Assembly: GCF_024346055.1 (NCBI RefSeq)
Contig: NZ_JAGQCH010000004.1
Span: forward strand, 124,001 to 188,000
Source of the DNA: Cyanobium sp. Cruz CV13-4-11
Lineage (GTDB): Bacteria > Cyanobacteriota > Cyanobacteriia > PCC-6307 > Cyanobiaceae
DNA length: 64,000 bases
Direction: 5' to 3'
Shown here: positions 1 to 64,000 of the stretch, in pieces
Numbering within the stretch: the first letter of the stretch is position 1
How the letters are laid out: each line of letters begins with the position of its first letter
Notes under the pieces: model-generated
Told to the model about the DNA's origin: nothing
Database searches by the model: none
Seen by the model: the letters and a program-made list of their open reading frames with translations, nothing else
Translations under genes and position numbers: made by a program

Positions 1-494
1 TGATGGTGGGGACCCTCGACTGGATTCCCTGCCGCAGCATCAACATCACCCGGCTCCGGTCGCGTCTGGGCAGGAACCTGGGCGTGTCCCCCCTGCCCTC
101 CGGCCCCTTCGGCGCCGCCAGCCCGATCACCCGGGAGCGTGTGCTCGCCTTCGGGGTCAACTCCAGTCCGCACCAGCGCCAGCTGGCCCTGGCCCTGGCC
201 CGATTCGCCATCAGTCCGCTGCACCAACGAGACATGGTCCTGCGCAACCAGTTCGTGCTGCCGGTGAACCGGAAGGTGGCTCCGCCGGTGAGCAGTTCCT
301 CCGTGGTGGCGGCGATGGTGGAGGGGCGACGACAATCTGTTCAGAGCTCGACGCTTCGCCTGGTGGGGAAGACCAGCAAGAGCCAGAGGGACGCCTGGCA
401 GGCGCTGCTCACCCGCTTCCTCTTTGATGACCTGAGCCAGCAGGACGCCCTCAATGGTCTGATCGACCTCCTGGACGGCGAGCGGTCCCGATGA
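1..494 (+). CDS. C-terminal part of an ABC-type extracellular solute-binding protein (partial)
   Basis: The reading frame is open at the window edge, so the gene begins outside it; only about 163 residues are visible. The pattern is that of the C-terminal lobe of family 1 solute-binding proteins: a G-V-S-P-L-P-S-G-P segment, then A-F-G-V-N-S followed by a helix rich in Leu and Ala (QLALALARFAIS), and a final helical region. Such proteins bind sugars or similar solutes in the periplasm and pass them to an ABC permease. The substrate cannot be read from this fragment. The stop overlaps the start of the downstream MscS gene by 4 bases (ATGA at 491), so the two are probably translated together. 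Confidence 0.6.
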   Translation, partial: MVGTLDWIPCRSINITRLRSRLGRNLGVSPLPSGPFGAASPITRERVLAFGVNSSPHQRQLALALARFAISPLHQRDMVLRNQFVLPVNRKVAPPVSSSSVVAAMVEGRRQSVQSSTLRLVGKTSKSQRDAWQALLTRFLFDDLSQQDALNGLIDLLDGERSR

Positions 495-1723
495 ACATTC
501 TGCTGCTGGAGATCCTGGGCTGGTTCGGCTACCTGCAGCGCATCGAGGTGCGTGTCCAGCTGATCCTGCTGCTGCTCGTGTTCCTCGGACAGGGGCCATT
601 GGGCCGGCGGCTGGCCCCGCGGTTTCCCCCGGCAGGGCAGCCGAAGCTGGTGATCAGCAGTCTGCTGGGCCTGCTGTCGCTGGCCCTGGGGATTGGCGGC
701 CAACCGTACGGACTGCTCGTGTTGGGGTTGCTCCTCTACCTGGGCTGGCTGGGGCTGGGCGGGGTGCGCCTGCTGCTGGGCCGTTTCATCCAGCCCCAGC
801 CGATGCAGTTGCTGGAGACGCGCCTGATCCGCCCGGCGTACCTGTTGGTCTCCGCTTTGCTGGTGATCCGGGTGTTCGACAACCCCCAGGATCTGGCCCT
901 GATCCCCATCGGCGAATGGTTCGGCTCGCAGGTGACCCTGGGCAGCTTTTTGCTGGCGGTGGTGATCCTGTATGTGCTGGCCATGGGCACGGGACCGCCG
1001 GCCCAGGGGATGGCCTGGCTGGTGCAGCGCAGCGTGGGCATCAGCAACGGCAGCCGCCGCGCCCTGGCCCTGATGATTCGTTATGCGGCGGTGGCCTTCG
1101 GGATCGTCTGGGCCCTCGATCATGTGGGCTTCAACCGCACCGCGATCCTGGCAGTGGCCGGTGGCCTCTCGGTGGGCCTGGGGTTCGGCATCAAGGAAGT
1201 CTTCTCCAACTTTGTCAGTGGCCTCTGGCTCCTGTTCGAAGGATCGGTACGGCCCGGAGAGGTGCTGTTCATCGACGGGGATCCATGCGAAGTGCGCAGC
1301 CTGGGCCTGCGGGCCGCCGTGCTCTGGCGCGACCGGGATAATGCCGAGCTGGTGATCCCGAACCAGACGTTCTTCACCAGCACCACCGTGACCTACACGG
1401 GCAGCGACACGCTGCGGCGCAGCCAGGTGCTGGTGAGCGCGGCCTACCACCATGATCCGTTGGAGGTGATCGACCTGCTGGAGGCGACGGCCCTCAGCCA
1501 GAACCGCATTCTTCCGAACCCGGCACCAAAGGGCCTGTTGCTCCGCTATGGGGATTCCTCCATCGACTATGCCCTGCGCTTCTGGATCGCCAATCCGATG
1601 GATAACGTCTCCATCTGCAGCGAAGTCCAGGCGGCCATCTGGCGGGCCTTCCGGGAACGGGACATCGAGATCCCCTTTCCCCAGCAGGTGCAGTATCAGG
1701 TGGAGGGTCCACCGAAGAGCTGA
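491..1723 (+). CDS. MscS-family mechanosensitive ion channel
   Basis: A 410-residue inner-membrane protein with several hydrophobic helices in the first 200 residues, followed by the MscS core. The pore-lining helix near residues 215-245 shows the Gly/Ala-rich pattern of MscS TM3 (AVAGGLSVGLGFGIKEVFSN), and the beta domain follows with VIPNQTFFTSTTVTYT. MscS channels open under membrane tension and release solutes on hypo-osmotic shock. The protein is longer than E. coli MscS (286 aa), with extra N-terminal helices, as is common in cyanobacteria. The ATG overlaps the upstream stop by 4 bases, so it is probably cotranscribed with the solute-binding protein. The family call is firm; ion preference is not predictable. 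Confidence 0.93.
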   Translation: MNILLLEILGWFGYLQRIEVRVQLILLLLVFLGQGPLGRRLAPRFPPAGQPKLVISSLLGLLSLALGIGGQPYGLLVLGLLLYLGWLGLGGVRLLLGRFIQPQPMQLLETRLIRPAYLLVSALLVIRVFDNPQDLALIPIGEWFGSQVTLGSFLLAVVILYVLAMGTGPPAQGMAWLVQRSVGISNGSRRALALMIRYAAVAFGIVWALDHVGFNRTAILAVAGGLSVGLGFGIKEVFSNFVSGLWLLFEGSVRPGEVLFIDGDPCEVRSLGLRAAVLWRDRDNAELVIPNQTFFTSTTVTYTGSDTLRRSQVLVSAAYHHDPLEVIDLLEATALSQNRILPNPAPKGLLLRYGDSSIDYALRFWIANPMDNVSICSEVQAAIWRAFRERDIEIPFPQQVQYQVEGPPKS

Positions 1724-1984
1724 AGGGTGCAGCTCCTGCCACCGGGCCATGCCCGTGGACCGTGGCCCTGCGCGCCGCTGGGGATAGCGGCCTCGTGGTT
1801 AGCCTGCATTGCCGGATTGCGTCCCTCCGGCCATGGCCATGGAACGGCGGGGGGAGCACAGCAGCTGCTGCGCGAGCGGCCGCGCTGAATAGGGGCAGAG
1901 AGCGGGGAAGGCCGAATCTGGCCCAACTTGCGATCGCGGGCCCGAGTTGTACAATTTCCTTGAAATACCCACCGCCATTGCATC

Positions 1985-2353
1985 ATGCTTAAAGGTCCCG
2001 ATCTGCTCGCCAAGGTGAAAGAGCTTGGAGACGCTTCAAAGTCGGATCTGGTCCGCAGCTGCGGCTACGTGAGCACCAAGAAGGACGGCAATGAGCGCCT
2101 GAACTTCACAGCCTTCTACGAAGCGCTTCTCGATGCCAAGGGGATCAACCTCGGCGACGGTGTGGGCAAGGCGGCCACCAAGGCCGGCCGTAAACTCGGT
2201 TATACCGCCAAGGTCCAGTTCAACGGCAACCTGCTGGTGGGCAAGGCGTACACCGCGATGCTGGGCCTCGAGCCGGGCGATGAGTTCGAGATCAAGCTGG
2301 GTCGCAAGGCGATTCGCCTGGTGCCGGTCGGCGGCTCCGACGACGAGGAGTGA
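1985..2353 (+). CDS. cyAbrB-type DNA-binding regulator
   Basis: A 122-residue protein with the layout of cyanobacterial AbrB-like regulators: an N-terminal helical part (LLAKVKELGDASKSDLVRSC) and a C-terminal swapped-hairpin AbrB fold (TAKVQFNGNLLVGKAYTAML, GDEFEIKLGRKAI), ending in an acidic tail. In cyanobacteria these proteins bind DNA with low specificity and modulate carbon, nitrogen and hydrogenase genes; I infer a similar role. It stands alone behind a 261-base intergenic stretch that contains a HIP1 octamer at 1930 and no strong promoter that I can name. Which cyAbrB paralogue it is cannot be decided here. Confidence 0.88.
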   Translation: MLKGPDLLAKVKELGDASKSDLVRSCGYVSTKKDGNERLNFTAFYEALLDAKGINLGDGVGKAATKAGRKLGYTAKVQFNGNLLVGKAYTAMLGLEPGDEFEIKLGRKAIRLVPVGGSDDEE

Positions 2354-2476
2354 ACCGACGCACAACAGCGTCTGACCTGTGACGGAATGTTCAGGCCTGC
2401 GCTGTAGTCGTTACCGCCGATCTAGAACGATCTTGCGGGGCAGGGAGATTGATCAACTCCCCACTGCTTTCGCGAA

Positions 2477-2509
2477 GTAACCCCCTTGGGCCCGCCCCGA
2501 GGGGGTTAC
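2477..2509. terminator. strong hairpin, possible transcription end
   Basis: The arms GTAACCCCC and GGGGGTTAC pair perfectly, with further partial pairing inside, about 120 bases after the cyAbrB stop. No T-run follows on either strand, so it may be a factor-assisted terminator or an RNA-stabilising hairpin rather than a classic intrinsic terminator. Confidence 0.45.
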
Positions 2510-2622
2510 GCATGTGTGGGGCAGGCGCGGCCGCCATGTGCCTTGGAATGCACACCAAGGTGGTTCTCGTCAATCAATCTGCAACTTTCTGTTACGTTGA
2601 GGGCTGATGCGTGGTCTGACCC

Positions 2623-2835
2623 ATGCCTTACCCCTCCTCCCATTCGGCCCCAGCCCCCCACCCCGGCGGCTTCGTCCAACTGTGCAGCCGCCAGGGCGGC
2701 ACCTACCAGGTCATCAGCATCGACGAAGAAACCCACAGCTGCTGGGTGCGGCGCTGGCCCCTGACCCGCCACGGATCCCCCGCCTTTTCGGTGGCCCTGC
2801 CGGACCTCCGCCCCCTGCAGACGACGGGCCGCTGA
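2623..2835 (+). CDS. small conserved picocyanobacterial protein
   Basis: A 70-residue soluble protein with a core of TYQVISIDEETHSCWVRRW followed by a short Pro-rich C-terminus. I do not recognise a named domain. The core looks like a small beta-sheet protein; similar short proteins with a Cys-Trp-Val-Arg-Arg-Trp segment occur, as I recall, in marine Synechococcus and Prochlorococcus. The ATG at 2623 is preferred because the similarity-like part starts shortly after it. It sits alone between cyAbrB and a metal permease. Function unknown. Confidence 0.6.
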   Translation: MPYPSSHSAPAPHPGGFVQLCSRQGGTYQVISIDEETHSCWVRRWPLTRHGSPAFSVALPDLRPLQTTGR

Positions 2836-2869
2836 GTCCTTTCCCCTTGCCCTGAAACGGAGCACTGCC

Positions 2870-2986
2870 ATGATCCCGATGGGTTTCGTTGTCGCCTCAC
2901 GCCTGTTCTGCCGGGCCGGCCGCCTGGTTCTGCTGGCGGCTTCTCTGGCCCTGGTGGGCGAGGCCCTGGCCCACGCTGCCTCCTGA
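2870..2986 (+). CDS. possible 38-residue membrane or secreted peptide
   Basis: ATG at 2870 opens a 38-codon frame preceded by a purine-rich stretch (AAACGGAG) at a plausible RBS distance. The product has a basic N-terminal part with two Arg residues, a hydrophobic segment (LVLLAASLALVGEALAHA) and then ends, so it resembles a signal peptide or a single-helix protein with almost no mature part. It lies just upstream of the ZnuB-like permease gene. It could be a real small membrane protein or chance coding. Confidence 0.3.
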   Translation: MIPMGFVVASRLFCRAGRLVLLAASLALVGEALAHAAS

Positions 2987-3045
2987 CGGCAGGGGTGCCC
3001 GGCGGGCCCGCCAGGGTGTCCGGGCAGCCTGGGTACCCTGGACCG

Positions 3046-3903
3046 ATGGCGGTGGACATGACGGAGGGATCGACCCTGGTGGACCTGCTGCAGCTGCCGT
3101 TCATGCAGCGGGCGCTGCTGGGAGGGCTGCTGAGCGGCGCCCTCGGCGGGGTCCTCGGCAGTTTTGCGGTGCTGCGCCAGCTCTCCTTCTTCAGTGACGC
3201 CCTGGGCCATTCCGCCCTGCTCGGCATCACGCTGGGCCTCCTGCTGGGCATCGATCCCACCCTGGTGCTGATCCCCTTCGCGGTGCTCTTCGCCCTGATG
3301 ACGAACCAGCTGGTGCAACGCAGCCGCCTACCGGCGGATGCCCTGCTGAACATCGTCTACTCCTCGTCACTCGCCATGGCCGTGGTGGCCCTGAGCCTGC
3401 TGAGGGTCTACAAGGGCGGCATCCAGCAGCTGCTCTTCGGCGACATCCTGGGGGTCACCTGGCTCGACCTCAGCCTGATCGGGGTCCTGCTCGTCATCAC
3501 CACCGGCTACCTCACCCTCACCCAGCGCGACCAGGTACTGCTCACCCTCGACGAACCGCTCGCCCGCTCCCGGGGGGTCGCCGTCTCCCTGCACCGGCTG
3601 CTGTTTCTGATCCTGCTGGCCGTGGTGGTGGCCATCTCCGTCAAGGCGGTGGGGGTGCTGCTGATCAGCGCCTTCGTGGTCATCCCCGCCTGCGCTTCCC
3701 GCCTGGTGAGCCGCCGCTTCGACACCTATGTGGCCCTGGCCGCCGCGCTGGGGGCCGCCTGCGCCGTGCTGGGTCTGCTGCTCTCGGCCGCCTTCGCCCT
3801 GCCGTCGGGCCCAAGCGTGGTGATCGCCCAGCTGGTGGGCTTCCTCACCGCCCTGGCCGTGGCCCCATGGCGGGGATTGACGGGGCCAGGTGGCCGGTCT
3901 TGA
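3046..3903 (+). CDS. ZnuB/MntB-like metal ABC transporter permease
   Basis: An inner-membrane protein of about 285 residues with roughly eight hydrophobic helices and the ABC-3 permease signature: LLGGLLSGALGGVLGSFAVL near the N-terminus and SFFSDALGHSALLG after it, with VKAVGVLLISAFVVIPA in the later half. The family moves Zn, Mn or Fe through the membrane with an ATPase and a periplasmic binding protein; neither partner is in this window, so the metal is not assigned. I chose ATG 3046 over an upstream frame extension because that extension is Gly/Pro-rich and unlike the family; ATG 3058 is also possible. Its 3' end overlaps the convergent cupin gene by 59 bases. Confidence 0.88.
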   Translation: MAVDMTEGSTLVDLLQLPFMQRALLGGLLSGALGGVLGSFAVLRQLSFFSDALGHSALLGITLGLLLGIDPTLVLIPFAVLFALMTNQLVQRSRLPADALLNIVYSSSLAMAVVALSLLRVYKGGIQQLLFGDILGVTWLDLSLIGVLLVITTGYLTLTQRDQVLLTLDEPLARSRGVAVSLHRLLFLILLAVVVAISVKAVGVLLISAFVVIPACASRLVSRRFDTYVALAAALGAACAVLGLLLSAAFALPSGPSVVIAQLVGFLTALAVAPWRGLTGPGGRS

Positions 3904-4549
3904 CCCAGATGAGGCAGCCGCTGCCACTGAAGGGCGCATGGCGGCTGGCGGCTGGGTTGCGCAGCCAGGTCCCGGTCGGGTAGGCCCCCTGCTCGTCTTC
4001 GAACACCCCCTCGAGCACGAAGATCTCCTCGCCCCCCGGGTGGGCGTGCAGGGGGAAGCGGGTTCCGGGCTCCCAGCGCACCAGGGCCACGTGCTCCAGG
4101 CCGAAGCCGTGCAGGGGCAGCACGCTCAGGCCGGGCACCAGGCCGGGCACGAAGGTCGCGCAACCGGTGTCGATCACCACCCGCGCCTGGTCGCCCGGAT
4201 CCATCTGGCGGAGCTTCACCAGGATGGTGCAGCCGGCGGCGCTGAAGGGGGCATGGGCGGAGCCCACCGGGTTGCGCACGTAGGTGCCGGGGCCGTAGTC
4301 GCCGTGCTCATCGGAGAAGACCCCTTCGAGCACGAGGAACTCCTCGCCGCCGCCGTGGTGGTGGGGGGAAAAGCGACGTCCCGGGGCATAACGGACCAGC
4401 GAGGTGGCCCGGGCGACCTCGCCGCCGTCGCGCTCCAGCAGACGCCGCTCCACCCCGGCCAGGGGCGACGGGTGCCAGGGCAACGCGCCGCTGTCGACGA
4501 CGACCCGCAGGGCCAGATCGGCATGGAGTTGGGTGGGGATGGGGGTCAT
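3845..4549 (-). CDS. two-domain cupin, ChrR-like anti-sigma relative
   Basis: A 234-residue protein with two similar cupin halves. Each carries the metal-binding pattern: FSPHHHGGGEEFLVLEGVFSDE in the first and FPLHAHPGGEEIFVLEGVFEDE in the second, both followed by Y-G/T-G-T-[YW]-[VL]-R-N-P and a Sxx-H-A-P-F-S segment. This is the fold of the C-terminal domain of ChrR, which senses singlet oxygen together with an ECF sigma factor. No N-terminal zinc-binding anti-sigma domain is visible. The start overlaps the stop of the adjacent sigma-factor remnant (ATGA at 4546-4549), so the pair was once translationally coupled. With the sigma broken, the cupin may be an orphan or serve another metal-dependent role. 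Confidence 0.8.
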   Translation of the reverse strand: MTPIPTQLHADLALRVVVDSGALPWHPSPLAGVERRLLERDGGEVARATSLVRYAPGRRFSPHHHGGGEEFLVLEGVFSDEHGDYGPGTYVRNPVGSAHAPFSAAGCTILVKLRQMDPGDQARVVIDTGCATFVPGLVPGLSVLPLHGFGLEHVALVRWEPGTRFPLHAHPGGEEIFVLEGVFEDEQGAYPTGTWLRNPAASRHAPFSGSGCLIWVKTGHLAPSIPAMGPRPGR

Positions 4550-4850
4550 GGCGGGGCGGGCGCGTCGTGGAGCAGGGCGCGCAGGCGGATCAGGCCCTGG
4601 CGGGCCCGGGTCTTGACGGTGCCGAGGGGCAGCTTCAGCAGGTCGCCGATCGCCGACTGGCTCATCCCCCTCGTAGTAGGCCATTTCCAGCACCTGGCGC
4701 TGGTTGGCGGGGATGGCCTGAAGGGCCTGACGAACCCGTCGCGCCAGTTCATCCGCCTCCGCGTGTTCCTGGGGGGTGGGCACGGCAGCGGGGAACAACT
4801 GCTGCGACCAGCGTTGCACCAGCTCCCAGCGGTTCTTGCGCTGCTCAACG
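4546..4850 (-). pseudogene. truncated, frameshifted ECF sigma factor (region 4 only)
   Basis: The part nearest the cupin encodes the sigma region 4 helix-turn-helix: SQSAIGDLLKLPLGTVKTRA followed by RQGLIRLRALL. The preceding segment (RQALQAIPANQRQVLEMAYY) lies in another frame; the switch falls at a run of five G at about 4666-4670 on the minus strand, where removing one G would restore a continuous protein. Upstream, homology stops near 4850: the whole of region 2, needed for -10 recognition and core binding, is missing and a Kir channel tail on the opposite strand lies there instead. The gene therefore looks dead by truncation plus a frameshift; the frameshift alone could be a sequencing error. 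Confidence 0.72.
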
Positions 4851-4886
4851 CCGCCACACCCCAGCTGCATCTGACGGCCGTTCTGA

Positions 4887-5078
4887 GCCAGTGGCGCCGT
4901 GATGGTGCTGGTGGAGGGCTCCGACCCGGTGACGGAATCGTCCCTGCTCCAGGTTGACCACGACCGGTTGGAGGACATTCTCCGGGGCCGCACCTTCGCC
5001 GATCTGGTGTCCGCGGAGAGCCAGGGGCGGCGCCGGGTGGACTTCGGGGCCCTCGACCGCACCCGGCCGATCGGCTGA
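4887..5078 (+). pseudogene. C-terminal remnant of a KirBac-type inward-rectifier K+ channel
   Basis: The frame ending at 5078 reads MVLVEGSDPVTESSLLQVDH, then a D-I-L-R-G-R-T-F-A-D-L-V segment and a final R-R-R-V-D-F-G-A-L-D-R-T. This matches the end of the cytoplasmic domain of bacterial Kir channels (valine-rich strand, E-G-x-D, then G-x-x-F-x-D and V-D-[YF] near the C-terminus). Only about 60 residues remain; the pore helices and selectivity filter are absent, and an in-frame TGA lies at 4884. I read it as a fragment left by recombination that also cut the neighbouring sigma gene. The assignment rests on recall of the family pattern. Confidence 0.5.
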
Positions 5079-5109
5079 AGGCCCTCGGATCCAATCCGAC
5101 CCGATCCCC

Positions 5110-5559
5110 ATGACCCGCTCCTCCAGCGCCCTCCTCCGCACCAGCGCCCTCGGCCTCGTCGCCGCCACGGCCCTGTCCGGTGCCGTCCTGCACGCCCGCA
5201 GCCTCAGTGATCCGATCACCCCCACCGTGGCTTCGGTGGCCCAGAGCATGGCCATGGCGATGGCCAGCGGCAGCTTCCGCAAGGCCGAGGCTCCCGTGAG
5301 CGGTGGCTTCACGACCAACGACATGGCTCCCGATCTCTGGGTGGCCTTCAGCCCCTCCGCCACGCCCCTGGCCATGAGCAAGGCGCCCGCCTTTCCCCTC
5401 AAGCCCGGCAGCTACACGCTGCTGTCGAAGCTGAAATCCAGCAAGGGGGGCCAGAGCTACGTGATCCCCGCCTCGATCGATCTGAAGGCCCAGAAATCGG
5501 TGCTGATCTGGTGCCAGAAGTTCAACGCCACGATGGCCTGGGCGCCCCTGAAGCCCTGA
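5110..5559 (+). CDS. secreted DM13-domain protein
   Basis: A 149-residue protein with an N-terminal signal peptide (basic start, hydrophobic ALGLVAATALSGAVLHA) and one DM13 domain. The DM13 pattern is visible as G-S-F followed by the V-S-G-G-F strand, D-L-W-V-A-F-S in the middle, Y-T-L-L-S-K-L-K-S-S-K-G-G-Q, YVIPASIDL, and the closing VLIWCQKFNATMAWAPL, where the single Cys is the proposed redox or metal site. DM13 domains are thought to act in extracytoplasmic electron transfer. ATG 5110 is chosen because it starts the signal peptide; the frame upstream is only the Kir remnant region. Function is inferred from the domain alone. Confidence 0.82.
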   Translation: MTRSSSALLRTSALGLVAATALSGAVLHARSLSDPITPTVASVAQSMAMAMASGSFRKAEAPVSGGFTTNDMAPDLWVAFSPSATPLAMSKAPAFPLKPGSYTLLSKLKSSKGGQSYVIPASIDLKAQKSVLIWCQKFNATMAWAPLKP

Positions 5560-5575
5560 GCAGCCCAGGGCCCCA

Positions 5576-6143
5576 TCAGAGCCCGGCGAACCACTCGTAG
5601 CCCCTGTCCTCCCAAGTGCCCAGGCGTTCGCCCAGGCTCGTCATCAGCTCCAGGCCGGTGACCCATTTGCTCTGCATGTCGCCGAGCTTGATGGGGCTGG
5701 CGCACCGTTCATGGGGGTGGCCAGCGGGGTCTGGGGGTGCAGGGCCGAGGCCAGATCCCAGGTTTCGAAGGACTGGTCGGCCGAACGGATCGCCAGGTAA
5801 GCCCCCAGGGGAGAGGGACCGGCCAGGGCCAGCACATCCGCCAGCCGCGGCCCCGTTGAGGCTGAGCCGGGCTGGCCAGGCGTCGGTGGCGGCGCCACAG
5901 CAACAGGCCGATCCAGAGCCCCAGGCTGGCGCCATAGAACCCCATGGCACCGAAGTGCCAGTCGCGGCCGCCGGCCAGCCAACCGCCGAGGGTGAACAGC
6001 TCCGGCACGGTGGCACCCTCCCGTCCGCCAAAGACCGGATTGGCGTTGTAGATCTCCAGGCCGCTGGCGGCCATCAGGAGCAGCAGCAGCAGGTTGAAAC
6101 CATGGAAGGCCCGGGTCCCCAGGGGGCGCTGGGGCGCATGGCC
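5576..6143 (-). pseudogene. broken cytochrome b / sulfite-oxidase-like gene remnants
   Basis: Read on the minus strand, the first part (about 6120-5870) encodes a cytochrome b-like membrane segment (AFHGFNLLLLLLMAASGLEI, then NANPVFGGREGATVPELFTL and HFGAMGFYGASLGLWIGLLL). Near 5860-5880 the frame shifts and the text becomes the tail of a molybdopterin oxidoreductase (SFETWDLASALHPQTPLATP). A second shift near 5700 is needed to reach the expected end, KLGDMQSKWVTGLELMTSLG followed by TWEDRGYEWFAGL. No start codon is in frame: the frame meets the arsR stop at 6144. The molybdopterin domain is missing most of its N-terminal part. Such pairs oxidise sulfite or repair methionine sulfoxide; here the module is clearly decayed. 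Confidence 0.7.
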
Positions 6144-6488
6144 TCAGGCGGTCTGGAGCTGATCCAGCTGCTGCTGCAGGCGCTGCTTCATGCGTTTCTG
6201 CACCAGCTCGCAGAGCTCCTCCACCAGTTCGGTGTCGGCCCGGTAGATGAGCCGGACCCCGTCCCGGTCGCAGGTCACCAGGCCAGCCCGCTGCAGCTGG
6301 GACAGCTGGCGGCTGATGTGGGACTGGCTGAAGCCGGTGGCCTCGATCAGGGAGGCGACATCGGCCGACCCCTGGCGCAGGTGGCAGAGCAGCTGGAGCC
6401 GGGCCGGTTCGCTCAGCAGACGGAAGAACTGGCTGAACTCCTCCAGCAGTTCGGGGCTGGGAATGGAACCGGGGCCGGCAACGCCCAT
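6144..6488 (-). CDS. ArsR/SmtB-family regulator, possibly sulfur-responsive
   Basis: A 114-residue winged-helix protein: dimer helix, SEPARLQLLCHLRQG, recognition helix region ATGFSQSHISRQLSQLQRAG, wing LVTCDRDGVRLIYR and a C-terminal helix. It lacks the ELCVCDL metal motif of ArsR/SmtB. Cysteines are at residues 35, 73 and 93; C35 in helix 2 and C93 in the last helix resemble the dithiol pair of BigR/SqrR persulfide sensors. It stands divergent to a TSUP exporter and upstream of the decayed sulfite-oxidase-like remnants, which fits sulfur control. DNA-binding family is firm; the inducer is inference. Confidence 0.85.
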   Translation of the reverse strand: MGVAGPGSIPSPELLEEFSQFFRLLSEPARLQLLCHLRQGSADVASLIEATGFSQSHISRQLSQLQRAGLVTCDRDGVRLIYRADTELVEELCELVQKRMKQRLQQQLDQLQTA

Positions 6489-6744
6489 GACAGAAGGTTA
6501 TGACGCTAGAGGAATTATGCAGGGTTTCCCCGGCCGTGGTGGGGAGCGGAACGGTTCCGCGATGGAGCAGCCCTCTGCAGCGACCTGCAGCGCCGCCGCC
6601 ACTCTTTCGTCGTTGTATGCGTGTAAAGTCATAAGTGCCCAGGCAGGTTGCGTCCATGGCGTCAGGTCCCCCCGTCCCCCAGGCCGCCGCCGTCTGCGGC
6701 ATGGCACGCCTGCTGGCCGTGATGCCCTGGAACCGGGTGCGTCC

Positions 6745-7563
6745 TTGAGCGCCGCCGTTCTGCTGCTGATGGCCGGTGGGGGGGGGCTGATCGGCTTCCT
6801 GCTGGCGGTGCTTGGGGCCGGCGGCTCGATCCTGCTGCTGCCCCTGCTGATCAGCGGCGCCGGTCTGCCCACCCGGGAAGCGGTGCCCCTGTCGCTCCTG
6901 GCGGTGACCCTGCTGGCGGTGGCCAACGCCGGCCCCTACCTGCGGCGACGCCAGGTGGCACCGCGGCCCGCCCTGCTCCTGGGGGTGCCGGCCCTGGCGG
7001 GCAGCTGGATCGGAGGCACGGTGGTGAAGCACGGTCTGATCCCCGAGCCCGTGCAGCTGGGGGTGTTCGCCGTTGCCGCCCTGGTGGCCGCCAGGCTGCT
7101 CTCCCGCCGCCCCAGCGGCACCGCCCGGGCGCCCCGGGCCACCGGATCGCCGCTGGCCCTCGCGGGCCAGGGGGTGCTGGTGGGCCTGCTGACCGGCATC
7201 GCCGGCGTGGGCGGCGGTTTCGCCATCGTGCCCGCCCTGGTGCTGCTGGCCGGTCTGCCGATGCCCCTGGCCAGCGGCACCAGCCTGGTGCTGATCGCCA
7301 CCAACAGCCTGGTGGCCCTTGCCGCCCTGGGGCACTGGCCGGCAGCGGGCCTGCCGCTGCTGGGGCCCCTGGTGGTGGGTGGTCTGGTGGGGGCGATCGC
7401 CGGCCAGGCCCTGGCCCCCCACCTGTCGGATCGTCACCTGCGCCAGGGCTTCGCCGCCCTGCTGGTCGGTTCGGCCCTGCTCACGGGCGCCGAAGCCTTC
7501 CAGCGCCAGCGCCACCTCAGCTCCGCCATCCCCTCCCCCCCCACCGTCCCGCAGCAGCGATGA
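6745..7563 (+). CDS. TSUP/TauE-SafE family membrane transporter
   Basis: An inner-membrane protein of about 270 residues with around eight helices in two similar halves. Each half carries the TSUP signature: [20 protein letters not shown] in the first and [20 protein letters not shown] in the second. Family members move sulfite, sulfonates or other small organic acids; neighbours (ArsR-type regulator, OsmC protein, sulfite-oxidase-like remnants) favour a sulfur compound. The start is uncertain: TTG 6745 includes the complete first helix, ATG 6769 cuts it, and the long extension to 6562 has no hydrophobic or conserved content. The stop overlaps the OsmC start (ATGA). Confidence 0.88.
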
Positions 7564-7997
7564 CCAACCTCCTGTTCCAGTTCCGCCTGCAGAGCCGCCA
7601 CGGCGCCGCCGGTGAAGCCCTCAGCGTCGACGTCCGCAACGGCGAGCTGGAGCCCTGGCAGCCGCTGGAGCCCAGCCTGCAGACCCCCGGCTTCCGGCTC
7701 TTCCTGCTGTCGCTGCTGCTCTGCCAGCACCACGACCTGGTGGCCAACGCCCGGGAGCGGGACCTGCCCCTGGCGGCGGTGGACGGGGTGCTCAGTGTGA
7801 CCGCCTCCGCCGACTGGATGGTCGAGGCGGTCGACGGCACGGTCCAGGTGCGGCTGGAGGCGGCCGATGGGGCGGCGACGCTGGAGCTGGATGAGCCCAG
7901 CAGGGCCTTCCTGGAGCGACGCATGCAGGTCTGCCCGGTGTCGCGGAATCTGCCCGGTACGGTGACCAAATCGATCGTGGTGCAAGCGGCGGGATGA
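7560..7997 (+). CDS. OsmC/Ohr-family protein
   Basis: A 145-residue protein with the OsmC fold. The two expected cysteines are present: one in the central helix (LLLCQHHDLVANARERDLPL) and one in the C-terminal CPVSRNL motif. OsmC/Ohr proteins reduce organic hydroperoxides or act on thiol or persulfide substrates in the cytoplasm. It is sandwiched by 4-base overlaps with the TSUP gene before and the GNAT gene after, so the three form one transcript. The N-terminal strand region has diverged, so the exact subfamily (Ohr, OsmC or YhfA-like) is left open. Confidence 0.78.
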   Translation: MTNLLFQFRLQSRHGAAGEALSVDVRNGELEPWQPLEPSLQTPGFRLFLLSLLLCQHHDLVANARERDLPLAAVDGVLSVTASADWMVEAVDGTVQVRLEAADGAATLELDEPSRAFLERRMQVCPVSRNLPGTVTKSIVVQAAG

Positions 7998-8479
7998 TCC
8001 GGGCGTTCGAACCGGCCGACTGGCCAGGGGTGTGGGCGGTGCTGGAGCCGGTGTTCCGGGCCGGCGAGACCTTCCCCCACGACCCGGCCATCGACAGCGA
8101 CGCGGCCCGCCAGGCCTGGGTGGAGGCCGTTGCCGTCACCTTCGTGGCCACCGAGGCGGGCGGGGCGATCCTGGGCACCTACTACCTGCGGCCCAACCAG
8201 CCGTGCCTGGGCGCCCACGTGGCCAACGCCGGCTATGTGGTGGCCGAGGCCGCCCGGGGCCGGGGGGTGGGCCATGCCCTCTGCCGCCACTCCCAGGAGG
8301 AGGCGCGGCGGCGGGGCTTCACGGCGATGCAGTTCAACCTGGTGGTGAGCACCAACACCGCCGGCGTGGCCGCCTGGAGCCGCAACGGCTTTTGCACCAT
8401 CGGCCGGCTGCCGGGGGCTTTCCGCCATCCCCGCCTGGGGGCGGTGGATGCCCTGGTGATGTTCAAAACGCTGGCCTGA
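7994..8479 (+). CDS. GNAT-family N-acetyltransferase
   Basis: A 161-residue single-domain GNAT protein. The acetyl-CoA motif A is visible as VAEAARGRGVGHALCRHSQE, preceded by the beta4 strand (ANAGYVV) and followed by QFNLVVSTNTAGVAAWSRNG and a C-terminal GAFRHPRLGAVDALVMFK, which resembles acetyltransferases acting on small amines such as the PAT (phosphinothricin acetyltransferase) type. The substrate is unknown. It is the last gene of the TSUP-OsmC-GNAT unit, joined by an ATGA overlap, and converges on the DUF3721 gene pair. Confidence 0.88.
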   Translation: MIRAFEPADWPGVWAVLEPVFRAGETFPHDPAIDSDAARQAWVEAVAVTFVATEAGGAILGTYYLRPNQPCLGAHVANAGYVVAEAARGRGVGHALCRHSQEEARRRGFTAMQFNLVVSTNTAGVAAWSRNGFCTIGRLPGAFRHPRLGAVDALVMFKTLA

Positions 8480-8481
8480 GT

Positions 8482-8979
8482 TCAGGGGGACGGGTGCTCC
8501 ACGCAGGGCATCCAGAGGGAGCCCATGGGGTGCACGCCTTCGCAGCCGAGGTCCTTGGCCTTGCTCAGGGCCTCTTCCTTGGTGGGATAGGCGTAGAGAT
8601 TCTGCTGGCCCTGGCCGTGGTTGTGGTTGTGGTCACGGCTGTGGTGGTGCACCTGGCCGCTCGGGCTCCCCAGCCGGTAGGGGCCCATCCCCTCCATCCC
8701 CACCCACCAGACGCCCATCACGTTCACCCCGGCGATGAGGATGCCCATGCCCACCACAGAGGCGTTGATCACCCCCATCGCCACCGCCCCCACGCTGAGC
8801 ACCCCCATCGGCACGACGCCGATGCTGATCACTCCCATGGGCACGATGCCGATCGAGATGATGCCCAGGGGGGCGATGCCGATGGCCAGGATCTTCGGCC
8901 GGCCACCGCAGGCTGAGGGGCTCGTAGCAGGAGGGGCGCCGCCGGCGGGAGGGGTCTCCGGCGCGTCCGGTTCAGGCAT
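8482..8979 (-). CDS. repeat-containing protein with His-rich stretch and C-terminal DUF3721
   Basis: A 165-residue protein in four parts: a Pro-rich N-terminus; a central region of about five imperfect decapeptide repeats built on [IV]-P-M-G-V-[IL]-S-[IV]-G (for example IVPMGVISIGVVPMGVLSVG); a His/Asn-rich stretch (HHHSRDHNHNHGQG) that could bind metal; and a DUF3721 tail (YPTKEEALSKAKDLGCEGVH, then MGSLWMPC). The repeat region is hydrophobic but Gly-rich, more like a beta-helical or amyloid-like stack than a helix. Its start overlaps the stop of the next DUF3721 gene (TGATG), so the two are cotranslated. No function is known to me. Confidence 0.75.
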   Translation of the reverse strand: MPEPDAPETPPAGGAPPATSPSACGGRPKILAIGIAPLGIISIGIVPMGVISIGVVPMGVLSVGAVAMGVINASVVGMGILIAGVNVMGVWWVGMEGMGPYRLGSPSGQVHHHSRDHNHNHGQGQQNLYAYPTKEEALSKAKDLGCEGVHPMGSLWMPCVEHPSP

Positions 8980-9269
8980 CAATGGGAGCCGTGGCTGGAC
9001 GCCCCGCCTTTGGTTTCGCCATGGGTGGCACAGGGCATCCACTGGTTGCCCATCTTGTGGGCGCCGGTGCAGTTGAAGTGCTTGGCGGCGGCTTCGGCTT
9101 CCGCCTTGGTGGCGAACACCGCCTTCTGGGCACCCTGTCCAGGCTGCTGGGCCAGGGCGGGAGCGCCCCCAAGGGCGGCCATGAGCCCGGCGAAGAGGGC
9201 TGCGGCAGTGGCCAGGGGGACGAGGGGCGGCCGAAGGCGCAACACGGGGATTTCAGAAACGGCAATCAT
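8979..9269 (-). CDS. secreted DUF3721 protein
   Basis: A 96-residue protein with a signal peptide (LVPLATAAALFAGLMAALGG, cleavage near ALAQ) and one DUF3721 domain: FATKAEAEAAAKHFNCTGAH followed by MGNQWMPC and a short Gly/Ser/His tail. The invariant Cys, Met-Gly and W-M-P-C of the domain are all present, so a periplasmic copper- or thiol-related role is conceivable but unproven. ATG 9269 is used because it starts the signal peptide. It is the upstream partner of the repeat-containing DUF3721 gene; the doubled domain in neighbouring genes suggests an ancient duplication. Confidence 0.78.
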   Translation of the reverse strand: MIAVSEIPVLRLRPPLVPLATAAALFAGLMAALGGAPALAQQPGQGAQKAVFATKAEAEAAAKHFNCTGAHKMGNQWMPCATHGETKGGASSHGSH

Positions 9270-9285
9270 CCTGGCAGTGCTGACC

Positions 9286-9795
9286 TCAGGGGTTGTCATA
9301 GCTGGGCACGGTGGGATCGCCGTCCCGCCCGAGGCGGCGGCTCGCCGTTTCCCTGGCGCCGGTGGCCGGTTGATGGGTTCCTGCCCGGGCCAGGCCGAAG
9401 CGGGGCATGTTGCGGTAGACGCATTCATAGCGGCCGGCCTCCACCAGATAGGTCTCGTGCCAGATGCCCACGCTGCCACTGGCGCCGACCGCCTGGTTGA
9501 AGCGCTTCCAAGCCGTCAGGTGGGAGGCCTTCGGGTTCTTCGAGAAGCTCTCGAGAGCTTCGAAGGAACGCCAGTCCTGAACCAGCCCCACACCGCGCCA
9601 GTAGAGGATCGTCTGGGCGCTGAGCAGACCGAGTTCAGGACTGGCCAGCAACTCATCCATCATCGGGCCCATCGCCCGGGCCACCGGCAGCCATTGGTGC
9701 AGCGCCCAGAAGCGATTCACCCGCAGGCCGATGATGAACACCACGAACGGGCCCTCAATCTGGGCGGTGTAACGGCCGGGGAAGATCGGGCTCAT
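9286..9795 (-). CDS. DUF4188-family protein
   Basis: A 169-residue protein that fits the DUF4188 family: R-Y-T-A near the N-terminus, a hydrophobic stretch VVFIIGLRVNRFWALHQWLP, then Q-T-I-L-Y-W-R-G-V-G-L-V-Q-D-W-R-S and the closing WHETYLVEAGRYECVYRNMP. The fold is thought to resemble dimeric ferredoxin-like stress-response (Dabb/ABM) proteins, and the conserved His-Glu-Thr-Y region would line the pocket. Start ATG 9795 gives the usual N-terminus. It lies downstream of a BASS transporter and a small remnant in the same direction. Confidence 0.75.
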   Translation of the reverse strand: MSPIFPGRYTAQIEGPFVVFIIGLRVNRFWALHQWLPVARAMGPMMDELLASPELGLLSAQTILYWRGVGLVQDWRSFEALESFSKNPKASHLTAWKRFNQAVGASGSVGIWHETYLVEAGRYECVYRNMPRFGLARAGTHQPATGARETASRRLGRDGDPTVPSYDNP

Positions 9796-9817
9796 GGGGG
9801 AGGGAAGGCGCCAGCAG

Positions 9818-9943
9818 TCACAGCGTGCCCGCCTCCAGCTGATGCAGATAGGGGAACTCCGGGGATTCGACACCGGCCTGCCGACGAATCTCCACCAGCT
9901 CGGGGGACTCGAAGAACGCCTTCGCCTTGGCGTCGGAGTTCAC
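9818..9943 (-). pseudogene. 3' remnant of a small ferredoxin-fold (Dabb/DUF3764-like) gene
   Basis: Forty-one residues, opened by a GTG that overlaps the BASS stop (GTGA): SDAKAKAFFESPELVEIRRQ, then a G-V-x-S-P-E-F-P-Y-L end. This looks like the C-terminal helix and last strand of small cyclase/monooxygenase-like proteins, in which the phrase A-K-A-F-x-x-S-P-E-L is frequent. The expected N-terminal half is missing and the BASS coding region takes its place. It could be translated by coupling, but I read it as a fragment. Confidence 0.35.
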
Positions 9944-10815
9944 GCCTGGCGGGCCGAGGGGATGATGCGCCTGCCGCAGAGAACCGCCCCAAAGCCGAAC
10001 ACGTACATCAGCAGGCTGTAGACCGCCGCCGGCACCGCCATGTCGGGATTGTTGAGCAGGCCGGCGGTGATGGCGATCGCCAGGGTTCCGTTCTGAATCC
10101 CCACTTCGATCGCGATGCACACCTGCTGGGCCAGGGGCAGCCGGAACAGCCTGCCGGCCAGGAAGCCCGCCAGCATCGCCAACACGTTGAGCAGCGCGAT
10201 GGCCAGTCCCATCTGAGCCAGAAACCCCGGCAGCTTGGGGGCCTCGCGAATGAACAGCAGCAGGATGATCAGCGCCAGCAGGCCCCCGGCCAGCCGGCCC
10301 ATCTGCTTCTCCAAGCGCCGGGCTGTTCCGGGAAAGCGATGGCGAATGGCCATGCCGATGGCCGTCGGCAGCAGGGTGATCAGAACGATCTGCAGCATCG
10401 TGGTCCCGATCGGCAGGGCGATGGCGGCCCCTTCCCCCAGGAAATGCTGCAGGGCCAGGTTGGTGAACAGCGGAATCGTGAACACCGTGACGATGCTGCT
10501 CACGGCCGTCAGGGTCACCGACAGGGCCACATCCCCCCGGGCCAGGTAGGTCATCAGGTTCGAAGACGGCCCACCCGGGCAGACGGCCACGACCATCAGG
10601 CCCACCGCCATCACGGGCTCCATGGGCACCACCAGGGCGATCAGCGCCCCCAGCAGCGGCAACACCAGGATCTGGCAGACCGTGCCCACCGCGACCGCCC
10701 GGGGGTAGCGCGTGATGCGCCTGAAGTCCTCGGGCACCAGGCTGAGGCCCATGCCCAGCATGACGATGGCCAACGCCACAGGCAGCAGGACCACCGTGAA
10801 GATGCTGCTCTGCAT
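9940..10815 (-). CDS. BASS-family sodium-dependent transporter
   Basis: A 291-residue inner-membrane protein with nine or so hydrophobic helices typical of bile acid:Na+ symporter (SBF) proteins. Family features seen: MLGMGLSLVPEDFRRI at the first helix pair, VAVCPGGPSSNLMTYLARGD near residue 78 (the unwound Na+/substrate crossing), and GIQNGTLAIAITAGLL in the second half (the repeat crossing with E-x-G-x-Q-N). Substrates in cyanobacteria include bicarbonate (SbtA is distinct), pantothenate and 2-keto acids; the substrate here is unknown. It overlaps the chimeric TetR-SDR remnant by one base upstream. Confidence 0.88.
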   Translation of the reverse strand: MQSSIFTVVLLPVALAIVMLGMGLSLVPEDFRRITRYPRAVAVGTVCQILVLPLLGALIALVVPMEPVMAVGLMVVAVCPGGPSSNLMTYLARGDVALSVTLTAVSSIVTVFTIPLFTNLALQHFLGEGAAIALPIGTTMLQIVLITLLPTAIGMAIRHRFPGTARRLEKQMGRLAGGLLALIILLLFIREAPKLPGFLAQMGLAIALLNVLAMLAGFLAGRLFRLPLAQQVCIAIEVGIQNGTLAIAITAGLLNNPDMAVPAAVYSLLMYVFGFGAVLCGRRIIPSARQA

Positions 10816-11485
10816 CAGCTGCCTGCCATGCCCTGCATCACCGTGCCCATGATGCTCACCCGCGCCCAGCGCGGCAGGGGCACGAGCGAACAGGTCAGGA
10901 GTTTGGAGAGGGCGCCCGGCAGCACCGTGGTCTGCCGCCCCAGCGCATCAAGGATCGGGTGGGCGATGGCCTCCGGATCCATCGCCGCCCCCAACCGCAT
11001 CCCGGCCCTGGCGGCGAAGCCGCTGTGGGTGGGCCCGGGCGCAGCGTCAAGCACGGCGAAGCCGTCGCCCTGGAGTTCCACCTGCAGGGCCTCGGCCAGG
11101 CTCTGCCCATAGGCCCTGGTGGCCGCGTCATGGGCCGCGTACGGCATCCCCTGGAAGGCGGCGATCGAGCTGAGCAGCACCAGGCCGCCCCGGCCCCGCT
11201 CCCGGAAGCGGCGGCCGAAGTGGTGGCAGGCCTGCAGCACCACCGCCCCCACCATCGTGGGCACCAGCCGCAGGGCCCCATCGCTGGGCTCGGGCGCCGG
11301 TTGGCGCGGATGCAGCTTGCGCTCGATCGCCGCGAGCAGCCCGCGGGCGGCGGCCGCGAAGGCGGAACGCACGGGGGCCGGCTGGCTGGCCCCCTCAGCG
11401 CCGAGGGCGGCGATCACGCCGCCTCGACGATGCGCGCGCGCACGGCCTGCTTGTGGCCCTCGGGGTATCGGATGATGGGCGTCAT
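10815..11485 (-). pseudogene. TetR-SDR chimera with internal deletion
   Basis: Read from 11485, ATG starts a TetR N-terminus (MTPIIRYPEGHKQAVRARIV) that stops at 11414. From the overlapping GTG at 11417 the text resumes in the C-terminal domain of the same TetR type (VIAALGAEGASQPAPVRSAF), so the DNA-binding helix-turn-helix and most of the middle, about 300 bases, are deleted. After DGALRLVPTMVGAVVL the sequence changes to the second half of a short-chain dehydrogenase (RRFRERGRGGLVLLSSIAAF). The SDR part lacks the Rossmann glycine motif, and its Y-x-x-x-K is Y-A-A-H-D, so the catalytic Lys is gone. Neither half should work. The reading frame 10815-11417 (200 codons) may still be translated. 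Confidence 0.65.
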
Positions 11486-11494
11486 GCCATGAAT

Positions 11495-12055
11495 TCAGCG
11501 GCCGGGGCGGGGCAGCGCGTAATGCAGCTCGGCCAGACCCGAGCCGATCTGGCGCACCGACAGCAAGCGCCAGGGTGGGTTGGTCACCCGACGGGGGAAG
11601 AGCGGCTTGCCCTGGGCAAGGGTGACCGAACCGATCTGGATGATGGCCTCATCCAGCAACCCGGCATCGTGAAACTGCACGGCAAGGGCCCCGCCGCCGG
11701 CGATCCAGATGTTCTTCCCCGCCGCCACCTCCAGCATCGTTCGGTGGACCTCCTGGACGCTGCCCTGGACGAAGCGAAGATCGGCTCCATCGATGCCGGG
11801 AAGCCCGCGGTGGGTGAACACCCAGCAGGGCTGGGTGAAGGGCCAGGGGGAACCCGAATCCTCCACAACTTTGTCGGAATGGTGCAGCATCCATTCATAG
11901 GTGGAGGCTCCCATCGCAATGGCGCCCACCTGGGCGATGAAGGCCGGGTAGCCCGCTTCCCTGACATCGCCGAGCGGGAACAGCCAATCCAAGCCGTCGT
12001 CTTCGGTGGCGACGAAACCGTCGAGGCTTGAGGCGGTGTAGTACTGCGTCGTCAT
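11495..12055 (-). CDS. RibD C-terminal / dihydrofolate-reductase-like protein
   Basis: A 186-residue protein of the RibD_C superfamily. Visible motifs: MTTQYYTASSLDGFVATEDD at the N-terminus (first strand plus substrate loop), IAMGASTYEWML, the central W-V-F-T-H-R strand, and the nucleotide-binding IWIAGGGALAVQFHDAGLLD. Such stand-alone proteins are NADPH-dependent reductases of unknown substrate; not a true folate enzyme or riboflavin enzyme. It lies 9 bases upstream of the TetR remnant in the same direction, as if the regulator once shared its transcript. Confidence 0.85.
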   Translation of the reverse strand: MTTQYYTASSLDGFVATEDDGLDWLFPLGDVREAGYPAFIAQVGAIAMGASTYEWMLHHSDKVVEDSGSPWPFTQPCWVFTHRGLPGIDGADLRFVQGSVQEVHRTMLEVAAGKNIWIAGGGALAVQFHDAGLLDEAIIQIGSVTLAQGKPLFPRRVTNPPWRLLSVRQIGSGLAELHYALPRPGR

Positions 12056-12142
12056 GGCGCTGGTGAGACGCTGGGCGCGCTGAGATGGCCCGACGCTAGG
12101 AGCGCGCAGCCCGGCAGCCGGAGGAGTTCGCGATCGGCGGGC

Positions 12143-13656
12143 TCAGGATTGCAGCTCGATGGCCCCCGGCCGCCAGGTCTTGTTGAACCAGGGCTCCAGC
12201 GGGCCATAGAGGCGCAGGATCATGAACCACCCCTTGCCGGGGATGGTCTGCACCCAGTTGCTCTGTTTGCCAGCAGGGGCCTTGGGGCCGAACCAGACGT
12301 CAACGGAGCCGTCGGCGTTGGTCTGGATGCCCTTGTCCTGGCTGCTGACGCTGGGCCGGGGCTGGTCGGTCTGCAGCATCGAACGGGTCTGGTTGTCATA
12401 GACAATCACGGACCAGAAATCCTTCACGGGAATGTTGGGTGGCAACCGCAACCTGTAGGTCTTGCCGCCGTCGAACGGGTTGCCCTTCGCATCCAGGGAG
12501 GCCCAGGGATACTGGGAACCCTGGCCCACCATCTTCTCCTCCATGGCCGGTGTGACACCGGTGGCGACGTAGTAGTCGAAGATGGCTCCATCGAGATTGG
12601 CCACACCCGGGGACACCTCAAACCTGTAGCCACCGAAGAACGGCAGACGCCAGGAACTGTTGGGATAGAAGAAGGCATCGGGTTCGCGAATCTTGAAGGC
12701 CAGGGTTCACGCCGTCACCGCCCCGATCTTGGCGGCATCGCTGAGGATCGTCCTCATGCGCGCGTCGGGCTGGAAGGGTTTGACCTTGACGATGCCGATC
12801 GAGGCGAACAGGCCCAGGGTGGTCGGATCAGCTCCTTCTGGGGGTTCCTCCTGGATCACCTGGTTGAGCAGGGTCCAGAAGGAGTCGTCACCCGGGGCGA
12901 CGAAGTTGGCCGGTACTCCCGAAGCATTGGCGAACGTGATCGGCGGCGGATTGGCGGCATCGGAAAGCTGGTAGATCTTGAGGTTCTTCCGCACGGACTC
13001 CACCCCGGGTTTGGGAGAACCATCGACCAGGAAGGAGCGGAAGGGCATCCAGTTGCCGTAGGTTTTCGGCCGGACAACGGCATAGCCCGCGGGGATGGCC
13101 CCCTGATAGCCCGGCGGCAGGATCAGGTACTTGCCGCCCTGGCCCTTGTCCGGGCCGGTGATGCCAACGTCCGTCACCCAGCGATACCAGAAGTCGTTGA
13201 TGGCACCGAGCACCTTGGGGGGATTTCCACCACCAGGGGGCCTTTGCGGGTATCGAGCCAGATGAAGCTGTAGATCGTGTTGTCGTTGGCCGTGAGTTCC
13301 ACGGTCTTGGAATCCACCAGGTTTTCCCAGATCACGTTGGTGGTGTTCACGGGACCAAATTTGCGCAGGGAATCGCGCATGCCGGCCTGGTTGACGATCG
13401 GGATGGCGAGCAGGTAGGCCTGCAAGGCGCGGGAGCGATCCAGATTGTCGTAGATCTTCGTGATCGTCTCCGGCTTCGGCACGCCATCGCTGAGGTTGAG
13501 GGTGCCGATGGAGGTGTCGAGCCGATCCGGGGTGGCCACGCCCGGGGCCGTGGGGGTCGTCATCCTGAAGGTCTGGGCGGAAGCCGCCGACGCGAAGGTC
13601 ACGGCCAGGAAGGCCGCGGTGATTCCGGCGCGCAGTTGGAGACATGGCTTGTTCAA
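12143..13656 (-). pseudogene. DUF1254/DUF1214 exported protein gene with a frameshift and an in-frame stop
   Basis: The full gene would give about 500 residues: a signal peptide (ITAAFLAVTFASAASAQTF), a DUF1254 domain (IYDNLDRSRALQAYLLAIPI; NDNTIYSFIWLDTRKGPLVV) and a C-terminal DUF1214 domain (IPVKDFWSVIVYDNQTRSML, ending WFMILRLYGPLEPWFNKTW). Two lesions are seen. First, the frame changes at a run of six G on the plus strand near 13217-13224, between the V-V-E-I-P-P and K-V-L-G-A-I-N-D-F-W segments. Second, TGA at 12709-12707 interrupts an otherwise continuous frame (AAKIGAVTA, stop, TLAFKIREPDAFFYPNS), where a CGA arginine codon would be expected. The start is TTG. Function of the family is unknown; it is periplasmic. 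Confidence 0.75.
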
Positions 13657-13869
13657 GTTGTTTCCTCGTGCAGCGAATAGGAGGTTTCACTGTATCTCAG
13701 CGATGCATTCCCTTCTATGGAGGGTCAGCATGGTGACCTGGACCGCTTCGCAGGTGGCGAGGGCCACTCTGCGTCGACCGATGCGAGGGACAACGAGATC
13801 TGTTCAAGCGATTCCATGCGGCATCTCGGCGACTGCGCGAACGACGCATCTTTTCTCAATAGTTGGTTG

Positions 13870-14223
13870 CTACGAGAAGAGCCACTTCTGCACAATTCGG
13901 GTGTAACGTGGCATGATCAGATACACCATAAGAAATACGATGGCCGCTGTGACCGCCAGCGTATTGAGTGGCGGATAGGAGGGTACCCCAAGAGTGCGCA
14001 GAACCGGAAGGGTCACCAGGGGCAGAAAAAGGACAAGCGGATAGATGGCGGACCACGTGATGAGGAACTGCTTCCAGCGCTTCGGCACCTTGGCCCTCGC
14101 GCCACCGGGAACAAACCAGAAGTCAAGGCCGCTGCTGATATAGAAGTCATTCGTGCCGACAAGGAGCGGCTTCACGGCTTTGATCAGCCGCTTCCGGTCA
14201 TTCGACTCCATCCAGCCCCTTAG
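13870..14223 (-). pseudogene. truncated antibiotic-biosynthesis-monooxygenase-like membrane protein
   Basis: The visible part is the C-terminal half of a cyanobacterial and proteobacterial family in which one or two ABM domains are followed by membrane helices: L-R-G-W-M-E-S, then SSGLDFWFVPGGARAKVPKR, the amphipathic WKQFLITWSAIYPLVLFLPL, and a last helix ending RYTRIVQKWLFS. The N-terminal ABM domain expected before L-R-G-W is absent; upstream DNA to dcd has no matching frame. ATG 14211 could still start a 113-residue membrane protein. The base composition is lower in GC than the core genes beside it. Confidence 0.55.
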
Positions 14224-14300
14224 ACGGACCCCATAACCACCTGTCCGTTTCGCTACAGAAGCGCCATTCCTCTGCCAACTGATCCATCCCCCCAATCCCC

Positions 14301-14894
14301 CTAAACCTTCGCCAGCGTCACCCGCTCGGGCTGGTGCTGGTACTTGCCCTGGCGGTCGTTGTAGGTGGTGGCGCAGGGGTCGCCCTCGAAGAACAGCAGC
14401 TGGCAGATGCCTTCGCCGGCGTAGATGCGGCAGTCGGCGCCGGAGGAATTGCTGAACTCCAGGGTGAGGTGGCCCTCCCAGCCGGCTTCAGCCGGGGTGG
14501 TGTTGACGATGATGCCCAGCCGCGCATAGGTGCTCTTGCCCAGGCAGATCACGGTGATGTTCGTCGGCACCCGCATCTTCTCCAGCGCCACCCCCAGCCC
14601 GTAGGAATGGGCCGGCAGGATGAAGTAGTCGCCGTCGTCGTCGCTGTGCATCGGCGCCGGCTCCAGGTTCGCCGGGTTGAACCGCTTCGGGTTCATCACC
14701 GTGCCGGGCACATGGCGGAAGATCAGGAACTCCTTCGGCGACAGCCGCAGGTCGTACCCATACGACGAACATCCGAAGCTCAGCACCGGCCCGGTGCGGG
14801 CCTCCGGATCCAGGTGGCGCACCAGCGTCGGCTGGAACGGCTCCAGCATCCCAGCCGCAGCCTGTTCGTTGATCCAGTGGTCGTTCTTGAGCAT
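14301..14894 (-). CDS. dcd: dCTP deaminase
   Basis: A 197-residue enzyme that deaminates dCTP to dUTP for dTMP synthesis. The trimeric dUTPase-like fold is recognised from SFGCSSYGYDLRLSPKEFLI, the HSYGLGVALEKMRVPTNITV strand, VICLGKSTYARLGIIVNTTP and the catalytic TPAEAGWEGHLTLEFSNSS segment, where the Glu of A-E-x-G-W-E-G is the general acid/base. Length and motifs match the long cyanobacterial form of Dcd. It lies four bases downstream of the CobO-like gene on the same strand, so both are probably cotranscribed. Confidence 0.95.
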   Translation of the reverse strand: MLKNDHWINEQAAAGMLEPFQPTLVRHLDPEARTGPVLSFGCSSYGYDLRLSPKEFLIFRHVPGTVMNPKRFNPANLEPAPMHSDDDGDYFILPAHSYGLGVALEKMRVPTNITVICLGKSTYARLGIIVNTTPAEAGWEGHLTLEFSNSSGADCRIYAGEGICQLLFFEGDPCATTYNDRQGKYQHQPERVTLAKV

Positions 14895-14898
14895 GGCG

Positions 14899-15486
14899 TC
14901 AGCCGCCGCGGCGCAACTGGGTGACCTGATCGGCCATCGCCATCAGGCTGGCCGGCATCGAGGGGCCCGTCAGGATGACATCCAGATGGGCCGGCCGCTG
15001 TTCAAGCGCCTCGATCACCGCCTCGGCGCCTAGGTAGCCCAGGGCCACCGCCAGCCCCAGTTCATCAAGCACCAGCAGATCCAGATCGCCCTTCAGCAGC
15101 CGCTGGCGGCTCACCTCCCACACCTCCGCGACCGCCTCGAGCGCCTCCTCGGCCGTGGCCCCCTCGGGGCCCTGGGAGCCCGGCGGCCCATCGAGGCAAT
15201 GGGGCGTGCCCGGCCGCAGCCACTCCAGCCGGCCGCACAGCCGCAGGCTGCCGGCCGGCCCCTGCTCCACACCCCCCTTGAGGAACTGGCTCACCAGCAC
15301 CCGGCTGCCCAGCCCGGCGCTGCGCAGGGCCTGGCTGAACACCGCCGCGAAGCTGCCTCGGAACGGCGCCGTATGGATCTGCAGCAGCCCCTCCGGCTGG
15401 CTCACCAGCCGCAACGGGGCCGCCAAGGGTGGCACCAGCGCCACAGGGCGATGGGGGTGGCTGGTGTCGATGAGGCTGGCGGTCAT
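14899..15486 (-). CDS. CobO/BtuR-like protein with a degenerate P-loop
   Basis: A 195-residue P-loop-type protein related to corrinoid adenosyltransferases. It keeps the second strand (LGSRVLVSQFLKGGVEQGP), the Walker B-like LDLLVLDELGLAVALGYL and the final LDVILTGPSMPASLMAMAD segment. The first loop, normally G-x-G-K-G-K-T-T, reads HTAPFRGSFAAVFSQALR, so the ATP-binding Lys-Thr is absent. As I recall, marine picocyanobacteria carry a similar degenerate form. It may have lost adenosyltransferase activity or use another partner. ATG 15486 is preferred to GTG 15492. Likely an operon with dcd. Confidence 0.75.
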   Translation of the reverse strand: MTASLIDTSHPHRPVALVPPLAAPLRLVSQPEGLLQIHTAPFRGSFAAVFSQALRSAGLGSRVLVSQFLKGGVEQGPAGSLRLCGRLEWLRPGTPHCLDGPPGSQGPEGATAEEALEAVAEVWEVSRQRLLKGDLDLLVLDELGLAVALGYLGAEAVIEALEQRPAHLDVILTGPSMPASLMAMADQVTQLRRGG

Positions 15487-15650
15487 GGACACCCCAGGGA
15501 AGCGTTGGTGTGAAGGGTCCGGACGGCTAGTCCCAGCCCCTCACCTCCCGAATGTAGCGGCCCTCGCCGGCTCGGCACACCATCGGTAGTGGCTCGGAAC
15601 AGACGTACCACTGGCGCCGCGTACGCTGCCCCTGCCCTGCCCCAGCCCGC

Positions 15651-16403
15651 GTGTCCAGCCCCGCCGACCTCCTGCGAAGCGACGGCCGCCGCGCCGACGC
15701 CCTGCGCCCGGTGGGCCTGGAATGGGACCCGATGGGCTTCGCCCTCAGCTCGGTGTTCTTCTCGGCTGGCCGCACCCGCGTGCTCTGCAGCGTCTGCCTC
15801 GACCCGGAGGTGCCGCGCTGGCGGCGGGGCTCCGGCAGCGGCTGGCTCAGCGCCGAATACCGCCTGCTGCCGGCCTCCACCCCCAGCCGCCAGGGCCGCG
15901 AGCTGATGAAGCTCTCCGGCCGCACCCAGGAGATCCAGCGGCTGATCGGCCGCAGCCTGCGGGCCTCCCTCGACCTGGAGGCCCTCGGTGAGCGCACCCT
16001 GCTGGTCGACTGCGACGTGCTGCAGGCCGATGCCGGCACCCGCACCGCCTCGATCACCGGCGCCTGGGTGGCCCTGGCCGCCGCCCTGGAGCGCCTCCAG
16101 CAGCAGGGTGTGCTGGAGGCCTCGCCGTTGCGCCAGCAGGTGTCGGCCGTGTCGGTGGGCCTGGTGGACGGCGTGGCCCTGCTGGATCTGGATTACTCCG
16201 AGGATTCCCGCGCCGAGGTCGACCTCAACGTGGTGATGGACGAGCAGGGGCGGCTGCTGGAGATCCAGGGCACCGCCGAGGGCGCCCCCTTCCCCCGCTC
16301 CCGCCTCGATGCCCTGCTGGATCTGGCCGAACCGGGCCTGCGGACGTTGCAGGAGGCCCAGCGCCAGGCCCTGGCTGTGGCGCCAGGCACGACGACCGGT
16401 TAA
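15651..16403 (+). CDS. rph: ribonuclease PH
   Basis: A 250-residue phosphorolytic 3'-5' exoribonuclease that trims tRNA 3' ends. Motifs: [16 protein letters not shown] at the N-terminus, the nucleic-acid-binding [40 protein letters not shown] in the active site, and [20 protein letters not shown]. Length and order match the family. The start is GTG 15651, with the [14 protein letters not shown] opening typical of the family. It is transcribed away from cobO/dcd and ends four bases before a candidate NtcA-activated promoter for ntcA. Confidence 0.95.
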
Positions 16404-16406
16404 AGA

Positions 16407-16448
16407 GTGTCATTGGCTACACGGATCAGCCAGGCCGATCCATAGGTT
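16407..16448 (+). promoter_or_regulatory. candidate NtcA-activated promoter of ntcA
   Basis: GTG-N8-TAC at 16407-16420 differs at one position from the NtcA consensus GTA-N8-TAC. Twenty-two bases after it lies TAGGTT at 16443-16448, which fits the TA-N3-T -10 element at the canonical 22-23 base spacing of class II NtcA promoters. It is 22 bases upstream of the ntcA ATG, in a 67-base gap, which fits known autoregulation of ntcA. Confidence 0.6.
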
Positions 16449-16470
16449 CCTACCCACTCGCCACGCCTTG

Positions 16471-17211
16471 ATGGTCGGCGCCACGCGTGGCTTCAGCCGC
16501 TACCCCAGCAGCCCATCCAGCGGATCCCCCGGCTCTGTGACGCCCATGGGCGCACCGGGTGCGACCACCGTCACCCTGCTGGATGTGATCCGGGGCCTGG
16601 CCGGCAGCAGCGTTGAAACCATCGAGCGCGGTAAAACGATCTTCTTCCCAGGCGATCCCGCCGAGCGCGTCTACCTGCTGCGCCGCGGCGCCGTGCGCCT
16701 CTCGCGCGTCTACGAATCCGGCGAGGAGATCACCGTGGCCCTGCTGCGGGAGAACAGCCTCTTCGGGGTGCTCTCCCTGCTCACCGGCCAGCGTTCCGAC
16801 CGCTTTTATCACGCCATCGCCTTCACCCGGGTGGAGATGGTCACGGCCCCGGCCACCTCGGTGCGGCGCGCCATCGAGCAGGACGCCAGCGTTGGCCTGC
16901 TGTTGCTGCAGGGCCTCTCCTCCCGCATCCTCCAGACCGAAACCATGATCGAGACCCTCACCCACCGGGACATGTCCTCCCGGCTGGTGAGCTTCCTGCT
17001 CGTGCTCTGCCGCGACTTCGGCGTTCCCGGCAGCGAGGGGATCACCATCGACCTGCGCCTCTCCCACCAGGCCATCGCCGAGGCGATCGGCTCCACCCGC
17101 GTCACCATCACCCGCCTGCTGGGCGATCTGCGCAACGACGGTCTGGTCCAGATCGACCGCAAGAAGATCACCGTCTTCGACCCCATCGCCCTGGCCAAGC
17201 GGTTCAGCTGA
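16471..17211 (+). CDS. ntcA: global nitrogen regulator NtcA
   Basis: A 246-residue CRP-family activator that senses 2-oxoglutarate (and PipX) and turns on nitrogen-assimilation genes such as amt. The cNMP-binding-type domain is visible from [20 protein letters not shown] through [20 protein letters not shown], the long dimer helix at [20 protein letters not shown], and the C-terminal helix-turn-helix [20 protein letters not shown] followed by [19 protein letters not shown] 16471 gives the picocyanobacterial N-terminus with R-G-F-S-R-Y-P. A candidate NtcA site lies directly upstream. The helix-turn-helix is essentially identical to characterised NtcA proteins as I remember them. Confidence 0.97.
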
Positions 17212-17270
17212 GATTCAGCTGATCGGGCGGCCCCTGCCGGGTGCCATGAGGCCACCGACAGGGATACTTG

Positions 17271-18545
17271 GTGCACCGCGAAGCCGAGGCGCAGAAGGTG
17301 TCGGGTTGGCTGCTGATCCTGGCCCTTCTGGTGCTCGGCGGAGTGCTCTCCACCCTGGGCGACCGGCTCGGCAGCCGTGTGGGCAAGGCGCGCCTCAGCC
17401 TGTTCAACCTGCGGCCCCGCAAGACGGCCGTGGTGATCACGGTGCTCACCGGCAGCCTGATCAGCGCCGTGTCGCTGGCCCTGATGCTGCTGGTGAGCGA
17501 ACGCCTGCGGGTGGGGCTCTTCGAGCTCGACCAGATCCAGGACCGCCTGCGTGACAGCCGCGCCGCCCTGCAGCGCAACAAGGGTGAACTGCAACGCACC
17601 CGGGGGGAGCTGGAACGCAGCCGCCTCGATCTCACCACCGCCGAACGCCGCCGTGACCAGGCCCTGGCCAGCCAGCGCCGGGCCCAGACCCAGCTGCTGG
17701 CCGCCGAGCGTCGCGTCGACACCCTGCGCCGTGAGCTGCAGCCCCTGCAGGCCGAGCGGGTCCGGCTGGAGGCCGAGCGGGCCCGGCTCACCAGGGAGGT
17801 GCGCGGCCGGGACGCGGACATCCGCCGCACCGAGACCGAACTGGCCAGCGTGCGCCGCCGCATCGCCGCCGGCGAGAAGGAACTCAAGGGCCTGGAAACC
17901 AATGTCATCGCCCTGCGCCGCGGAGATGTGGTGATCGCCAGCGGCCAGCCCCTGGCCACCGCCAAGGTGCTGCTGCAGCGTCCCGACCAGGCCAAGCAGG
18001 TGATCGACGCCCTGCTGCAGGAGTCGAACCGGGCGGCGTTCCAGCTGCTGCTGCCCGGCCAGCCCCCCAACCGCCAGATCCTGCTGGTGCCCCGCAGCGA
18101 CATCACCCGGCTCGAATCGCTGCTCGCCACCCCCGGCACCTGGGTGGTCAGCATCCGCTCGGCCGCCAACGTGCTGCGGGGCGAGGCCCAGGTGCTCGCC
18201 TTCCCCGACCTCCGCCCCAACCGCCAGGTGGTGGAACAGGGGGAGGTGCTCTCCCGCACCGCCCTCGAGCCCGACGTGCGCGAGCTCGACGCCGTGCGCA
18301 GCCGCCTCAACCTGCTGCTGGCCGCCGCCTACGCCAAGGCCCAGCGCCAGGGCACCCTGGCCAACGGCCTGCAGTTCGATGTCGCCAGCCTCAATGCCCT
18401 CGCCCGCGAGCTCAGCGAGCGGCCCGCCGGCGTCACCGCCAACCTCGAGGCGGTGGCCAGCCAGAACGCCGACACCCCCGACCCGATCAGCGTTGAAATG
18501 CGCTGGGTCCGCAAGGACGCCGCCACCCGACCGGGGCGGCCATGA
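17271..18545 (+). CDS. DUF3084 membrane protein with coiled coil
   Basis: A cyanobacterial family of about 420 residues. Two membrane helices near the N-terminus (WLLILALLVLGGVLSTLGDR and TAVVITVLTGSLISAVSLAL) flank a short basic loop; a long Arg/Glu-rich coiled coil follows at about residues 85-215, and a mixed globular domain (VVIASGQPLATAKVLLQRPD to PNRQILLVPRSDITRLESLL) fills the rest. A role at the membrane, perhaps as a scaffold, is plausible but unknown. Starts possible: TTG 17268, GTG 17271 or GTG 17298 (V-S-G-W). The stop overlaps the YqgF-like ATG by 4 bases. Confidence 0.85.
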   Translation: MHREAEAQKVSGWLLILALLVLGGVLSTLGDRLGSRVGKARLSLFNLRPRKTAVVITVLTGSLISAVSLALMLLVSERLRVGLFELDQIQDRLRDSRAALQRNKGELQRTRGELERSRLDLTTAERRRDQALASQRRAQTQLLAAERRVDTLRRELQPLQAERVRLEAERARLTREVRGRDADIRRTETELASVRRRIAAGEKELKGLETNVIALRRGDVVIASGQPLATAKVLLQRPDQAKQVIDALLQESNRAAFQLLLPGQPPNRQILLVPRSDITRLESLLATPGTWVVSIRSAANVLRGEAQVLAFPDLRPNRQVVEQGEVLSRTALEPDVRELDAVRSRLNLLLAAAYAKAQRQGTLANGLQFDVASLNALARELSERPAGVTANLEAVASQNADTPDPISVEMRWVRKDAATRPGRP

Positions 18546-18979
18546 CCACGGCGGTGCCGGCCCCTGGCCCCCTGGCCGGCCTCGATCCCGGCCGCAGCAA
18601 GTGCGGCCTGGTGCTCACCGATCCCGAACGCCGCGAGATCCGCCAGGCCCTGGTGTTGCCCCCCGAAGCGGCCTGGGAGCACCTGCAGCACTGGCACCGC
18701 CACCAGGTCCTGGCCGCTGTGGTGATCGGCGACGGCACCGGCAGCGGCCCCTGGCGGCGGCGCCTGGAGCCCCTGCTGCCGGTGGAGCTGGTGGATGAGC
18801 GCGGCACCACCCTGGCGGCGCGGCGGCGCTACTGGCAGCTGTTCCCCGCCAGGGGCTGGCGCCAGCTGCTGCCCCTGGGCCTGCGCCAGCCCCCGCGCGA
18901 CTGGGACGACGTGGTGGCCCAGCTGCTGCTGGAGCGCCGGCTGGGGCGGGATCTGATCAGAACAACGCCCGCACCGTGA
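18542..18979 (+). CDS. YqgF/RuvX-like RNase H-fold nuclease
   Basis: A 145-residue protein of the YqgF family, in which bacterial members process the ends of 16S rRNA precursors or resolve nucleic-acid junctions. The RNase H-type acidic residues can be seen: Asp in AGLDPGRSKCGLVLTD, Glu in ELVDERGTTLAARRRYW, and Asp in PRDWDDVVAQLLLERRL. This is the divergent cyanobacterial branch that stands next to DUF3084 rather than the canonical RuvX. It overlaps DUF3084 by 4 bases at its start and the convergent DUF3146 gene by 23 bases at its end. Confidence 0.8.
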   Translation: MTTAVPAPGPLAGLDPGRSKCGLVLTDPERREIRQALVLPPEAAWEHLQHWHRHQVLAAVVIGDGTGSGPWRRRLEPLLPVELVDERGTTLAARRRYWQLFPARGWRQLLPLGLRQPPRDWDDVVAQLLLERRLGRDLIRTTPAP

Positions 18980-19214
18980 AGACGTAGTCGCCGCCCGGTT
19001 CGAGCTGGTAGTCGGCCTTGAGCAGGAAGCGCAGCAGGGCGTCCTGGATCAGGGCCCGTCCCAGGGAGGGCTCCACCTGCAGCTCGCCCCGATCAAAGGC
19101 CCAGCGGAACCGCCACTGGAACCCACCGGCGCTGATCTCCCCCTCCAGCAGGCAGGGGCTGAAGCTCTGGCGCAGCACCCGCAGCTGTGCGGTGGTGGCG
19201 GGTAGGCGACTCAC
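18957..19214 (-). CDS. DUF3146 protein
   Basis: An 85-residue protein matching the cyanobacteria-specific DUF3146 family: LRQSFSPCLLEGEISAGGFQ, then W-R-F-R-W-A-F-D-R-G-E-L-Q-V-E-P-S-L-G-R-A-L and a closing FLLKADYQLEPGGDYVFTVR. It has no signal or membrane segment. Function is unknown. It converges on and overlaps the YqgF-like gene and lies 42 bases upstream of the pth start-side neighbourhood on the same strand as pth, but the order (DUF3146 after pth) suggests it may be read through from the psbH-tatA-pth unit. Confidence 0.8.
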   Translation of the reverse strand: MSRLPATTAQLRVLRQSFSPCLLEGEISAGGFQWRFRWAFDRGELQVEPSLGRALIQDALLRFLLKADYQLEPGGDYVFTVRALF

Positions 19215-19256
19215 AGGAAGCGGGGGGCGGGGCGCCGTCGGTGTCGATCGATGCTC

Positions 19257-19865
19257 TCAGGATGGCGGTGGATCGGGGCGAAAACTGTTCAAGCGGTTGG
19301 CGGCCCGCTCCAGGCCAACCCGGCGGATCAGGTCGATGCCCGCCTCCACCTCCGCCAGCACCGTGTCCAGCACGGGCCGATCGGCGGCGGAGAACTTGCC
19401 AAGCACGTGCGACACCGTGCGGGCCCGGCGCTCCTCGGGCGTCTCGCCGGGGGCACCGATGCCGATGCGCAACCGGGCGAAGGACTCGCTGCCCAGGTGG
19501 GCGATCGTGCTGCGCAGGCCATTGTGGCCGCCGGCCCCGCCCGAGGCCCGCACCCGCAGGCGCCCCAGGGGCAGGTCCATGTCGTCCACCAGCACGAGCA
19601 TCTGGGCGGGCTCGAGCCGGAACCAGTCGAGGGCGGCGCGGATCGAGCGGCCGCTGTCGTTCATGAAGGTCTGGGGCATCAGCAGCCGCAGCCGCTTGTC
19701 TCCCTGACCGGTCTCGGCCAGCAGCCCGTGCAGCCGGCCCTGGTTGCGGAAGCTGGAGCCACCGGCGCGGGCCAACCGCTCCAGCACCATGAAGCCGACG
19801 TTGTGGCGGGTGTCGACGTAGCGGGGGCCGGGATTGCCCAAGCCCACCAGCAATTGCAGATCCAA
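19257..19865 (-). CDS. pth: peptidyl-tRNA hydrolase
   Basis: A 202-residue enzyme that cleaves peptidyl-tRNA released during translation. Family motifs in order: LLVGLGNPGPRYVDTRHNVG with the catalytic His in the H-N-V-G-F segment, LLMPQTFMNDSGRSIRAALD, VLVDDMDLPLGRLRVRASGG, GGHNGLRSTIAHLGSESFAR with the second conserved Asn, and FSAADRPVLDTVLAEVEAGI. The only start close to the conserved N-terminus is TTG 19865 (M-D-L-Q-L-L-V-G-L-G-N); no ATG or GTG is available. It lies 13 bases downstream of tatA and is likely in a psbH-tatA-pth transcript. Confidence 0.95.
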   Translation of the reverse strand: MDLQLLVGLGNPGPRYVDTRHNVGFMVLERLARAGGSSFRNQGRLHGLLAETGQGDKRLRLLMPQTFMNDSGRSIRAALDWFRLEPAQMLVLVDDMDLPLGRLRVRASGGAGGHNGLRSTIAHLGSESFARLRIGIGAPGETPEERRARTVSHVLGKFSAADRPVLDTVLAEVEAGIDLIRRVGLERAANRLNSFRPDPPPS

Positions 19866-19878
19866 CGGATGGCCGCCC

Positions 19879-20157
19879 TCAGCTGGAGGGCCCGGCACTC
19901 TCCTCAACCACCGCCGCCGGCGCTGAAGCGTCAGCCGCCGGCGGAATGGCGGCGGGGGGGCCGGAGATGTCGATGGACTGGTCGGTACCCACGGCCGTGC
20001 GGAACTCCTTCTCAAACTCCTGCGAGGCCGACTGGAAGCCGCGCAGGGTGCGCCCCAGGGTCTTGCCGAGCTCGGGCAGGCGCTTGGGTCCGAAGACCAG
20101 CAGTCCGATGGCGGCGATCACCGCCATCTCGGGCAGACCGATGCCGAAGATGTTCAT
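19879..20157 (-). CDS. tatA: TatA/E-type twin-arginine translocase subunit
   Basis: A 92-residue protein with the TatA layout: a short N-terminal membrane helix (FGIGLPEMAVIAAIGLLVFG), the F-G-P-K-R-L-P-E-L-G hinge, an amphipathic helix (KTLGRTLRGFQSASQEFEKE) and a disordered Pro/Ala-rich tail. TatA oligomers form the passage for folded proteins, such as cofactor-loaded electron carriers, across the thylakoid or plasma membrane. ATG 20157 precedes the helix directly. It sits between psbH (19 bases upstream) and pth, an arrangement I recall from marine Synechococcus. Confidence 0.93.
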   Translation of the reverse strand: MNIFGIGLPEMAVIAAIGLLVFGPKRLPELGKTLGRTLRGFQSASQEFEKEFRTAVGTDQSIDISGPPAAIPPAADASAPAAVVEESAGPSS

Positions 20158-20176
20158 GGACAGGGGGCGAGAGGAA

Positions 20177-20377
20177 TCAGCCGACGCCGTTCCAGTTGAC
20201 GTTGATGCCCTCAAGAAGGAGGGACTTGTTGTACAGCTGCAGGATCACCAGCAGGAACACCAGGAAGAGCAGCATGGCCACGCCCATCACAGGGGTGGTG
20301 CCCCAGCCGGGCACCACCTTGCCGTATTCGGAATTCAGGGGGCGCAGCAGGTCTCCCAGACGGGTGCGTTGGGCCAT
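20177..20377 (-). CDS. psbH: photosystem II protein PsbH
   Basis: A 66-residue single-helix protein of the PSII core. The N-terminal [20 protein letters not shown] and [10 protein letters not shown] segments precede the membrane helix ([20 protein letters not shown]), ending in a short lumenal tail. PsbH stabilises the CP47 side and the QA/QB region. As in other cyanobacteria the N-terminal phosphorylated extension of plants is missing. It is first in the leftward psbH-tatA-pth unit and divergent from psbN, with 127 bases between the two starts. Confidence 0.97.
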
Positions 20378-20504
20378 GGCAGCTCGGACCTCTCGGGCAC
20401 GGGATCGCGGTGCTTACTGTAAGGGTCTTGCCGGCCGCACCGAGATGGGCTGTCGAGAGTTGTGACGCAAACCTCGCGTCTCCTGCCCCGCCTGAGAGCT
20501 CCCC

Positions 20505-20654
20505 ATGGATCCCGCCGCCAGCACGTCCCCCGCCCTCTCCGTGGCCCTCACGGTGCTCGCGGTGCTGCTGGCCCTCACCGGTTTCGGCGTGTACACCGCC
20601 TTCGGCCCCCCCTCCAAGGGCCTCACCGATCCCTTCGACGATCACGAGGACTGA
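20505..20654 (+). CDS. psbN: PSII assembly protein PsbN
   Basis: A 49-residue protein with a single hydrophobic helix ([20 protein letters not shown]) followed by the diagnostic Y-T-A-F-G-P-P-S-K[11 protein letters not shown] C-terminus. PsbN acts in early PSII assembly and repair and is not a stable subunit. It is encoded opposite to psbH, the usual arrangement. Its last 13 bases overlap the 3' end of the convergent mannosidase gene. Confidence 0.96.
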
Positions 20655-23611
20655 GCCGCCGCGACCTTCTGCAGCGTCCAGTGCCCCAGTTGCCAGGGGG
20701 TCAGCTGCAGCGGATCGCTTCCGTCGGCGAGGGCCAGCCTCTGGCCCAGGCCGTCGCAGCGCTCCAGCACGGTCCAGTCGGGGCCGATCGAGAGGCGGCG
20801 TCGGCAGGGCCCGAGGTTCTGCACGCTGAGCAGCGCCTGCCCCGCCCCCCCCTGGGCGCCTGCCGCCGGCAGCGGCCGCAGGGCCACCAGCTGCAGATCG
20901 TCGCCGAGCGAAGGGAAGAGTGTTTGGGTCGGCGCGGCTGAGCCCTCCGCCGTCGGCACCGGCCGGCACCACAGCGGTTCCCGCAGCCGGGTGGCCTGCT
21001 GGGGCGCGGCGGCGGCCCGCCAGCCACCGGGGCAGGGCAGCAGGGCCAGCCGCTGCCGCTGCCAGCCGTTGTCGGCGCCGGGATCGGGCCAGGTGGGACC
21101 CCGCAGCAGCGACATCCCCAGGCTCTCCGCCGTTGCCGACACCCCCTGGGGGCCGTCGAGCAGCACCGCCAGGCCATCGCCGCGGCCTGGCCCCACCGCG
21201 GCCAGCCAGCTGATGGCGCTCACCTCCCAGCGGGCCCGCTCCCGGGCGGTGCGGGCCGTGGCCGGGCGCTCGATCACCCCGCCGGAGCTGTCGGCGGCCC
21301 AGCGGCAGGCCGGCGCGGCCAGGGGAATCTCCAGCCGCAGCAGCTCATGGCGTTGCTGCCACTGGATGCTCAACACCAGCTCCAGCCAGGGGCTGCCCGC
21401 CAGCAGGCGACCGTCGAGGCGCACCGAACTCTCGCCGCAGCGGCCGCGCCAGACGAAGCGGCCACACAGCGGCCCCGTCTCCAGCCATTGCGGCGCCCCC
21501 TGCCAGCGCCACGCCAGCGGGTGCTGGCGGTAGTCAGCCGCCAGGTCCCAGGCATCCCAGAACTCCCCGCGGTCGCGCCAGCGGCACCAGGCCAGCGGCC
21601 TCGCCAGCTGGGGCGTACCGGCCCCATCGAACAGTTGCTCCACCCCCTGCGGGCCGATCAGCGCCGAAACCAGACCGTTGCCCAGGTGCCAGTGGTCCGG
21701 CCCGCCGCCGGCGACCCGTTCCAGCCGCACCGCCGCTGCCACGGGCCAGGCCGCCTCGATGCCGGTGCTGGGTATGGTGCTGGCGCCGGTGTCCTGGCGC
21801 CGCAGGCGTTGCACCGCCACCCCTTCGATGCCGGGGATCTGCAGCCACTGGCCGCCGCCGGGGGCCGGCTGCCCGATCAGGCGCCGTTCGCCGTCCGTCC
21901 CTGACAGCCACCAGTCGCCCGCCGGCAGCCGCAGGGTGCGGGGCTGGGCCGGCAGTGGCTGGAGCTGCAGGGCGCACCAGGCGTCCGCAGCCCCGGCTGG
22001 CGCCCCCCCGGCCAGGCCCCGCCCCAGGGCCCGGTCGCGGCGACGGGCGGCCCGGCGGCGGGCGCCCCGCCACTCCGGTTCGGCCTGCTCAAACACCTCC
22101 GGGATCGATGTGCCCGGCAGGATGTCGTGGAACTGCTGGAACAGCAGGCGGCGCCAATCGCCCTCGGCGGCCTCAGCGGCCTCGGCCGGCAGGGCGAACA
22201 GTGCCGCGGCCAGATCCGCCTCCCGCAGCAGCCGCTCCAGGGTCCGGTTGTGGCGCTTCTGGTCCGGGCGGCTGGTGGCACAGCCACGGTGCAGCTCCAG
22301 ATAGAGCTCGTCGCGCCACACCGGCAGCTGGCCCGCCAGGGACTCCAGCGGCTCCAGGTAGGCCCGCAGGGTGCCGTGCCGCTGGCCGGCGGCCACCGGC
22401 TGGTCCTGCCAGAGCTCCAGCTGCTCCAGCATCTCGGCGGTGGGTCCGCCGCCGTGGTCTCCCACCCCCGGCAGCCAGAGGGCGTCGGCGCAGCCGCTGA
22501 CCTGCTGCCACTGCAGCCGGTAGCGCTCCATCGCCACCGGATCGCCGTCGGTGCCGATCGGCGCCGTCATCAGGGCCAGCACCTCGGCGCCACAGCGGCT
22601 GCGCCAGCGGAACAGCCGGTGGGGGAAGGGATTGGTGGCGTTCCAGGCCAGCTTGTGGGTACAGAACCAGCGCACCCCGGTGGCGGCCGCCACCGCCGGC
22701 AGACCGGCCGCGAAGCCGAAGCTGTCCGGCAACCAGGCCAGCCGGTGACTCCACTCCGGGAAGGCGCGCTGGCTGTAGTGCTGGCCCTCCTGGAACTGGC
22801 GCAACAGCGAGGCGGTGGAGAGCAGCACGCAGTCGCTTTCCACCCACGGGCCGTTGATGGGTTCGAAGCGGCCCGCCACCATGGCCCGGCGGACCCGGGC
22901 GAAAAGGGCCGGCCGGTGGCGCTCCAGCCAGGCGTAGAGGGCCGGGGTGGAATGGCCGAAATGGAGCGTGTCGAAGCGCTCCATCAGGTCGAGGGCCGAG
23001 GCGAAGGTACGCTCCGCCGCCTGCCAGGTGTCGGCCACCGGCCACAGCCAGGCCAGGTCGAGGTGGGCATGGCCGAGCACCTGCAGCAACCCCTCCCCCG
23101 GGGCCTCCCCATGGCCATGGGCGCGGCGCAGTTCGCGCAGCTCAGCAGCGGTGGCCGCCAGCAGGCCCAGGGGATCGGCCGGCTCCAGCGGCTCGAGCTC
23201 GATCCGGCTGGTGATCAGGGCACCGTCATCGTGAACAGGGCTGCGCAGCCGCAGCTCCAGATCCAGGACCTCCCCCTGCCACCAGCGCTCGGGCAGGGGC
23301 CAGCGGCAGGCGGTGTCGAACAGATCGCCGCTGTGGACCCGCTGCCCATCGACCCACAGCTCGGCCCGGTCGGCCCACCAGGACAGCACCAGCCGGGCCC
23401 GGGCGCCGGCCGCCAGGGGCCGCCAGGGCTCCGGGCAGGGACAGGACAGGTGCAGCCGGCGCCACTGGCCGCCCCGCGGCCAGATGATCAGGCCCCGGGC
23501 CGCCCAGTCGGGGCGGTGGCGGCGTCCCCACGCCTCCCCGAGGGCCGTACCGCTGCCGCCCCCGGGCTGGAGGCCCTGCCAGAGCGGTTGGAGATCCAGG
23601 GGCCGGGGCAT
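20642..23611 (-). CDS. GH38 alpha-mannosidase
   Basis: A 989-residue glycosidase. The GH38 catalytic domain shows the zinc motif [11 protein letters not shown], a nucleophile region [56 protein letters not shown], and the late [21 protein letters not shown]-terminal beta-sandwich domains follow. An N-terminal domain of about 150 residues ([12 protein letters not shown]) resembles the carbohydrate-handling front part found in bacterial cytosolic alpha-mannosidases. No signal peptide is seen, so it may act inside the cell on mannosides released from polymers or glycosylated compounds. It lies between psbN and psbI, both on the other strand, and overlaps psbN. Confidence 0.93.
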
Positions 23612-23773
23612 GGGGAACGTGACCGAAACGTTTCAATCGGAGCCGGTTGCGCCTGCCAAACGGCATCGGACAGGCTGGATGGTCAACCACCACCCATAAG
23701 ATGATGCGGCTGCCGAGGGGTCATTGAGACCCGTACCGGCGCCCGTCACTCCCTGTCACCCGCCGGACAGACC

Positions 23774-23893
23774 ATGCTCGCTCTCAAGATCTCGGTTTAC
23801 TCCGTCGTCTTCTTCTTCATCGGGATCTTCGTCTTCGGCTTCCTGGCCAGCGATCCCACCCGCTCCCCCAGCCGCAAGGACCTGGAGGACTGA
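23774..23893 (+). CDS. psbI: photosystem II reaction centre protein PsbI
   Basis: A 39-residue protein beginning M-L-A-L-K-I-S-V-Y with one membrane helix ([20 protein letters not shown]) and the charged S-P-S-R-K-D-L-E-D tail typical of PsbI. It binds next to D1 early in PSII assembly. Too short for many automatic gene calls. It is preceded by a 160-base gap after the mannosidase start and followed about 110 bases later by the DUF3769 gene on the same strand. Confidence 0.97.
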
Positions 23894-24001
23894 TTCCTGC
23901 GGCGCCACGCGCCACCCGTCCGGACAACCGGACCGCTGCGGGGATAGGCCCCGAACTCCCATGGCAGGATCGGCCGCGTCCTAGCCGCCCATCCGCTACC
24001 T

Positions 24002-27000
24002 GTGGTGCTCCATCCCTGCTCGGGACGTCGCCAGGCCCCAGAAGGCCTGACCCCTGGGATGGGCCTGTGGCTGGGCATCGGCGGCGTGCTGGCGTTGACG
24101 GCCGCACCGGCCCAGGCCCGGCCGGAACTCCCTTCCAGGCTCCAGGTCGCCCAGGCGCAGCTCGCGCCGGCGCCGGCCGCACCCGCTACGGCCAACCCCT
24201 TCGACGACGAGCCCCCGGGCGGGCCGCAACCCGAGACCCAGGCCGGGACCGACCCCCCAGGGGAACCCGCTCCCCCCTTGCAGCCCCCAGCGGAGCCCAC
24301 CCCAGCCGTCCCCGCTTCCGCCACAGCCCCGGCGGCTGGCGTCGACCCCGCCAGCGACGCGGTGCCCCTCGAGCTGGAACTGACCGCCAACCAGCAGGGC
24401 TACGACAGCCAGCTGCAGCGTTTTGTCGCCACCGGCAGTGTCATGGCCCGCCTCGCCGGCGGCCGCCTGCTGGCCGACCGGCTGGAGTTCGAGGCCAGCA
24501 CCCGCACCCTCCTGGCGGTGGGCAACGTGCGCTTCCAGCGCGGCCAGCAGTACCTGCAGGGCAGCCGCCTCCGCTACGCCCTGCTGGAGGGGGTGGGGGA
24601 GATCGACGATGTGTATGGCGTCATTGATCTGGACACCACCAAGGAGGACTTCAACCTCGAGAAGGAGGCTTCCGCCCCCCTGCCACCACCCGAGCCGATC
24701 AGCTGCACGCCGTCCTACCCGGCCGTGCCCCTGTGGCAGCCCTACCCCTGGGCCGTCACCGCCTGGGCCGGCCAGGCGTATGCCGGTGAGTTCGGCGACA
24801 CCTTCACCTTCAGCGGCCGCTTCCGGCCCGAGTACTTCGGGGGGATCGGCCTGCAGCGCCGCCTCCTCCAGGCCGGCCCGCTGTCGCTGGAGTTCGATGC
24901 CAACCTGCTGGGGCACAAGGCCAATTCCCAGCCGGGGGGCGGCTTCAACCAGCTGTTCCCCTTCTCCGACACCCCTGGCCAGAGCTTCGGCGAGCTCACC
25001 GGTGGCGTCGGCCTGCGCCTGTGGCTGCGCCCCTGGCTCAACATCTTTTTCGTGGAGGGCCTGAGCGTCACCTCGGCCAAGAGCAACTACGAGCAGACCT
25101 TCCGAGAGAACTCGTCGCGCCTGCTCAACTACCTGGCCTTCGAGGTGGAAGCCCTGGTCACGCCCCGCTGGTCGGCCGTGGGCCGCATCCACCACCGCTC
25201 GGGGGCCTACGGCACCTTCAGCGGCGTCAGCGAGGGCAGCAACGCCTACCTGCTGGGTCTGCGCTACCGCTTCGGCACCGACAAACTCGCCAGCCAGCCG
25301 CTGCCGGTGCCGCCTGCCCAGGGCTGCCCAGGCGCCCCACCCCTGGCCAGTGAGCAGCCCGAAGGGCTGGCCCAGCAGCTTGAGCAGTTGACGATGGGAC
25401 CCGGTTGGACCGGCACCAGCGGCCAGCCGGCCCCGAGGCCCCCGGTCCAGCCCCCTGAGGACAAGGGTGGGGTGTGGCGCAACGCCCGGCATCAGGAACG
25501 GCGGCGCCGCGAGGCCATCGCCAGGATTCCCCAGCGGGTTGAGAACGTGACCTTCGAGCGCAGTCTCAAGGCCGAGCGGCGCTTCGGCTTCCCGCGGGAG
25601 TTCACCACGCCGGACACCGCCAACGATTTCGGTACCACCCGCCCCGAGCAGCTCAAGGACCAGACCACCACGGGTAACCAGGAACTGATCAAGGGCACCG
25701 TGAGCCGCTGGCGCCTCCAGGCCCGGCGCCTCAAGCTCACCCCCAACACTCTCTCCGGCGACCGGGTGGGCTTCACCAACGACCCGTTCACGCCCGCCCA
25801 GTCGTGGATGGATTCGGAGAAGGTGGTCATCACCCTGCTGCCCAACGGCGACACCCTGGTGAAGGCCCGCCGCAACACGTTGCGGCTGGAGGATCGCCTG
25901 CCGATCCGCGTCACCCGCCAGCGCCGCATCGAGAAACAGGAGGAGGTCAGCAATCCGCTGGTGCTGGGCAACGACCGGGAAGACCGGGACGGCTTCTTCC
26001 TCGGCTACAACGTGCCGATCAAGATCGGTCAGAAGGGACTCCTCAACCTGCAACCGCAGGTGATGGTCCAGCGCCTTTACACCGGCAACACCGACGCCTA
26101 CCCCCTGCCAGGGTCACCGGCGGGCTCCACCACCATCGTGGAGCAACCAGCCAAGGGCGGCGACTACGTCGGTCTGGATGCCCGTCTCACCGGGCCCCTG
26201 CTGGGCTTCAACGCCGATGCCCGCCTCAGCCTCTCCACCCTCAATCCCGACAACATCGCCGACGGCACCCGCAGCTTCGGCGACCTGGCCCGGCTGGTGA
26301 ACCTGCCCCTGGTGGGCAGCAGCACCTTCCGCCTCTTCGGTGCCTACCGCTTCCGCACCTGGAACGGCTCCCTGGGCGAACAGGATGTCTACTCCGCCTA
26401 TGGCGTCTCGCTTGAGCGGCAGGGCAGCCTGCCCAACTGGGGCCAGCTCTCCCGCAGCTACTACTGGCGCATGGGGGTGGGCAACTTCCAGGCCAACCCG
26501 ACCACCGGCACCGATTTGCTCGAGGTGTGGCGCGCCAACGCCATCGGCTCCTTCAACGTCTCCTACCCGATCTGGACCGGCAAGCCCACCACCAGCCCAC
26601 CGATGATCTCCCTGGCCAATACACCGGTGCCGATCGTTCCCGGCCTGCGCTTCAACGCCAACCTGCTCGGCGTGGCGGCCTACTTCAGCGACGGCACCAA
26701 CCAGAACACGGTCGGTCTGTCCGGGGGGCCCACCCTCACCCTGGGACGCTTCGAGAAGCCCTTCCTTGACTACACCCAGCTGACGGTCACCGGCGGCTTC
26801 ACCCTGCGCCAGGGCCAGAGCCCGCTGGAGTTCGACCGGGCCGTCGACCTGGGCACGGTCGGCATCGGCCTGTCCCAGCAGCTGGTGGGGCCGCTGGTGT
26901 TCAGCGGCGGCATCGGCTTCAACGTGGATCCCAATTCGGGCTTCTATGGGGATGTCACCGGCTCCTACGTGGAGCTGCGCTGGCAGCGGCGCTCCTACGA

Positions 27001-27136
27001 AATCGGCGTTTATTACAGCCCCTATGACGGCCTGGGCGGCATCCGGGTGCGCCTCAACGACTTCAACTTCAAGGGACCCGGCACCCCCTTCATCCCCTAC
27101 CACCCCACCCAGGGGGCCCTGCAGCGGCCCTTCTAG
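24002..27136 (+). CDS. DUF3769 outer-membrane protein, LptD-like
   Basis: A protein of 1,044 residues with a signal peptide (GIGGVLALTAAPAQA), a Pro-rich linker to about residue 115, an OstA-like segment (residues about 125-220; YDSQLQRFVATGSVMARLAG, LEFEASTRTLLAVGNVRFQR) and a long C-terminal region rich in alternating aromatic/polar strands (LPLVGSSTFRLFGAYRFRTW and similar), as in beta-barrels. The family is the cyanobacterial counterpart of LptD and probably inserts lipopolysaccharide in the outer membrane. Start candidates are GTG 24002/24005 and ATG 24059; the last still leaves a full signal peptide. Its stop codon shares the tetramer CTAG with the convergent leuD stop. Confidence 0.88.
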   Translation: MVLHPCSGRRQAPEGLTPGMGLWLGIGGVLALTAAPAQARPELPSRLQVAQAQLAPAPAAPATANPFDDEPPGGPQPETQAGTDPPGEPAPPLQPPAEPTPAVPASATAPAAGVDPASDAVPLELELTANQQGYDSQLQRFVATGSVMARLAGGRLLADRLEFEASTRTLLAVGNVRFQRGQQYLQGSRLRYALLEGVGEIDDVYGVIDLDTTKEDFNLEKEASAPLPPPEPISCTPSYPAVPLWQPYPWAVTAWAGQAYAGEFGDTFTFSGRFRPEYFGGIGLQRRLLQAGPLSLEFDANLLGHKANSQPGGGFNQLFPFSDTPGQSFGELTGGVGLRLWLRPWLNIFFVEGLSVTSAKSNYEQTFRENSSRLLNYLAFEVEALVTPRWSAVGRIHHRSGAYGTFSGVSEGSNAYLLGLRYRFGTDKLASQPLPVPPAQGCPGAPPLASEQPEGLAQQLEQLTMGPGWTGTSGQPAPRPPVQPPEDKGGVWRNARHQERRRREAIARIPQRVENVTFERSLKAERRFGFPREFTTPDTANDFGTTRPEQLKDQTTTGNQELIKGTVSRWRLQARRLKLTPNTLSGDRVGFTNDPFTPAQSWMDSEKVVITLLPNGDTLVKARRNTLRLEDRLPIRVTRQRRIEKQEEVSNPLVLGNDREDRDGFFLGYNVPIKIGQKGLLNLQPQVMVQRLYTGNTDAYPLPGSPAGSTTIVEQPAKGGDYVGLDARLTGPLLGFNADARLSLSTLNPDNIADGTRSFGDLARLVNLPLVGSSTFRLFGAYRFRTWNGSLGEQDVYSAYGVSLERQGSLPNWGQLSRSYYWRMGVGNFQANPTTGTDLLEVWRANAIGSFNVSYPIWTGKPTTSPPMISLANTPVPIVPGLRFNANLLGVAAYFSDGTNQNTVGLSGGPTLTLGRFEKPFLDYTQLTVTGGFTLRQGQSPLEFDRAVDLGTVGIGLSQQLVGPLVFSGGIGFNVDPNSGFYGDVTGSYVELRWQRRSYEIGVYYSPYDGLGGIRVRLNDFNFKGPGTPFIPYHPTQGALQRPF

Positions 27137-27765
27137 GCCGCCGCGAAACCGGTCAGGTAAGGGAGCCGGCTGGCGGTGGCCCGCAGCTCGCCGTCATGGG
27201 CCACCAGCTGGGCGGTGCCGTTCCATTCGCCGCTCACCAGCATGCGGCGCGGGCCGGCAGGCAGGCTCAATGGCCATTCCAGGACCTCGCTGCCGGCGAC
27301 CAGCCTCACCAGGGGTGGCTCCAGATCAAGCTGGAGAACCGCGCCGGGATGGGCGGCGATGGCGGCCTGCAGGGCCAGCACGGCGTCGTGGTCGGCGCTG
27401 AGACAGGGAATCCCCAGGGCCAGGCAGTTGCCGAAGAAGATCTCGGCGAAGCTTTCACCGATCACCGCCCGCAGGCCCCAGCGCATCAGCGCCTGGGGGG
27501 CGTGTTCGCGGCTGGAGCCGCAGCCGAAGTTGCGGTTGACCACGAGGATCGCAGCGCCCTGGTTCTCGGCCCGGTCGAAGGGGTGATCCCCGGCCCGCTC
27601 GCTGCGGTCATCGGCGAAGACACCCTCCGCCAGCCCGTCGAACGTGACGCACTTCAGGTAGCGGGCGGGGATGATCCGGTCGGTGTCGATGTCGTCGCCG
27701 GGTACGACCACGGCGCGGCCCTCGCAGCGCTGGATCGGTCCGGCCGGGAAGGGGGTGGCGCTCAT
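27133..27765 (-). CDS. leuD: 3-isopropylmalate dehydratase small subunit
   Basis: A 210-residue subunit of the leucine-pathway isomerase that converts 2-isopropylmalate to 3-isopropylmalate with LeuC. Motifs: [20 protein letters not shown] near the N-terminus and [20 protein letters not shown] with the conserved G-C-G-S-S-R-E-H. The ATG at 27765 overlaps the leuC stop by 4 bases (ATGA), so the two subunits are translationally coupled. The 3' end meets the DUF3769 gene at a shared CTAG. Confidence 0.96.
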
Positions 27766-29210
27766 GCTCGGGTGCTGGCGGTTTCTGGCTCTGGGGTCGT
27801 CGGGGCGGCGACCAGGCGGCGCACGTCGGCCACATGGCCGCTCACCGCCGCCGCCGCCACCATGGCGGGGCTCATCAACAGGGTGCGGCCGGTGGCCGAC
27901 CCCTGGCGCCCCTTGAAGTTGCGGTTGCTGGAGCTGGCGCTGATCTGGCGCCCCTCCAGACGGTCGGGGTTCATGGCGAGGCACATTGAGCAGCCCGGTT
28001 CGCGCCACTCGAAGCCGGCGGCGCGGAACACCGCATCGAGGCCCTCGGCCTCGGCCTCGGCCGCCACCTGCTCACTACCCGGCACCACGAAGGCCTTGAT
28101 GCCGGCAGCCACCCGGCGGCCGCGGGCAACGTCGGCGGCGGCCCGCAGATCGCTGAGGCGGCCGTTGGTGCAGCTGCCGATGAAGCACACATCCACCGGC
28201 AACCCCTCGATCGGCGCACCGGGACGCAGATCCATGTAGCGGTAGGCCTCCTCGGCGATCGGCCGCTCGTCGCTCTCGGTCTGCTCGAGGGTGGGCACCG
28301 TTTCGTCGACGCCGATGGCCTGGCCCGGCGTGATGCCCCAGGTGATGGTGGGCGCGATTGTGGCGGCATCGAACACCACCTCGTCGTCGAAGCTGGCCTC
28401 AGGGCCCGAAGCCAGGGAGCTCCACCAGGCCACGGCGCGCTCCCAGGCGTCGCCGGTGGGGGCATGGGGCCGCCCCTTCAGGTAGGCGAAGGTGACGGCA
28501 TCGGGGTTGACGTAGCCGCAGCGGGCGCCGCCCTCGATGGCCATGTTGCAGAGCGTCATCCGCTCCTCCATCGAGAGGGCCTCGATCGCCGGTCCGGCGA
28601 ACTCGTAGGCATAGCCCACACCGCCCTTCACCCCAAGGGTCCGGATCACGTGCAGCACCAGATCCTTGGCGTAGACGCCGCTCTGCAGGGCCCCGTCCAC
28701 CCGGATCCGCCGCACCTTCAGCTTGCCCATCGCCAGGCTCTGGCTGGCGAGCACGTCGCGCACCTGGCTCGTGCCGATGCCGAAGGCGATGGCGCCGAAG
28801 GCGCCGTGGGTGGAGGTGTGGGAATCGCCGCAGGCCACGGTCATGCCGGGCTGGGTGAGCCCCAGCTCCGGAGCGATCACATGGACGATCCCCTGGCGGC
28901 CACTGCCGAGGCCATGCAGGGTGATGCCGTGGCGGGCACAGTTGCCCTCCAAGGTGGCGAGCATCGCCTCGGCCAGGGGATCGGCGAAGGGGCGGGCCTG
29001 GGAGGTGGTGGGCACGATGTGGTCCACCGTGGCCACCGTGCGCTCGGGGTGGCGCACCGTGAGACCCAGGTCGTTGAGGGCGGCGAAAGCCTGGGGGCTG
29101 GTGACCTCATGGATCAGGTGCAGCCCGATGAACAGCTGGGTGGCTCCGCCCGGCAGGTCGGCGACCCGGTGCAGCTCCCAGACCTTGTCGTAGAGGGTGC
29201 CGGCGCTCAA
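27762..29210 (-). CDS. leuC: 3-isopropylmalate dehydratase large subunit
   Basis: A 482-residue aconitase-type enzyme with a [4Fe-4S] cluster. The three cluster cysteines lie in [20 protein letters not shown] and [20 protein letters not shown]; the N-terminus [13 protein letters not shown] and [20 protein letters not shown] are typical. It forms the LeuCD enzyme of leucine biosynthesis. The start is TTG at 29210, overlapping the DUF2811 stop (TTGA). This places leuC downstream of DUF2811 and upstream of leuD in one leftward operon. Confidence 0.96.
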
Positions 29211-29485
29211 GAGGAAGGATCAAGACAGTCTGAAACCACACTAGAAGGCGCCTGTTCCGCCGGGGCGGGCTCGCGCCGGAAGAGGCCGTCGAGGTAGTGG
29301 CGGGCCACGGCCCGGTCATGGCTGGCGTGCTGGAACAGAAATCCGGCCAGGGCCGCCTGCATCAGCCGGTACTGGTCCCACTGGGGGTGCACCCGGATGA
29401 ACTCCCGCATGGCCTCGAAGAGGTCCTCCGGCATCTGGTTCTCGATGCTGACGGTCCGGGGAGCGTGGTCGGGGATCTGGCTCAT
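29207..29485 (-). CDS. DUF2811 protein
   Basis: A 92-residue cyanobacterial protein: [18 protein letters not shown], then [20 protein letters not shown] and [14 protein letters not shown], matching DUF2811 (helical, function unknown). The C-terminal 25 residues are Ala/Pro/Ser-rich and variable. ATG 29485 gives the usual start. Its stop overlaps the leuC TTG start, so leuC translation probably depends on it. Confidence 0.8.
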
Positions 29486-29542
29486 GCGGCGCTGGTCGTC
29501 GGTCCCCCCCATCAGGCCACGGGGCTCCCCCCGGCGTCAAAG

Positions 29543-29592
29543 CCGGCCCCACCGGGCCGGTCCCAAGGGACCGCCGCTGAGAATCACGGCGG
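29543..29592 (-). promoter_or_regulatory. three adjoining hairpins upstream of DUF2811-leuC-leuD
   Basis: In the 358-base gap between cinA and DUF2811 three perfect inverted repeats follow each other and share ends: CCGGCCC/GGGCCGG (29543-29560), GGTCCC/GGGACC (29559-29572) and CCGCCG/CGGCGG (29571-29592). If transcribed leftward they lie about 60-110 bases before the DUF2811 start and could act as a leader structure or as the end of the cinA unit. The remaining gap up to 29843 shows no other feature that I can support. Confidence 0.4.
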
Positions 29593-29843
29593 GGGGCGGT
29601 TTCCCAGCCAATGCCCGGGGGCAGTCGACGGACCTGCGTGCGGGACTGCGTCAGGTCAAGGGGGGAAGGCCTTTCCCGCAGCAAGAGGCGAGGACCCCTG
29701 CGACGGCTTCGGCCCAGCCCCGGCGACCTGTGGAAAAGGCCCTGTGTTTCGGGGGAAAAGTGCCAGGCAGGGGGGAAAAGTCCATGCCACAGGATTCGTG
29801 ATCGTTGGCGGCCGGGGGCAGCAGATGTTCCGATGGGGCCCGA

Positions 29844-31118
29844 TCAGCTGGCCGCCGTGTTCAGCCGTAACCGCAGGCGGTTCAGACTTTCCCCCACCGT
29901 GAGCGTCTGGATCCAGGTGCGCTCGCGGCCACTGCCGAAGCGGACCGCCTCGCTGCCGCAGCCATCGGGGCCGGCCACGGCGATGTGCACCAGCCCCACC
30001 GGCTTCTCGGCCGTGCCACCACCGGGTCCGGCGATGCCCGTGACCGCCACGGCCCAGGTGGCCCCCGTGAGGCGCCGGGCCCCCTCCGCCATCGCCTCGG
30101 CCACCGGGTCACTCACTGCCCCATGGGCAGCGAGCAGCTCGGCCGGCACCCCCAGCAGGTGCTGCTTCACGGTGTTGGCGTAGGCGATCACCCCACCGAG
30201 AAACACCTCCGATGCCGCCGGCACCGCCACCAGGGCGGCCCCGAGGCCGCCGCCGGTGCACGACTCCGCCACCGCCAGGGTCTCGCCGCGGCGCCGCAGG
30301 GCCGCCAGCACCACCGAGGCCAGGCTGTCGCCGTCGGCACCGAAGCAGCTGGTTCCGGTGCGGCGGCGCAGTTCCGCCTCCACCGGGGCCAGCAGGGCGG
30401 CGGCGGCGGCCCCGTCCGCGGCCCGGGCCGTGATGCGCAGCTTCACCTCCCCGGCGCCGGCATACGGGGCCACGGTGGGGTTCTCCAGCGCCAGCAGGTC
30501 GTGCACCCGCTCGGCCAGATCGGACTCGGCCACGCCCCAGAAGCGCAGCATGCGGCTGGCGAACACCCCACCAGCCAGGCCCGCCTCCTGCAGCCAGGGG
30601 GCCGCGGTGGCCTCCCACATCGCCCGCAGTTCGCTGGGCACCCCAGGAAACGTGAGCACGGTGAACCCCGGCACCGGGGTCCAGATCATCCCGGGCGCCG
30701 TGCCGGTGGGGTTGGGCAGCACCGCGGCCCCACGCGGCAGCAGGGCCTGCTTGCGGTTGGAGGGGGCCACGGTCCGGCCCCGGGCCGTGATCCGGGCCTG
30801 GATCGCCGCCCAGATCTCGCCGTGCTCCACCAGGTCGGCGTCGAAGGCCGCCGCGATCGCTTCGGTGGTGAGGTCGTCGGGGGTGGGGCCCAGGCCGCCG
30901 GTGGTGATCAGCACCCGGCAGCGCCCCGCCGCCTGCCGCACCGCCTCGATCAGCCGCTCCCGGTTGTCGCCCACCACCTGCTGGCGGTGGTGCACCACCC
31001 CGAGGGCGGCGAGCTGTTCGGCCAGCCAGCGGGCATTGCCGTTGACGATGTTGCCCAGCAGCAGTTCGGTGCCGATGCAGAGCACCTCCACCCCGGCGCC
31101 GCCGGGGGAGCTGCTCAC
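29844..31118 (-). CDS. cinA: CinA-like nicotinamide-nucleotide amidase / competence-damage protein
   Basis: A 424-residue two-domain protein. The N-terminal MoCF-like domain shows [20 protein letters not shown] and [20 protein letters not shown]; the C-terminal CinA domain shows [20 protein letters not shown] with the catalytic Ser, [19 protein letters not shown] and [20 protein letters not shown]. Known activities are ADP-ribose pyrophosphatase-like and NMN deamidase, important in NAD recycling. The start is GTG 31118, which overlaps the stop of the upstream glycosyltransferase (GTGA). Length matches full-length CinA. Confidence 0.94.
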
Positions 31119-32197
31119 TTGGCCTCCTGCTGCATCTGCCGGCGGCAGACCACCAGCACGGCGATCAGCACCGCCGTGGCCAGGGCCAGCCAGAGGAAGC
31201 GCATCTCCGCATTGGCCAGCACCAGGGCGATGGACGCCAGCCACTGGGTGAAGGCGTAGATCAGCACCACGGTGCGGCGGTGGCTGAAGCCGGCCCGCAG
31301 CAGGCGGTGGTGCAGGTGGCGGCGATCGGGGTAGAAGGGGGAGCGGCCGGCCCGGAGGCGGCCCATGATCACCGCCGACATGTCAGCCAGGGGCAGGGAC
31401 AGGATCATCAGCGGCAACAGCAGGCTGACGCTGGTGAGGCGCTTGGCCGGGCCGACGATGCTGATCGCCGCCAGAGCGAAGCCGAGGAAGTAGGAGCCCC
31501 CGTCGCCCATGAAGATGCGGGCCGGGTTGAAGTTGTGGCGCAGGAAGCCCAGGCAGCTGCCGGCCAGGGCCGCCGCCAGCAGGCCGGCGGCGGGCTGGCT
31601 GAGGCTGAAGCTCACCGAGAGCAGCCCCACGGCGGCGATGCCGCTCACCCCCGCCGCCAGCCCGTCGAGGCCATCGAGCCAGTTGATCGCGTTGGTGATG
31701 CCCACGAGCCAGACCACCGTGGCCAGCAGGCTCAGCCCCTCCGGCAGCGGCAGACCGGCGACGGAGGTCCCCAGGCCGAAGGGCAGATCGATACTGCCGA
31801 TGCGCACCCCCTGGTTCCACACCGCCGCGGCCACCAGCACCTGGCCGAGCAAACGGGGCAGGGGGGGAAGGGCGAACAGGTCGTCGGCCAGGCCGATCAC
31901 GAAGAAACAGAGGGCCCCCGCCAGGGTGGTCCAGATCAGCTGGTCCTTGTCCGGTGGCAGCTCGGCGAAGCCGCCGAAGGTCCAGGTGAAGGCCAGCGAG
32001 AGGCTGAAGCCAGCCACGATCCCCACCCCTCCGAGCCGCACCATCGGCAGGGTGTGCTGCTTGCGGGAATCGGGCGGGTCGACCAGACCCCAGCGAAGAC
32101 CGAGCCTCCTCACCACCGGCACGATCAGCGCCGTAAGCAGGGCCGCCGCGGTGGCTGTGAGCAAGGCCGCCGCGTTGGGGCTGTAGGCGAGGGTCAC
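31115..32197 (-). CDS. WecA/TagO-like polyprenyl-phosphate sugar-1-phosphate transferase
   Basis: A 360-residue inner-membrane enzyme of glycosyltransferase family 4 with about ten helices. Motifs: [20 protein letters not shown] (the D-D-x-x catalytic pair), [34 protein letters not shown], and the cytoplasmic [13 protein letters not shown] loop. It probably loads GlcNAc-1-P or a related sugar on a lipid carrier to start surface-polysaccharide synthesis. It lacks the exact MraY signature, so it is not the peptidoglycan enzyme. GTG 32197 is the start. It precedes cinA with a 4-base overlap and follows glyA by 58 bases on the same strand. Confidence 0.9.
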
Positions 32198-32255
32198 AAC
32201 GGCGGGCCGGAAAGCAACGGTCCTTAGGGGGTCAGGTTACGGGCGAACGGGGGCG

Positions 32256-33575
32256 TCAGGCGTGCTGAAGCTCACGTTGACGCCCATAGAGAGGAAAGCG
32301 CCCGCAGAGGGAGGCCACCCGTTCCCGGCAGCGCAGCTCGACGGCGGCATCGTCCTGATGCAGCAGGCGATCGGCGATGACATCGGCCACCTCGCGGAAG
32401 GCCTCGGCATCGAAGCCGCGGGTGGTGAGCGCGGCGCTGCCCAGACGCAGGCCGCTGGTGACGAACGGCGACTCCGGATCGAAGGGCACCGTGTTCTTGT
32501 TGGCGGTGATGTTGACGTCGCTGACCAAGCGATCGGCCAGCTTGCCGGTCAGGCCGATGGAGCGCAGGTCGAGCAGGACCAGGTGGTTGTCGGTGCCGCC
32601 GGAGACCACGGCGATGCCGCGCTCCTGGATCCGCTCGGCCAGGGCCTGGGCATTGCGCACCACCTGCTGGCTGTAGCTGCGGAAGCTGGGTTGCAGCGCT
32701 TCCCCGAAAGCCACGGCCTTGGCAGCGATCACGTGCTCGAGCGGCCCGCCCTGGGAGCCGGGGAAGACGGCCTTGTCGAACTGGCGGCCGAAGTCGGCGT
32801 CGTTGCAGAGGATCAGGCCACCCCTGGGGCCCCGCAGGGTCTTGTGGGTGGTGGTGGTGACCACGTGGCAGTGGGGCACCGGGCTGGGATGGACCCCGGA
32901 GGCCACCAGGCCGGCGATGTGGGCCATGTCGGCCAGCAGGTAGGCCCCCACCTCGTCGGCGATGGCCCGGAAGGCGGCGAAATCGATCGTGCGGGGGTAG
33001 GCGGAGTAGCCGCAGATGATCAGCTTCGGCCGATGCTCCAGGGCGAGCTGGCGGATGGTGTCGACGTTGAGCTGGTGGGTCTCGGGGTCGACGCCGTAGT
33101 GGACGGCCTTGAACCACTTACCCGACACGTTCACCGGCGAGCCGTGGGTGAGGTGGCCGCCGTGGGAGAGATCCATCCCCAGGATCGTGTCGCCGGGCTG
33201 CAGCAGGGCCAGGAAGACCGCGAAGTTGGCCTGGGCGCCGCTGTGGGGCTGGACGTTGGCCCAGGCCGCACCGAACAGCTGCTTGGCCCGCTCGATGGCC
33301 AGCTCCTCAATGATATCGACGTGCTCGCAGCCGCCGTAGTAGCGCTTGTGGGGCAGGCCCTCGGCGTACTTGTTGGTGAGCACCGAGCCCTGAGCCTCCA
33401 TCACCGCCCGGGAGGCGAAGTTCTCGCTGGCGATCAGCTCGAGGTGGGTCTGCTGGCGCCGCAGCTCCTTCTCGATCAGGGCGGCGATGGCCGGATCACC
33501 ACTGGCCAGGGAGCTGTCGATGGCAGCCACGCTGGAGGAGGTGGGAGCAGGGCCGTGATCCATTCGGTCCGCCAT
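32256..33575 (-). CDS. glyA: serine hydroxymethyltransferase
   Basis: A 439-residue PLP enzyme that interconverts serine and glycine with tetrahydrofolate, important in photorespiratory glycine handling. Motifs: [60 protein letters not shown], and the PLP-lysine segment [20 protein letters not shown]. Start ATG 33575 (M-A-D-R-M) is used; ATG 33563 is possible. The gene is followed leftward by the WecA-like gene, and on its upstream side a terminator separates it from the tRNA-Arg gene. Confidence 0.97.
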
Positions 33576-33656
33576 GGGGCTACGCAAGATGAATCCGATC
33601 GTAGGCAAACGGCGCTGGACTGGCCGGGCTTCGGGCGGGGCCAGCCCGACGGCCAT

Positions 33657-33679
33657 AAAAAACCGCCCCGGGGGGCGGT
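33657..33679 (-). terminator. intrinsic terminator of the tRNA-Arg gene
   Basis: On the minus strand the arms CCGCCCC/GGGGCGG form a GC-only stem followed at once by six T. It lies 13 bases after the tRNA 3' end and well before the glyA start, so it separates the two transcripts. Confidence 0.85.
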
Positions 33680-33691
33680 GAGAGAGAGAAC

Positions 33692-33764
33692 GCGCCTGGA
33701 GAGATTCGAACTCCCGACCCTCTGATCCGTAGTCAGATGCTCTAATCCGCTGAGCTACAAGCGC
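33692..33764 (-). tRNA. tRNA-Arg (anticodon ACG)
   Basis: On the minus strand the cloverleaf is complete: acceptor GCGCTTG paired with CAGGCGC (one G-T), D-arm with AGCTCAGCGGATTAGAGC, anticodon stem TCTGACTACGGATCAGA with anticodon ACG, and T-arm GGGAGTTCGAATCTCTCC. The CCA end is not encoded. An intrinsic terminator follows. The A34 would be edited to inosine to read CGU, CGC and CGA. Confidence 0.97.
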
Positions 33765-33863
33765 CTGCCAGGTCATTCTCACCCCACGGGGTGCCGATCC
33801 GTCAACAACGCCCCTGCCACCCCCGCCCCGATAGGGTCCGCATCAGAGCCCAGACCTTCCCCC

Positions 33864-34103
33864 ATGCCGATCCGCTGGTACGGCCCCGCCGATCCCGACG
33901 ATCCCACCTATCGGCACTTCGCGCGGATCGTGAACCTCACCCTCCATGCCGCCCTGTTCGCCGCCGTGAACAGCGGCCTCTGGTTCGTCCAGGGGATGCG
34001 GCACCCCTGGTCCCACCTGAACTGGCTGACGCTCGGCTGGGCGGGGCTGCTGCTGATCCATGGCACCGTGGTGGTGCTGCAACGCCCCCAGCCCCAGCCA
34101 TGA
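33864..34103 (+). CDS. 2TM-domain membrane protein
   Basis: A 79-residue protein with two predicted membrane helices: VNLTLHAALFAAVNSGLWFV and LNWLTLGWAGLLLIHGTVVV, separated by the Q-G-M-R-H-P-W-S-H segment. This is the 2TM domain pattern (F-x-x-H-x-x-x-F..., W-x-W-P-x-x-x-W) of small bacterial membrane proteins, some of them fused to regulators. The N-terminal R-W-Y-G-P-A-D-P-D-D-P-T-Y-R motif is, as I recall, common in cyanobacterial members. Its stop overlaps the DUF3181 start by 4 bases. Confidence 0.75.
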   Translation: MPIRWYGPADPDDPTYRHFARIVNLTLHAALFAAVNSGLWFVQGMRHPWSHLNWLTLGWAGLLLIHGTVVVLQRPQPQP

Positions 34104-34387
34104 CGCTTGCCGCCGCTGATCTCGAAGAACTGAGCCGCTCGATCGCCGATCGACTCTACGTGCAGGTGGCCGGCTGGCATCTGTACCTGGGCGATGCGGG
34201 CCTGGCCCAGACCCTGGCGATCGAGTGCGCCGCCCGGCTCGACCAGGGCGCAGAAGTCTGCGCCCGCCAGGCCCTGGAGGCGGTGCAGGTGCCGATCGGC
34301 GGCGGCGGCACGCGGCTGCCCCTGGCGCGGCTGGTGCCCGCCGGCCAGCTGCGGGATCTCGAAGACGTGCTGCAACCCTTTTGCTGA
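34100..34387 (+). CDS. DUF3181 protein
   Basis: A 95-residue cyanobacterial protein: E-E-L-S-R-S-I-A-D-R-L-Y-V-Q-V-A-G-W-H-L-Y-L-G-D-A, then ALEAVQVPIGGGGTRLPLAR and a closing L-R-D-L-E-D-V-L-Q. All match DUF3181, function unknown; homologues in plants are plastid-targeted. The ATG overlaps the stop of the 2TM gene (ATGA at 34100), so the two are one transcript. Confidence 0.85.
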   Translation: MTLAAADLEELSRSIADRLYVQVAGWHLYLGDAGLAQTLAIECAARLDQGAEVCARQALEAVQVPIGGGGTRLPLARLVPAGQLRDLEDVLQPFC

Positions 34388-34420
34388 CAGCCGCGGCCGC
34401 AAGCCCCCTCTACCGATAGG

Positions 34421-34702
34421 GTGACCACCCCACGCAGGCGGGTCGTGCTGGTCATCGAAGTCACCAATGCCCGCGACGTGGTGCGCCAGCGCATCGGCAG
34501 GCTCGGGGGTCGTCTGATCGGCAAGGTGGTTGATGCCGAGGCCCAGGTGGAGAAGGCCCTGATCCAGGAACTGGAGACCGCCTTCCGCGATTTCGGCATC
34601 GAAGCCCGGATCTTCTCCATCGACGGCCCCCAGATGATCGGCCGCTCCCACCTGGAGATTCCCGTGCAGGTCCGCGAGGAGCGCCAGGTGCGGCTCTCCT
34701 AG
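34421..34702 (+). CDS. conserved cyanobacterial protein of unknown function
   Basis: A 93-residue soluble protein with a beta-alpha pattern: VVLVIEVTNARDVVRQRIGR, then LIGKVVDAEAQVEKALIQEL, a helix with F-R-D-F-G-I-E-A, IFSIDGPQMIGRSHLEIPVQ and a final R-E-E-R-Q-V-R-L. It resembles short proteins found next to murJ or sfsA in other cyanobacteria as I recall, with no named domain. The start is GTG 34421. The stop TAG shares the CTAG tetramer with the convergent murJ stop. Confidence 0.65.
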   Translation: MTTPRRRVVLVIEVTNARDVVRQRIGRLGGRLIGKVVDAEAQVEKALIQELETAFRDFGIEARIFSIDGPQMIGRSHLEIPVQVREERQVRLS

Positions 34703-36303
34703 GCCCGGCGGCGCACCATCTGCAGCAGCTGGCGGGCCTCCGGCACGCCGGCCAGGCTCGTCAGCAGGCCGTAGAGGCCCACCGCCAGGCCACTGCAGAG
34801 CACGTTCTGCAGCAACAGACCCCCCAGACCCGGGGGCCAGGCCACGGCCAGCGAGAGCCCCCAGCAGGCGGCTCCGCCGGCCACGGCCGCCAGCAGCAGC
34901 TTGCCGCTGTCGGCGGCCCAGAGCCGCAGGGGCAGGCCCCCCAGCCGGCGGCTCAGGGCCAGCAGCAGGCCGGCGCAGGTGATCAGGTTCACCGCCACGG
35001 TGGCCAGCACCAGGCCGGCGGCGCCGGCATTGAGCATCGGCAGCTGGAGACCCCAGCCCGGGGTGGGACCGCCGGTGAACGCCCAGCAGAAGACGGCGTT
35101 GAGCCCGATCCCGGCCAACGACCAACGGAAGGGGGTGTTGCCGTCGCCGAGGGCGTAGAACACCCGCACCAGCACGTCCCGGCCCAGGTAGGCCGGCATG
35201 CCGATCCCGTAGGCCATCAGCAGCTGGCCCACCAGGTCGGCGGCGCTGCGATCGAAGGCGCCGCGCTGGTAGATCAGGGCCACGATCGGTACGGCCAGGG
35301 CCACCATCAGCGCCCCCAGGGGCAGCATCGTGGCGTTGGAGAGCATCAGTCCCTGGCGGATGCGGCCGATCAGCTCGGGCCGGTCCTCCGGTGCCGTGAG
35401 CCGGGCGTACACCGGCAGCAGCGGCACCAGCAGCACATTGGAGAGCAGGCCCAGGGGCGTCTGCACCAGCAGGTTGGCGTAGCCCAGGCCCGCCGCCGCC
35501 GCCGGCATGCCCGAAGCGAAGAACAGCGACACGAAGACGTTGATCTGCAGCATCCCCGAGGAGAGGGTGGCCGGAGCCATCACCTGCAACACCTCCCGCA
35601 CGCCGGGATCGCGCCAGTCCCAGACGAGCTGCAGCCTGTTGAGGCCCTCCTTGGCCAGGGCCGGCAGCTGGATCAGCCACTGCAGGATCGCCCCCAGCGT
35701 GGTGCTGGCGGCCAGCACCACGCCGCCGATCACCGCCGTGGCGGGCAGGGTGATGCTGCTGCCCAGCTGCCACCAGAGCAGACCGATGCCGACGATGACG
35801 GCGACGCTGGAGAGCAGCGGGCTCACCGAGGGCAGCCAGAACACGTCGGCGGCGTTGAGGGCGCCGAAACCGAGGCCGATCAGACCGGCGAACAGGGCCA
35901 TCGGCGCCATCCAACGCAGCTGCAGCACGGCCAGGGCATGGCGCTCCGCGTCCAGGCCTGGACCCACCAGATCGATGAGCGGATCGGCGGCCAGCAGCAG
36001 CAGCACCGTGACGACGATCAGTCCCGCGCCCACCAGGGTGTTGATGCTGGCCAGCACGTGGGCGCCCTCGTGGCGCGGCCGCCGGGCCAGCACGCTCACC
36101 ATGGCGCTGTGGAAGGGCCCGTTGATGCCACCGAGCAGGATCAGCAGGAAACCGGGCAGCACGTAGGCGTAGTTGTAGGCGTCGTAGGCCGCCCCAACGC
36201 CGAAGGCGGCGGCGATCACCTGCTGCCGCAGCAGGCCGGCCACCTTGCTGAGGGCCGTGGCCGCCCCCACGATCAGGGCTATCCGGCGCAGGGATCGGGC
36301 CAT
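34699..36303 (-). CDS. murJ: lipid II flippase MurJ
   Basis: A 534-residue inner-membrane protein of the MVF/MviN family with about fourteen helices. Typical segments: RIALIVGAATALSKVAGLLR at the first helix, QQVIAAAFGVGAAYDAYNYA, NLLVQTPLGLLSNVLLVPLL, VALIYQRGAFDRSAADLVGQ, and VLVRVFYALGDGNTPFRWSL, which carries the conserved R-x-F-Y-A-x-x-D segment. MurJ flips the peptidoglycan precursor lipid II. ATG 36303 starts at M-A-R-S-L-R-R. It converges on the small conserved gene and diverges from sfsA. Confidence 0.94.
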   Translation of the reverse strand: MARSLRRIALIVGAATALSKVAGLLRQQVIAAAFGVGAAYDAYNYAYVLPGFLLILLGGINGPFHSAMVSVLARRPRHEGAHVLASINTLVGAGLIVVTVLLLLAADPLIDLVGPGLDAERHALAVLQLRWMAPMALFAGLIGLGFGALNAADVFWLPSVSPLLSSVAVIVGIGLLWWQLGSSITLPATAVIGGVVLAASTTLGAILQWLIQLPALAKEGLNRLQLVWDWRDPGVREVLQVMAPATLSSGMLQINVFVSLFFASGMPAAAAGLGYANLLVQTPLGLLSNVLLVPLLPVYARLTAPEDRPELIGRIRQGLMLSNATMLPLGALMVALAVPIVALIYQRGAFDRSAADLVGQLLMAYGIGMPAYLGRDVLVRVFYALGDGNTPFRWSLAGIGLNAVFCWAFTGGPTPGWGLQLPMLNAGAAGLVLATVAVNLITCAGLLLALSRRLGGLPLRLWAADSGKLLLAAVAGGAACWGLSLAVAWPPGLGGLLLQNVLCSGLAVGLYGLLTSLAGVPEARQLLQMVRRRA

Positions 36304-36367
36304 GGCGGCGGGGCAGTGCCTATCGGGACGCACGGCAGTATGGCCCTCCTCCCCCGGCAGCCGACCC

Positions 36368-37126
36368 ATGGCCCCAGCCACCACCGCCGTGCCCGTGCTG
36401 CCCACCGGTCCGCTGGTGGAGGGGGTGCTGCTGAAGCGCTACAAGCGCTTCCTGGCCGATGTGGCCCTGGACGATGGCCAGACGGTGACGGCCCACTGCC
36501 CCAACACCGGGCCGATGACCGGGGTGCTGTTGCCGGGCGGCCGGGTACGCCTGCGCCACGACCCCTCACCCAGCCGCAAGCTGGCCTGGACCTGGGAACA
36601 GGCCCAGGTGGGAGCCCATGGCGGCGGCCAGGTCTGGGTGGGTGTCAACACGGCGCTGCCCAACCGGCTGGTGCGGGCCACGATCGAGGCGGGTTGCCTG
36701 GAGCCCTGGCTGGGCCCGGTCGGCAGCGTGCGGGCCGAGGTGCCGTACGGAGAGGGGCGCCGCAGCCGCATCGACCTGCTGCTGACACCGGCGGCGGGGG
36801 CCGCCGATCCGCGGCCGATCTACGTGGAGGTGAAGAACACCACCTGGAGCGACGGCGATCTGGCCCTGTTTCCCGACACCGTCACCGAGCGGGGCCAGAA
36901 GCATCTGGTGGAACTCACGGCCCAGCTACCCGGGGCCCGGGCGGTGCTGGTGCCCTGCCTGAGCCGGGGCGATGTGACCCGCTTCGCGCCCGGGGACAGT
37001 GCCGACCCCCGCTATGGGGAGCTGTTCCGCACGGCCGTGGCGGCCGGGGTCGAGGTGCTCCCCTGCCGCTACAGCTTCACGGACGCCGCCGTGACGTTCC
37101 TCGGCCTTGCCGCTCAGGCGTGGTGA
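36368..37126 (+). CDS. sfsA: SfsA-family sugar fermentation stimulation protein / nuclease-like
   Basis: A 252-residue protein with the SfsA layout: LVEGVLLKRYKRFLADVALD, HCPNTGPMTGVLLPGGRVRL, WVGVNTALPNRLVRATIEAG, and the PD-(D/E)XK-like RRSRIDLLLTP followed by IYVEVKNTTW, where Asp, Glu and Lys line a possible metal site. The C-terminal R-Y-G-E-L-F-R-T-A segment also matches. The E. coli protein binds DNA; cellular role unresolved. ATG 36368 gives the family start. It is 65 bases from the divergent murJ start and followed by amt. Confidence 0.92.
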   Translation: MAPATTAVPVLPTGPLVEGVLLKRYKRFLADVALDDGQTVTAHCPNTGPMTGVLLPGGRVRLRHDPSPSRKLAWTWEQAQVGAHGGGQVWVGVNTALPNRLVRATIEAGCLEPWLGPVGSVRAEVPYGEGRRSRIDLLLTPAAGAADPRPIYVEVKNTTWSDGDLALFPDTVTERGQKHLVELTAQLPGARAVLVPCLSRGDVTRFAPGDSADPRYGELFRTAVAAGVEVLPCRYSFTDAAVTFLGLAAQAW

Positions 37127-37247
37127 GGGTGGTAGTGGCTGCCGCGATAGCAGTGGGCAGGAATGGCCATGGGGACTGGAGCGGAGACGGGAAGACTGGA
37201 GCCGGGCCCCCCCTGCGATCCGGAGGATGTGTTCTGAAATTCCCCTG

Positions 37248-37289
37248 GTATCGAATCAGACATTGCCCCGGTCTCACCCCATGGATAGT
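37248..37289 (+). promoter_or_regulatory. candidate NtcA site upstream of amt
   Basis: GTA-N8-GAC at 37248-37261 differs at one base from GTA-N8-TAC. A weak -10-like hexamer GATAGT begins 22 bases after it (37284-37289). It lies about 60 bases upstream of the proposed amt start. Spacing and target gene fit NtcA activation; the imperfect half-site and -10 keep this tentative. Confidence 0.4.
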
Positions 37290-37349
37290 CGGACATTGTT
37301 GATGCCAGTTGCGGCATCAGAAGTCGAGCATTCACTTCACCGCGTTCCC

Positions 37350-38795
37350 ATGACCGTTTCAAGTCAACAGCACAAGTCCCGAGCGCCTCGAAGCCTCGGG
37401 GAGGCCAGTCTTCTTGAGGCGCCCACCCTGTTAATGCGCAAGGTTCGTGGTTTTTCCTCCCAGGAGGGGCTCACCTGGCTCGCCTGTGTCCCCCTCGCCC
37501 TGTTCGGCCTGGGCGTGTTCACCCTCTCCGCCCACGCCGCCGAACTGCCCGAGCTCACCCCCGCTTTCCTGATCAACAACCTCTGGTTGGCCATCGCGGC
37601 CTTCCTGGTGATCTTCATGAACGCCGGCTTCGCCATGGTGGAGGCTGGCCTCTGCCGTCAGAAGAACGCCGTCAACATCCTGGCCAAGAACCTGATCGTC
37701 TTCGCCCTGGCGGTGACGGCCTACTGGTTCATCGGTTATTCCCTCATGTACGGCGATTCCATCGCCGGTGGCTGGCTGCACTTCAAGGGCCTGTTCTTCG
37801 ATCCCACCGTCACCCCTGAAATGGTGACCGAAGGCAAGCTCACCCCCAGCGTCGACTTCCTCTTCCAGGCTGCCTTCGCCGGCACCGCCGCCACGATCGT
37901 CTCCGGCCTGGTGGCCGAGCGCATCAAGTTCAAGGAGTTCGTGATCTTCTCCCTGATCCTGGTGGGCATCATCTACCCGATCGCCGGCAGCTGGAAGTGG
38001 AACGCCAACGGCTGGCTCAATCAGCTCGGCTTCATCGACTTCGCCGGATCCACCCTGGTCCATACCGTGGGCGCCTGGGCCGGCGTGATCGGCGCCCTGA
38101 TCCTCGGCCCCCGCATCGGCAAGTTCATCGATTCCAAGCCCCAGGCCATCCCGGGCCACAGCCAGGCCCTGGCCACCCTGGGCTGCCTGATCCTCTGGCT
38201 CGGCTGGTATGGCTTCAACCCGGGTTCCGTCCTGGCCATGACCGAAGCCGTTCCCTACATCGCCGTCACCACCACCCTCGGCGCCGCCGGCGGCGGCATC
38301 GCCGGCACCCTCTTCTCCCAGATTCACTCCGGCAAGCCCGACCTCACGATGACCATCAACGGCATCCTGGCCGGCCTGGTGGGCGTGACTGCCGGCTGCG
38401 ACGGCTTCCCGATGTGGGCGTCCTGGGTCGTGGGCTTCATCGGTGGTGGCCTGGTCGTCTACGCCGTGAGCTTCATCGATTCGATCGGCATCGACGACCC
38501 CGTCGGCGCCTTCTCCGTCCACGGCATCGGTGGCATCTGGGGCACCCTGGCCGTGGGTCTGTTCAACAAGGACGCCGGCCTGCTGCTCGGCAAGGGCTTC
38601 AACCAGCTCGGCCTGCAGATCCTTGGCAGCTTCTCCTATTCCATCTTCACGATCGTCACCGCCTGGCTCCTCTGGAGCGTCCTCGGCGCTCTCACCGGAG
38701 GCATCCGGGTGCACGAGAAGGAGGAGGAGCTCGGTCTCGACATCAGCGAGCACGGCATGGAGGCCTATCCCGACTTCGTCTCGTCCTCCAACTGA
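37350..38795 (+). CDS. amt: ammonium transporter
   Basis: A 481-residue Amt/Rh channel with eleven membrane helices after a long N-terminal part that includes a cleavable-type helix ([20 protein letters not shown], then A-H-A-A-E-L). The family signature [20 protein letters not shown] is present, and the two pore histidines are in [20 protein letters not shown] and [20 protein letters not shown]. It imports ammonium at low supply. ATG 37350 is chosen because homologues keep the L-x-E-A-S-L-x-E-A-P segment after it. A candidate NtcA site lies upstream and a strong terminator downstream. Confidence 0.96.
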
Positions 38796-38820
38796 CCACC
38801 CGGTTCAGGCCGTTCACGCA

Positions 38821-38846
38821 CCGCGGCTCGCGCCGCGGTTTTTTTT
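38821..38846 (+). terminator. intrinsic terminator of amt
   Basis: CCGCGG arms with an internal CTCGCG loop form a GC-rich stem followed by eight T, 26 bases after the amt stop. It separates amt from ispH. Confidence 0.92.
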
Positions 38847-38898
38847 CGCCCGTCCCACCACCGACCCCCATAGAGTCGGCACACCCCGGTACTTGCCT

Positions 38899-40107
38899 GT
38901 GGACACCCGTGCCTTCAAGCGCTCTCTCCACCATTCGGATCGCTACAACCGCCGCGGCTTCGGCCTGGGTGAGGAGGTCGCGGGCAGCCTTGAGCAGGCC
39001 TACCAGAGCAACCTGATCGCCAGCCTCAGGGAGAACGGCCACGTGCTGCAGCGCGGGCGTCTCAAGATCCGCCTGGCCGAGGCCTTCGGCTTCTGCTGGG
39101 GCGTGGAGCGGGCCGTGGCGATGGCCTACGAAACCCGCCGCCACTACCCCAGCGAACGGATCTGGATCACCAACGAGATCATTCACAACCCTTCGGTCAA
39201 CGCCCATCTGCGCGAGATGGACGTCCGCTTCATCCCCGTCGACGACGACGTCAAGGACTTTTCCGAGGTGGGCACCGGTGACGTGGTGATCCTGCCCGCC
39301 TTCGGCGCCACCGTGCAGGAGATGCAGCTGCTCAACGAGCGCGGCTGCCACATCGTCGACACCACCTGCCCCTGGGTGTCGAAGGTGTGGAACACCGTGG
39401 AGAAGCACAAGAAGCATGCCTTCACCTCGATCATCCACGGCAAGGTGAAGCACGAGGAGACGCTCGCCACCAGCTCCTTCGCCGGCACCTACCTGGTGGT
39501 GCTTGATCTGGCCGAGGCCCGCATGGTCAGCGATTTCATCCTCGAGCGGGGCCAGGGGGCCATCGATCGGAAGGCCTTCATGCGCCATTTCGCCAATGCC
39601 TGTTCCCCCGGCTTCGACCCGGACAGGGACCTGGTGCGGGTGGGCGTCGCCAACCAGACCACCATGCTCAAGAGCGAAACCGAGGAGATCGGCCGCCTGT
39701 TTGAGCGCACCATGCTGCAGCGCTTCGGCCCCGCCGAGCTCGACGAGCACTTCCTGGCCTTCAACACCATCTGCGACGCCACCCAGGAGCGCCAGGACGC
39801 CATGTTCGCCCTGGTGGACGAACCCCTCGACCTGATGGTGGTCATCGGTGGCTACAACTCCTCCAACACCACCCACCTGCAGGAGATCGCCGTCAGCCGC
39901 GGCATCCGCTCCTTCCACATCGATACCCCTGAGCGCATCGGCCCGGGCAACCGCATCGAGCACAAGCCCCTGGGGGGCGCCCTCGAGACCCTGGAACCCT
40001 TCCTGCCGGCCGGCCCGGTCCGTGTGGGCATCACCTCCGGTGCCTCCACCCCCGACCGGGTCGTGGAGGATGTGATCGAGCGCCTGGTGGGCCTCAGCGA
40101 AGCGTGA
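38899..40107 (+). CDS. ispH: 4-hydroxy-3-methylbut-2-enyl diphosphate reductase
   Basis: A 402-residue [4Fe-4S] enzyme for the last step of the MEP pathway, giving IPP and DMAPP for carotenoids, phytol and quinones. The cluster cysteines are C66 ([18 protein letters not shown]), C157 ([20 protein letters not shown]) and C292 ([18 protein letters not shown]); the substrate motif [19 protein letters not shown] and the final [17 protein letters not shown] are in place. It is the long cyanobacterial form with an N-terminal extension. The start is GTG 38899, shortly after the amt terminator. Confidence 0.96.
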
Positions 40108-40261
40108 GCCACCAGCCGGGATGACCCCACCCAGAGCCGGGGTTGACCGGGTGGCTTTACATTCATGAAAGGTTTTCCTCTCCCCCACGGCCGCCGGTGA
40201 GAGCGCAACCCCGGTCCTTTCCAGCAGCTCCCTTCTGACCCACCGCACGCCCCAGATCACG

Positions 40262-40939
40262 ATGGCGGCAGGTTCCTCCCTGCACCAGGCTCCCGACGAT
40301 CCAGGGGCCCCCAAGAGCGAACCCCTGCGGGAGCGGTCCGATCCCTCCGTACGTCGCTACGCCAGCGCCTTCGCCGATCTGATGGAGATGCGGGCTCCGG
40401 CTGCAGTGGTGGGCGCCTACCTCGACCGCCACGAAGGCTGGTTCCGCCGCTGCGCTGCCCCGATGACGGTCGAACCGATCGGCAACCAGGGTTACGTGCT
40501 CACCCTTGGCCGGTTCGGCAACTTCGGCTTTGAGGTCGAGCCGACGATCGGCCTCGAACTGCTCCCCCAGACCGCCGGCGTCTACCGCATCCTCACCGTG
40601 CCCCTGCCCCAGGTGGATGAAGCCCTGCAGGGTCTCTACGACGTCGAATTCGCCGCCTCCCTGCGGCTCGATGAGGCCGGCGGGGCGGAGGTCTCCACCG
40701 AAGAGGTGGATGGCGTCATGTTGCACACCCTGGTGCGCTGGCAGCTGGATCTGGCCGTGTGGCTGCGCCTGCCCGGCATGCTCTCGATCCTTCCCGACCA
40801 CCTGGTGCAGAGCAGCGGTGACCACCTGCTGCGCCAGATCGTGCGACAGATCTCCCGGCGACTCACCTGGAAGGTGCAGGAGGATTTCCACGCCAGCCAC
40901 GGCATCCCCTGCCCGCCCCGGCGCCGGGCCCAGTTCTGA
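40262..40939 (+). CDS. DUF1997 protein
   Basis: A 225-residue protein of the cyanobacterial and plastid DUF1997 family. Characteristic parts: YASAFADLMEMRAPAAVVGA, WFRRCAAPMTVEPIGNQGYV, a beta-rich middle (GRFGNFGFEVEPTIGLELLP) and the C-terminal VQSSGDHLLRQIVRQISRRL with a following VQEDFHASHGIPCP. The fold resembles START-like or SRPBCC lipid-binding proteins. Function is unknown. It lies 154 bases after ispH and converges on the DUF4079 gene. Confidence 0.85.
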   Translation: MAAGSSLHQAPDDPGAPKSEPLRERSDPSVRRYASAFADLMEMRAPAAVVGAYLDRHEGWFRRCAAPMTVEPIGNQGYVLTLGRFGNFGFEVEPTIGLELLPQTAGVYRILTVPLPQVDEALQGLYDVEFAASLRLDEAGGAEVSTEEVDGVMLHTLVRWQLDLAVWLRLPGMLSILPDHLVQSSGDHLLRQIVRQISRRLTWKVQEDFHASHGIPCPPRRRAQF

Positions 40940-40977
40940 GGGCCTGATGGCTCAGAGCGGAACGGGCCCCGATCCCC

Positions 40978-41454
40978 TCAGGCCGCCGGAGCGGTGAGGA
41001 TCTTGTTGACGATCTGCATGCCGCTGACGGCCTGCCAGAGGAACAGGGTCATCACGGTCATATTGAGGCCCACGTGCACCTTGCGGGCGATCAGGTTGCC
41101 GGCCTGCATCAGGGGGGAGAGGGCCGCCGCCATGGCGATCAGGGAGGCCATGGCCAATCCCACCAGCAGGTGCGGTCCGACGAACAGCTTGCCGTTGTTG
41201 ATATAGGTGACGGCCATGCCACCGACCAAGCCGAGCACCAGCACGGCCAGCACGAGGCTGCCGAAGAGGAAATGGCGTTTGGCGAACTGCCCCTTGATCA
41301 GCTCCTTGCGGTCCTCGGGCGTGGCGGTGCGGGTCTTCTTGGCCTTGATGCCCAGAAACATCGCGTAGCCGGCCAGGCCCAGCAGCACCCACATCAGCAG
41401 GGGATGCACGAAGTTGAGGCCGAAGGCAAGGGAACTGGGGAGGGCGGCGAACAT
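40978..41454 (-). CDS. DUF4079 membrane protein
   Basis: A 158-residue protein with four predicted membrane helices: FVHPLLMWVLLGLAGYAMFL, HFLFGSLVLAVLVLGLVGGM, LLVGLAMASLIAMAAALSPL and KVHVGLNMTVMTLFLWQAVS. His residues in helices 1, 2, 3 and 4 (F-V-H-P, R-H-F-L-F, G-P-H-L, K-V-H-V-G) suggest a cytochrome b561-like four-helix bundle that could bind haem, which is inference. ATG 41454 is chosen; GTG 41472 would add six residues. It lies 67 bases downstream of purH on the same strand. Confidence 0.85.
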   Translation of the reverse strand: MFAALPSSLAFGLNFVHPLLMWVLLGLAGYAMFLGIKAKKTRTATPEDRKELIKGQFAKRHFLFGSLVLAVLVLGLVGGMAVTYINNGKLFVGPHLLVGLAMASLIAMAAALSPLMQAGNLIARKVHVGLNMTVMTLFLWQAVSGMQIVNKILTAPAA

Positions 41455-41521
41455 CACGCGTTGGAACTCCACCGGGCCAGAGCCGGTTGTGGGCCCAACG
41501 AAGTTACAACTGCCGGCGACC

Positions 41522-43084
41522 TCAATGCAGAAAGTGACGACGGCCGGTGATCACCATCACCATGTCGTTGGCCTGGCAGGCGGCGATCGAATCCGGGTCG
41601 CGCTTGCTGCCGCCGGGCTGGATCACCGCGGTGATGCCATGCCGTGCCGCCAGAAGCACGGTGTCATCGAAGGGGAAGAAGCCATCGCTGGCCAGGACCG
41701 CCCCCCGGGCCGCGTCGCCGGCGGCCTCCAGGGCCAGCCGGGCCGAGCCCACCCGGTTCATCTGGCCGGCCCCGACACCGAGAGTGCGGCCGCCCTGAGC
41801 CACCAGGATGGCGTTGGACCGGACGTGACGCACCACCTGCCAGGCGAAGCGCAGATCCCGCCACTCCTGTTCGCTGGGCTGGCGGTCGCTCACCACCTGC
41901 CAGCTGTCGGGATCGGCGGGGCCATCGTCCGCCTGCTGGGCCAGCACACCCCCGAGCACGCTGCGCAGCTGCAGGCGCCCGGAGGCCGCCGTCACGGCCT
42001 TGGGGTCGAGCTCCAGCAGCCGCAGGTTGGCCTTCGCCGCCAGCCGCTGGCGGGCCTCCTCCGAGAAGGATGGCGCCACCACACATTCCAGGAACAACCC
42101 CGCCAGGTGATCGGCGGCGGTCCGATCCACCGCCCCATTGAGGGCAACGATGCCCCCGAAGGCGGAAACGCGGTCGGCATCCAGGGCCCGCAGCAGGGCG
42201 TCGGCGGTATCCACACCGAGGGCGACACCGCAGGGGTTGGTGTGCTTAACCACCACCGCCGCCGGCTCGGCCCCGGGGCCATACCCGAACGCCGCCACCG
42301 TGGTCAGGGCCGCTTCCAGGTCGATCAGGTTGTTGTAGCTGAGCTCCTTGCCCTGCAGCTGGCGGGCCGCCCCCCAGCCCACGTTGGCCTCCCCGCACCA
42401 GCGGGCGCTCTGGTGGGGGTTCTCGCCGTAGCGAAGCACCTGCCGCAGGGGCAGCTCCAGCCGCAGGGGCTGCGCCTGCGCCGCGGCGGCGGGCTGCTGA
42501 TCTGCCAGGCGGCCCTCGATCCAGGTCGCGATGGCGGCGTCGTAGGCGGCGGTGTGGGCGAAGGCGGCCAGGGCCAGGCGGCGCCGCAGGGCCCCGTCGA
42601 CCCGGCCGGCCGCCAGGGCGTCCAGGAAGCCTGGGTACTGGTCGGGATCGGTGAGCACCACCACGTCGGCGTGGTTCTTGGCGGCGGCGCGCACCATCGC
42701 CGGTCCACCGATGTCGATGTTCTCGATGGCGGTCTCCCAGCTGACGTCTGGGTCCGCCACGGTGGTGCGGAAGGGATAGAGATTGACCACCACCACATCG
42801 ATCGGGACGATCCCCTGGGCCTCCAGGTCGGCCCGGTGGGAAGGGTCATCCCGGCGCGCCAGGATACCGCCGTGAATGCGGGGATGGAGGGTCTTGACCC
42901 GTCCGCCCAGGATCTCCGGGGCTCCGGTGTGCTCCGCCACCTTCGTGACCGGCAGGCCGGCGGCCGCCAGGGCTGCGGCGGTGCCGCCGCTGGAGAGCAG
43001 CGCGTAGCCCTGGGCCAGCAACCCCTCCGCCAGCGGCACCAGGCCCCGCTTGTCGGACACGCTCAGAAGGGCCGTGGGAGCCAT
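41522..43084 (-). CDS. purH: bifunctional AICAR transformylase / IMP cyclohydrolase
   Basis: A 520-residue enzyme for the last two steps of purine synthesis. The N-terminal MGS-like cyclohydrolase domain shows TALLSVSDKRGLVPLAEGLL, YALLSSGGTAAALAAAGLPV and GRVKTLHPRIHGGILARRDD; the C-terminal transformylase domain shows VVKHTNPCGVALGVDTADAL with the catalytic Lys-His, and AVIQPGGSKRDPDSIAACQA. Length and both active sites are intact. ATG 43084 starts at M-A-P-T-A-L-L-S-V-S-D-K. It diverges from the esterase gene 57 bases away. Confidence 0.97.
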   Translation of the reverse strand: MAPTALLSVSDKRGLVPLAEGLLAQGYALLSSGGTAAALAAAGLPVTKVAEHTGAPEILGGRVKTLHPRIHGGILARRDDPSHRADLEAQGIVPIDVVVVNLYPFRTTVADPDVSWETAIENIDIGGPAMVRAAAKNHADVVVLTDPDQYPGFLDALAAGRVDGALRRRLALAAFAHTAAYDAAIATWIEGRLADQQPAAAAQAQPLRLELPLRQVLRYGENPHQSARWCGEANVGWGAARQLQGKELSYNNLIDLEAALTTVAAFGYGPGAEPAAVVVKHTNPCGVALGVDTADALLRALDADRVSAFGGIVALNGAVDRTAADHLAGLFLECVVAPSFSEEARQRLAAKANLRLLELDPKAVTAASGRLQLRSVLGGVLAQQADDGPADPDSWQVVSDRQPSEQEWRDLRFAWQVVRHVRSNAILVAQGGRTLGVGAGQMNRVGSARLALEAAGDAARGAVLASDGFFPFDDTVLLAARHGITAVIQPGGSKRDPDSIAACQANDMVMVITGRRHFLH

Positions 43085-43140
43085 GACGGCGGAAAGGGCA
43101 TGGGAGGAGCCAACCTACGCAGCAACAGCCGAACGCCACC

Positions 43141-43821
43141 GTGCCCACGGATCCCTCCGCCGAAGCCCAGCTGAGTGAAGACGACGGCACCGCCCTCTGG
43201 ATCGGTCCCCGCCAGGCCGGGCACCGTCTCGTGCTGCTGCACGGCTGGGGCGCTGACGCCGATGACCTGCTCGATCTGGGGGCGGAACTGATCGGCGCCG
43301 ATCCCGCCAGCCTCGACCTGAGCGTGGTGGCCCTGCGGGCGCCCCTGCCCCATCCCGGTGGCTTTGGCCGCCAGTGGTACGACCTGCAGCAACCCGAATG
43401 GCCCCAGTTGCCCCAGGCCCGCCGCGACCTGCGGCAGCGGCTGCTGGCCCTGGGCACCACGGTGCCGCTGGAGCGCACCAGCCTGCTGGGCTTCTCCCAG
43501 GGGGCCGCCATGGCCATCGACGTGGCCACCGGCGGTGGCGCCGACGCCAGCGCCCCCCTCGCCCTGGCGGGCCTGATCGCCTGCAGCGGCTACCCGCACC
43601 CTGACTGGCGGCCCCAGGCTCCCCGCACAAGCATCCTGCTCACCCATGGGGAGCAGGATCCGGTGGTGCCCTTCGCGGCGAGTCAGGCGCTGGAAAGGTC
43701 CCTGGCGGAAGCGGGGGGATCGGTGCAGCGGATCGCCTTCCCAGGCGGCCATTGCATCGATCCCGACCTGATCGCCACCATGCGGGACTTCCTCTTCACT
43801 GGCTGGCGCGAAAGTGGCTGA
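43141..43821 (+). CDS. carboxylesterase / phospholipase-type alpha/beta hydrolase
   Basis: A 226-residue serine hydrolase of the YpfH/carboxylesterase 2 family. The catalytic triad can be placed: Ser in SLLGFSQGAAMAIDVA, Asp in LLTHGEQDPVVPFAASQALE and His in IAFPGGHCIDPDLIATMRD. The oxyanion region LVLLHGWGADADDLLDLGAE is conserved. It may cleave short-chain acyl esters or thioesters in the cytoplasm; substrate unknown. The start is GTG 43141. It converges on the DUF3155 gene with 33 bases between. Confidence 0.9.
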   Translation: MPTDPSAEAQLSEDDGTALWIGPRQAGHRLVLLHGWGADADDLLDLGAELIGADPASLDLSVVALRAPLPHPGGFGRQWYDLQQPEWPQLPQARRDLRQRLLALGTTVPLERTSLLGFSQGAAMAIDVATGGGADASAPLALAGLIACSGYPHPDWRPQAPRTSILLTHGEQDPVVPFAASQALERSLAEAGGSVQRIAFPGGHCIDPDLIATMRDFLFTGWRESG

Positions 43822-43854
43822 TGGGAAGGTTGACCCCTTCGCCAGCCCTGGGGA

Positions 43855-44226
43855 TCAGACGAAGGCGTACTCGTACTCTTCCATTTCCTCCCAATCGTCG
43901 GAGGCGAGCGCTTCGAGGCCTTCGAACAGGACCTCCTCGCCGATGCTGTCGACGATCAGGCGCAGGGACGGAAACAGGAAGTGGTTCTCTTCGGCGTACT
44001 GGGCGCTGAACAGACCTTTCTCCCCCCAGAAGAAGCGGTCGGTGGTGTGCTCGTTGCGGCGCACGTTGAGGATCGCTGGAGCCATCAGCTCCGTTTCGGC
44101 GATGTAGCGGCGCGCCGCTGTGACCGGTTTGTGGGCGCCGGTTTCGAGGTTGAACGTGGGGACATGGGCGAGGACCCGCTGACCCGCGAGACGACGGCGA
44201 CTGATCCGCTTGCGCTTCTTGGACAT
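43855..44226 (-). CDS. DUF3155 protein
   Basis: A 123-residue cyanobacterial protein that begins M-S-K-K-R-K-R-I-S-R-R-R-L-A-G-Q-R-V-L, a very basic stretch that could bind nucleic acid, continues with PTFNLETGAHKPVTAARRYI and NVRRNEHTTDRFFWGEKGLF, and ends in a strongly acidic tail (SDDWEEMEEYEYAFV). All fit DUF3155. Function is unknown; the charge split of a basic head and acidic tail is striking. Confidence 0.88.
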   Translation of the reverse strand: MSKKRKRISRRRLAGQRVLAHVPTFNLETGAHKPVTAARRYIAETELMAPAILNVRRNEHTTDRFFWGEKGLFSAQYAEENHFLFPSLRLIVDSIGEEVLFEGLEALASDDWEEMEEYEYAFV

Positions 44227-44634
44227 GGAATGGATCCCGGTGAAGGGAGGCCGAAAGGTGGAGTTGGGGGGGGGCTGCAGACGAGCGTGGGTCGGCAGGA
44301 GCCGACGACGAGCGCCATGGCGGACCCGCCACCCTGGAGAGATGGCGGGTCCACGTCCACACGACTGTCGACCTGAAGCGGGTCGGAGAGAATCACTGTC
44401 GGTAACACCGACCGGAACCCCTGGTGGGGTAGGGGCCGGGACAGAGGCGGTACGCAGCTGCCTCTGCTGTAGCCTTGGTTGCGAGCAAAGCGCAACACTG
44501 GCCTTTACGACTGCAACTTTCCGCCCGTCCGAGGACTGCGAGGTAGTGGTCGTTACCGACAGCTTAAAACTATTTTTGCGTTTCGACACGCCTCTTTTCA
44601 AAATTTCCCCCAACGACGCTGTCCGCGGGACGTG
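44227..44634. other. intergenic region between DUF3155 and the histidine kinase
   Basis: This 408-base stretch must carry the promoters of both divergent genes. The half near the kinase is AT-richer (about 44500-44620, with TTAAAACTATTTTTGCG), which fits a promoter. I find no RNA gene, no coding frame with recognisable protein sequence and no clear operator. Confidence 0.4.
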
Positions 44635-45765
44635 ATGCCTGTCTCAGAGCGGTTTCTGGCCCTGGTGGGCTTCCAGCTGGGTCAGTTCATCGATTGCCCG
44701 GACGTCCGTTCGCTGGTGGTCTACGTCACCCAGCAGGGCACAACGGGCCAGCCCAGCCTGCTTCCGGTCGGCCACTGGCCCCCGGACGAGCGGGCCCTGC
44801 CACCGGTGGACACGGTCAGCCGGCTGCGGGTGCCCGCCGAGCAGCGGCGCTGGCTGCCCCTGCGCGATGGCCAGCGCCTGCTCGGTGCCCTGCAGGTGGA
44901 GGCCTCCCGCAACCCCTGGCCCGAGCCCCTCGCCCAGCGGCTCCAGGCCGTGGCCCTGGTCCTCACCGAAGCGCTGCGGCTGGATCTGGAGGGCGGAGAA
45001 CTGCGCCAGCAGCTGACGGAACGCGAGGAGCAGCTGGGCCTGCTGCTCCACCAGCTGCGCAACCCCCTCACCGCCCTGCGCACCTTCGGCCAGCTGCTGC
45101 TGAGACGCCTCGGCCCGGAGCACAGTGACCGCTCCCTGGTGCAGGGCCTGCTGGCCGAGGAACGCCAGATCAACCGTTATGTCGATGCCATCAGCGAGCT
45201 GGTTCACCCCGAAGGCCTGCTCGCCGGCAGCACCTCCCCCCAGCCGCTGCTGCTGCCGCCGCTGTTGAGCGGGCCGGAGGGCCAGCCCCTGGCCGGGCTG
45301 CTCGAACCGCTGCTGCAGCGGGCGGCCGCCACCGCCACCCTGCAGGGGCGCGGTTGGCAGGGGCCCGAGGCCCTGCCCGATTGGAGCGGCGACAGCGGGG
45401 CCGTGGCGGAAATCCTGGCCAACCTGCTGGAGAACGCCTTCCGCTACAGCCCGCACGGCGCCAGCGTGGGCCTGCACATGGCCAGCGACGACGCCCGGCT
45501 CCACCTCACCGTGTGGGACGGCGGGCCGGCCATCGCGGCGGCGGAGCGGCAGGCGATCTTCGGGCGGGGCGTGCGGGGAACCCGGGGCCAGGAGCTGCCC
45601 GGCACCGGTCTGGGCCTGGCCCTGGGGCGGGATCTGGCCCGCAGCCTGGGCGGCGAGCTGGAGCTGGTGGTGCCGCCCCGGGCGCTGGCCGAGACGCTGC
45701 CCGAGCAGGGCAACGCCTTCCGGCTCAGCCTGCCGCGGCCGCCAGCCGCAGCACCGCCGCGATGA
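44635..45765 (+). CDS. sensor histidine kinase
   Basis: A 376-residue soluble kinase. An N-terminal GAF-like domain (residues about 1-115; [27 protein letters not shown]) is followed by a coiled coil and the dimerisation helix with the phospho-accepting His139 in [20 protein letters not shown]. The ATPase domain shows the N box [20 protein letters not shown]1 [19 protein letters not shown] and G2 [20 protein letters not shown]. No membrane helix is present, so it senses a cytoplasmic signal. No response regulator is adjacent. ATG 44635 is preferred. Its end overlaps cobS by 41 bases. Confidence 0.93.
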
Positions 45766-46501
45766 GCAGCAGGCCCAGCGATTCGGTCCACTCCACGCAG
45801 GCCCCGTAGGTGTCGCCGCTGTGGCCGCCCAGGCGACGGCCCAGGACCACTGGAATGAGCAGGGCCGGCACCAGGGCCACCAGGCCGGTGGGCACGGGCC
45901 AGGGCGCCAGACCCGGCCAGGGAAGCAGCAGCAGCACCGGAAGCAGCAGCAGGGTGGGCCGCAGTTCCACCGCCAGGGCTGCCCCGTGGGCGCGATGGAA
46001 GCCGGCGCTGCCGCCCGGCCGCAGATAGGGGAACCAGGCCATGGCGGGCAGGGGCGCCACCCGCCCGCAGACCGCCGCCCAGACCAGGGCCATCGGCGCC
46101 GTCGCCCCGAGCAGGGCCAGGGCCGCGGTCCGCACCAACAGCACCAGCACCAGGGCCTGCACCCCGCTGGCCCCCACCCGGCTGTCGGCCATCGCCTCCA
46201 GGCAGCGATCGCCGGCGGCCAGGCCATCGGCGCTGTCCATGACGCCATCCATGTGCAGGCCACCGCTCAGCCACAGGCCCAGCGCCAGCACCAGGGCCAC
46301 CTGGGCCACCAGGGGCACCCGCCCCTCCAGCCCCCACCAGAGCAGGCCCTGCAGCCCGCCGAGGACGGCACCGATCCAGGGGGCGAAGCGAGCGATGCGC
46401 TCGAAGCGGGGCGCCGGCACCGGCCAGGCCGGCAGCACCGAGTAGAAGATCCAGGCCCCGGCCAGATCCCGCAGCCACGGTGGAGCGCTCAGGCGGGGCA
46501 T
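45725..46501 (-). CDS. cobS: adenosylcobinamide-GDP ribazoletransferase
   Basis: A 258-residue inner-membrane enzyme for the last steps of cobalamin (pseudocobalamin in picocyanobacteria) assembly, joining the lower-ligand nucleoside to adenosylcobinamide-GDP. The signature [20 protein letters not shown] is present, with [20 protein letters not shown] and the final [20 protein letters not shown]. About seven helices. It overlaps the kinase end and diverges from tgt. The window also has a CobO-like gene, but the two are 30 kb apart. Confidence 0.95.
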
Positions 46502-46507
46502 GGGGGC

Positions 46508-47749
46508 ATGGGGCGGGGAGCGACGGGGAGGTGGCGGCAGGAACCCCGGGTAGCGTCGCAGCAGACCCGCCTAGCGTCACGGCTGAGCAGGTTCGGCGCC
46601 ATCGCCTTCGACTTCACGATCACGGCTCGCTGCCCGCGGACCCGGGCCCGCTGCGGCTGCTTCAGCACCCCCCACGGCGCCGTGCACACGCCCCGGTTCA
46701 TGCCGGTGGGCACCGCCGCCACAGTGAAGGGGGTGGCCATCCCCCAGCTGGTGGAAACCGGCGCCGAGATGGTGCTGGCCAACACCTATCACTTGCATCT
46801 CCAGCCCGGTGAGGCGGTGGTGGCCGAGGCGGGCGGGTTGCATCGCTTCATGGGCTGGCAGGGCCCCCTGCTCACCGATTCCGGCGGCTTCCAGGTGTTC
46901 AGCCTCGGCGCCATCAACCGCATCGACGACGACGGCGTGGTGTTCCGCTCCCCCCGTGATGGCGCCCGCATTGAGCTCACGCCGGAGCGCTCGATGGTGA
47001 TCCAGATGGCCCTCGGGGCCGATGTGGCCATGGCGTTTGATCAATGTCCCCCCTGGCCCGCGCCTGAAGGTGAGGTGGCCGAGGCCTGCCGCCGCACCCA
47101 CGCCTGGCTGGAGCGCTGCATCAGCGCCCACGAACGGCCGGATCAGGCCCTGTTCGGCATCGTGCAGGGGGGCTGCTTCCCGGCGCTGCGGGCGGAATCG
47201 GCCCAGGTGGTGGCCGGCTTCGACCTGCCGGGTATCGCCGTGGGCGGCGTGAGCGTGGGCGAGCCGGTGGAGGAGATGCATCGCATCGTGCGCCAGGTGG
47301 GGCCCCTGCTGCCCGAGGCCAAGCCTCACTATTTGATGGGGGTGGGCAGCCTGCGGGAGATGGCCCTCGCCGTGGCCCAGGGTTTCGATCTGTTTGATTG
47401 CGTTCTGCCCACCCGCCTCGGCCGCCACGGCACCGCGCTGGTGGGAGGCGAGCGCTGGAACCTGCGCAATGCACGCTTCCGCCACGACCACACCCCCCTC
47501 GATCCCACCTGCCCCTGCCTGGCCTGCCGCCTGCACAGCCGCGCCTACCTGCACCACCTGATCCGCGCCGAGGAGATGCTCTGCCGCAGCCTGCTCAGCC
47601 TCCACAACCTCACCACCCTGCTGCGCTTCACCACGGCGATGGGTCAGGCGATCCGGGAGGGTTGTTTCTCAGAGGAATTCGCCCCCTGGGAGCAGGGTTC
47701 TCCGGCGGCCCACACCTGGTGCTCTCCCACGGCGGCGCCCACGCCTTGA
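46508..47749 (+). CDS. tgt: queuine/preQ1 tRNA-guanine transglycosylase
   Basis: The TIM-barrel enzyme that swaps guanine 34 of certain tRNAs for preQ1. Motifs: [35 protein letters not shown] with the first catalytic Asp, [37 protein letters not shown] with the second Asp, and the zinc site [17 protein letters not shown]. Family homology begins near 46595 (F-D-F-T-I-T-A-R-C). No ATG, GTG or TTG lies there in frame; the nearest ATG is 46508, only seven bases from the divergent cobS start, and CTG 46583 would give the usual 388 residues. The true start is therefore uncertain. Confidence 0.95.
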
Positions 47750-47791
47750 GCGTGGCATCGTCGGCGCAGTGAGGCGGCTGAAATCCTCCCC

Positions 47792-48667
47792 GTGGTCGCC
47801 AGCGACAAACTGTTTTATTGGCTCTTCCAGCAGCACGCCGAGCGCCTCCAGCCCTTGGTGGCCGGGTTGCTGCCGAGGATGGAGGGCTATGTGTTCAGCG
47901 CGCCGGTGCTGAAGGAAAGGGAATACCGCCTCGACGGCCTGTTCCTCCCCCCAGCCGATCAGCCCGAGTTGCCGGCCCTGATCCTGGAAGCGCAGATGGC
48001 CGCCGATCCAGCTTTCCTGCTGCGACTGAATGCCGAAACAGCTCGGTTGCTGCAGCAACAGGATCGCCAGGGCCGCCCGATCCGTCATTGGCAGGTGGTG
48101 GTGATCTGCCCGTCGCAGGGGCTGAATTTCGGCGACCCCACACCGGTGCAGGAGTTTGTGGACAGGCGGGTGGTGTGGATCGAACTGCAGCCGGAGCGGC
48201 TGCCGCCATCGGCCCCACCGTTGCAGAAGGCGCTGGGGATGCTGCTGCTGCCGGAGGATCAGTTGCCCGCCTGCTCGAAGGCGATCCGAGCCGAGGCTGT
48301 TGGCACAGACCTGGCCGCAGAGATCGACGATGTGATCGCCGCTATCCTGGTGTCACGCTTCAGCGGCCGCACCGTTCCCGAGATCTGCGCCATGGGTGGA
48401 ATCACCGTCGACGACTTCACGAGCAGCGTCGCCTACCGCGAGATCTTCGGGCTGGGCCACCAGGAAGGCCGCCAGGAAGGCCGCCAGACCGAAGCCGTTG
48501 GCATCTCCCTCCGCTTGCTCGAGCACCGCTGCGGCTCTCTGACTCCCAGCCAACAGGCCCGCATCCAAGCGCTCTCGCTTAGTGCACTTGAGACCCTCTT
48601 AGTAGCCCTTCTCGACTTCCGGGGGCCCGATGACCTCAACACCTGGCTGAGCCGCCACGCCGGCTGA
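47792..48667 (+). CDS. DUF2887/DUF4351 Rpn-type putative nuclease
   Basis: A 291-residue protein of the PD-(D/E)XK-like Rpn/YhgA family that is abundant in cyanobacteria. The N-terminal DUF2887 part shows [30 protein letters not shown] and [20 protein letters not shown] with the presumed catalytic Asp and Glu-x-Q; the C-terminal part has a short [11 protein letters not shown] repeat and a DUF4351 tail ([20 protein letters not shown]). Such proteins are thought to be recombination-promoting nucleases or selfish elements. GTG 47792 starts M-V-A-S-D-K-L-F. It sits between tgt and psbK, which I recall as neighbours in many picocyanobacteria. Confidence 0.85.
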
Positions 48668-48690
48668 GTGCCGCACCCGAGCCAAGCCCC

Positions 48691-48738
48691 TCCCGCATCA
48701 GCGACCGCACCATTCCCGAGATCAGCGCCAGGGGCTGC
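48691..48738 (+). pseudogene. short remnant of a second DUF2887-type gene
   Basis: The 48 bases here are about 80% identical to 48355-48402 inside the intact DUF2887 gene and would encode [14 protein letters not shown] against [14 protein letters not shown]. The mismatches show decay after duplication or an older paralogue cut by the present gene. From 48739 to 49107 I see no supported gene. Confidence 0.5.
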
Positions 48739-49107
48739 AAAGTCCGTGAGCGATTGCGCGGCAGGCCTGGTGGCCCATCCGCCTGTCCTTGGAACCTTCC
48801 AAAGGCAGCCCCCAAGCTGGCGGAGCTACTCGCAGCCGCTGGCATCCCGCCACCCACAAGGTCTCCTGCCCTCCGATCAGCCGGCCCACAGCCGCCGAGC
48901 CCCGGCCTGCCCCCTCCACGCACACCCCGTGCAGCAGCAGCCCCGTGCAAGCCCAGCCTGCATCGCGCCGCCCCGACTGGGGCCCGGCCCAGCGCCCCAT
49001 GTTGTTTTGCAGAGGATGTCGCTGCCGGCAGATCGGCCTTCCCGGCGGGACCACCCGTGATAATTTCCATACACCGCATCGGGCCGCTCCAAGGGCCCCA
49101 ACTCTCC

Positions 49108-49272
49108 ATGGCGCACCTCCTGCTGGCCGGTCTCGCTTCCCACAGCACCCCGCTGGCCCAACTGCCCGAGGCCTACCAGGCCTTCGGCCCGTTGGTGGAC
49201 ATCCTGCCGATCATCCCCCTCTTCTTCCTGCTGCTGGCTTTTGTTTGGCAGGCTTCGGTGGGGTTCCGGTGA
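49108..49272 (+). CDS. psbK: photosystem II protein PsbK
   Basis: A 54-residue precursor. A short variable N-terminus is processed before the mature protein, which starts near [20 protein letters not shown] and continues as the single helix [16 protein letters not shown]. The L-P-x-x-x-x-x-F-x-P-L-V-D-x-L-P and F-V-W-Q-A-x-V-G-F-R pattern is diagnostic. PsbK binds CP43 in the PSII core. It lies downstream of tgt, separated by the DUF2887 insertion. Confidence 0.96.
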
Positions 49273-50055
49273 GCAAGGGTGAGCTGGTGGCCTGAGTAGC
49301 GATCGGTCATCCTCCGAGGAGTTGAGAGTTTGTTAATTATTTGAGCTTTACTTACGACATCACTATTCTCGATTTTGCTCTTGAGTCCATCACAAAAAAC
49401 TTCAAGCGCCTTCAAGTGTCTTCTTCAATCGGGTGTTTAAGTGGTGGGAACCTTGAAAAATCAGCAAGACACTTAATTGGGGCAGGATCCAGCTTGTGAT
49501 TGTTTGTGCAATTTTCACGCCAACTGTTGATCCAGAGAGGCTTCTCGGACGAAGCAAAAGTTGCATGAATCTCGTACCTAATCTCCCTATGGCTCATCTG
49601 GTCTTGCCGATAGTCGATGGGATTCTCTTTTCTTCCGCTTCTTTTGGCGGCTTTTTCCTTTCAACAGAGCCTCTGCAAAATGTTGGTTATTTAAGGTTCC
49701 CTGATGTCAGTTGATCAAAGTGGCGGCCGAGCAGCCAGTCTTGGCCAATCAACTGCTGACGGGCACACATCCTTGACCGGCTGAGAATTTGATGGGAAGA
49801 TCCGTCTCGTCATCAGCACCCTTAGCTTGCTGGACCTCAGGCCAGTTAGGTTCTTAAGTGACTGGCGCCTGGAGGCAGATCAGCAGCAGCAAGCTGATAT
49901 CAATAATGAGGGGAGACACAAAGGCGCATCAAGGCTGCAAACCCTGCCGAGCCACTTGTCGCGATCTCCAGGCGTAGTGCCGCAAGCTGCCGCCGATGCG
50001 CGGGAGCTGTGGAGTAATAGAAGAGTCATAGCCATACAAACTAAGGCTATCTTTA
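49273..50055. other. AT-richer intergenic region, no supported gene
   Basis: This stretch of about 780 bases is much richer in A and T than the flanking core. Short frames on both strands (for example 49496-49714 plus, 49412-49597 minus) show no family pattern and no RBS I would trust. It probably came in with the PEP-CTERM block. The last 100 bases must hold the promoter of the PEP-CTERM gene. Confidence 0.5.
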
Positions 50056-50709
50056 ATGAAAAAACAGTTCAAGTTTGCAACAGCTGCACTTTTCTCTGCC
50101 GGGGCCATTGGCCTTGCCAGCGCATCACCCGTGAATGCAGCGGCTTGTCCCAATGCATCTGCTTCCCTTTCAACGCTGACGCCGCTTACCTTTACCTGTG
50201 ATCAAGGTGGCTTTACATTCGCCTTAACCTCACGCAGTGGATTCAGTGACGCTGACGACATATCCTTCTCTAATCCTACAGCTAATTCCTTCACCTACAA
50301 TATTCAATCAAATACCCCTTGGAATTCTGGTTCTAAGGTCTTGAATTACAGTATTACTGGCCCCTCGGGCAAGGTGCTTCAGTATTATACTTCATCGTTG
50401 TCTTCCTCTTTGGGAAACCCCAAGGCTGGCCAATTTAATGTGGTCGGTTCGGTGGGCAACGCACTGGCAACCCTCACTAACGGTTCTTCATCTGGGGGGC
50501 AATACGATTACACAACGTCATTCCCTTCTTCTGAAACTTTCACCGCCACTCTTTCCAATATCACTGGGAAAGGCATTCAGACGGTTCAATCAACCGTCGA
50601 AGTGGCCGCTCCCCCCGCCCCCGTCCCCGGTCCGCTTCCCGTCCTGGGCGCAGCTGCAGCCTTTGGTTTCTCCCGCAAAGTTCGCAACCGTATCAAGGCA
50701 GCTGCCTGA
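50056..50709 (+). CDS. secreted PEP-CTERM-type protein
   Basis: A 217-residue protein with a signal peptide (FATAALFSAGAIGLASASPV, cleavage near VNAA) and a Ser/Thr/Asn-rich mature region without a known domain. The C-terminus has the cyanobacterial PEP-CTERM sorting pattern: a P-V-P-G-P-L-P-V-L-G turn, a short hydrophobic helix (AAAAFGFSRKVRNRIK) and a basic end. Such proteins are cut by an exosortase and delivered to the cell surface or matrix; no exosortase is in the window. Codon use is AT-richer than the core genes. A strong terminator follows and an HpsJ-like gene lies downstream. Confidence 0.85.
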   Translation: MKKQFKFATAALFSAGAIGLASASPVNAAACPNASASLSTLTPLTFTCDQGGFTFALTSRSGFSDADDISFSNPTANSFTYNIQSNTPWNSGSKVLNYSITGPSGKVLQYYTSSLSSSLGNPKAGQFNVVGSVGNALATLTNGSSSGGQYDYTTSFPSSETFTATLSNITGKGIQTVQSTVEVAAPPAPVPGPLPVLGAAAAFGFSRKVRNRIKAAA

Positions 50710-50730
50710 TCCTCATCAGCAGTTTGTAAA

Positions 50731-50756
50731 GCCTCCCTTTAGGGGAGGCTTTTTTA
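50731..50756 (+). terminator. intrinsic terminator of the PEP-CTERM gene
   Basis: GCCTCCC and GGGAGGC arms with a short TTTA loop and a following TTTTTTATT run, 22 bases after the stop codon. It is a textbook rho-independent terminator. Confidence 0.93.
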
Positions 50757-50837
50757 TTAATTGCAATAAGCACTCACTCAGAGACTGCAAAGTGAAGCAT
50801 GTGATAGAATGCTTAACGATGAAAGTAATGCCTGCGC

Positions 50838-51586
50838 ATGACTGCTGAAGAGATCGGGTTACTAAGTGAATCTGATTCAGATCGCCGCAAACGCCTTTGG
50901 CTTAAGACCTCCTTCGCGGTAGCTATTGTAGGATGGTTAATCATTGGGTCGACACTAAACACCATTATTTTAACTCTTTTCCATTGAAGCTCGCCACGCC
51001 AGAATGGCAGCTCAGCTTGATTGCGGCACTTCTCTCTTCCGGCTTTGCTTTTTTGGTTGGTGCCGTGCTGATTGCCTTGGCCCTGCTATTTAATCCTAAA
51101 GAGCAAGTATTGCAGAAATGGCAGCGAACGGTGAGTCGACTTTCAGGCTTTTTTGCTATTTTGCTAGTTTTAATGATCCCGCTTCAGTTTTTCCTAGGGT
51201 CTCGTGCCCTCAACAGCCAAACCATCAGCACTTTTGAAGCGATCAATCGTCTCAAGGGCGTTGTGAAAGGGATCAGTGCAGTTAATTCTGAGCCTGAACT
51301 GCGTTCCTATGTGGCCTCGCTGCCCAATCCTCCAGCCCTCCCCGCCAAGTTTGATGCTGCTTTCCCGGTGATCAAGCAGCGCGCCATTGAAAATATCTCT
51401 GCCCAGATCAACGCAGCAACATATAATAGTGAGATCCAGAAATCACAGGCTCTTCAGGTGTTTTTGAAGGAGGGTATCAGAAACACTGCCCAAGCCATCT
51501 TGATGGCGGCAGCTTTTTCGGTAATGGCCAATCTTTCCGGTAAAGCTGGCAATGCAGTCACTAAATTCTTCGATGCATTGCTCTAA
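50838..51586 (+). pseudogene. HpsJ-like cyanoexosortase-associated protein, frameshifted
   Basis: ATG 50838 starts M-T-A-E-E-I-G-L-L-S, then a membrane helix (TSFAVAIVGWLIIGSTLNTI) that ends at TGA 50985. One base away the continuing frame reads FPLKLATPEWQLSLIAALLS, a second helix, LFNPKEQVLQKWQRTVSRLS, a third helix (IPLQFFLGS) and a cytoplasmic coiled part, ending with a fourth hydrophobic stretch. Adding one T to the T4 run at 50977-50980 makes a single 249-residue protein. The P-L-x-x-x-x-P-E-W-Q-L and I-P-L-Q-F pattern is that of HpsJ-like proteins associated with cyanoexosortases. ATG 50933 could still give a shorter protein lacking the first helix. Confidence 0.65.
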
Positions 51587-51925
51587 TCAGTCTGAAGGCA
51601 TGATCCTGAAGTGACTGCTCTCGACGGCTGCCGGTGATGTCGCCACTCTGGCCAGGGTGGTGGGCTGGGCAAGCCTTATGCTTGGTCTGAATTCTCCAAT
51701 GCTGATCTCTTTGCGGCGCTCGTTCGCTGATTCGCGATTTGTGCAGCCGGGGCAGACTGATCGCCAGCAGCGTCTGCTGAGCTTCGCTGCCCTCTAGTGG
51801 TCGCCTCTGATGCAGCTGGTGAACCACTAGACCTCAAGCTACTTCAGCATCCCTTTCTCGCCCTGGTGCGCAACTTCAGCCCCAGAGCAGTCGGCCCCCG
51901 GCCCTGACCACGGCATCGCCCCCTG
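51587..51925. other. intergenic region, nothing recognised
   Basis: This 339-base region between the HpsJ-like gene and the RHH gene holds a partial inverted repeat (CTAGTGGT at 51796-51803 and ACCACTAG near 51822-51829) but no coding frame, RNA gene or mobile-element end that I can support. Confidence 0.35.
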
Positions 51926-52141
51926 GTGATCGGCGTGCGGCCGGAGTTGGAGCAGGAGCGGCAGCTGGATCTGCTGGCCCGGCAGCAGGGAAAGAGCCGC
52001 AGTGCCTGCATCCGCGAGGCCATCCGTCAGGTCCTGCTGCGCCATGGCGACAGTGATGAGGCGCGCCGCCAATCGGAGCACCTGGCCCGGCTGGAGCGAC
52101 TGGACCGCATGACGTCTTTTGCCCCTTCACCAGCACCCTGA
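51926..52141 (+). CDS. ribbon-helix-helix (CopG-like) DNA-binding protein, orphan antitoxin type
   Basis: A 71-residue protein with one ribbon-helix-helix domain: beta strand at I-G-V-R-P, then LEQERQLDLLARQQGKSRSA and CIREAIRQVLLRHGDSDEAR, the usual G-x-S-R-S helix turn. Such proteins are antitoxins or small repressors. The start is GTG 51926. No toxin gene flanks it: upstream lies non-coding DNA and downstream the convergent Fic gene, seven bases away. The last ten residues look atypical and may reflect a truncated C-terminus. Confidence 0.65.
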   Translation: MIGVRPELEQERQLDLLARQQGKSRSACIREAIRQVLLRHGDSDEARRQSEHLARLERLDRMTSFAPSPAP

Positions 52142-52148
52142 TGGAGGC

Positions 52149-53519
52149 TCACCTGGTGCGGATCCCGGTCGCACCTTCGCCTCGCAATGAGCTCCGCAAG
52201 CCTTCGCAGCTGATGGTGCTGGAGCATGCCGCCAGATCAGCCGGCACCCTGAAGATCTCCCGTTTGCCCTCCTTCGCCGCGATCAGCAGGCCGCGACCGG
52301 CCAGCTTCTGCAGATCACTGCGGGCCGTCTGGTTGCTCACGCCATGGCTGCTCTGGTGAGAGAGCACCGTGTAGCGGAAGCCGGGGTGCCGTAGGCCATG
52401 GCGGAGCAGGGCCAGCTGGCGCCCATTGAGATCCTCAAACCCGTCGGCGCCTTCCAGTTGCCGCTGCAGGGCACCCACCTCGCAGGCTTTGCGCCTTAGA
52501 TAGGCGTGCAGGCTGGTGATGGCCTGCTGAATCACCTTCACCTGGGCCAGCAGGAAGTAGGTGAGGTCGTTGTCGTCGCTTTCGCTGAGTAGAAATGAAC
52601 GCTCGTACTGTCCCCGGGCCTTGTTGATCACCGAAGAGATCGAAAGGAACTCGAACAGTCCGTAGCCCTGATGCAGCATCGCCCAGTAGAAAAGCGCCCG
52701 GGCCGTCCGACCGTTTCCATCGCAGAAGGGGTGGTCGTAGGCCAGAGCGAAGTGCAGGGTGATGGCCCGCACCACGGGGTGGAGAAACGCCGCCGGGGTC
52801 TCGCCGTTGGCGAACGCGCAGAGCTGTTCCAGCCTCTGCTCCAGCTGCGCAGCAGGGGGCGGCACGTGGAACACCGTTCCATAGGCGTCATCCACCACCA
52901 CCTCCTCGCCTAGAGGCCGCAGCCGGCCGGCATCAGCCGGATCATCAAGCGTGTCCTGGCTGACCAACTGGTGGAGATCCAGCACCAGCTGCGGCGTCAG
53001 GGGCTGATCCTTGAGCTCCCGAATGTGCTGCATGGTCCGGAAGTTGTTGAGGATCATCTGCTCGGAGCGATCCCGGGGCGCCCGGCGGCTGCGGATCATG
53101 GCCTTGGCCACATCCCGTGTTGTTGCGGCACCCTCCATCTGGGAGGAGGTGATCGCCTCCTCCATCAGCGCGCTCAGCAGGTAGCGATTGCGGGTGGAGG
53201 GAGTGGTGACGGCTGACGGGGCCATCCCGCCAGCACCGGCCCTCCGATCGATGTCATGCAGGGCCTGGAGCAGCATCGGCGGTTGGCAGAGCCAGAAGGG
53301 GCTGCCGTCGCAGCTCAGCAGAGGCAACGGCGTGCCTGTGCTCCGGCGAGCCAGCTTCTCAGCGAGCCACCACTGCTCATGGCTGAGACCCTGTGGTGGT
53401 GTGCGATGCCGCAGCTCATCCCAGTGGAGATAGCGATCCCCCTGCCTGGCTGCGGCCAGTTGCATCAGCACGGGCATGGCCATCTGAAGCCCGCCGTCCT
53501 TGGCGAGCAAGTCCTCCAT
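52149..53519 (-). CDS. Fic-domain protein with C-terminal winged helix
   Basis: A 456-residue protein. The Fic core has the complete active-site motif HPFCDGNGRTAR (His263), so it may transfer AMP to a target hydroxyl. An inhibitory helix motif S-S-Q-M-E-G (Glu129) lies before the core, which marks class II Fic proteins that are self-inhibited. The C-terminus carries a winged-helix segment (FRYTVLSHQSSHGVSNQTAR, SDLQKLAGRGLLIAAKEGKR), as in many stand-alone Fic regulators that bind their own promoter. ATG 53519 is used, 31 bases after a nested inverted repeat that could be its operator. Confidence 0.92.
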   Translation of the reverse strand: MEDLLAKDGGLQMAMPVLMQLAAARQGDRYLHWDELRHRTPPQGLSHEQWWLAEKLARRSTGTPLPLLSCDGSPFWLCQPPMLLQALHDIDRRAGAGGMAPSAVTTPSTRNRYLLSALMEEAITSSQMEGAATTRDVAKAMIRSRRAPRDRSEQMILNNFRTMQHIRELKDQPLTPQLVLDLHQLVSQDTLDDPADAGRLRPLGEEVVVDDAYGTVFHVPPPAAQLEQRLEQLCAFANGETPAAFLHPVVRAITLHFALAYDHPFCDGNGRTARALFYWAMLHQGYGLFEFLSISSVINKARGQYERSFLLSESDDNDLTYFLLAQVKVIQQAITSLHAYLRRKACEVGALQRQLEGADGFEDLNGRQLALLRHGLRHPGFRYTVLSHQSSHGVSNQTARSDLQKLAGRGLLIAAKEGKREIFRVPADLAACSSTISCEGLRSSLRGEGATGIRTR

Positions 53520-53549
53520 CGGTGGAGGCCTACGGGGTGGACGGGCTGG

Positions 53550-53602
53550 CAACTCCCAACGAACTCCTAGCTTCCTCCAAATTAGGAGATGGCTGGGAGT
53601 TG
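53550..53602. promoter_or_regulatory. nested inverted repeat, candidate Fic operator
   Basis: Outer arms CAACTCCCA (53550-53558) and TGGGAGTTG (53594-53602) and inner arms CTCCTA (53564-53569) and TAGGAG (53583-53588) are each perfect and concentric. The AACTCC unit also repeats directly. It lies just upstream of the Fic start, whose product has a winged helix, so autoregulation is likely; it is not a terminator since no T-run follows. Confidence 0.5.
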
Positions 53603-53656
53603 GGCCTGTGATTGGCTCGATTCAGCAGTTCGCCGCGTGGGCGCCCTGCCGGCTCC

Positions 53657-54454
53657 TCACCCCCGCTCCTTCAGCACCGCCCCAGCAAATTCCGGCAGGG
53701 CCAGCATGCGGCGCCAGCGGCTGGGTTCCTGCACCAGCCGGTAGAGCCATTCGATCTGCAGGGCGCGCATCCACTTGGGGGCGCGTTGTTTGGTGCCGGC
53801 CCACACATCGAAGCTGCCGCCCACGCCCATCCACAGACCGCCGCTGCGGCGGCCGGCTAGGCCGCGGATCCAGGTTTCCTGGCGGGGCACCCCCAGCGCC
53901 GCCAGCACCAGATCCGGTCGGGCCTCCAGCAGCTGCCGCTCGAACGGGGGCCATTCGGCCGGGCTGAGGTAGCCGTGGCTGGCCACCACCAGATTCAGGC
54001 CCGGCAGTTCCCGCCGCAGCCGGCCCACCAGGGTGTCCATCACCGCCGGGCTGCCGCCCACCAGGGCTACCCGCCAGCCGTGGGCTGCCGCATGCTCCAG
54101 CAATCTTCGGGCCAGCTCGATGCCCGGCGCCCGGCGCACCCGGAACCCCTGGCGCCCCAAGGCCCACACCACACCGGCCCCATCGGGGATCACCAGGTCA
54201 GCCGCCTCGATCACGGCGCCCAGCTCCCGATTGGAGCGGGCCGCCATCGTCATCTCGGCATTGAGGGTCACCACCTGGCCCCCGGTCCCTGCTCCGCTGG
54301 AGCCACCGACCGAGGCAACGGTTGTCTCAGCGGCGGCTGGGGAGGCGACTGCCCCGCCGTGGAGGGCCAGGGCGGCCTCGAAAACATCACCGCACACAGT
54401 CACAGGCACCCCTAGCACGCGGGCGCGGATCGGGGCCGTCACGGTTGCTGCCAT
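53657..54454 (-). CDS. WecG/TagA/CpsF-family glycosyltransferase
   Basis: A 265-residue enzyme of glycosyltransferase family 26, which adds N-acetylmannosamine-type sugars to lipid-linked surface-polymer precursors. Motifs: VVTLNAEMTMAARSNRELGA, AADLVIPDGAGVVWALGRQG with the conserved D-G, GWRVALVGGSPAVMDTLVGR, and VLAALGVPRQETWIRGLAGR. The C-terminal appendage RAPKWMRALQIEWLYRLVQE is also typical and membrane-associating. ATG 54454 is chosen. It diverges from the GH15-like gene with 28 bases between starts. Confidence 0.93.
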   Translation of the reverse strand: MAATVTAPIRARVLGVPVTVCGDVFEAALALHGGAVASPAAAETTVASVGGSSGAGTGGQVVTLNAEMTMAARSNRELGAVIEAADLVIPDGAGVVWALGRQGFRVRRAPGIELARRLLEHAAAHGWRVALVGGSPAVMDTLVGRLRRELPGLNLVVASHGYLSPAEWPPFERQLLEARPDLVLAALGVPRQETWIRGLAGRRSGGLWMGVGGSFDVWAGTKQRAPKWMRALQIEWLYRLVQEPSRWRRMLALPEFAGAVLKERG

Positions 54455-54482
54455 GGGTGGGTGGGGCGGCGAAGCAGAATCT

Positions 54483-57400
54483 ATGGCCTGGGATCCCGCC
54501 AAGATGATGGGCAGCCAACCAGCCACCAACTGCTCCGGTTCCCCTATCCCTTCCTCAGATCCTGGTTCCCCTCCCGCGCCGTTCTCCGGCCCGCCCCCCG
54601 AGCCCCTGAGCGCCACCGCCGCCTGGCGCCGCCTCCAAGATCTCGACCGCCAGATCGAGCACGTGGTCCTGCGCCGGCAGCATCCGATCACCGGTCTGCT
54701 GCCCGCCAGCACCGCCAGCACCGTGCACGGCAACTACGGCGATGCCTGGGTGCGGGACTGCGTCTACTCCATCCAGTGCGTCTGGGGACTGGCCCTGGCC
54801 CACCGCCGCCTGCAGGGACCCTGCCGCCGCTCCTTCGAGCTGGAGCAGCGGGTCCTGCAGCTGATGCGGGGTCTGATGCGCTCGATGATGCGCCAGTCGC
54901 CGAAGGTGGAGCGCTTCAAGACCAGCCTCGAGCGGCTCGACGCCATCCACGCCAAGTTCGACACCGCCACGGGCGATCCGGTGGTGCCCGACGACGGCTG
55001 GGGCCATCTGCAGCTCGATGCCACGGCCCTGTTCCTGCTGCAGCTGGCCCAGCTCACCCGCTCGGGGCTGGTGATCGTTCAGACCAGCCACGAGCGCGAT
55101 TTCCTCCAGAACCTCGTCTATTACGTGGCCCGCGCCTACCGGGTGGCCGACTACGGCATCTGGGAGCGGGGCGACAAGGGCAACCACGGCCAGCCGGAGC
55201 GCAACGCCAGTTCGATCGGCATGGTGAAGGCCGCCCTCGAGACCCTCATCGGGCTCGACCTGTATGGACCCCATGGCGACGGCAGCAGCTGCCTGACCAT
55301 TCCCCACGACGCCATCGTGCGGCTGCGGCGCGCCCTGCGGGGCCTGCTGCCGAGGGAGTCGGCCAGCAAGGAGGCCGACAGCGCCTGCCTTTCGGTGATC
55401 GGCTACCCCGCCTGGGCCGTCGAGGATCCGGCCCTCGTGGCGCGCACCCGGGAGAAGATCCGCAGCGAGCTGGCGGGCTCCTACGGCTACAAGCGTTTCC
55501 GACGCGACGGCCACCAGACCGTGCTGGAGGACGTGAGCCGGCTCCACTACGAGCGGGAGGAGCTGGCCCAGTTCGAGCACATCGAATGCGAGTGGCCCCT
55601 GTTCCTGGCCTACGAGCTGATCACCGCCTGCTGCGAGGGCCGCTGGAGCGAGGCCCGCCAGTGGCGCCAGCAGCTGGAGGAGCTGAGCGTGACGGTCGAC
55701 GGGGAGGCCCTGCTGCCCGAGCTCTACCTGGTGCCGGAGCAGCTGATCGAGGCCGAGCGGCGCCAGCCCGGCAGCCAGAAACGCATGCCCAACGAGAACG
55801 TCCCGCTGCTCTGGACCCAGAGCCTCACCTGGCTGTCGGATCTGCTGTTGCATGGCTTGATCACCGCCGACGATCTCGATCCCTGCGGCCGCCGCCACCC
55901 CAGCCCCCCGGGGGCCGAGGAGGTGCTGGTGGCCCTGGCACCCGCCGATGCCAGCGTCGCCGCAGCCCTGGCGGGGGCCGGCCTGCCGGTGCTGCCGCCG
56001 CCTGAGGGCGAGACGCCCGCCCTGCGGGTGGCCAGTTCCCGGGAGCTGGCCCGCCGCCTGGCGACCGTGGGCGCCAACGGGCGGCTGGGGCTCACCGGCC
56101 ATCCGCCTGTGCGGATGGAGACCCAGGCGACCGCCAGGCTCTACCGACACAACGGCGAGCTGATCGGCTTCCTGCCAGCGGTGCTGGAGGAGGACACCTT
56201 CTACCTGGCCGACGACGCCCAGGTGCTGGTGGACACGGTGGGCACCGAGATCCGGGTGCTGCAGCGCCACTGGCGGGGCGCCGGAGCCCCCCTGCTGCTC
56301 GTGCCGGTCGCCGCCGGCCCCTTCCAGAGGGACCCGGAGGCGTTCCTGAACCTGGTCCGTGAGCTGCAGCGGGGCCAGCTGGGCTCGGTGCCGGTGCGGC
56401 TGGTGTCGCTGGAGGAGCTGGTGCCGCTGGCCACCCTGGTGGACCTGCCGCCCCAGGCCCTGGCCGCCTGCGATCTGGTGCCCGACGGCCACACACTCCT
56501 GCCGGCCAGCGCCAGCCACCAACCACTCACCGCCCGCCAGGAACAGGAGCTGGAGGACGTCCCGCTGGCCCATCTGGTCGATCGGCTCTGGAGCAGCCGC
56601 TCGCTGGTGGAGCAGGCGGAGGTGCTGGAACTGCTGAGCCGCCGCCTCGGCCCCAATGCGCGCCTGCAGGGGCCACGCAGGGGTCCTGGGGTGCGGCTGA
56701 TGGTGCTGTTGGAGGAGGTCTATCGCCGCGGCTTGGCCGATGCCGACTGGAGTGTGGTGCGCCGCGCCGCCGGCGCCATGGGCCTGGTGCACCCCCAGCT
56801 GGAGGATGCCCTCACCGACCTGCTGCTGCGCCAGAAGCAGGTGGTGGTGGGCCGCAACTACACCCGCGATTCGCTGCTTGGCCAACCGGAGGGCAGCCTG
56901 GCCATCGCGGCGATGGTGCGCCGCTTCAGTGGCGAGGACGGCCGGGAATGGATGCTGCAGCAGGAGTTGCTGCTGGCCATCGACGCCCTGGCCCGCTCCC
57001 ACGTGGATCTGCTTAGCGGCAGCCTCACCCTGCAGCTGGGGCAGTTCCTGCTGCTGCTCACCGGAGAGCTGGCGGCGGAGGCCAACCTCAGCCCCAGCGA
57101 GGCCTTCGAAAGCCTCTGCAGCCTGCCGCCCCACGCCATCCGTCGCCGGCTCCAGGCCGTGCTGGCCGACGTGGAGCACGCCCGGGCCTCCCTGCAGCGC
57201 AAGGAACAGCTGCACCTGCGCGGACGGGTGCGCTGGGAGGTGCCCGATCCCCTGGCGGAACTGCCGAAGGACGGCAGCTGGCTGCAGCACCGCACCCGGC
57301 TGGGGGCACTGCAGCGGGTGCCGAAGGACTTCTACCCGGGCATCTGGGACCTCCTGCACCACTGCCGGGGCCTGGTGATCGGCGACAAGCTGGAGCGGCG

Positions 57401-57806
57401 CAATCGCCTCGAGAGTGCCCCCCTGCTGCGCGAGAAGACGCCGGGAGAGAAGAACTTCGCGATCCTGGTGGAGCACCTGCTGAGCAAGATCGAGGCGCCG
57501 GAATACCGCCGGCTCTGCATCGAGACCCTGCTCACCCTGATGGCCTTCGTGGCCGCCAACCCCCAGGTCCAGTTCGACGACGACCTGGCCCTGGACGTGG
57601 TGATCGGCCACGCCGTGCGGGTGGGCTGGCAGCAGCGCCATCCCGAGGTGCCGAGCGAGGCCTACGGCCGCCACAAGGCAGAAGCCTGGGATCTCTTCTA
57701 CCGCTCCTCCCCCGCCGACTGCCGCCGCTGGCAGTTGCTGGCCCTGCAGGAGCTGGCCGACAGGGACGCGGCCCCTGCCGCGATGATCCCAGCGGCGGGT
57801 GTCTAG
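54483..57806 (+). CDS. GH15-like / phosphorylase-kinase-alpha-like large protein
   Basis: An 1,107-residue cytoplasmic protein. After a Pro/Ser-rich head the (alpha/alpha)6 barrel starts near residue 60: ITGLLPASTASTVHGNYGDA with WVRDCVYSIQ, FDTATGDPVVPDDGWGHLQL, YGIWERGDKGNHGQPERNAS, VIGYPAWAVEDPALVARTRE and IECEWPLFLAYELITACCEG. This is the glycoside hydrolase 15 / phosphorylase kinase alpha pattern. A long helical C-terminal part (about residues 690-1,100) follows, as in PHK alpha/beta. It could act on glucans or have a regulatory role in glycogen turnover. ATG 54483 is the first in frame after the divergent start; ATG 54504 is possible. Its stop shares CTAG with the convergent gene. Confidence 0.85.
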   Translation: MAWDPAKMMGSQPATNCSGSPIPSSDPGSPPAPFSGPPPEPLSATAAWRRLQDLDRQIEHVVLRRQHPITGLLPASTASTVHGNYGDAWVRDCVYSIQCVWGLALAHRRLQGPCRRSFELEQRVLQLMRGLMRSMMRQSPKVERFKTSLERLDAIHAKFDTATGDPVVPDDGWGHLQLDATALFLLQLAQLTRSGLVIVQTSHERDFLQNLVYYVARAYRVADYGIWERGDKGNHGQPERNASSIGMVKAALETLIGLDLYGPHGDGSSCLTIPHDAIVRLRRALRGLLPRESASKEADSACLSVIGYPAWAVEDPALVARTREKIRSELAGSYGYKRFRRDGHQTVLEDVSRLHYEREELAQFEHIECEWPLFLAYELITACCEGRWSEARQWRQQLEELSVTVDGEALLPELYLVPEQLIEAERRQPGSQKRMPNENVPLLWTQSLTWLSDLLLHGLITADDLDPCGRRHPSPPGAEEVLVALAPADASVAAALAGAGLPVLPPPEGETPALRVASSRELARRLATVGANGRLGLTGHPPVRMETQATARLYRHNGELIGFLPAVLEEDTFYLADDAQVLVDTVGTEIRVLQRHWRGAGAPLLLVPVAAGPFQRDPEAFLNLVRELQRGQLGSVPVRLVSLEELVPLATLVDLPPQALAACDLVPDGHTLLPASASHQPLTARQEQELEDVPLAHLVDRLWSSRSLVEQAEVLELLSRRLGPNARLQGPRRGPGVRLMVLLEEVYRRGLADADWSVVRRAAGAMGLVHPQLEDALTDLLLRQKQVVVGRNYTRDSLLGQPEGSLAIAAMVRRFSGEDGREWMLQQELLLAIDALARSHVDLLSGSLTLQLGQFLLLLTGELAAEANLSPSEAFESLCSLPPHAIRRRLQAVLADVEHARASLQRKEQLHLRGRVRWEVPDPLAELPKDGSWLQHRTRLGALQRVPKDFYPGIWDLLHHCRGLVIGDKLERRNRLESAPLLREKTPGEKNFAILVEHLLSKIEAPEYRRLCIETLLTLMAFVAANPQVQFDDDLALDVVIGHAVRVGWQQRHPEVPSEAYGRHKAEAWDLFYRSSPADCRRWQLLALQELADRDAAPAAMIPAAGV

Positions 57807-58795
57807 ATCGGGGCCTCCAGAGCCATGCAGAGGTTGGGCTGCTCGACGCACTGCTCGATCAGGTCGGCCAGCTGCAGGGCCCGGGAGGCCTGCAGGCCAT
57901 CCACGGCCGGGGTTTCCCGGCCGCGCACGCACTGGAGGAAGTGCTCGAGTTCGGCGTAGAGGGGTTCGATCGAGGTGGTGCTCACCTCTTCGATGAAGCC
58001 GTCGTTGCGGTAAAGAAGCTCGCCGTGGTCGGCGCTCACCGATTCATGGGAGCGCCGGTGGATGCGCAGATTGCGGTTGAGGAAATCCGTCTCCATCAGG
58101 CTGCTGCGGCAGTGGGCACTGAGGCTGCGGATCTTGCGGTGGGCCATCTTGCTGGCCGTGAGGCTGGCCACCACGCCGTTGGCGAAGCCGAGGGTGGCAT
58201 TGACGTAATCGATCGGGCCGTCAGAGCTGCGGCCCCCGGCCGCCGCCAGCCGCACCACCGGAGAGGCGGCCAGTTCGAGCACCAGATCGATGTCGTGGAT
58301 CATCAGATCCAGCACCACCGACACGTCGTTGGCCCGGTCGGCGTTGGGGCTGTGGCGCCGCGCTTCAAGCACCACCACCTCCTCGTTGGCCACCACCCGC
58401 AGCAGCTCCCGGAAGGCGGGGTTGAACCGCTCGATGTGGCCCACCTGCAGCAGGCGCCCGGCGGTTTCGGCGGCGCGGATCAGATCGGCCGCCTCCTCCT
58501 GGGTGGCGGCGATCGGCTTCTCGATCAGCACATGCACCCCTGCCTGCAGGCAGGCCATGCCGACCCGGTGGTGCAGCAGGGTGGGAACGGCGATGCAGAC
58601 GGCCTCCACCTCACCCAGCAGGTCCTCGTAGGTGGGGAACCAGCGGCAGTCGAACTGTTCGACCGCCAGGCGGCCACGGGGTTCGTCGGGGTCGGCGACA
58701 CCCACCAGTTCGGCGTCCCGCAGCAGGCTCAGCACCCGCGCGTGGTGCCAGCCCATGTTGCCGATGCCGATGACACCCACGCGCACTGGGTTCAT
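57803..58795 (-). CDS. Gfo/Idh/MocA-family oxidoreductase
   Basis: A 330-residue NAD(P)-dependent dehydrogenase. The Rossmann start RVGVIGIGNMGWHHARVLSL, the catalytic HVLIEKPIAATQEEAADLIR with Glu-Lys-Pro, and the LQVGHIERFNPAFRELL segment are typical, followed by the C-terminal alpha/beta domain. Related enzymes act on sugars or sugar nucleotides, such as UDP-N-acetylglucosamine 3-dehydrogenases in surface-polymer synthesis. Near-neighbours (WecG-like, GH15-like) agree with sugar metabolism. ATG 58795 begins M-N-P-V-R-V-G-V-I-G. Confidence 0.93.
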   Translation of the reverse strand: MNPVRVGVIGIGNMGWHHARVLSLLRDAELVGVADPDEPRGRLAVEQFDCRWFPTYEDLLGEVEAVCIAVPTLLHHRVGMACLQAGVHVLIEKPIAATQEEAADLIRAAETAGRLLQVGHIERFNPAFRELLRVVANEEVVVLEARRHSPNADRANDVSVVLDLMIHDIDLVLELAASPVVRLAAAGGRSSDGPIDYVNATLGFANGVVASLTASKMAHRKIRSLSAHCRSSLMETDFLNRNLRIHRRSHESVSADHGELLYRNDGFIEEVSTTSIEPLYAELEHFLQCVRGRETPAVDGLQASRALQLADLIEQCVEQPNLCMALEAPI

Positions 58796-58830
58796 GGCAG
58801 GGGCGGAGCAAGTGGGCGCATTATCGATGA

Positions 58831-60105
58831 TCAGGTTCCGTCCATGCTGGCGAGGGTGATCTGCACCCGCTCGATGCGGGGTCCATCCATGGTGAGAACG
58901 TCGATGCGGACGCCGTGCCAGCTGAGGCCTTCCCCCGGAGCGGGGATGTGCTGCAGTCGCTCGAGGACGAAACCGGCCAGGGTGTGGTGGCCGTCAGCCT
59001 CGGGCAGTTGCAGGCCCAGCTGGCGATTGAGTTCGACAATCTCCAGATCGCCCGCCGCCGACCAGGTGCCGTCGACGAGCTGCAGCAGATCCTGGGCCGT
59101 CTCGAGCGGGTTGTCGTCTTCGCCCACGATCTCGCCGGTGAGGTCGGAGACGGTGACAAGACCCTCGGTGCCGCCGTGCTCATCGACGACGACCAGCAGG
59201 GGCTGACCACTGCGGATCAGGGGCAGCAGGTCGGCCAGTGAGGCACTTTCCTGCACCTGGGCCACCGGCAGGATCCAGGGTGCCAGGGGGGTCTCGGGGC
59301 GCAGCAGTCCCCGGGCGATGGGCTCGGCCAGCCGCCGCAGGTCGAGCATGCCGCGCACGTCATCGAGGGAGCTGCCGATCACCGGAAAGCGGGCGTGCTG
59401 GCTGGCGTGCACCGATTCCATCATCTCGGCGAAGGTCACCTCCACCGGAAGGGTGACCATGCCGGAGCGCGGCATCATCACCTCCCGCACCAGCGTGTCC
59501 CGCAGGGAGAACACCCCCTCGAGGATGCTGCGCTCATCCGGCATCAGGCCCGTCACACTGCCGCTCTCAATCAGGGTCTCCAGTTCACCGGCCGACAGCA
59601 CCGGCACCAGTTCATCCCAGTTGCGCGGCAAGCCCAGCAGCCGTAGCAGGCTCGCGCTGAAGCGCTCGATCAGCAGCAGCAGCGGCGCCAGGGTGCGGGT
59701 GAGCGACTCCAGCAGCGGCGCCAGCCGCAGGGCCGAGCCTTCGGGGCGATGCAGAACCCAGGCCTTGGGCACCAGTCCGCCCAGGAGGGTGGCCAGCAGG
59801 GCCAGGGCCAGGAAGACACCGGCATCGATCCAGGCCTGTTCACGCCAACCCATCCAGCCGGCCACCTGTTCCGCCAGGCCGCGGGCCAGCCAGCCCATGG
59901 CCAGCAACGCCAGGACCAGGCCCAGCTGGGTGGCAACGAGGACGCTGCGCATCCGGTGCTGCAGCCGGGCCACGGAACGGGCCCCGGGCTCCTCCGCCTC
60001 CTCGAGCTGCTGAACCCGGCTGGGCCGCAGGCGAATCAACGCAAGCTCCCCGGCAGCGAAGAAGGCCAGCAGGGCCAACAGGATCGCCAGGACCAGAAAG
60101 CGCAT
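58831..60105 (-). CDS. CNNM/HlyC-CorC family transporter-like protein (DUF21 and CBS)
   Basis: A 424-residue membrane protein: a DUF21 domain with about four helices (FLVLAILLALLAFFAAGELA, LVATQLGLVLALLAMGWLAR), a CBS pair (VREVMMPRSGMVTLPVEVTF; LVVVDEHGGTEGLVTVSDLT) and a C-terminal CorC_HlyC domain (ELNRQLGLQLPEADGHHTLA). Members are linked to magnesium or cobalt efflux or to membrane stress, despite the old name hemolysin. ATG 60105 starts the first helix. It lies 35 bases upstream of the Gfo/Idh gene on the same strand. Confidence 0.93.
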   Translation of the reverse strand: MRFLVLAILLALLAFFAAGELALIRLRPSRVQQLEEAEEPGARSVARLQHRMRSVLVATQLGLVLALLAMGWLARGLAEQVAGWMGWREQAWIDAGVFLALALLATLLGGLVPKAWVLHRPEGSALRLAPLLESLTRTLAPLLLLIERFSASLLRLLGLPRNWDELVPVLSAGELETLIESGSVTGLMPDERSILEGVFSLRDTLVREVMMPRSGMVTLPVEVTFAEMMESVHASQHARFPVIGSSLDDVRGMLDLRRLAEPIARGLLRPETPLAPWILPVAQVQESASLADLLPLIRSGQPLLVVVDEHGGTEGLVTVSDLTGEIVGEDDNPLETAQDLLQLVDGTWSAAGDLEIVELNRQLGLQLPEADGHHTLAGFVLERLQHIPAPGEGLSWHGVRIDVLTMDGPRIERVQITLASMDGT

Positions 60106-60208
60106 CGTTGGGTGAAGTTGGAAGCAGGTTAGGCCCCGCCGCCCGACTCACCCCTCGCCGCCTTCGCCGCCCTCCGGCTCCTGCGACTCGGGGGCCTGGC
60201 CGCAGCCC

Positions 60209-60379
60209 ATGGTGGCCGTGGGCTGGATCCAGAGCCGGGTGCGCCGCAGCGACAGACGCGAACTGCTGTTCGAGCTCAACACCGCCCGCCTGGCCCTCTT
60301 CCAGCAAGAGGGGAACGACGACATCTTCGACCTGCTCACCCGCAGCTACACCAACCTGTTGAGGATGTGGGGCGAGTGA
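60209..60379 (+). CDS. possible small conserved protein
   Basis: A 56-residue frame: MVAVGWIQSRVRRSDRRELL, then F-E-L-N-T-A-R-L-A-L-F-Q-Q-E-G-N-D-D-I-F-D-L-L-T-R-S-Y-T-N-L-L. The composition is that of a real helical protein, unlike the Pro/Arg-rich chance frames of this GC-rich DNA. No family is recognised. It ends seven bases before the tRNA remnant. Confidence 0.45.
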   Translation: MVAVGWIQSRVRRSDRRELLFELNTARLALFQQEGNDDIFDLLTRSYTNLLRMWGE

Positions 60380-60385
60380 GGCACA

Positions 60386-60428
60386 TGGGGGTCCCGGGGA
60401 TCGAACCCGGCTAAGGCGAATTATGAGT
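60386..60428 (-). pseudogene. 3' half of a CAT-anticodon tRNA gene (Met or Ile2), possible att site
   Basis: On the minus strand the sequence runs from the anticodon loop (CTCATAA), through the 3' anticodon strand (TTCGCC), a complete T-arm (GCCGGGTTCGATCCCCGG) to the acceptor strand ending ACCCCCA. The 5' half, with D-arm and 5' acceptor strand, is missing: the DNA to the right of 60428 does not pair. A break in the anticodon loop is the classic place where integrases insert islands. It is not the initiator tRNA, whose acceptor end differs. Confidence 0.65.
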
Positions 60429-60810
60429 AAGCCGGGAAGCGTTGCCGCGCAGTGGATCTCGGGGGTGCTGTGCCTACGGGATGCCTACTGGCGGTGGCTC
60501 GTGTGCCCAATTGTGCACCTAAATCCGGAGAGCAAGCGTCGATCTCACCGCCTCGCAATCCACCAGAAGGGGGTGGGGATCCAATTTTTGATGAACGGCA
60601 CCGTGGCTGGTGGACACGCGAGGGACCAGATAGGAAAAACTGGTACTATGCGTCTCAATTGAGACTCGCCGCAAGGCGGCGCCCCCTAGAAAGCAATGCA
60701 GCGCATCACGAAGGGACAGCCATCAAAGCCAGCCAATCCCGGAGCCTCCCTCCCTCCCTCCGCCAGGCCAGCATGGGAGAGCCAGGAGGTCCGCTCAACT
60801 CAGCCTGCAG
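60429..60810. other. region after the tRNA remnant, no secure gene
   Basis: A frame 60452-60838 on the plus strand has a middle part of protein-like composition (DERHRGWWTREGPDRKNWYY), but no start or family that I can support. GC content drops around 60520-60660. I see no integrase gene here. Confidence 0.3.
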
Positions 60811-61057
60811 ACGGCTGACAGGAATTCGCAGGCGGTAGGTGCTGTTCTGGCCAGCCTTCACCTTGAGGCCATTGCGCTATCAAGGCGCCACGCAGGGATC
60901 GCCAAGTCCATCGCCGCTGAGACCGCGATCGGCATGTCCTCTGCCGAAGCTGCGATGGGCAGGGTCATCGCGGACTGGAACGAGCGATGCAAGGAGCTGG
61001 CGCCACAGGTCAGCGGATCCCTGGCGATGCAGTCCATTGCTGAGGCCGAACAGAAAT
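60811..61057 (+). pseudogene. unidentified gene fragment interrupted by the IS66 end
   Basis: The plus-strand frame reads ADRNSQAVGAVLASLHLEAI, then RHAGIAKSIAAETAIGMSSA, EAAMGRVIADWNERCKELAP and AMQSIAEAEQKSYPF, a helical, Ala-rich protein. The frame is still open where the left inverted repeat of the IS66 element begins at 61058, so the gene was cut by the insertion. No matching continuation is evident to the right of the element. The family is unknown to me. Confidence 0.4.
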
Positions 61058-61082
61058 CGTACCCATTCAGGGGCCGGGACAG
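61058..61082 (+). repeat. left inverted repeat of the IS66 element
   Basis: Begins CGTACCCATTCAGGGG and matches the reverse complement of 63604-63628 at all but about four of 25 positions. Confidence 0.75.
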
Positions 61083-61796
61083 CTCGCAACGAACATCGGC
61101 CCTGCTGAACCCTTGACGGTGGCTTGATTCCCGGTTGCATCTCAGTCAGAGACTGCTTGCGATGGACGCCGCTCCTGCCGGGATTTCCAAGGCGGACTGG
61201 CTGGCGTGGCCGGCCAGTGCCAGAGCTCTTATCCGTACTCAGCAGGAGGAGACACTGGCGCTCCGTCAGGAGAACGAGCAACTCCGGGCCCAGCTCGCCG
61301 CCCTGGCCACCGAACTGGCCAGCCTGCGCGAGCGGATCGGCCGCAGCTCGCGCAACTCCTCCAAACCGCCCTCCAGTGATAGGCCTGGGTTCAAGCCACC
61401 CGAGCGGCGTAAGGGCAGTGGCCGCAAGCGGGGCGGTCAGCAGGGTCATCCGGGATCGGGGCCTGAGCTGCTGCCGATGGAGCGTTGCGACGAGGTGGTG
61501 GAGCACCATCCCGATGCCTGCCGCCGCTGCGGCACCCTGCTGCGGGGAGAGGATCCAGGGCCGCTACGTCATCAGGTGATCGAGATCCCGCCGATCACTC
61601 CTTTGCTGATCGAGCATCGATTGCACCGCCTGGTCTGTCCCTGCTGCTCCACAAGCACCTGCGCCGAACGGCCGGCGGATGTGGAGCACAGCCGCTACGG
61701 GCCCCGGCTCAGTGCCCTGGTGGGTCTGCTGGGTAGTGCTTTCCCTCTGAGTTTCAGCAAGACCCAGGCGCTGCTGGATAAGTTGTTGGGAGTGGA

Positions 61797-61827
61797 GTAC
61801 TCCTGCGGAGAAGACTTCGTCTACAGC
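61797..61827 (-). repeat. short dispersed repeat, copy 1 (antisense orientation)
   Basis: These 31 bases are the exact reverse complement of 63281-63311. Within the transposase they read in frame as Y-S-C-G-E-D-F-V-Y between G-V-E and S-R-G-A-I. Confidence 0.8.
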
Positions 61828-61929
61828 CGAGGAGCGATCGCTGCGATCCGCCAACGGCTGAGCGCAGCCCTGGAGCAATCGATGGAGGAGGCGCTGGCGG
61901 CGGCGCGGCAGCAGCCGGTGGCCTACGTC

Positions 61930-61956
61930 ATAGACGAAGTCTTGCGCGCAGCGGTT
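61930..61956 (+). repeat. short dispersed repeat, copy 2
   Basis: Twenty-seven bases starting ATAGACGAAGTCTTG and ending GCAGCGGTT, 22 of 27 identical to copy 3. Read in frame as I-D-E-V-L-R-A-A-V, right at the first catalytic Asp of the transposase. Confidence 0.75.
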
Positions 61957-61989
61957 GAAACCGGTGCCCCCACCGGCAATGCCGCCGGG

Positions 61990-62723
61990 TGGCCCCGGGG
62001 AACTTCCCCCCGAGGCTCCCACAGATCCGTACGTGACACTCTCGCGTCATACGGCTCCTGTTATCCCAACATTGCTGCCACAAGTGATGCCAATGGCTCC
62101 ACTCGTTGATGGCAGCGCGTTGTTCTCTGAACCACTCGCATTCCTCCCAGCGAACTGGTTGATGCTTTGGCTCAGTTTGGATAACGCAGCCCCTTCGCTC
62201 CAGAGCCATTACAGCTCCTTCATCACTACTACGGGCTGCTCCGCCCCTGCCATGGGTATTGGTATTCGCCCTCGTGGTTGTGGCCACTTGTGGCTTTCCC
62301 TACCGCTGCGCGGAAGCCTGCGGCTAGAGCACCCCATGTCAGGTTCCCACGTTCCGTATCGAGGCCTGCGATGAGCTCATGCCGCCTGAACACCGGCTGC
62401 CGCGTGGACCGTAAGCAGGTAACGTCCACACTCTTCCGGGCACCGCCTACCTGCGCCCGTTTTGACAGCTTCTGGAAGACTTTTCGTAGCCCTTGGGCTT
62501 CCGCGCAGCGGTTGCGTCTTCAGCGGTTCGCTTTTGCTCATCTTCTCATCGCTCACCTGACGGCTCAAGTCCGCCTTTTCCCCATCGCTCACCACCACAC
62601 CTCTTAAGCGCAGCAGCATGGGGTGGTTTGGAGCCTGCCCCTGCAGGCCGGCTCCGGGAGGCCAAACTCCCATCCTCGATACAGTTGCGTCAGTATTCAT
62701 AGAGAACGTTTGACTCGTGGCAC
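61990..62723 (-). mobile_element. ORF-less group II intron, antisense to the IS66 transposase
   Basis: On the minus strand the catalytic domain V is clear at about 62060-62022: GAGCCGTATGACGCGAGAG, then TGTCACGTACGGATCTG, a stem with the AGC/GU-type catalytic triad region and a GNRA-like tip. A domain VI-like GC hairpin (62020-61990) follows, and the 5' end begins GTGCCACGAG at 62723. At about 734 bases it lacks an intron-encoded reverse transcriptase; short stretches around 62290-62210 resemble the usual start region of such ORFs in cyanobacterial introns. The intron must be mobilised in trans. Being antisense, it cannot splice from the transposase mRNA. Confidence 0.75.
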
Positions 62724-62725
62724 AA

Positions 62726-62752
62726 GTAGACGCAGTCTTCCGCGAAGCGGTG
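62726..62752 (+). repeat. short dispersed repeat, copy 3, next to the intron 5' end
   Basis: Twenty-seven bases starting GTAGACGCAGTCTTC. They lie two bases from the 5' splice site of the group II intron and read as V-D-A-V-F-R-E-A-V before G-G-N-P-E-R-K. Confidence 0.75.
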
Positions 62753-63280
62753 GGCGGCAATCCCGAACGCAAGCGCGGTTGGCAGTGGGTAATGGTCACA
62801 CCGGTGGTGACGGTGTTTCTGCAGGGGCTGAGCCGATCGGCCGCCGCGGCGATCGAGCTGCTGGGGAACGCCTTTGGCGGCATTGTGGTGAGTGATCGCT
62901 TTTCTGCTTACAACCACCTGCCGGTGATGCAAAGGCAGCTGTGCTGGGCGCATCTGATCCGCGACCTGACCGCCATCGCCGAACGCCCGGGCGTCAGTGG
63001 CGAGATGGGCCGGGAACTGTTGGCGTTGCAGCAGCAGCTGTTTGTTCAGTGGCACCAGTGGAAAGACGGCACAATCGACTGGGATCAACTCCAGCAAAAT
63101 TGTCGGCCGATCCGCCAGCACTTCGAGGGCGCACTGCAGCGGGTGGTGGATCTGGGTTTTGCGCGAAAGGAGCGAACACCATGGGCCCAGACCGTGCGCA
63201 CTTGCCATAAGTTGCTGCAACGCAAAGAAGCCCTATGGACTTTTCTTGAGACCCACGGCGTCGAACCCACCAACAACGCT

Positions 63281-63311
63281 GCTGTAGACGAAGTCTTCTC
63301 CGCAGGAGTAC
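63281..63311 (+). repeat. short dispersed repeat, copy 4
   Basis: The core GTAGACGAAGTCTTC begins at 63284; the 31-base block is identical to the reverse complement of copy 1. In frame it gives V-D-E-V-F-S-A-G-V between N-N-A-A and R-A-L-R-Q, where the last catalytic Glu of the transposase is expected. Confidence 0.8.
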
Positions 63312-63603
63312 GTGCCCTGCGCCAATCCGTCATCCAGCGCAAAATCAGGGATATGCCGAGCAACAGCCATGGCGTACAGTCCGCCAGCGGTGCCATCTGT
63401 CGTAGCCGACTGCTCACGGTCACCACCAGCCTGCGGCAACAGGGCCGAGATGTCTGGGAGTTCCTGGAGCAGGCCTGGATTGCCCATCACCGCGGCGGTG
63501 TGATGCCATCACTGCTGCCGGATCCCTGAGTTCAGCAGCAAAGGCAGCACTGCTTCTTTGCTCGCTCAGCCATGGGCGAGCAGGCGTAAACTCGCGCGGC
63601 GGC

Positions 63604-63628
63604 GCGTCCCGACCCCTGAATGGTTACG
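63604..63628 (-). repeat. right inverted repeat of the IS66 element
   Basis: On the minus strand it begins CGTAACCATTCAGGGG, matching the left end at 61058-61082 with about four mismatches. Confidence 0.75.
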
Positions 63629-63768
63629 AAAACTCTTAGTGGGCTGCTGGCGCTGCCGCCCGGGCCTGCGGAGCTTGGTTGCTGTTCAGGACCGCGCTTG
63701 GGTTCAGTTAAGAAACCCCTGAAAAACCCGCTAAAATCAATCCAGATCCCAGACTGAGACTGGAACGG

Positions 63769-63879
63769 ATGGCTGACCCCCTCCAGCTGGGCTTTACGGA
63801 CTACGAGCAGATCTTCGCTAAAATGAGGACGCGTCGTCAGCGCTTCTTGGACGAGCCCCATGACCCGAGAATCCAATGA
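63769..63879 (+). pseudogene. N-terminal stub of an IS5-type transposase
   Basis: The frame opens MADPLQLGFTDYEQIFAKMR, then T-R-R-Q-R-F-L-D-E, the usual beginning of a cyanobacterial IS5-family transposase as I recall it. After L-D-E the sequence changes to P-H-D-P-R-I-Q and stops. Thus only about 29 transposase residues remain, and another gene begins at the junction. Confidence 0.55.
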
Positions 63880-64000
63880 AGTTTTTTACAGACAACTGAC
63901 CCCGTCCAGCCTGCAGTGGCGATGGTATCGATTCTCTCTCCTCATCGGCTGGTGGGTGCAGCTGCTCCCCGCTGCCAATACCGCCTGGAACCCGGAAGGG
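63860..64000 (+). CDS. start of an unidentified, probably exported protein (partial)
   Basis: ATG 63860 opens a frame that runs off the window (47 codons seen): M-T-R-E-S-N-E-V-F-Y, then SSLQWRWYRFSLLIGWWVQL and LPAANTAWNPEG. The hydrophobic helix followed by A-A-N-T-A looks like a signal peptide or anchor. It overlaps the IS5 stub in another frame, so the insertion or deletion end lies right at its start. The family cannot be named from this part. Confidence 0.4.
   Translation, partial: MTRESNEVFYRQLTPSSLQWRWYRFSLLIGWWVQLLPAANTAWNPEG

Follow-up and report, generated by a model that had tools for sequence, protein, structure and literature searches.

Four similar units of about 27 bases lie within the transposase of an IS66-like element in the 64-kb window (the whole stretch of 64,000 nucleotides analysed here), raising the question of whether they belong to the transposase itself or are copies of something that moves. 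All four were found where the original prediction had placed them. As 25-nt units, copy 1 occupies 61799-61823 on the reverse strand (with the outer Ns of the 27-mer at 61798 and 61824), and copies 2, 3 and 4 occupy 61931-61955, 62727-62751 and 63285-63309 on the forward strand. A repeat search of the window confirmed copies 1 and 4 as a perfect 31-nt inverted pair with 1453 nt between them, while copies 2 and 3 differ at five of 27 bases, which bears out the claimed agreement at 22 of 27. In a motif scan of the window the core TAGACGAAGTCTT recurred exactly at 61811-61823(-), 61931-61943(+) and 63285-63297(+), and with one mismatch at 62727-62739(+).

The host element is delimited by terminal inverted repeats on the forward strand at 61057-61080 (left) and 63606-63629 (right), which pair over 24 nt at 92%. 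All four copies do fall in its transposase, but the gene is not a single open reading frame, being split by an antisense group II intron that the original prediction had missed. The N-terminal ORF (61135-62109, +; Pfam DUF6444 and zf-IS66) consists of IS66 sequence to about 61984 and of intron sequence beyond, as seen by alignment with a second IS66 copy in the same genome (C29:17525-19100, 74-76% identical to the window copy); the C-terminal ORF (62717-63529, +) matches DDE_Tnp_IS66 at 1.4e-20. The intron, at 61985-62725 on the reverse strand with an uncertain exact 3' end, is degenerate and ORF-less, and was recognised through Rfam (group-II-D1D4-2 at 62555-62671, 2.2e-24; Intron_gpII at 61984-62059, 1.6e-8). 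It sits between copies 2 and 3 and adjoins copy 3. When a plasmid collection was searched with the IS, the best 20 of 491 records covered only intron sequence.

We used a scan for tandem C-GNA-G hairpins, blind to the sequence of the repeat, to ask how often such structures arise. It returned six places in the window, five of them repeat copies, against 0 or 1 place per window in 20 resampled windows, and chance is therefore excluded for the window copies. The fifth of these copies lies within the intron (62302-62326, reverse strand), where it is also matched by the search pattern. A probable degenerate sixth, at 62486-62513 on the forward strand and again in the intron, was picked out by eye and appears in part in the repeat listing; its loop is CTTG instead of GNA. 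We infer that the five clear units, along with the degenerate sixth, accumulated in an IS66 copy that was already dispensable and in the intron inserted into it.

Beyond the window, the repeat is a genome-wide family that is not limited to this transposase: other transposase families and the group II intron carry it too. The proposed search with the 27-mer recovered scattered copies both in this genome and in related ones. A pattern derived from the copies gave 14 matches in the genome itself at up to three mismatches (none for the reversed control), and a more general pattern gave 16 (control, 3). Across the genus, 35 of 42 genomes were matched at no more than one mismatch, the reversed control giving nothing in all 42. 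In an even draw from the class, 11 of 388 genomes matched the strict pattern with 0 mismatches, all 11 in the family to which the window belongs (control, 0). A scan of named genomes gave at least 117 stretches; among the matches listed, 94 were cyanobacterial, including records of Cyanobium, Vulcanococcus and Synechococcus, and 23 came from other phyla. Viral matches were treated separately and set down to chance: of 32, 24 sites were kept, four of these were exact to the longer pattern and none of the four was fully paired.

The 25-nt unit can be written T-hp1-T-hp2-T, two mini-hairpins in tandem, each with a 4-bp stem and a GNA triloop, or in full T-[AGNC GMA GN'CT]-T-[CXYC GMA GY'X'G]-T, to which the 27-mer adds an outer N on each side. 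The "palindromic core" GAAGTCTTC of the original prediction is, on this description, just the junction of the two adjacent hairpins. Our 27-mer search pattern left six stem bases (three pairs) free, and we asked how these pairs behave. For this we assembled 187 cyanobacterial copies at 87 independent sites, dropping copies with fewer than 40 bases of flank. Among the 73 independent cyanobacterial sites that matched the pattern exactly, the free pairs were Watson-Crick in 72, 71 and 72 cases, and all three together in 69; all three were complementary in 0 of the 23 matches from other phyla and in 0 of the 4 viral sites. Pairing held for 187 of the 195 free cells in 65 distinct units, compared with 93.7 in shuffles, and 72 cells had changed on both sides, compared with 21.7 in shuffles (maximum 33). 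A count on 73 units, of which 8 came from other phyla, agreed (77 both-side changes against 28.7), sliding the partners destroyed the pairing, and variants in stem length retained it. The stems are thus shown to be maintained by compensatory change. Folding energies were no better than those of shuffles (z -0.77 to 0.87), and the case for structure therefore rests on covariation. DNA parameters gave the two-hairpin fold for the four window units, and also for the complementary strand of copy 4 and for an SDR5-like unit discussed below; RNA parameters gave no two-hairpin fold in two window units or in the SDR5-like unit. Since the complement of copy 4 folds as well and the energies do not exceed those of shuffles, folding settles neither the strand nor the molecule.

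Alignment with uninterrupted IS66 relatives provided unfilled homologues at all four sites in the transposase. The C29 element has no intron, and of the four units it carries copy 4 alone. It has a single codon, GAT, where copy 2 sits (the Asp codon of VDETG) and GAC where copy 3 sits; at copy 1 its gene is one further codon shorter, giving a net difference of 27. Clean 3-nt unfilled sites for copy 1 were found in L172 (CAT) and L113 (GAT). The site of copy 4, at the Glu codon of NNAAERALRQ, is filled in C29 and unfilled in the same two relatives, unfilled homologues reading GAG or GAA. From the unfilled sites of C29, L172 and L113, the prediction that each copy turns one codon into nine (net +24) holds for all four. 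One finding that would have counted against insertion, namely the same residues conserved among relatives, was present in part: copies 3 and 4 are common to some IS66 relatives, but unfilled homologues exist at every site. The inheritance of these two copies means that not every copy is a fresh event. The Glu-codon insertion (63285-63309) is common to three diverged IS66 copies, those of the window, C29 (L008) and L208/L197, and because its units are near-identical in all three it was probably carried along as the IS diversified. The view that the units are nothing but ordinary conserved residues of an IS66 subfamily, or a coincidental similarity, can draw on the sharing of copies 3 and 4 among several relatives; set against the unfilled homologues, the units that sit in other kinds of transposase and in the intron, and the control for tandem hairpins, its probability is negligible.

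Comparison of filled with unfilled alleles could be extended to the whole set. We joined the flanks of the 187 copies and compared them with other loci. Copies needed at least 60 bases of flank, and a homologue was set aside when its gap was 27 precisely, meaning that it was filled alike, or when more than 15 of 60 bases mismatched. For 112 copies, representing 55 independent sites, there was a homologue not filled alike, and in 44 of the 55 sites exactly 3 nt were exchanged for 27 nt, the unfilled homologues being 72-94% identical and not isogenic. The empty sites anticipated by the original prediction therefore exist, and we regard a dispersed multi-copy repeat with filled and unfilled alleles as shown. 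The replaced triplet follows a rule. In 43 of the 44 sites its middle base is A; the outer bases were retained more often than expected, the first in 34 (17.3 expected) and the third in 26 (16.1 expected). The simplest reading is N-A-N to N-[25 nt]-N, with one A swapped for the 25-mer. Immediately before the 27-mer stands a C or T at 81 of 87 sites, and immediately after it a G at 64 of 87. No target duplication was seen in the empty-site comparison, one base being replaced instead, and none of the 44 replaced sites lay in HIP1. Eleven of the 55 sites departed from the 3-nt gap: five (5, 26, 29, 29 and 32) were comparisons with homologues carrying another or a partial unit, while the remainder, with gaps of 2 (three sites) and 4 (three sites), have no explanation. 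The possibility that the target is itself a pre-formed hairpin was rejected, as pairing between flanks -1 to -7 and +0 to +6 was not above shuffles in 66 cellular sites.

This rule also accounts for the position of two of the window copies. They had been noted to fall at Asp and Glu codons, presumably those of catalytic residues of the IS66 transposase. Asp and Glu codons are GAN, and the preference for a middle A thus explains why they were hit. In a pair of transposase genes about 90% identical to one another, L012 has no unit where L100 carries one, and the reverse holds too, a reciprocal arrangement that speaks for gain over loss. Units are also found nested: in L103 (at 2401) and L244 (at 1799) the GNA loop of hp2 holds a further unit that is slightly shorter, and these fit the general target Y-N-A-N-G.

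Does the reading frame carry any meaning? The four copies in the window do keep frame, as predicted, but there is nothing special in this. At 72 sites an open stretch spanning the joint runs to 150 codons or more. Insertions there fell in every one of the six phases (24, 14, 13, 12, 5 and 4), and in 14 of the 72 the insert brought a stop codon; the in-frame behaviour follows from a net length fixed at 24. An element that encodes a peptide in frame and is kept for its effect on the protein, in the manner of Rickettsia palindromic elements, would fit a net length divisible by three and the fact that phase 0 of either strand is the commonest (37 of 72). It is contradicted by the use of six phases and by the inserts that bring stops, and several of the hosts are transposases, making this explanation highly improbable. 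As to the hosts more generally, we scanned the ORFs of 94 of 95 references (one overlapping duplicate was omitted), 8 of the 94 being from other phyla, and matched 52 Pfam families; among the best 25 of the 52, transposase families were the most frequent. Choosing the longest ORF is error-prone in GC-rich DNA (6 of 10 long ORFs were without a family match), and given this error and the 8 ORFs from other phyla we make no claim about the proportion of hosts that are transposases or about metabolic genes as hosts. Nesting in an IS, put forward as a distinguishing feature, is correct for the IS66 host and is one case among other hosts. A transposase gene of Synechococcus sp. ATX 2A4 (L214) carries two repeat insertions, and the window is therefore not unique in having multiple copies per transposase.

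Another way to view the repeat is from the side of the intron that adjoins it. When the intron was compared with its close relatives, six of seven 5' junctions abutted the repeat (the window, L363, L365, L385, L386 and L396), and the seventh (L364) abutted a different hairpin, cagccgccggctg, unrelated to the repeat. Two more distant relatives (G050 and G040; L398 and L399) had no repeat at the junction, giving six of nine overall. Group IIC introns are described as inserting beside stem-loops such as terminators, not at a homing site (PMC4424553). With these junctions in mind, the repeat may offer a landing pad to an intron that seeks out hairpins, recognised here by its Rfam domains. In a related intron copy (L392, G045:C63:107838-108494) a stop-free reverse transcriptase frame lies between the ends; the 5' end of this intron copy abuts the repeat, and the copy is a candidate for a full-length form.

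The same junctions could be taken as a sign that the repeat moves by way of RNA with the help of a reverse transcriptase, which might be supplied by the intron next to it. RNA intermediates have reportedly been proposed for small dispersed repeats (SDRs) by Elhai et al. in 2008, and the seven genomes of the genus without a repeat match are also without RVT_1. However, profile searches found RVT_1 in just 11 of the 42 genus genomes, and several repeat-rich genomes lack it (G021, 14 matches; G015, 10; G043, 9; G007, 9), so that a reverse transcriptase as mover is not supported. RNA parameters do not favour the double hairpin for the pair of window units noted above, and the junction at an unrelated hairpin fits hairpin-seeking by the intron. 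On balance we consider the RNA route unlikely.

An alternative is that the repeat is a REP/RAYT-type element, its single-stranded hairpins moved by a Y1 (HUH) transposase. The unit is small, forms hairpins and starts with GTAG, the foot tetranucleotide of REP sequences. The AG of GTAG lies inside the stem, however, and the two hairpins are direct tandem units, which those of a REPIN are not. A profile search for Y1_Tnp (PF01797) found it in 6 of 42 genus genomes and in neither the genome of the window nor G045, which with 17 matches has the most in the genus. With PF01797 not found in 36 of 42 genomes, an HUH transposase is not supported as the mover, and although GTAG repeats are reported from some other cyanobacteria (PMC3733652), we regard this origin as very unlikely. 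Thus neither the Y1_Tnp nor the RVT_1 search in the 42 genus genomes identified a mover.

Our preferred explanation, held with good confidence, is that the family consists of very small, non-autonomous mobile elements of SDR type; we did not find the family in the literature searched. It shows what characterises SDRs, being dispersed and in the range of 21-27 nt, with covarying structure, filled and empty sites and self-nesting. The moving form would be single-stranded DNA folded into two hairpins, which could be recognised by its shape together with the fixed bases of loops and linkers, and a function supplied in trans would then join the 25-mer into a site that loses one adenine. A variant of this scheme would do without a transposase altogether. 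According to PMC4686876, DNA mini-hairpins that combine GNA loops with G-C stems have exceptional stability and withstand nucleases, and a resistant 25-nt snippet might be taken up whole through ordinary gap repair at the one-nucleotide gap left by a single excised adenine. We consider this quite unlikely, but if it were true, mobile DNA would be spreading by stability alone, replacing exactly one base.

The repeat ranks with the smallest pieces of DNA that seem to move. With it, the smallest class of seemingly mobile DNA reaches a further cyanobacterial lineage and acquires a precise rule of insertion that can be tested, by which one A, usually in a Y-N-A-N-G setting, is exchanged for 25 nt. 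A rule of this precision, with neither a target duplication nor a known transposase, constrains the possible chemistry, and the question of the mover becomes testable. The intron settling beside the repeat suggests, in addition, that selfish elements of one kind may serve as landing pads for those of another.

Several known systems resemble the repeat in part. Like MITEs it is a non-autonomous dispersed repeat, but it is 25 nt long, with no terminal inverted repeats or target duplication seen. Rickettsia palindromic elements share with it in-frame insertion within genes, but are given as about 150 bp in PMC10969869, whereas the window repeat is 25 nt and also brings stops. GTAG REP/RAYT sequences are likewise small hairpins with a GTAG start; the window unit differs from them in being a tandem double mini-hairpin, often inside genes, in a genome in which no Y1 transposase was found. 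The closest likeness is to the small dispersed repeats of filamentous cyanobacteria, as the original prediction had proposed. These were reported by Elhai et al. in 2008 to be about 21-27 nt long, and are said to show compensatory changes in some cases and, for SDR1 and SDR4, nesting into their own copies. We sought an SDR5-like unit, identified as such by its HIP1 position, in 12 genomes, using a pattern that included the right half ATCGC and not the left GCG. Matches occurred in three, with 128 in G412, an 8.3-Mb genome of the class, where 23 of 24 loci read GCG-[TAGGCGTAGCCCGTCGTAGAC]-ATCGC, that is, TAG followed by two tandem GNA hairpins between HIP1 bases 3 and 4. Within G412, the unit at loci L326-L354 is nearly always in HIP1, and some variants have the first hairpin replaced. 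Insertion of SDR5 between bases 3 and 4 of HIP1 (GCGATCGC) is also described in PMC4390886.

With SDRs the window unit shares its size class, its many copies and, judging from the SDR5-like copies of G412, a TAG start followed by tandem hairpins with GNA triloops; like SDR5 in particular, it inserts beside the A in a G-A-T setting. There are also differences. The window unit has 25 nt, 4-bp stems and T linkers where the SDR5-like unit has 21 nt and 3-bp stems; its family has mostly GAA or GCA loops where the SDR5-like unit has GTA; its insertions lie outside HIP1 and lose the A where those of SDR5 lie in HIP1 and keep it; and it belongs to genomes of the Cyanobium group, whereas SDRs belong to filamentous cyanobacteria. 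No description of such repeats in picocyanobacteria came up in the literature searched. Since its plan matches that of the SDR5-like unit in another cyanobacterial genome, we place the repeat among the small dispersed repeats of Elhai, as a further variant that belongs to small unicellular cyanobacteria.
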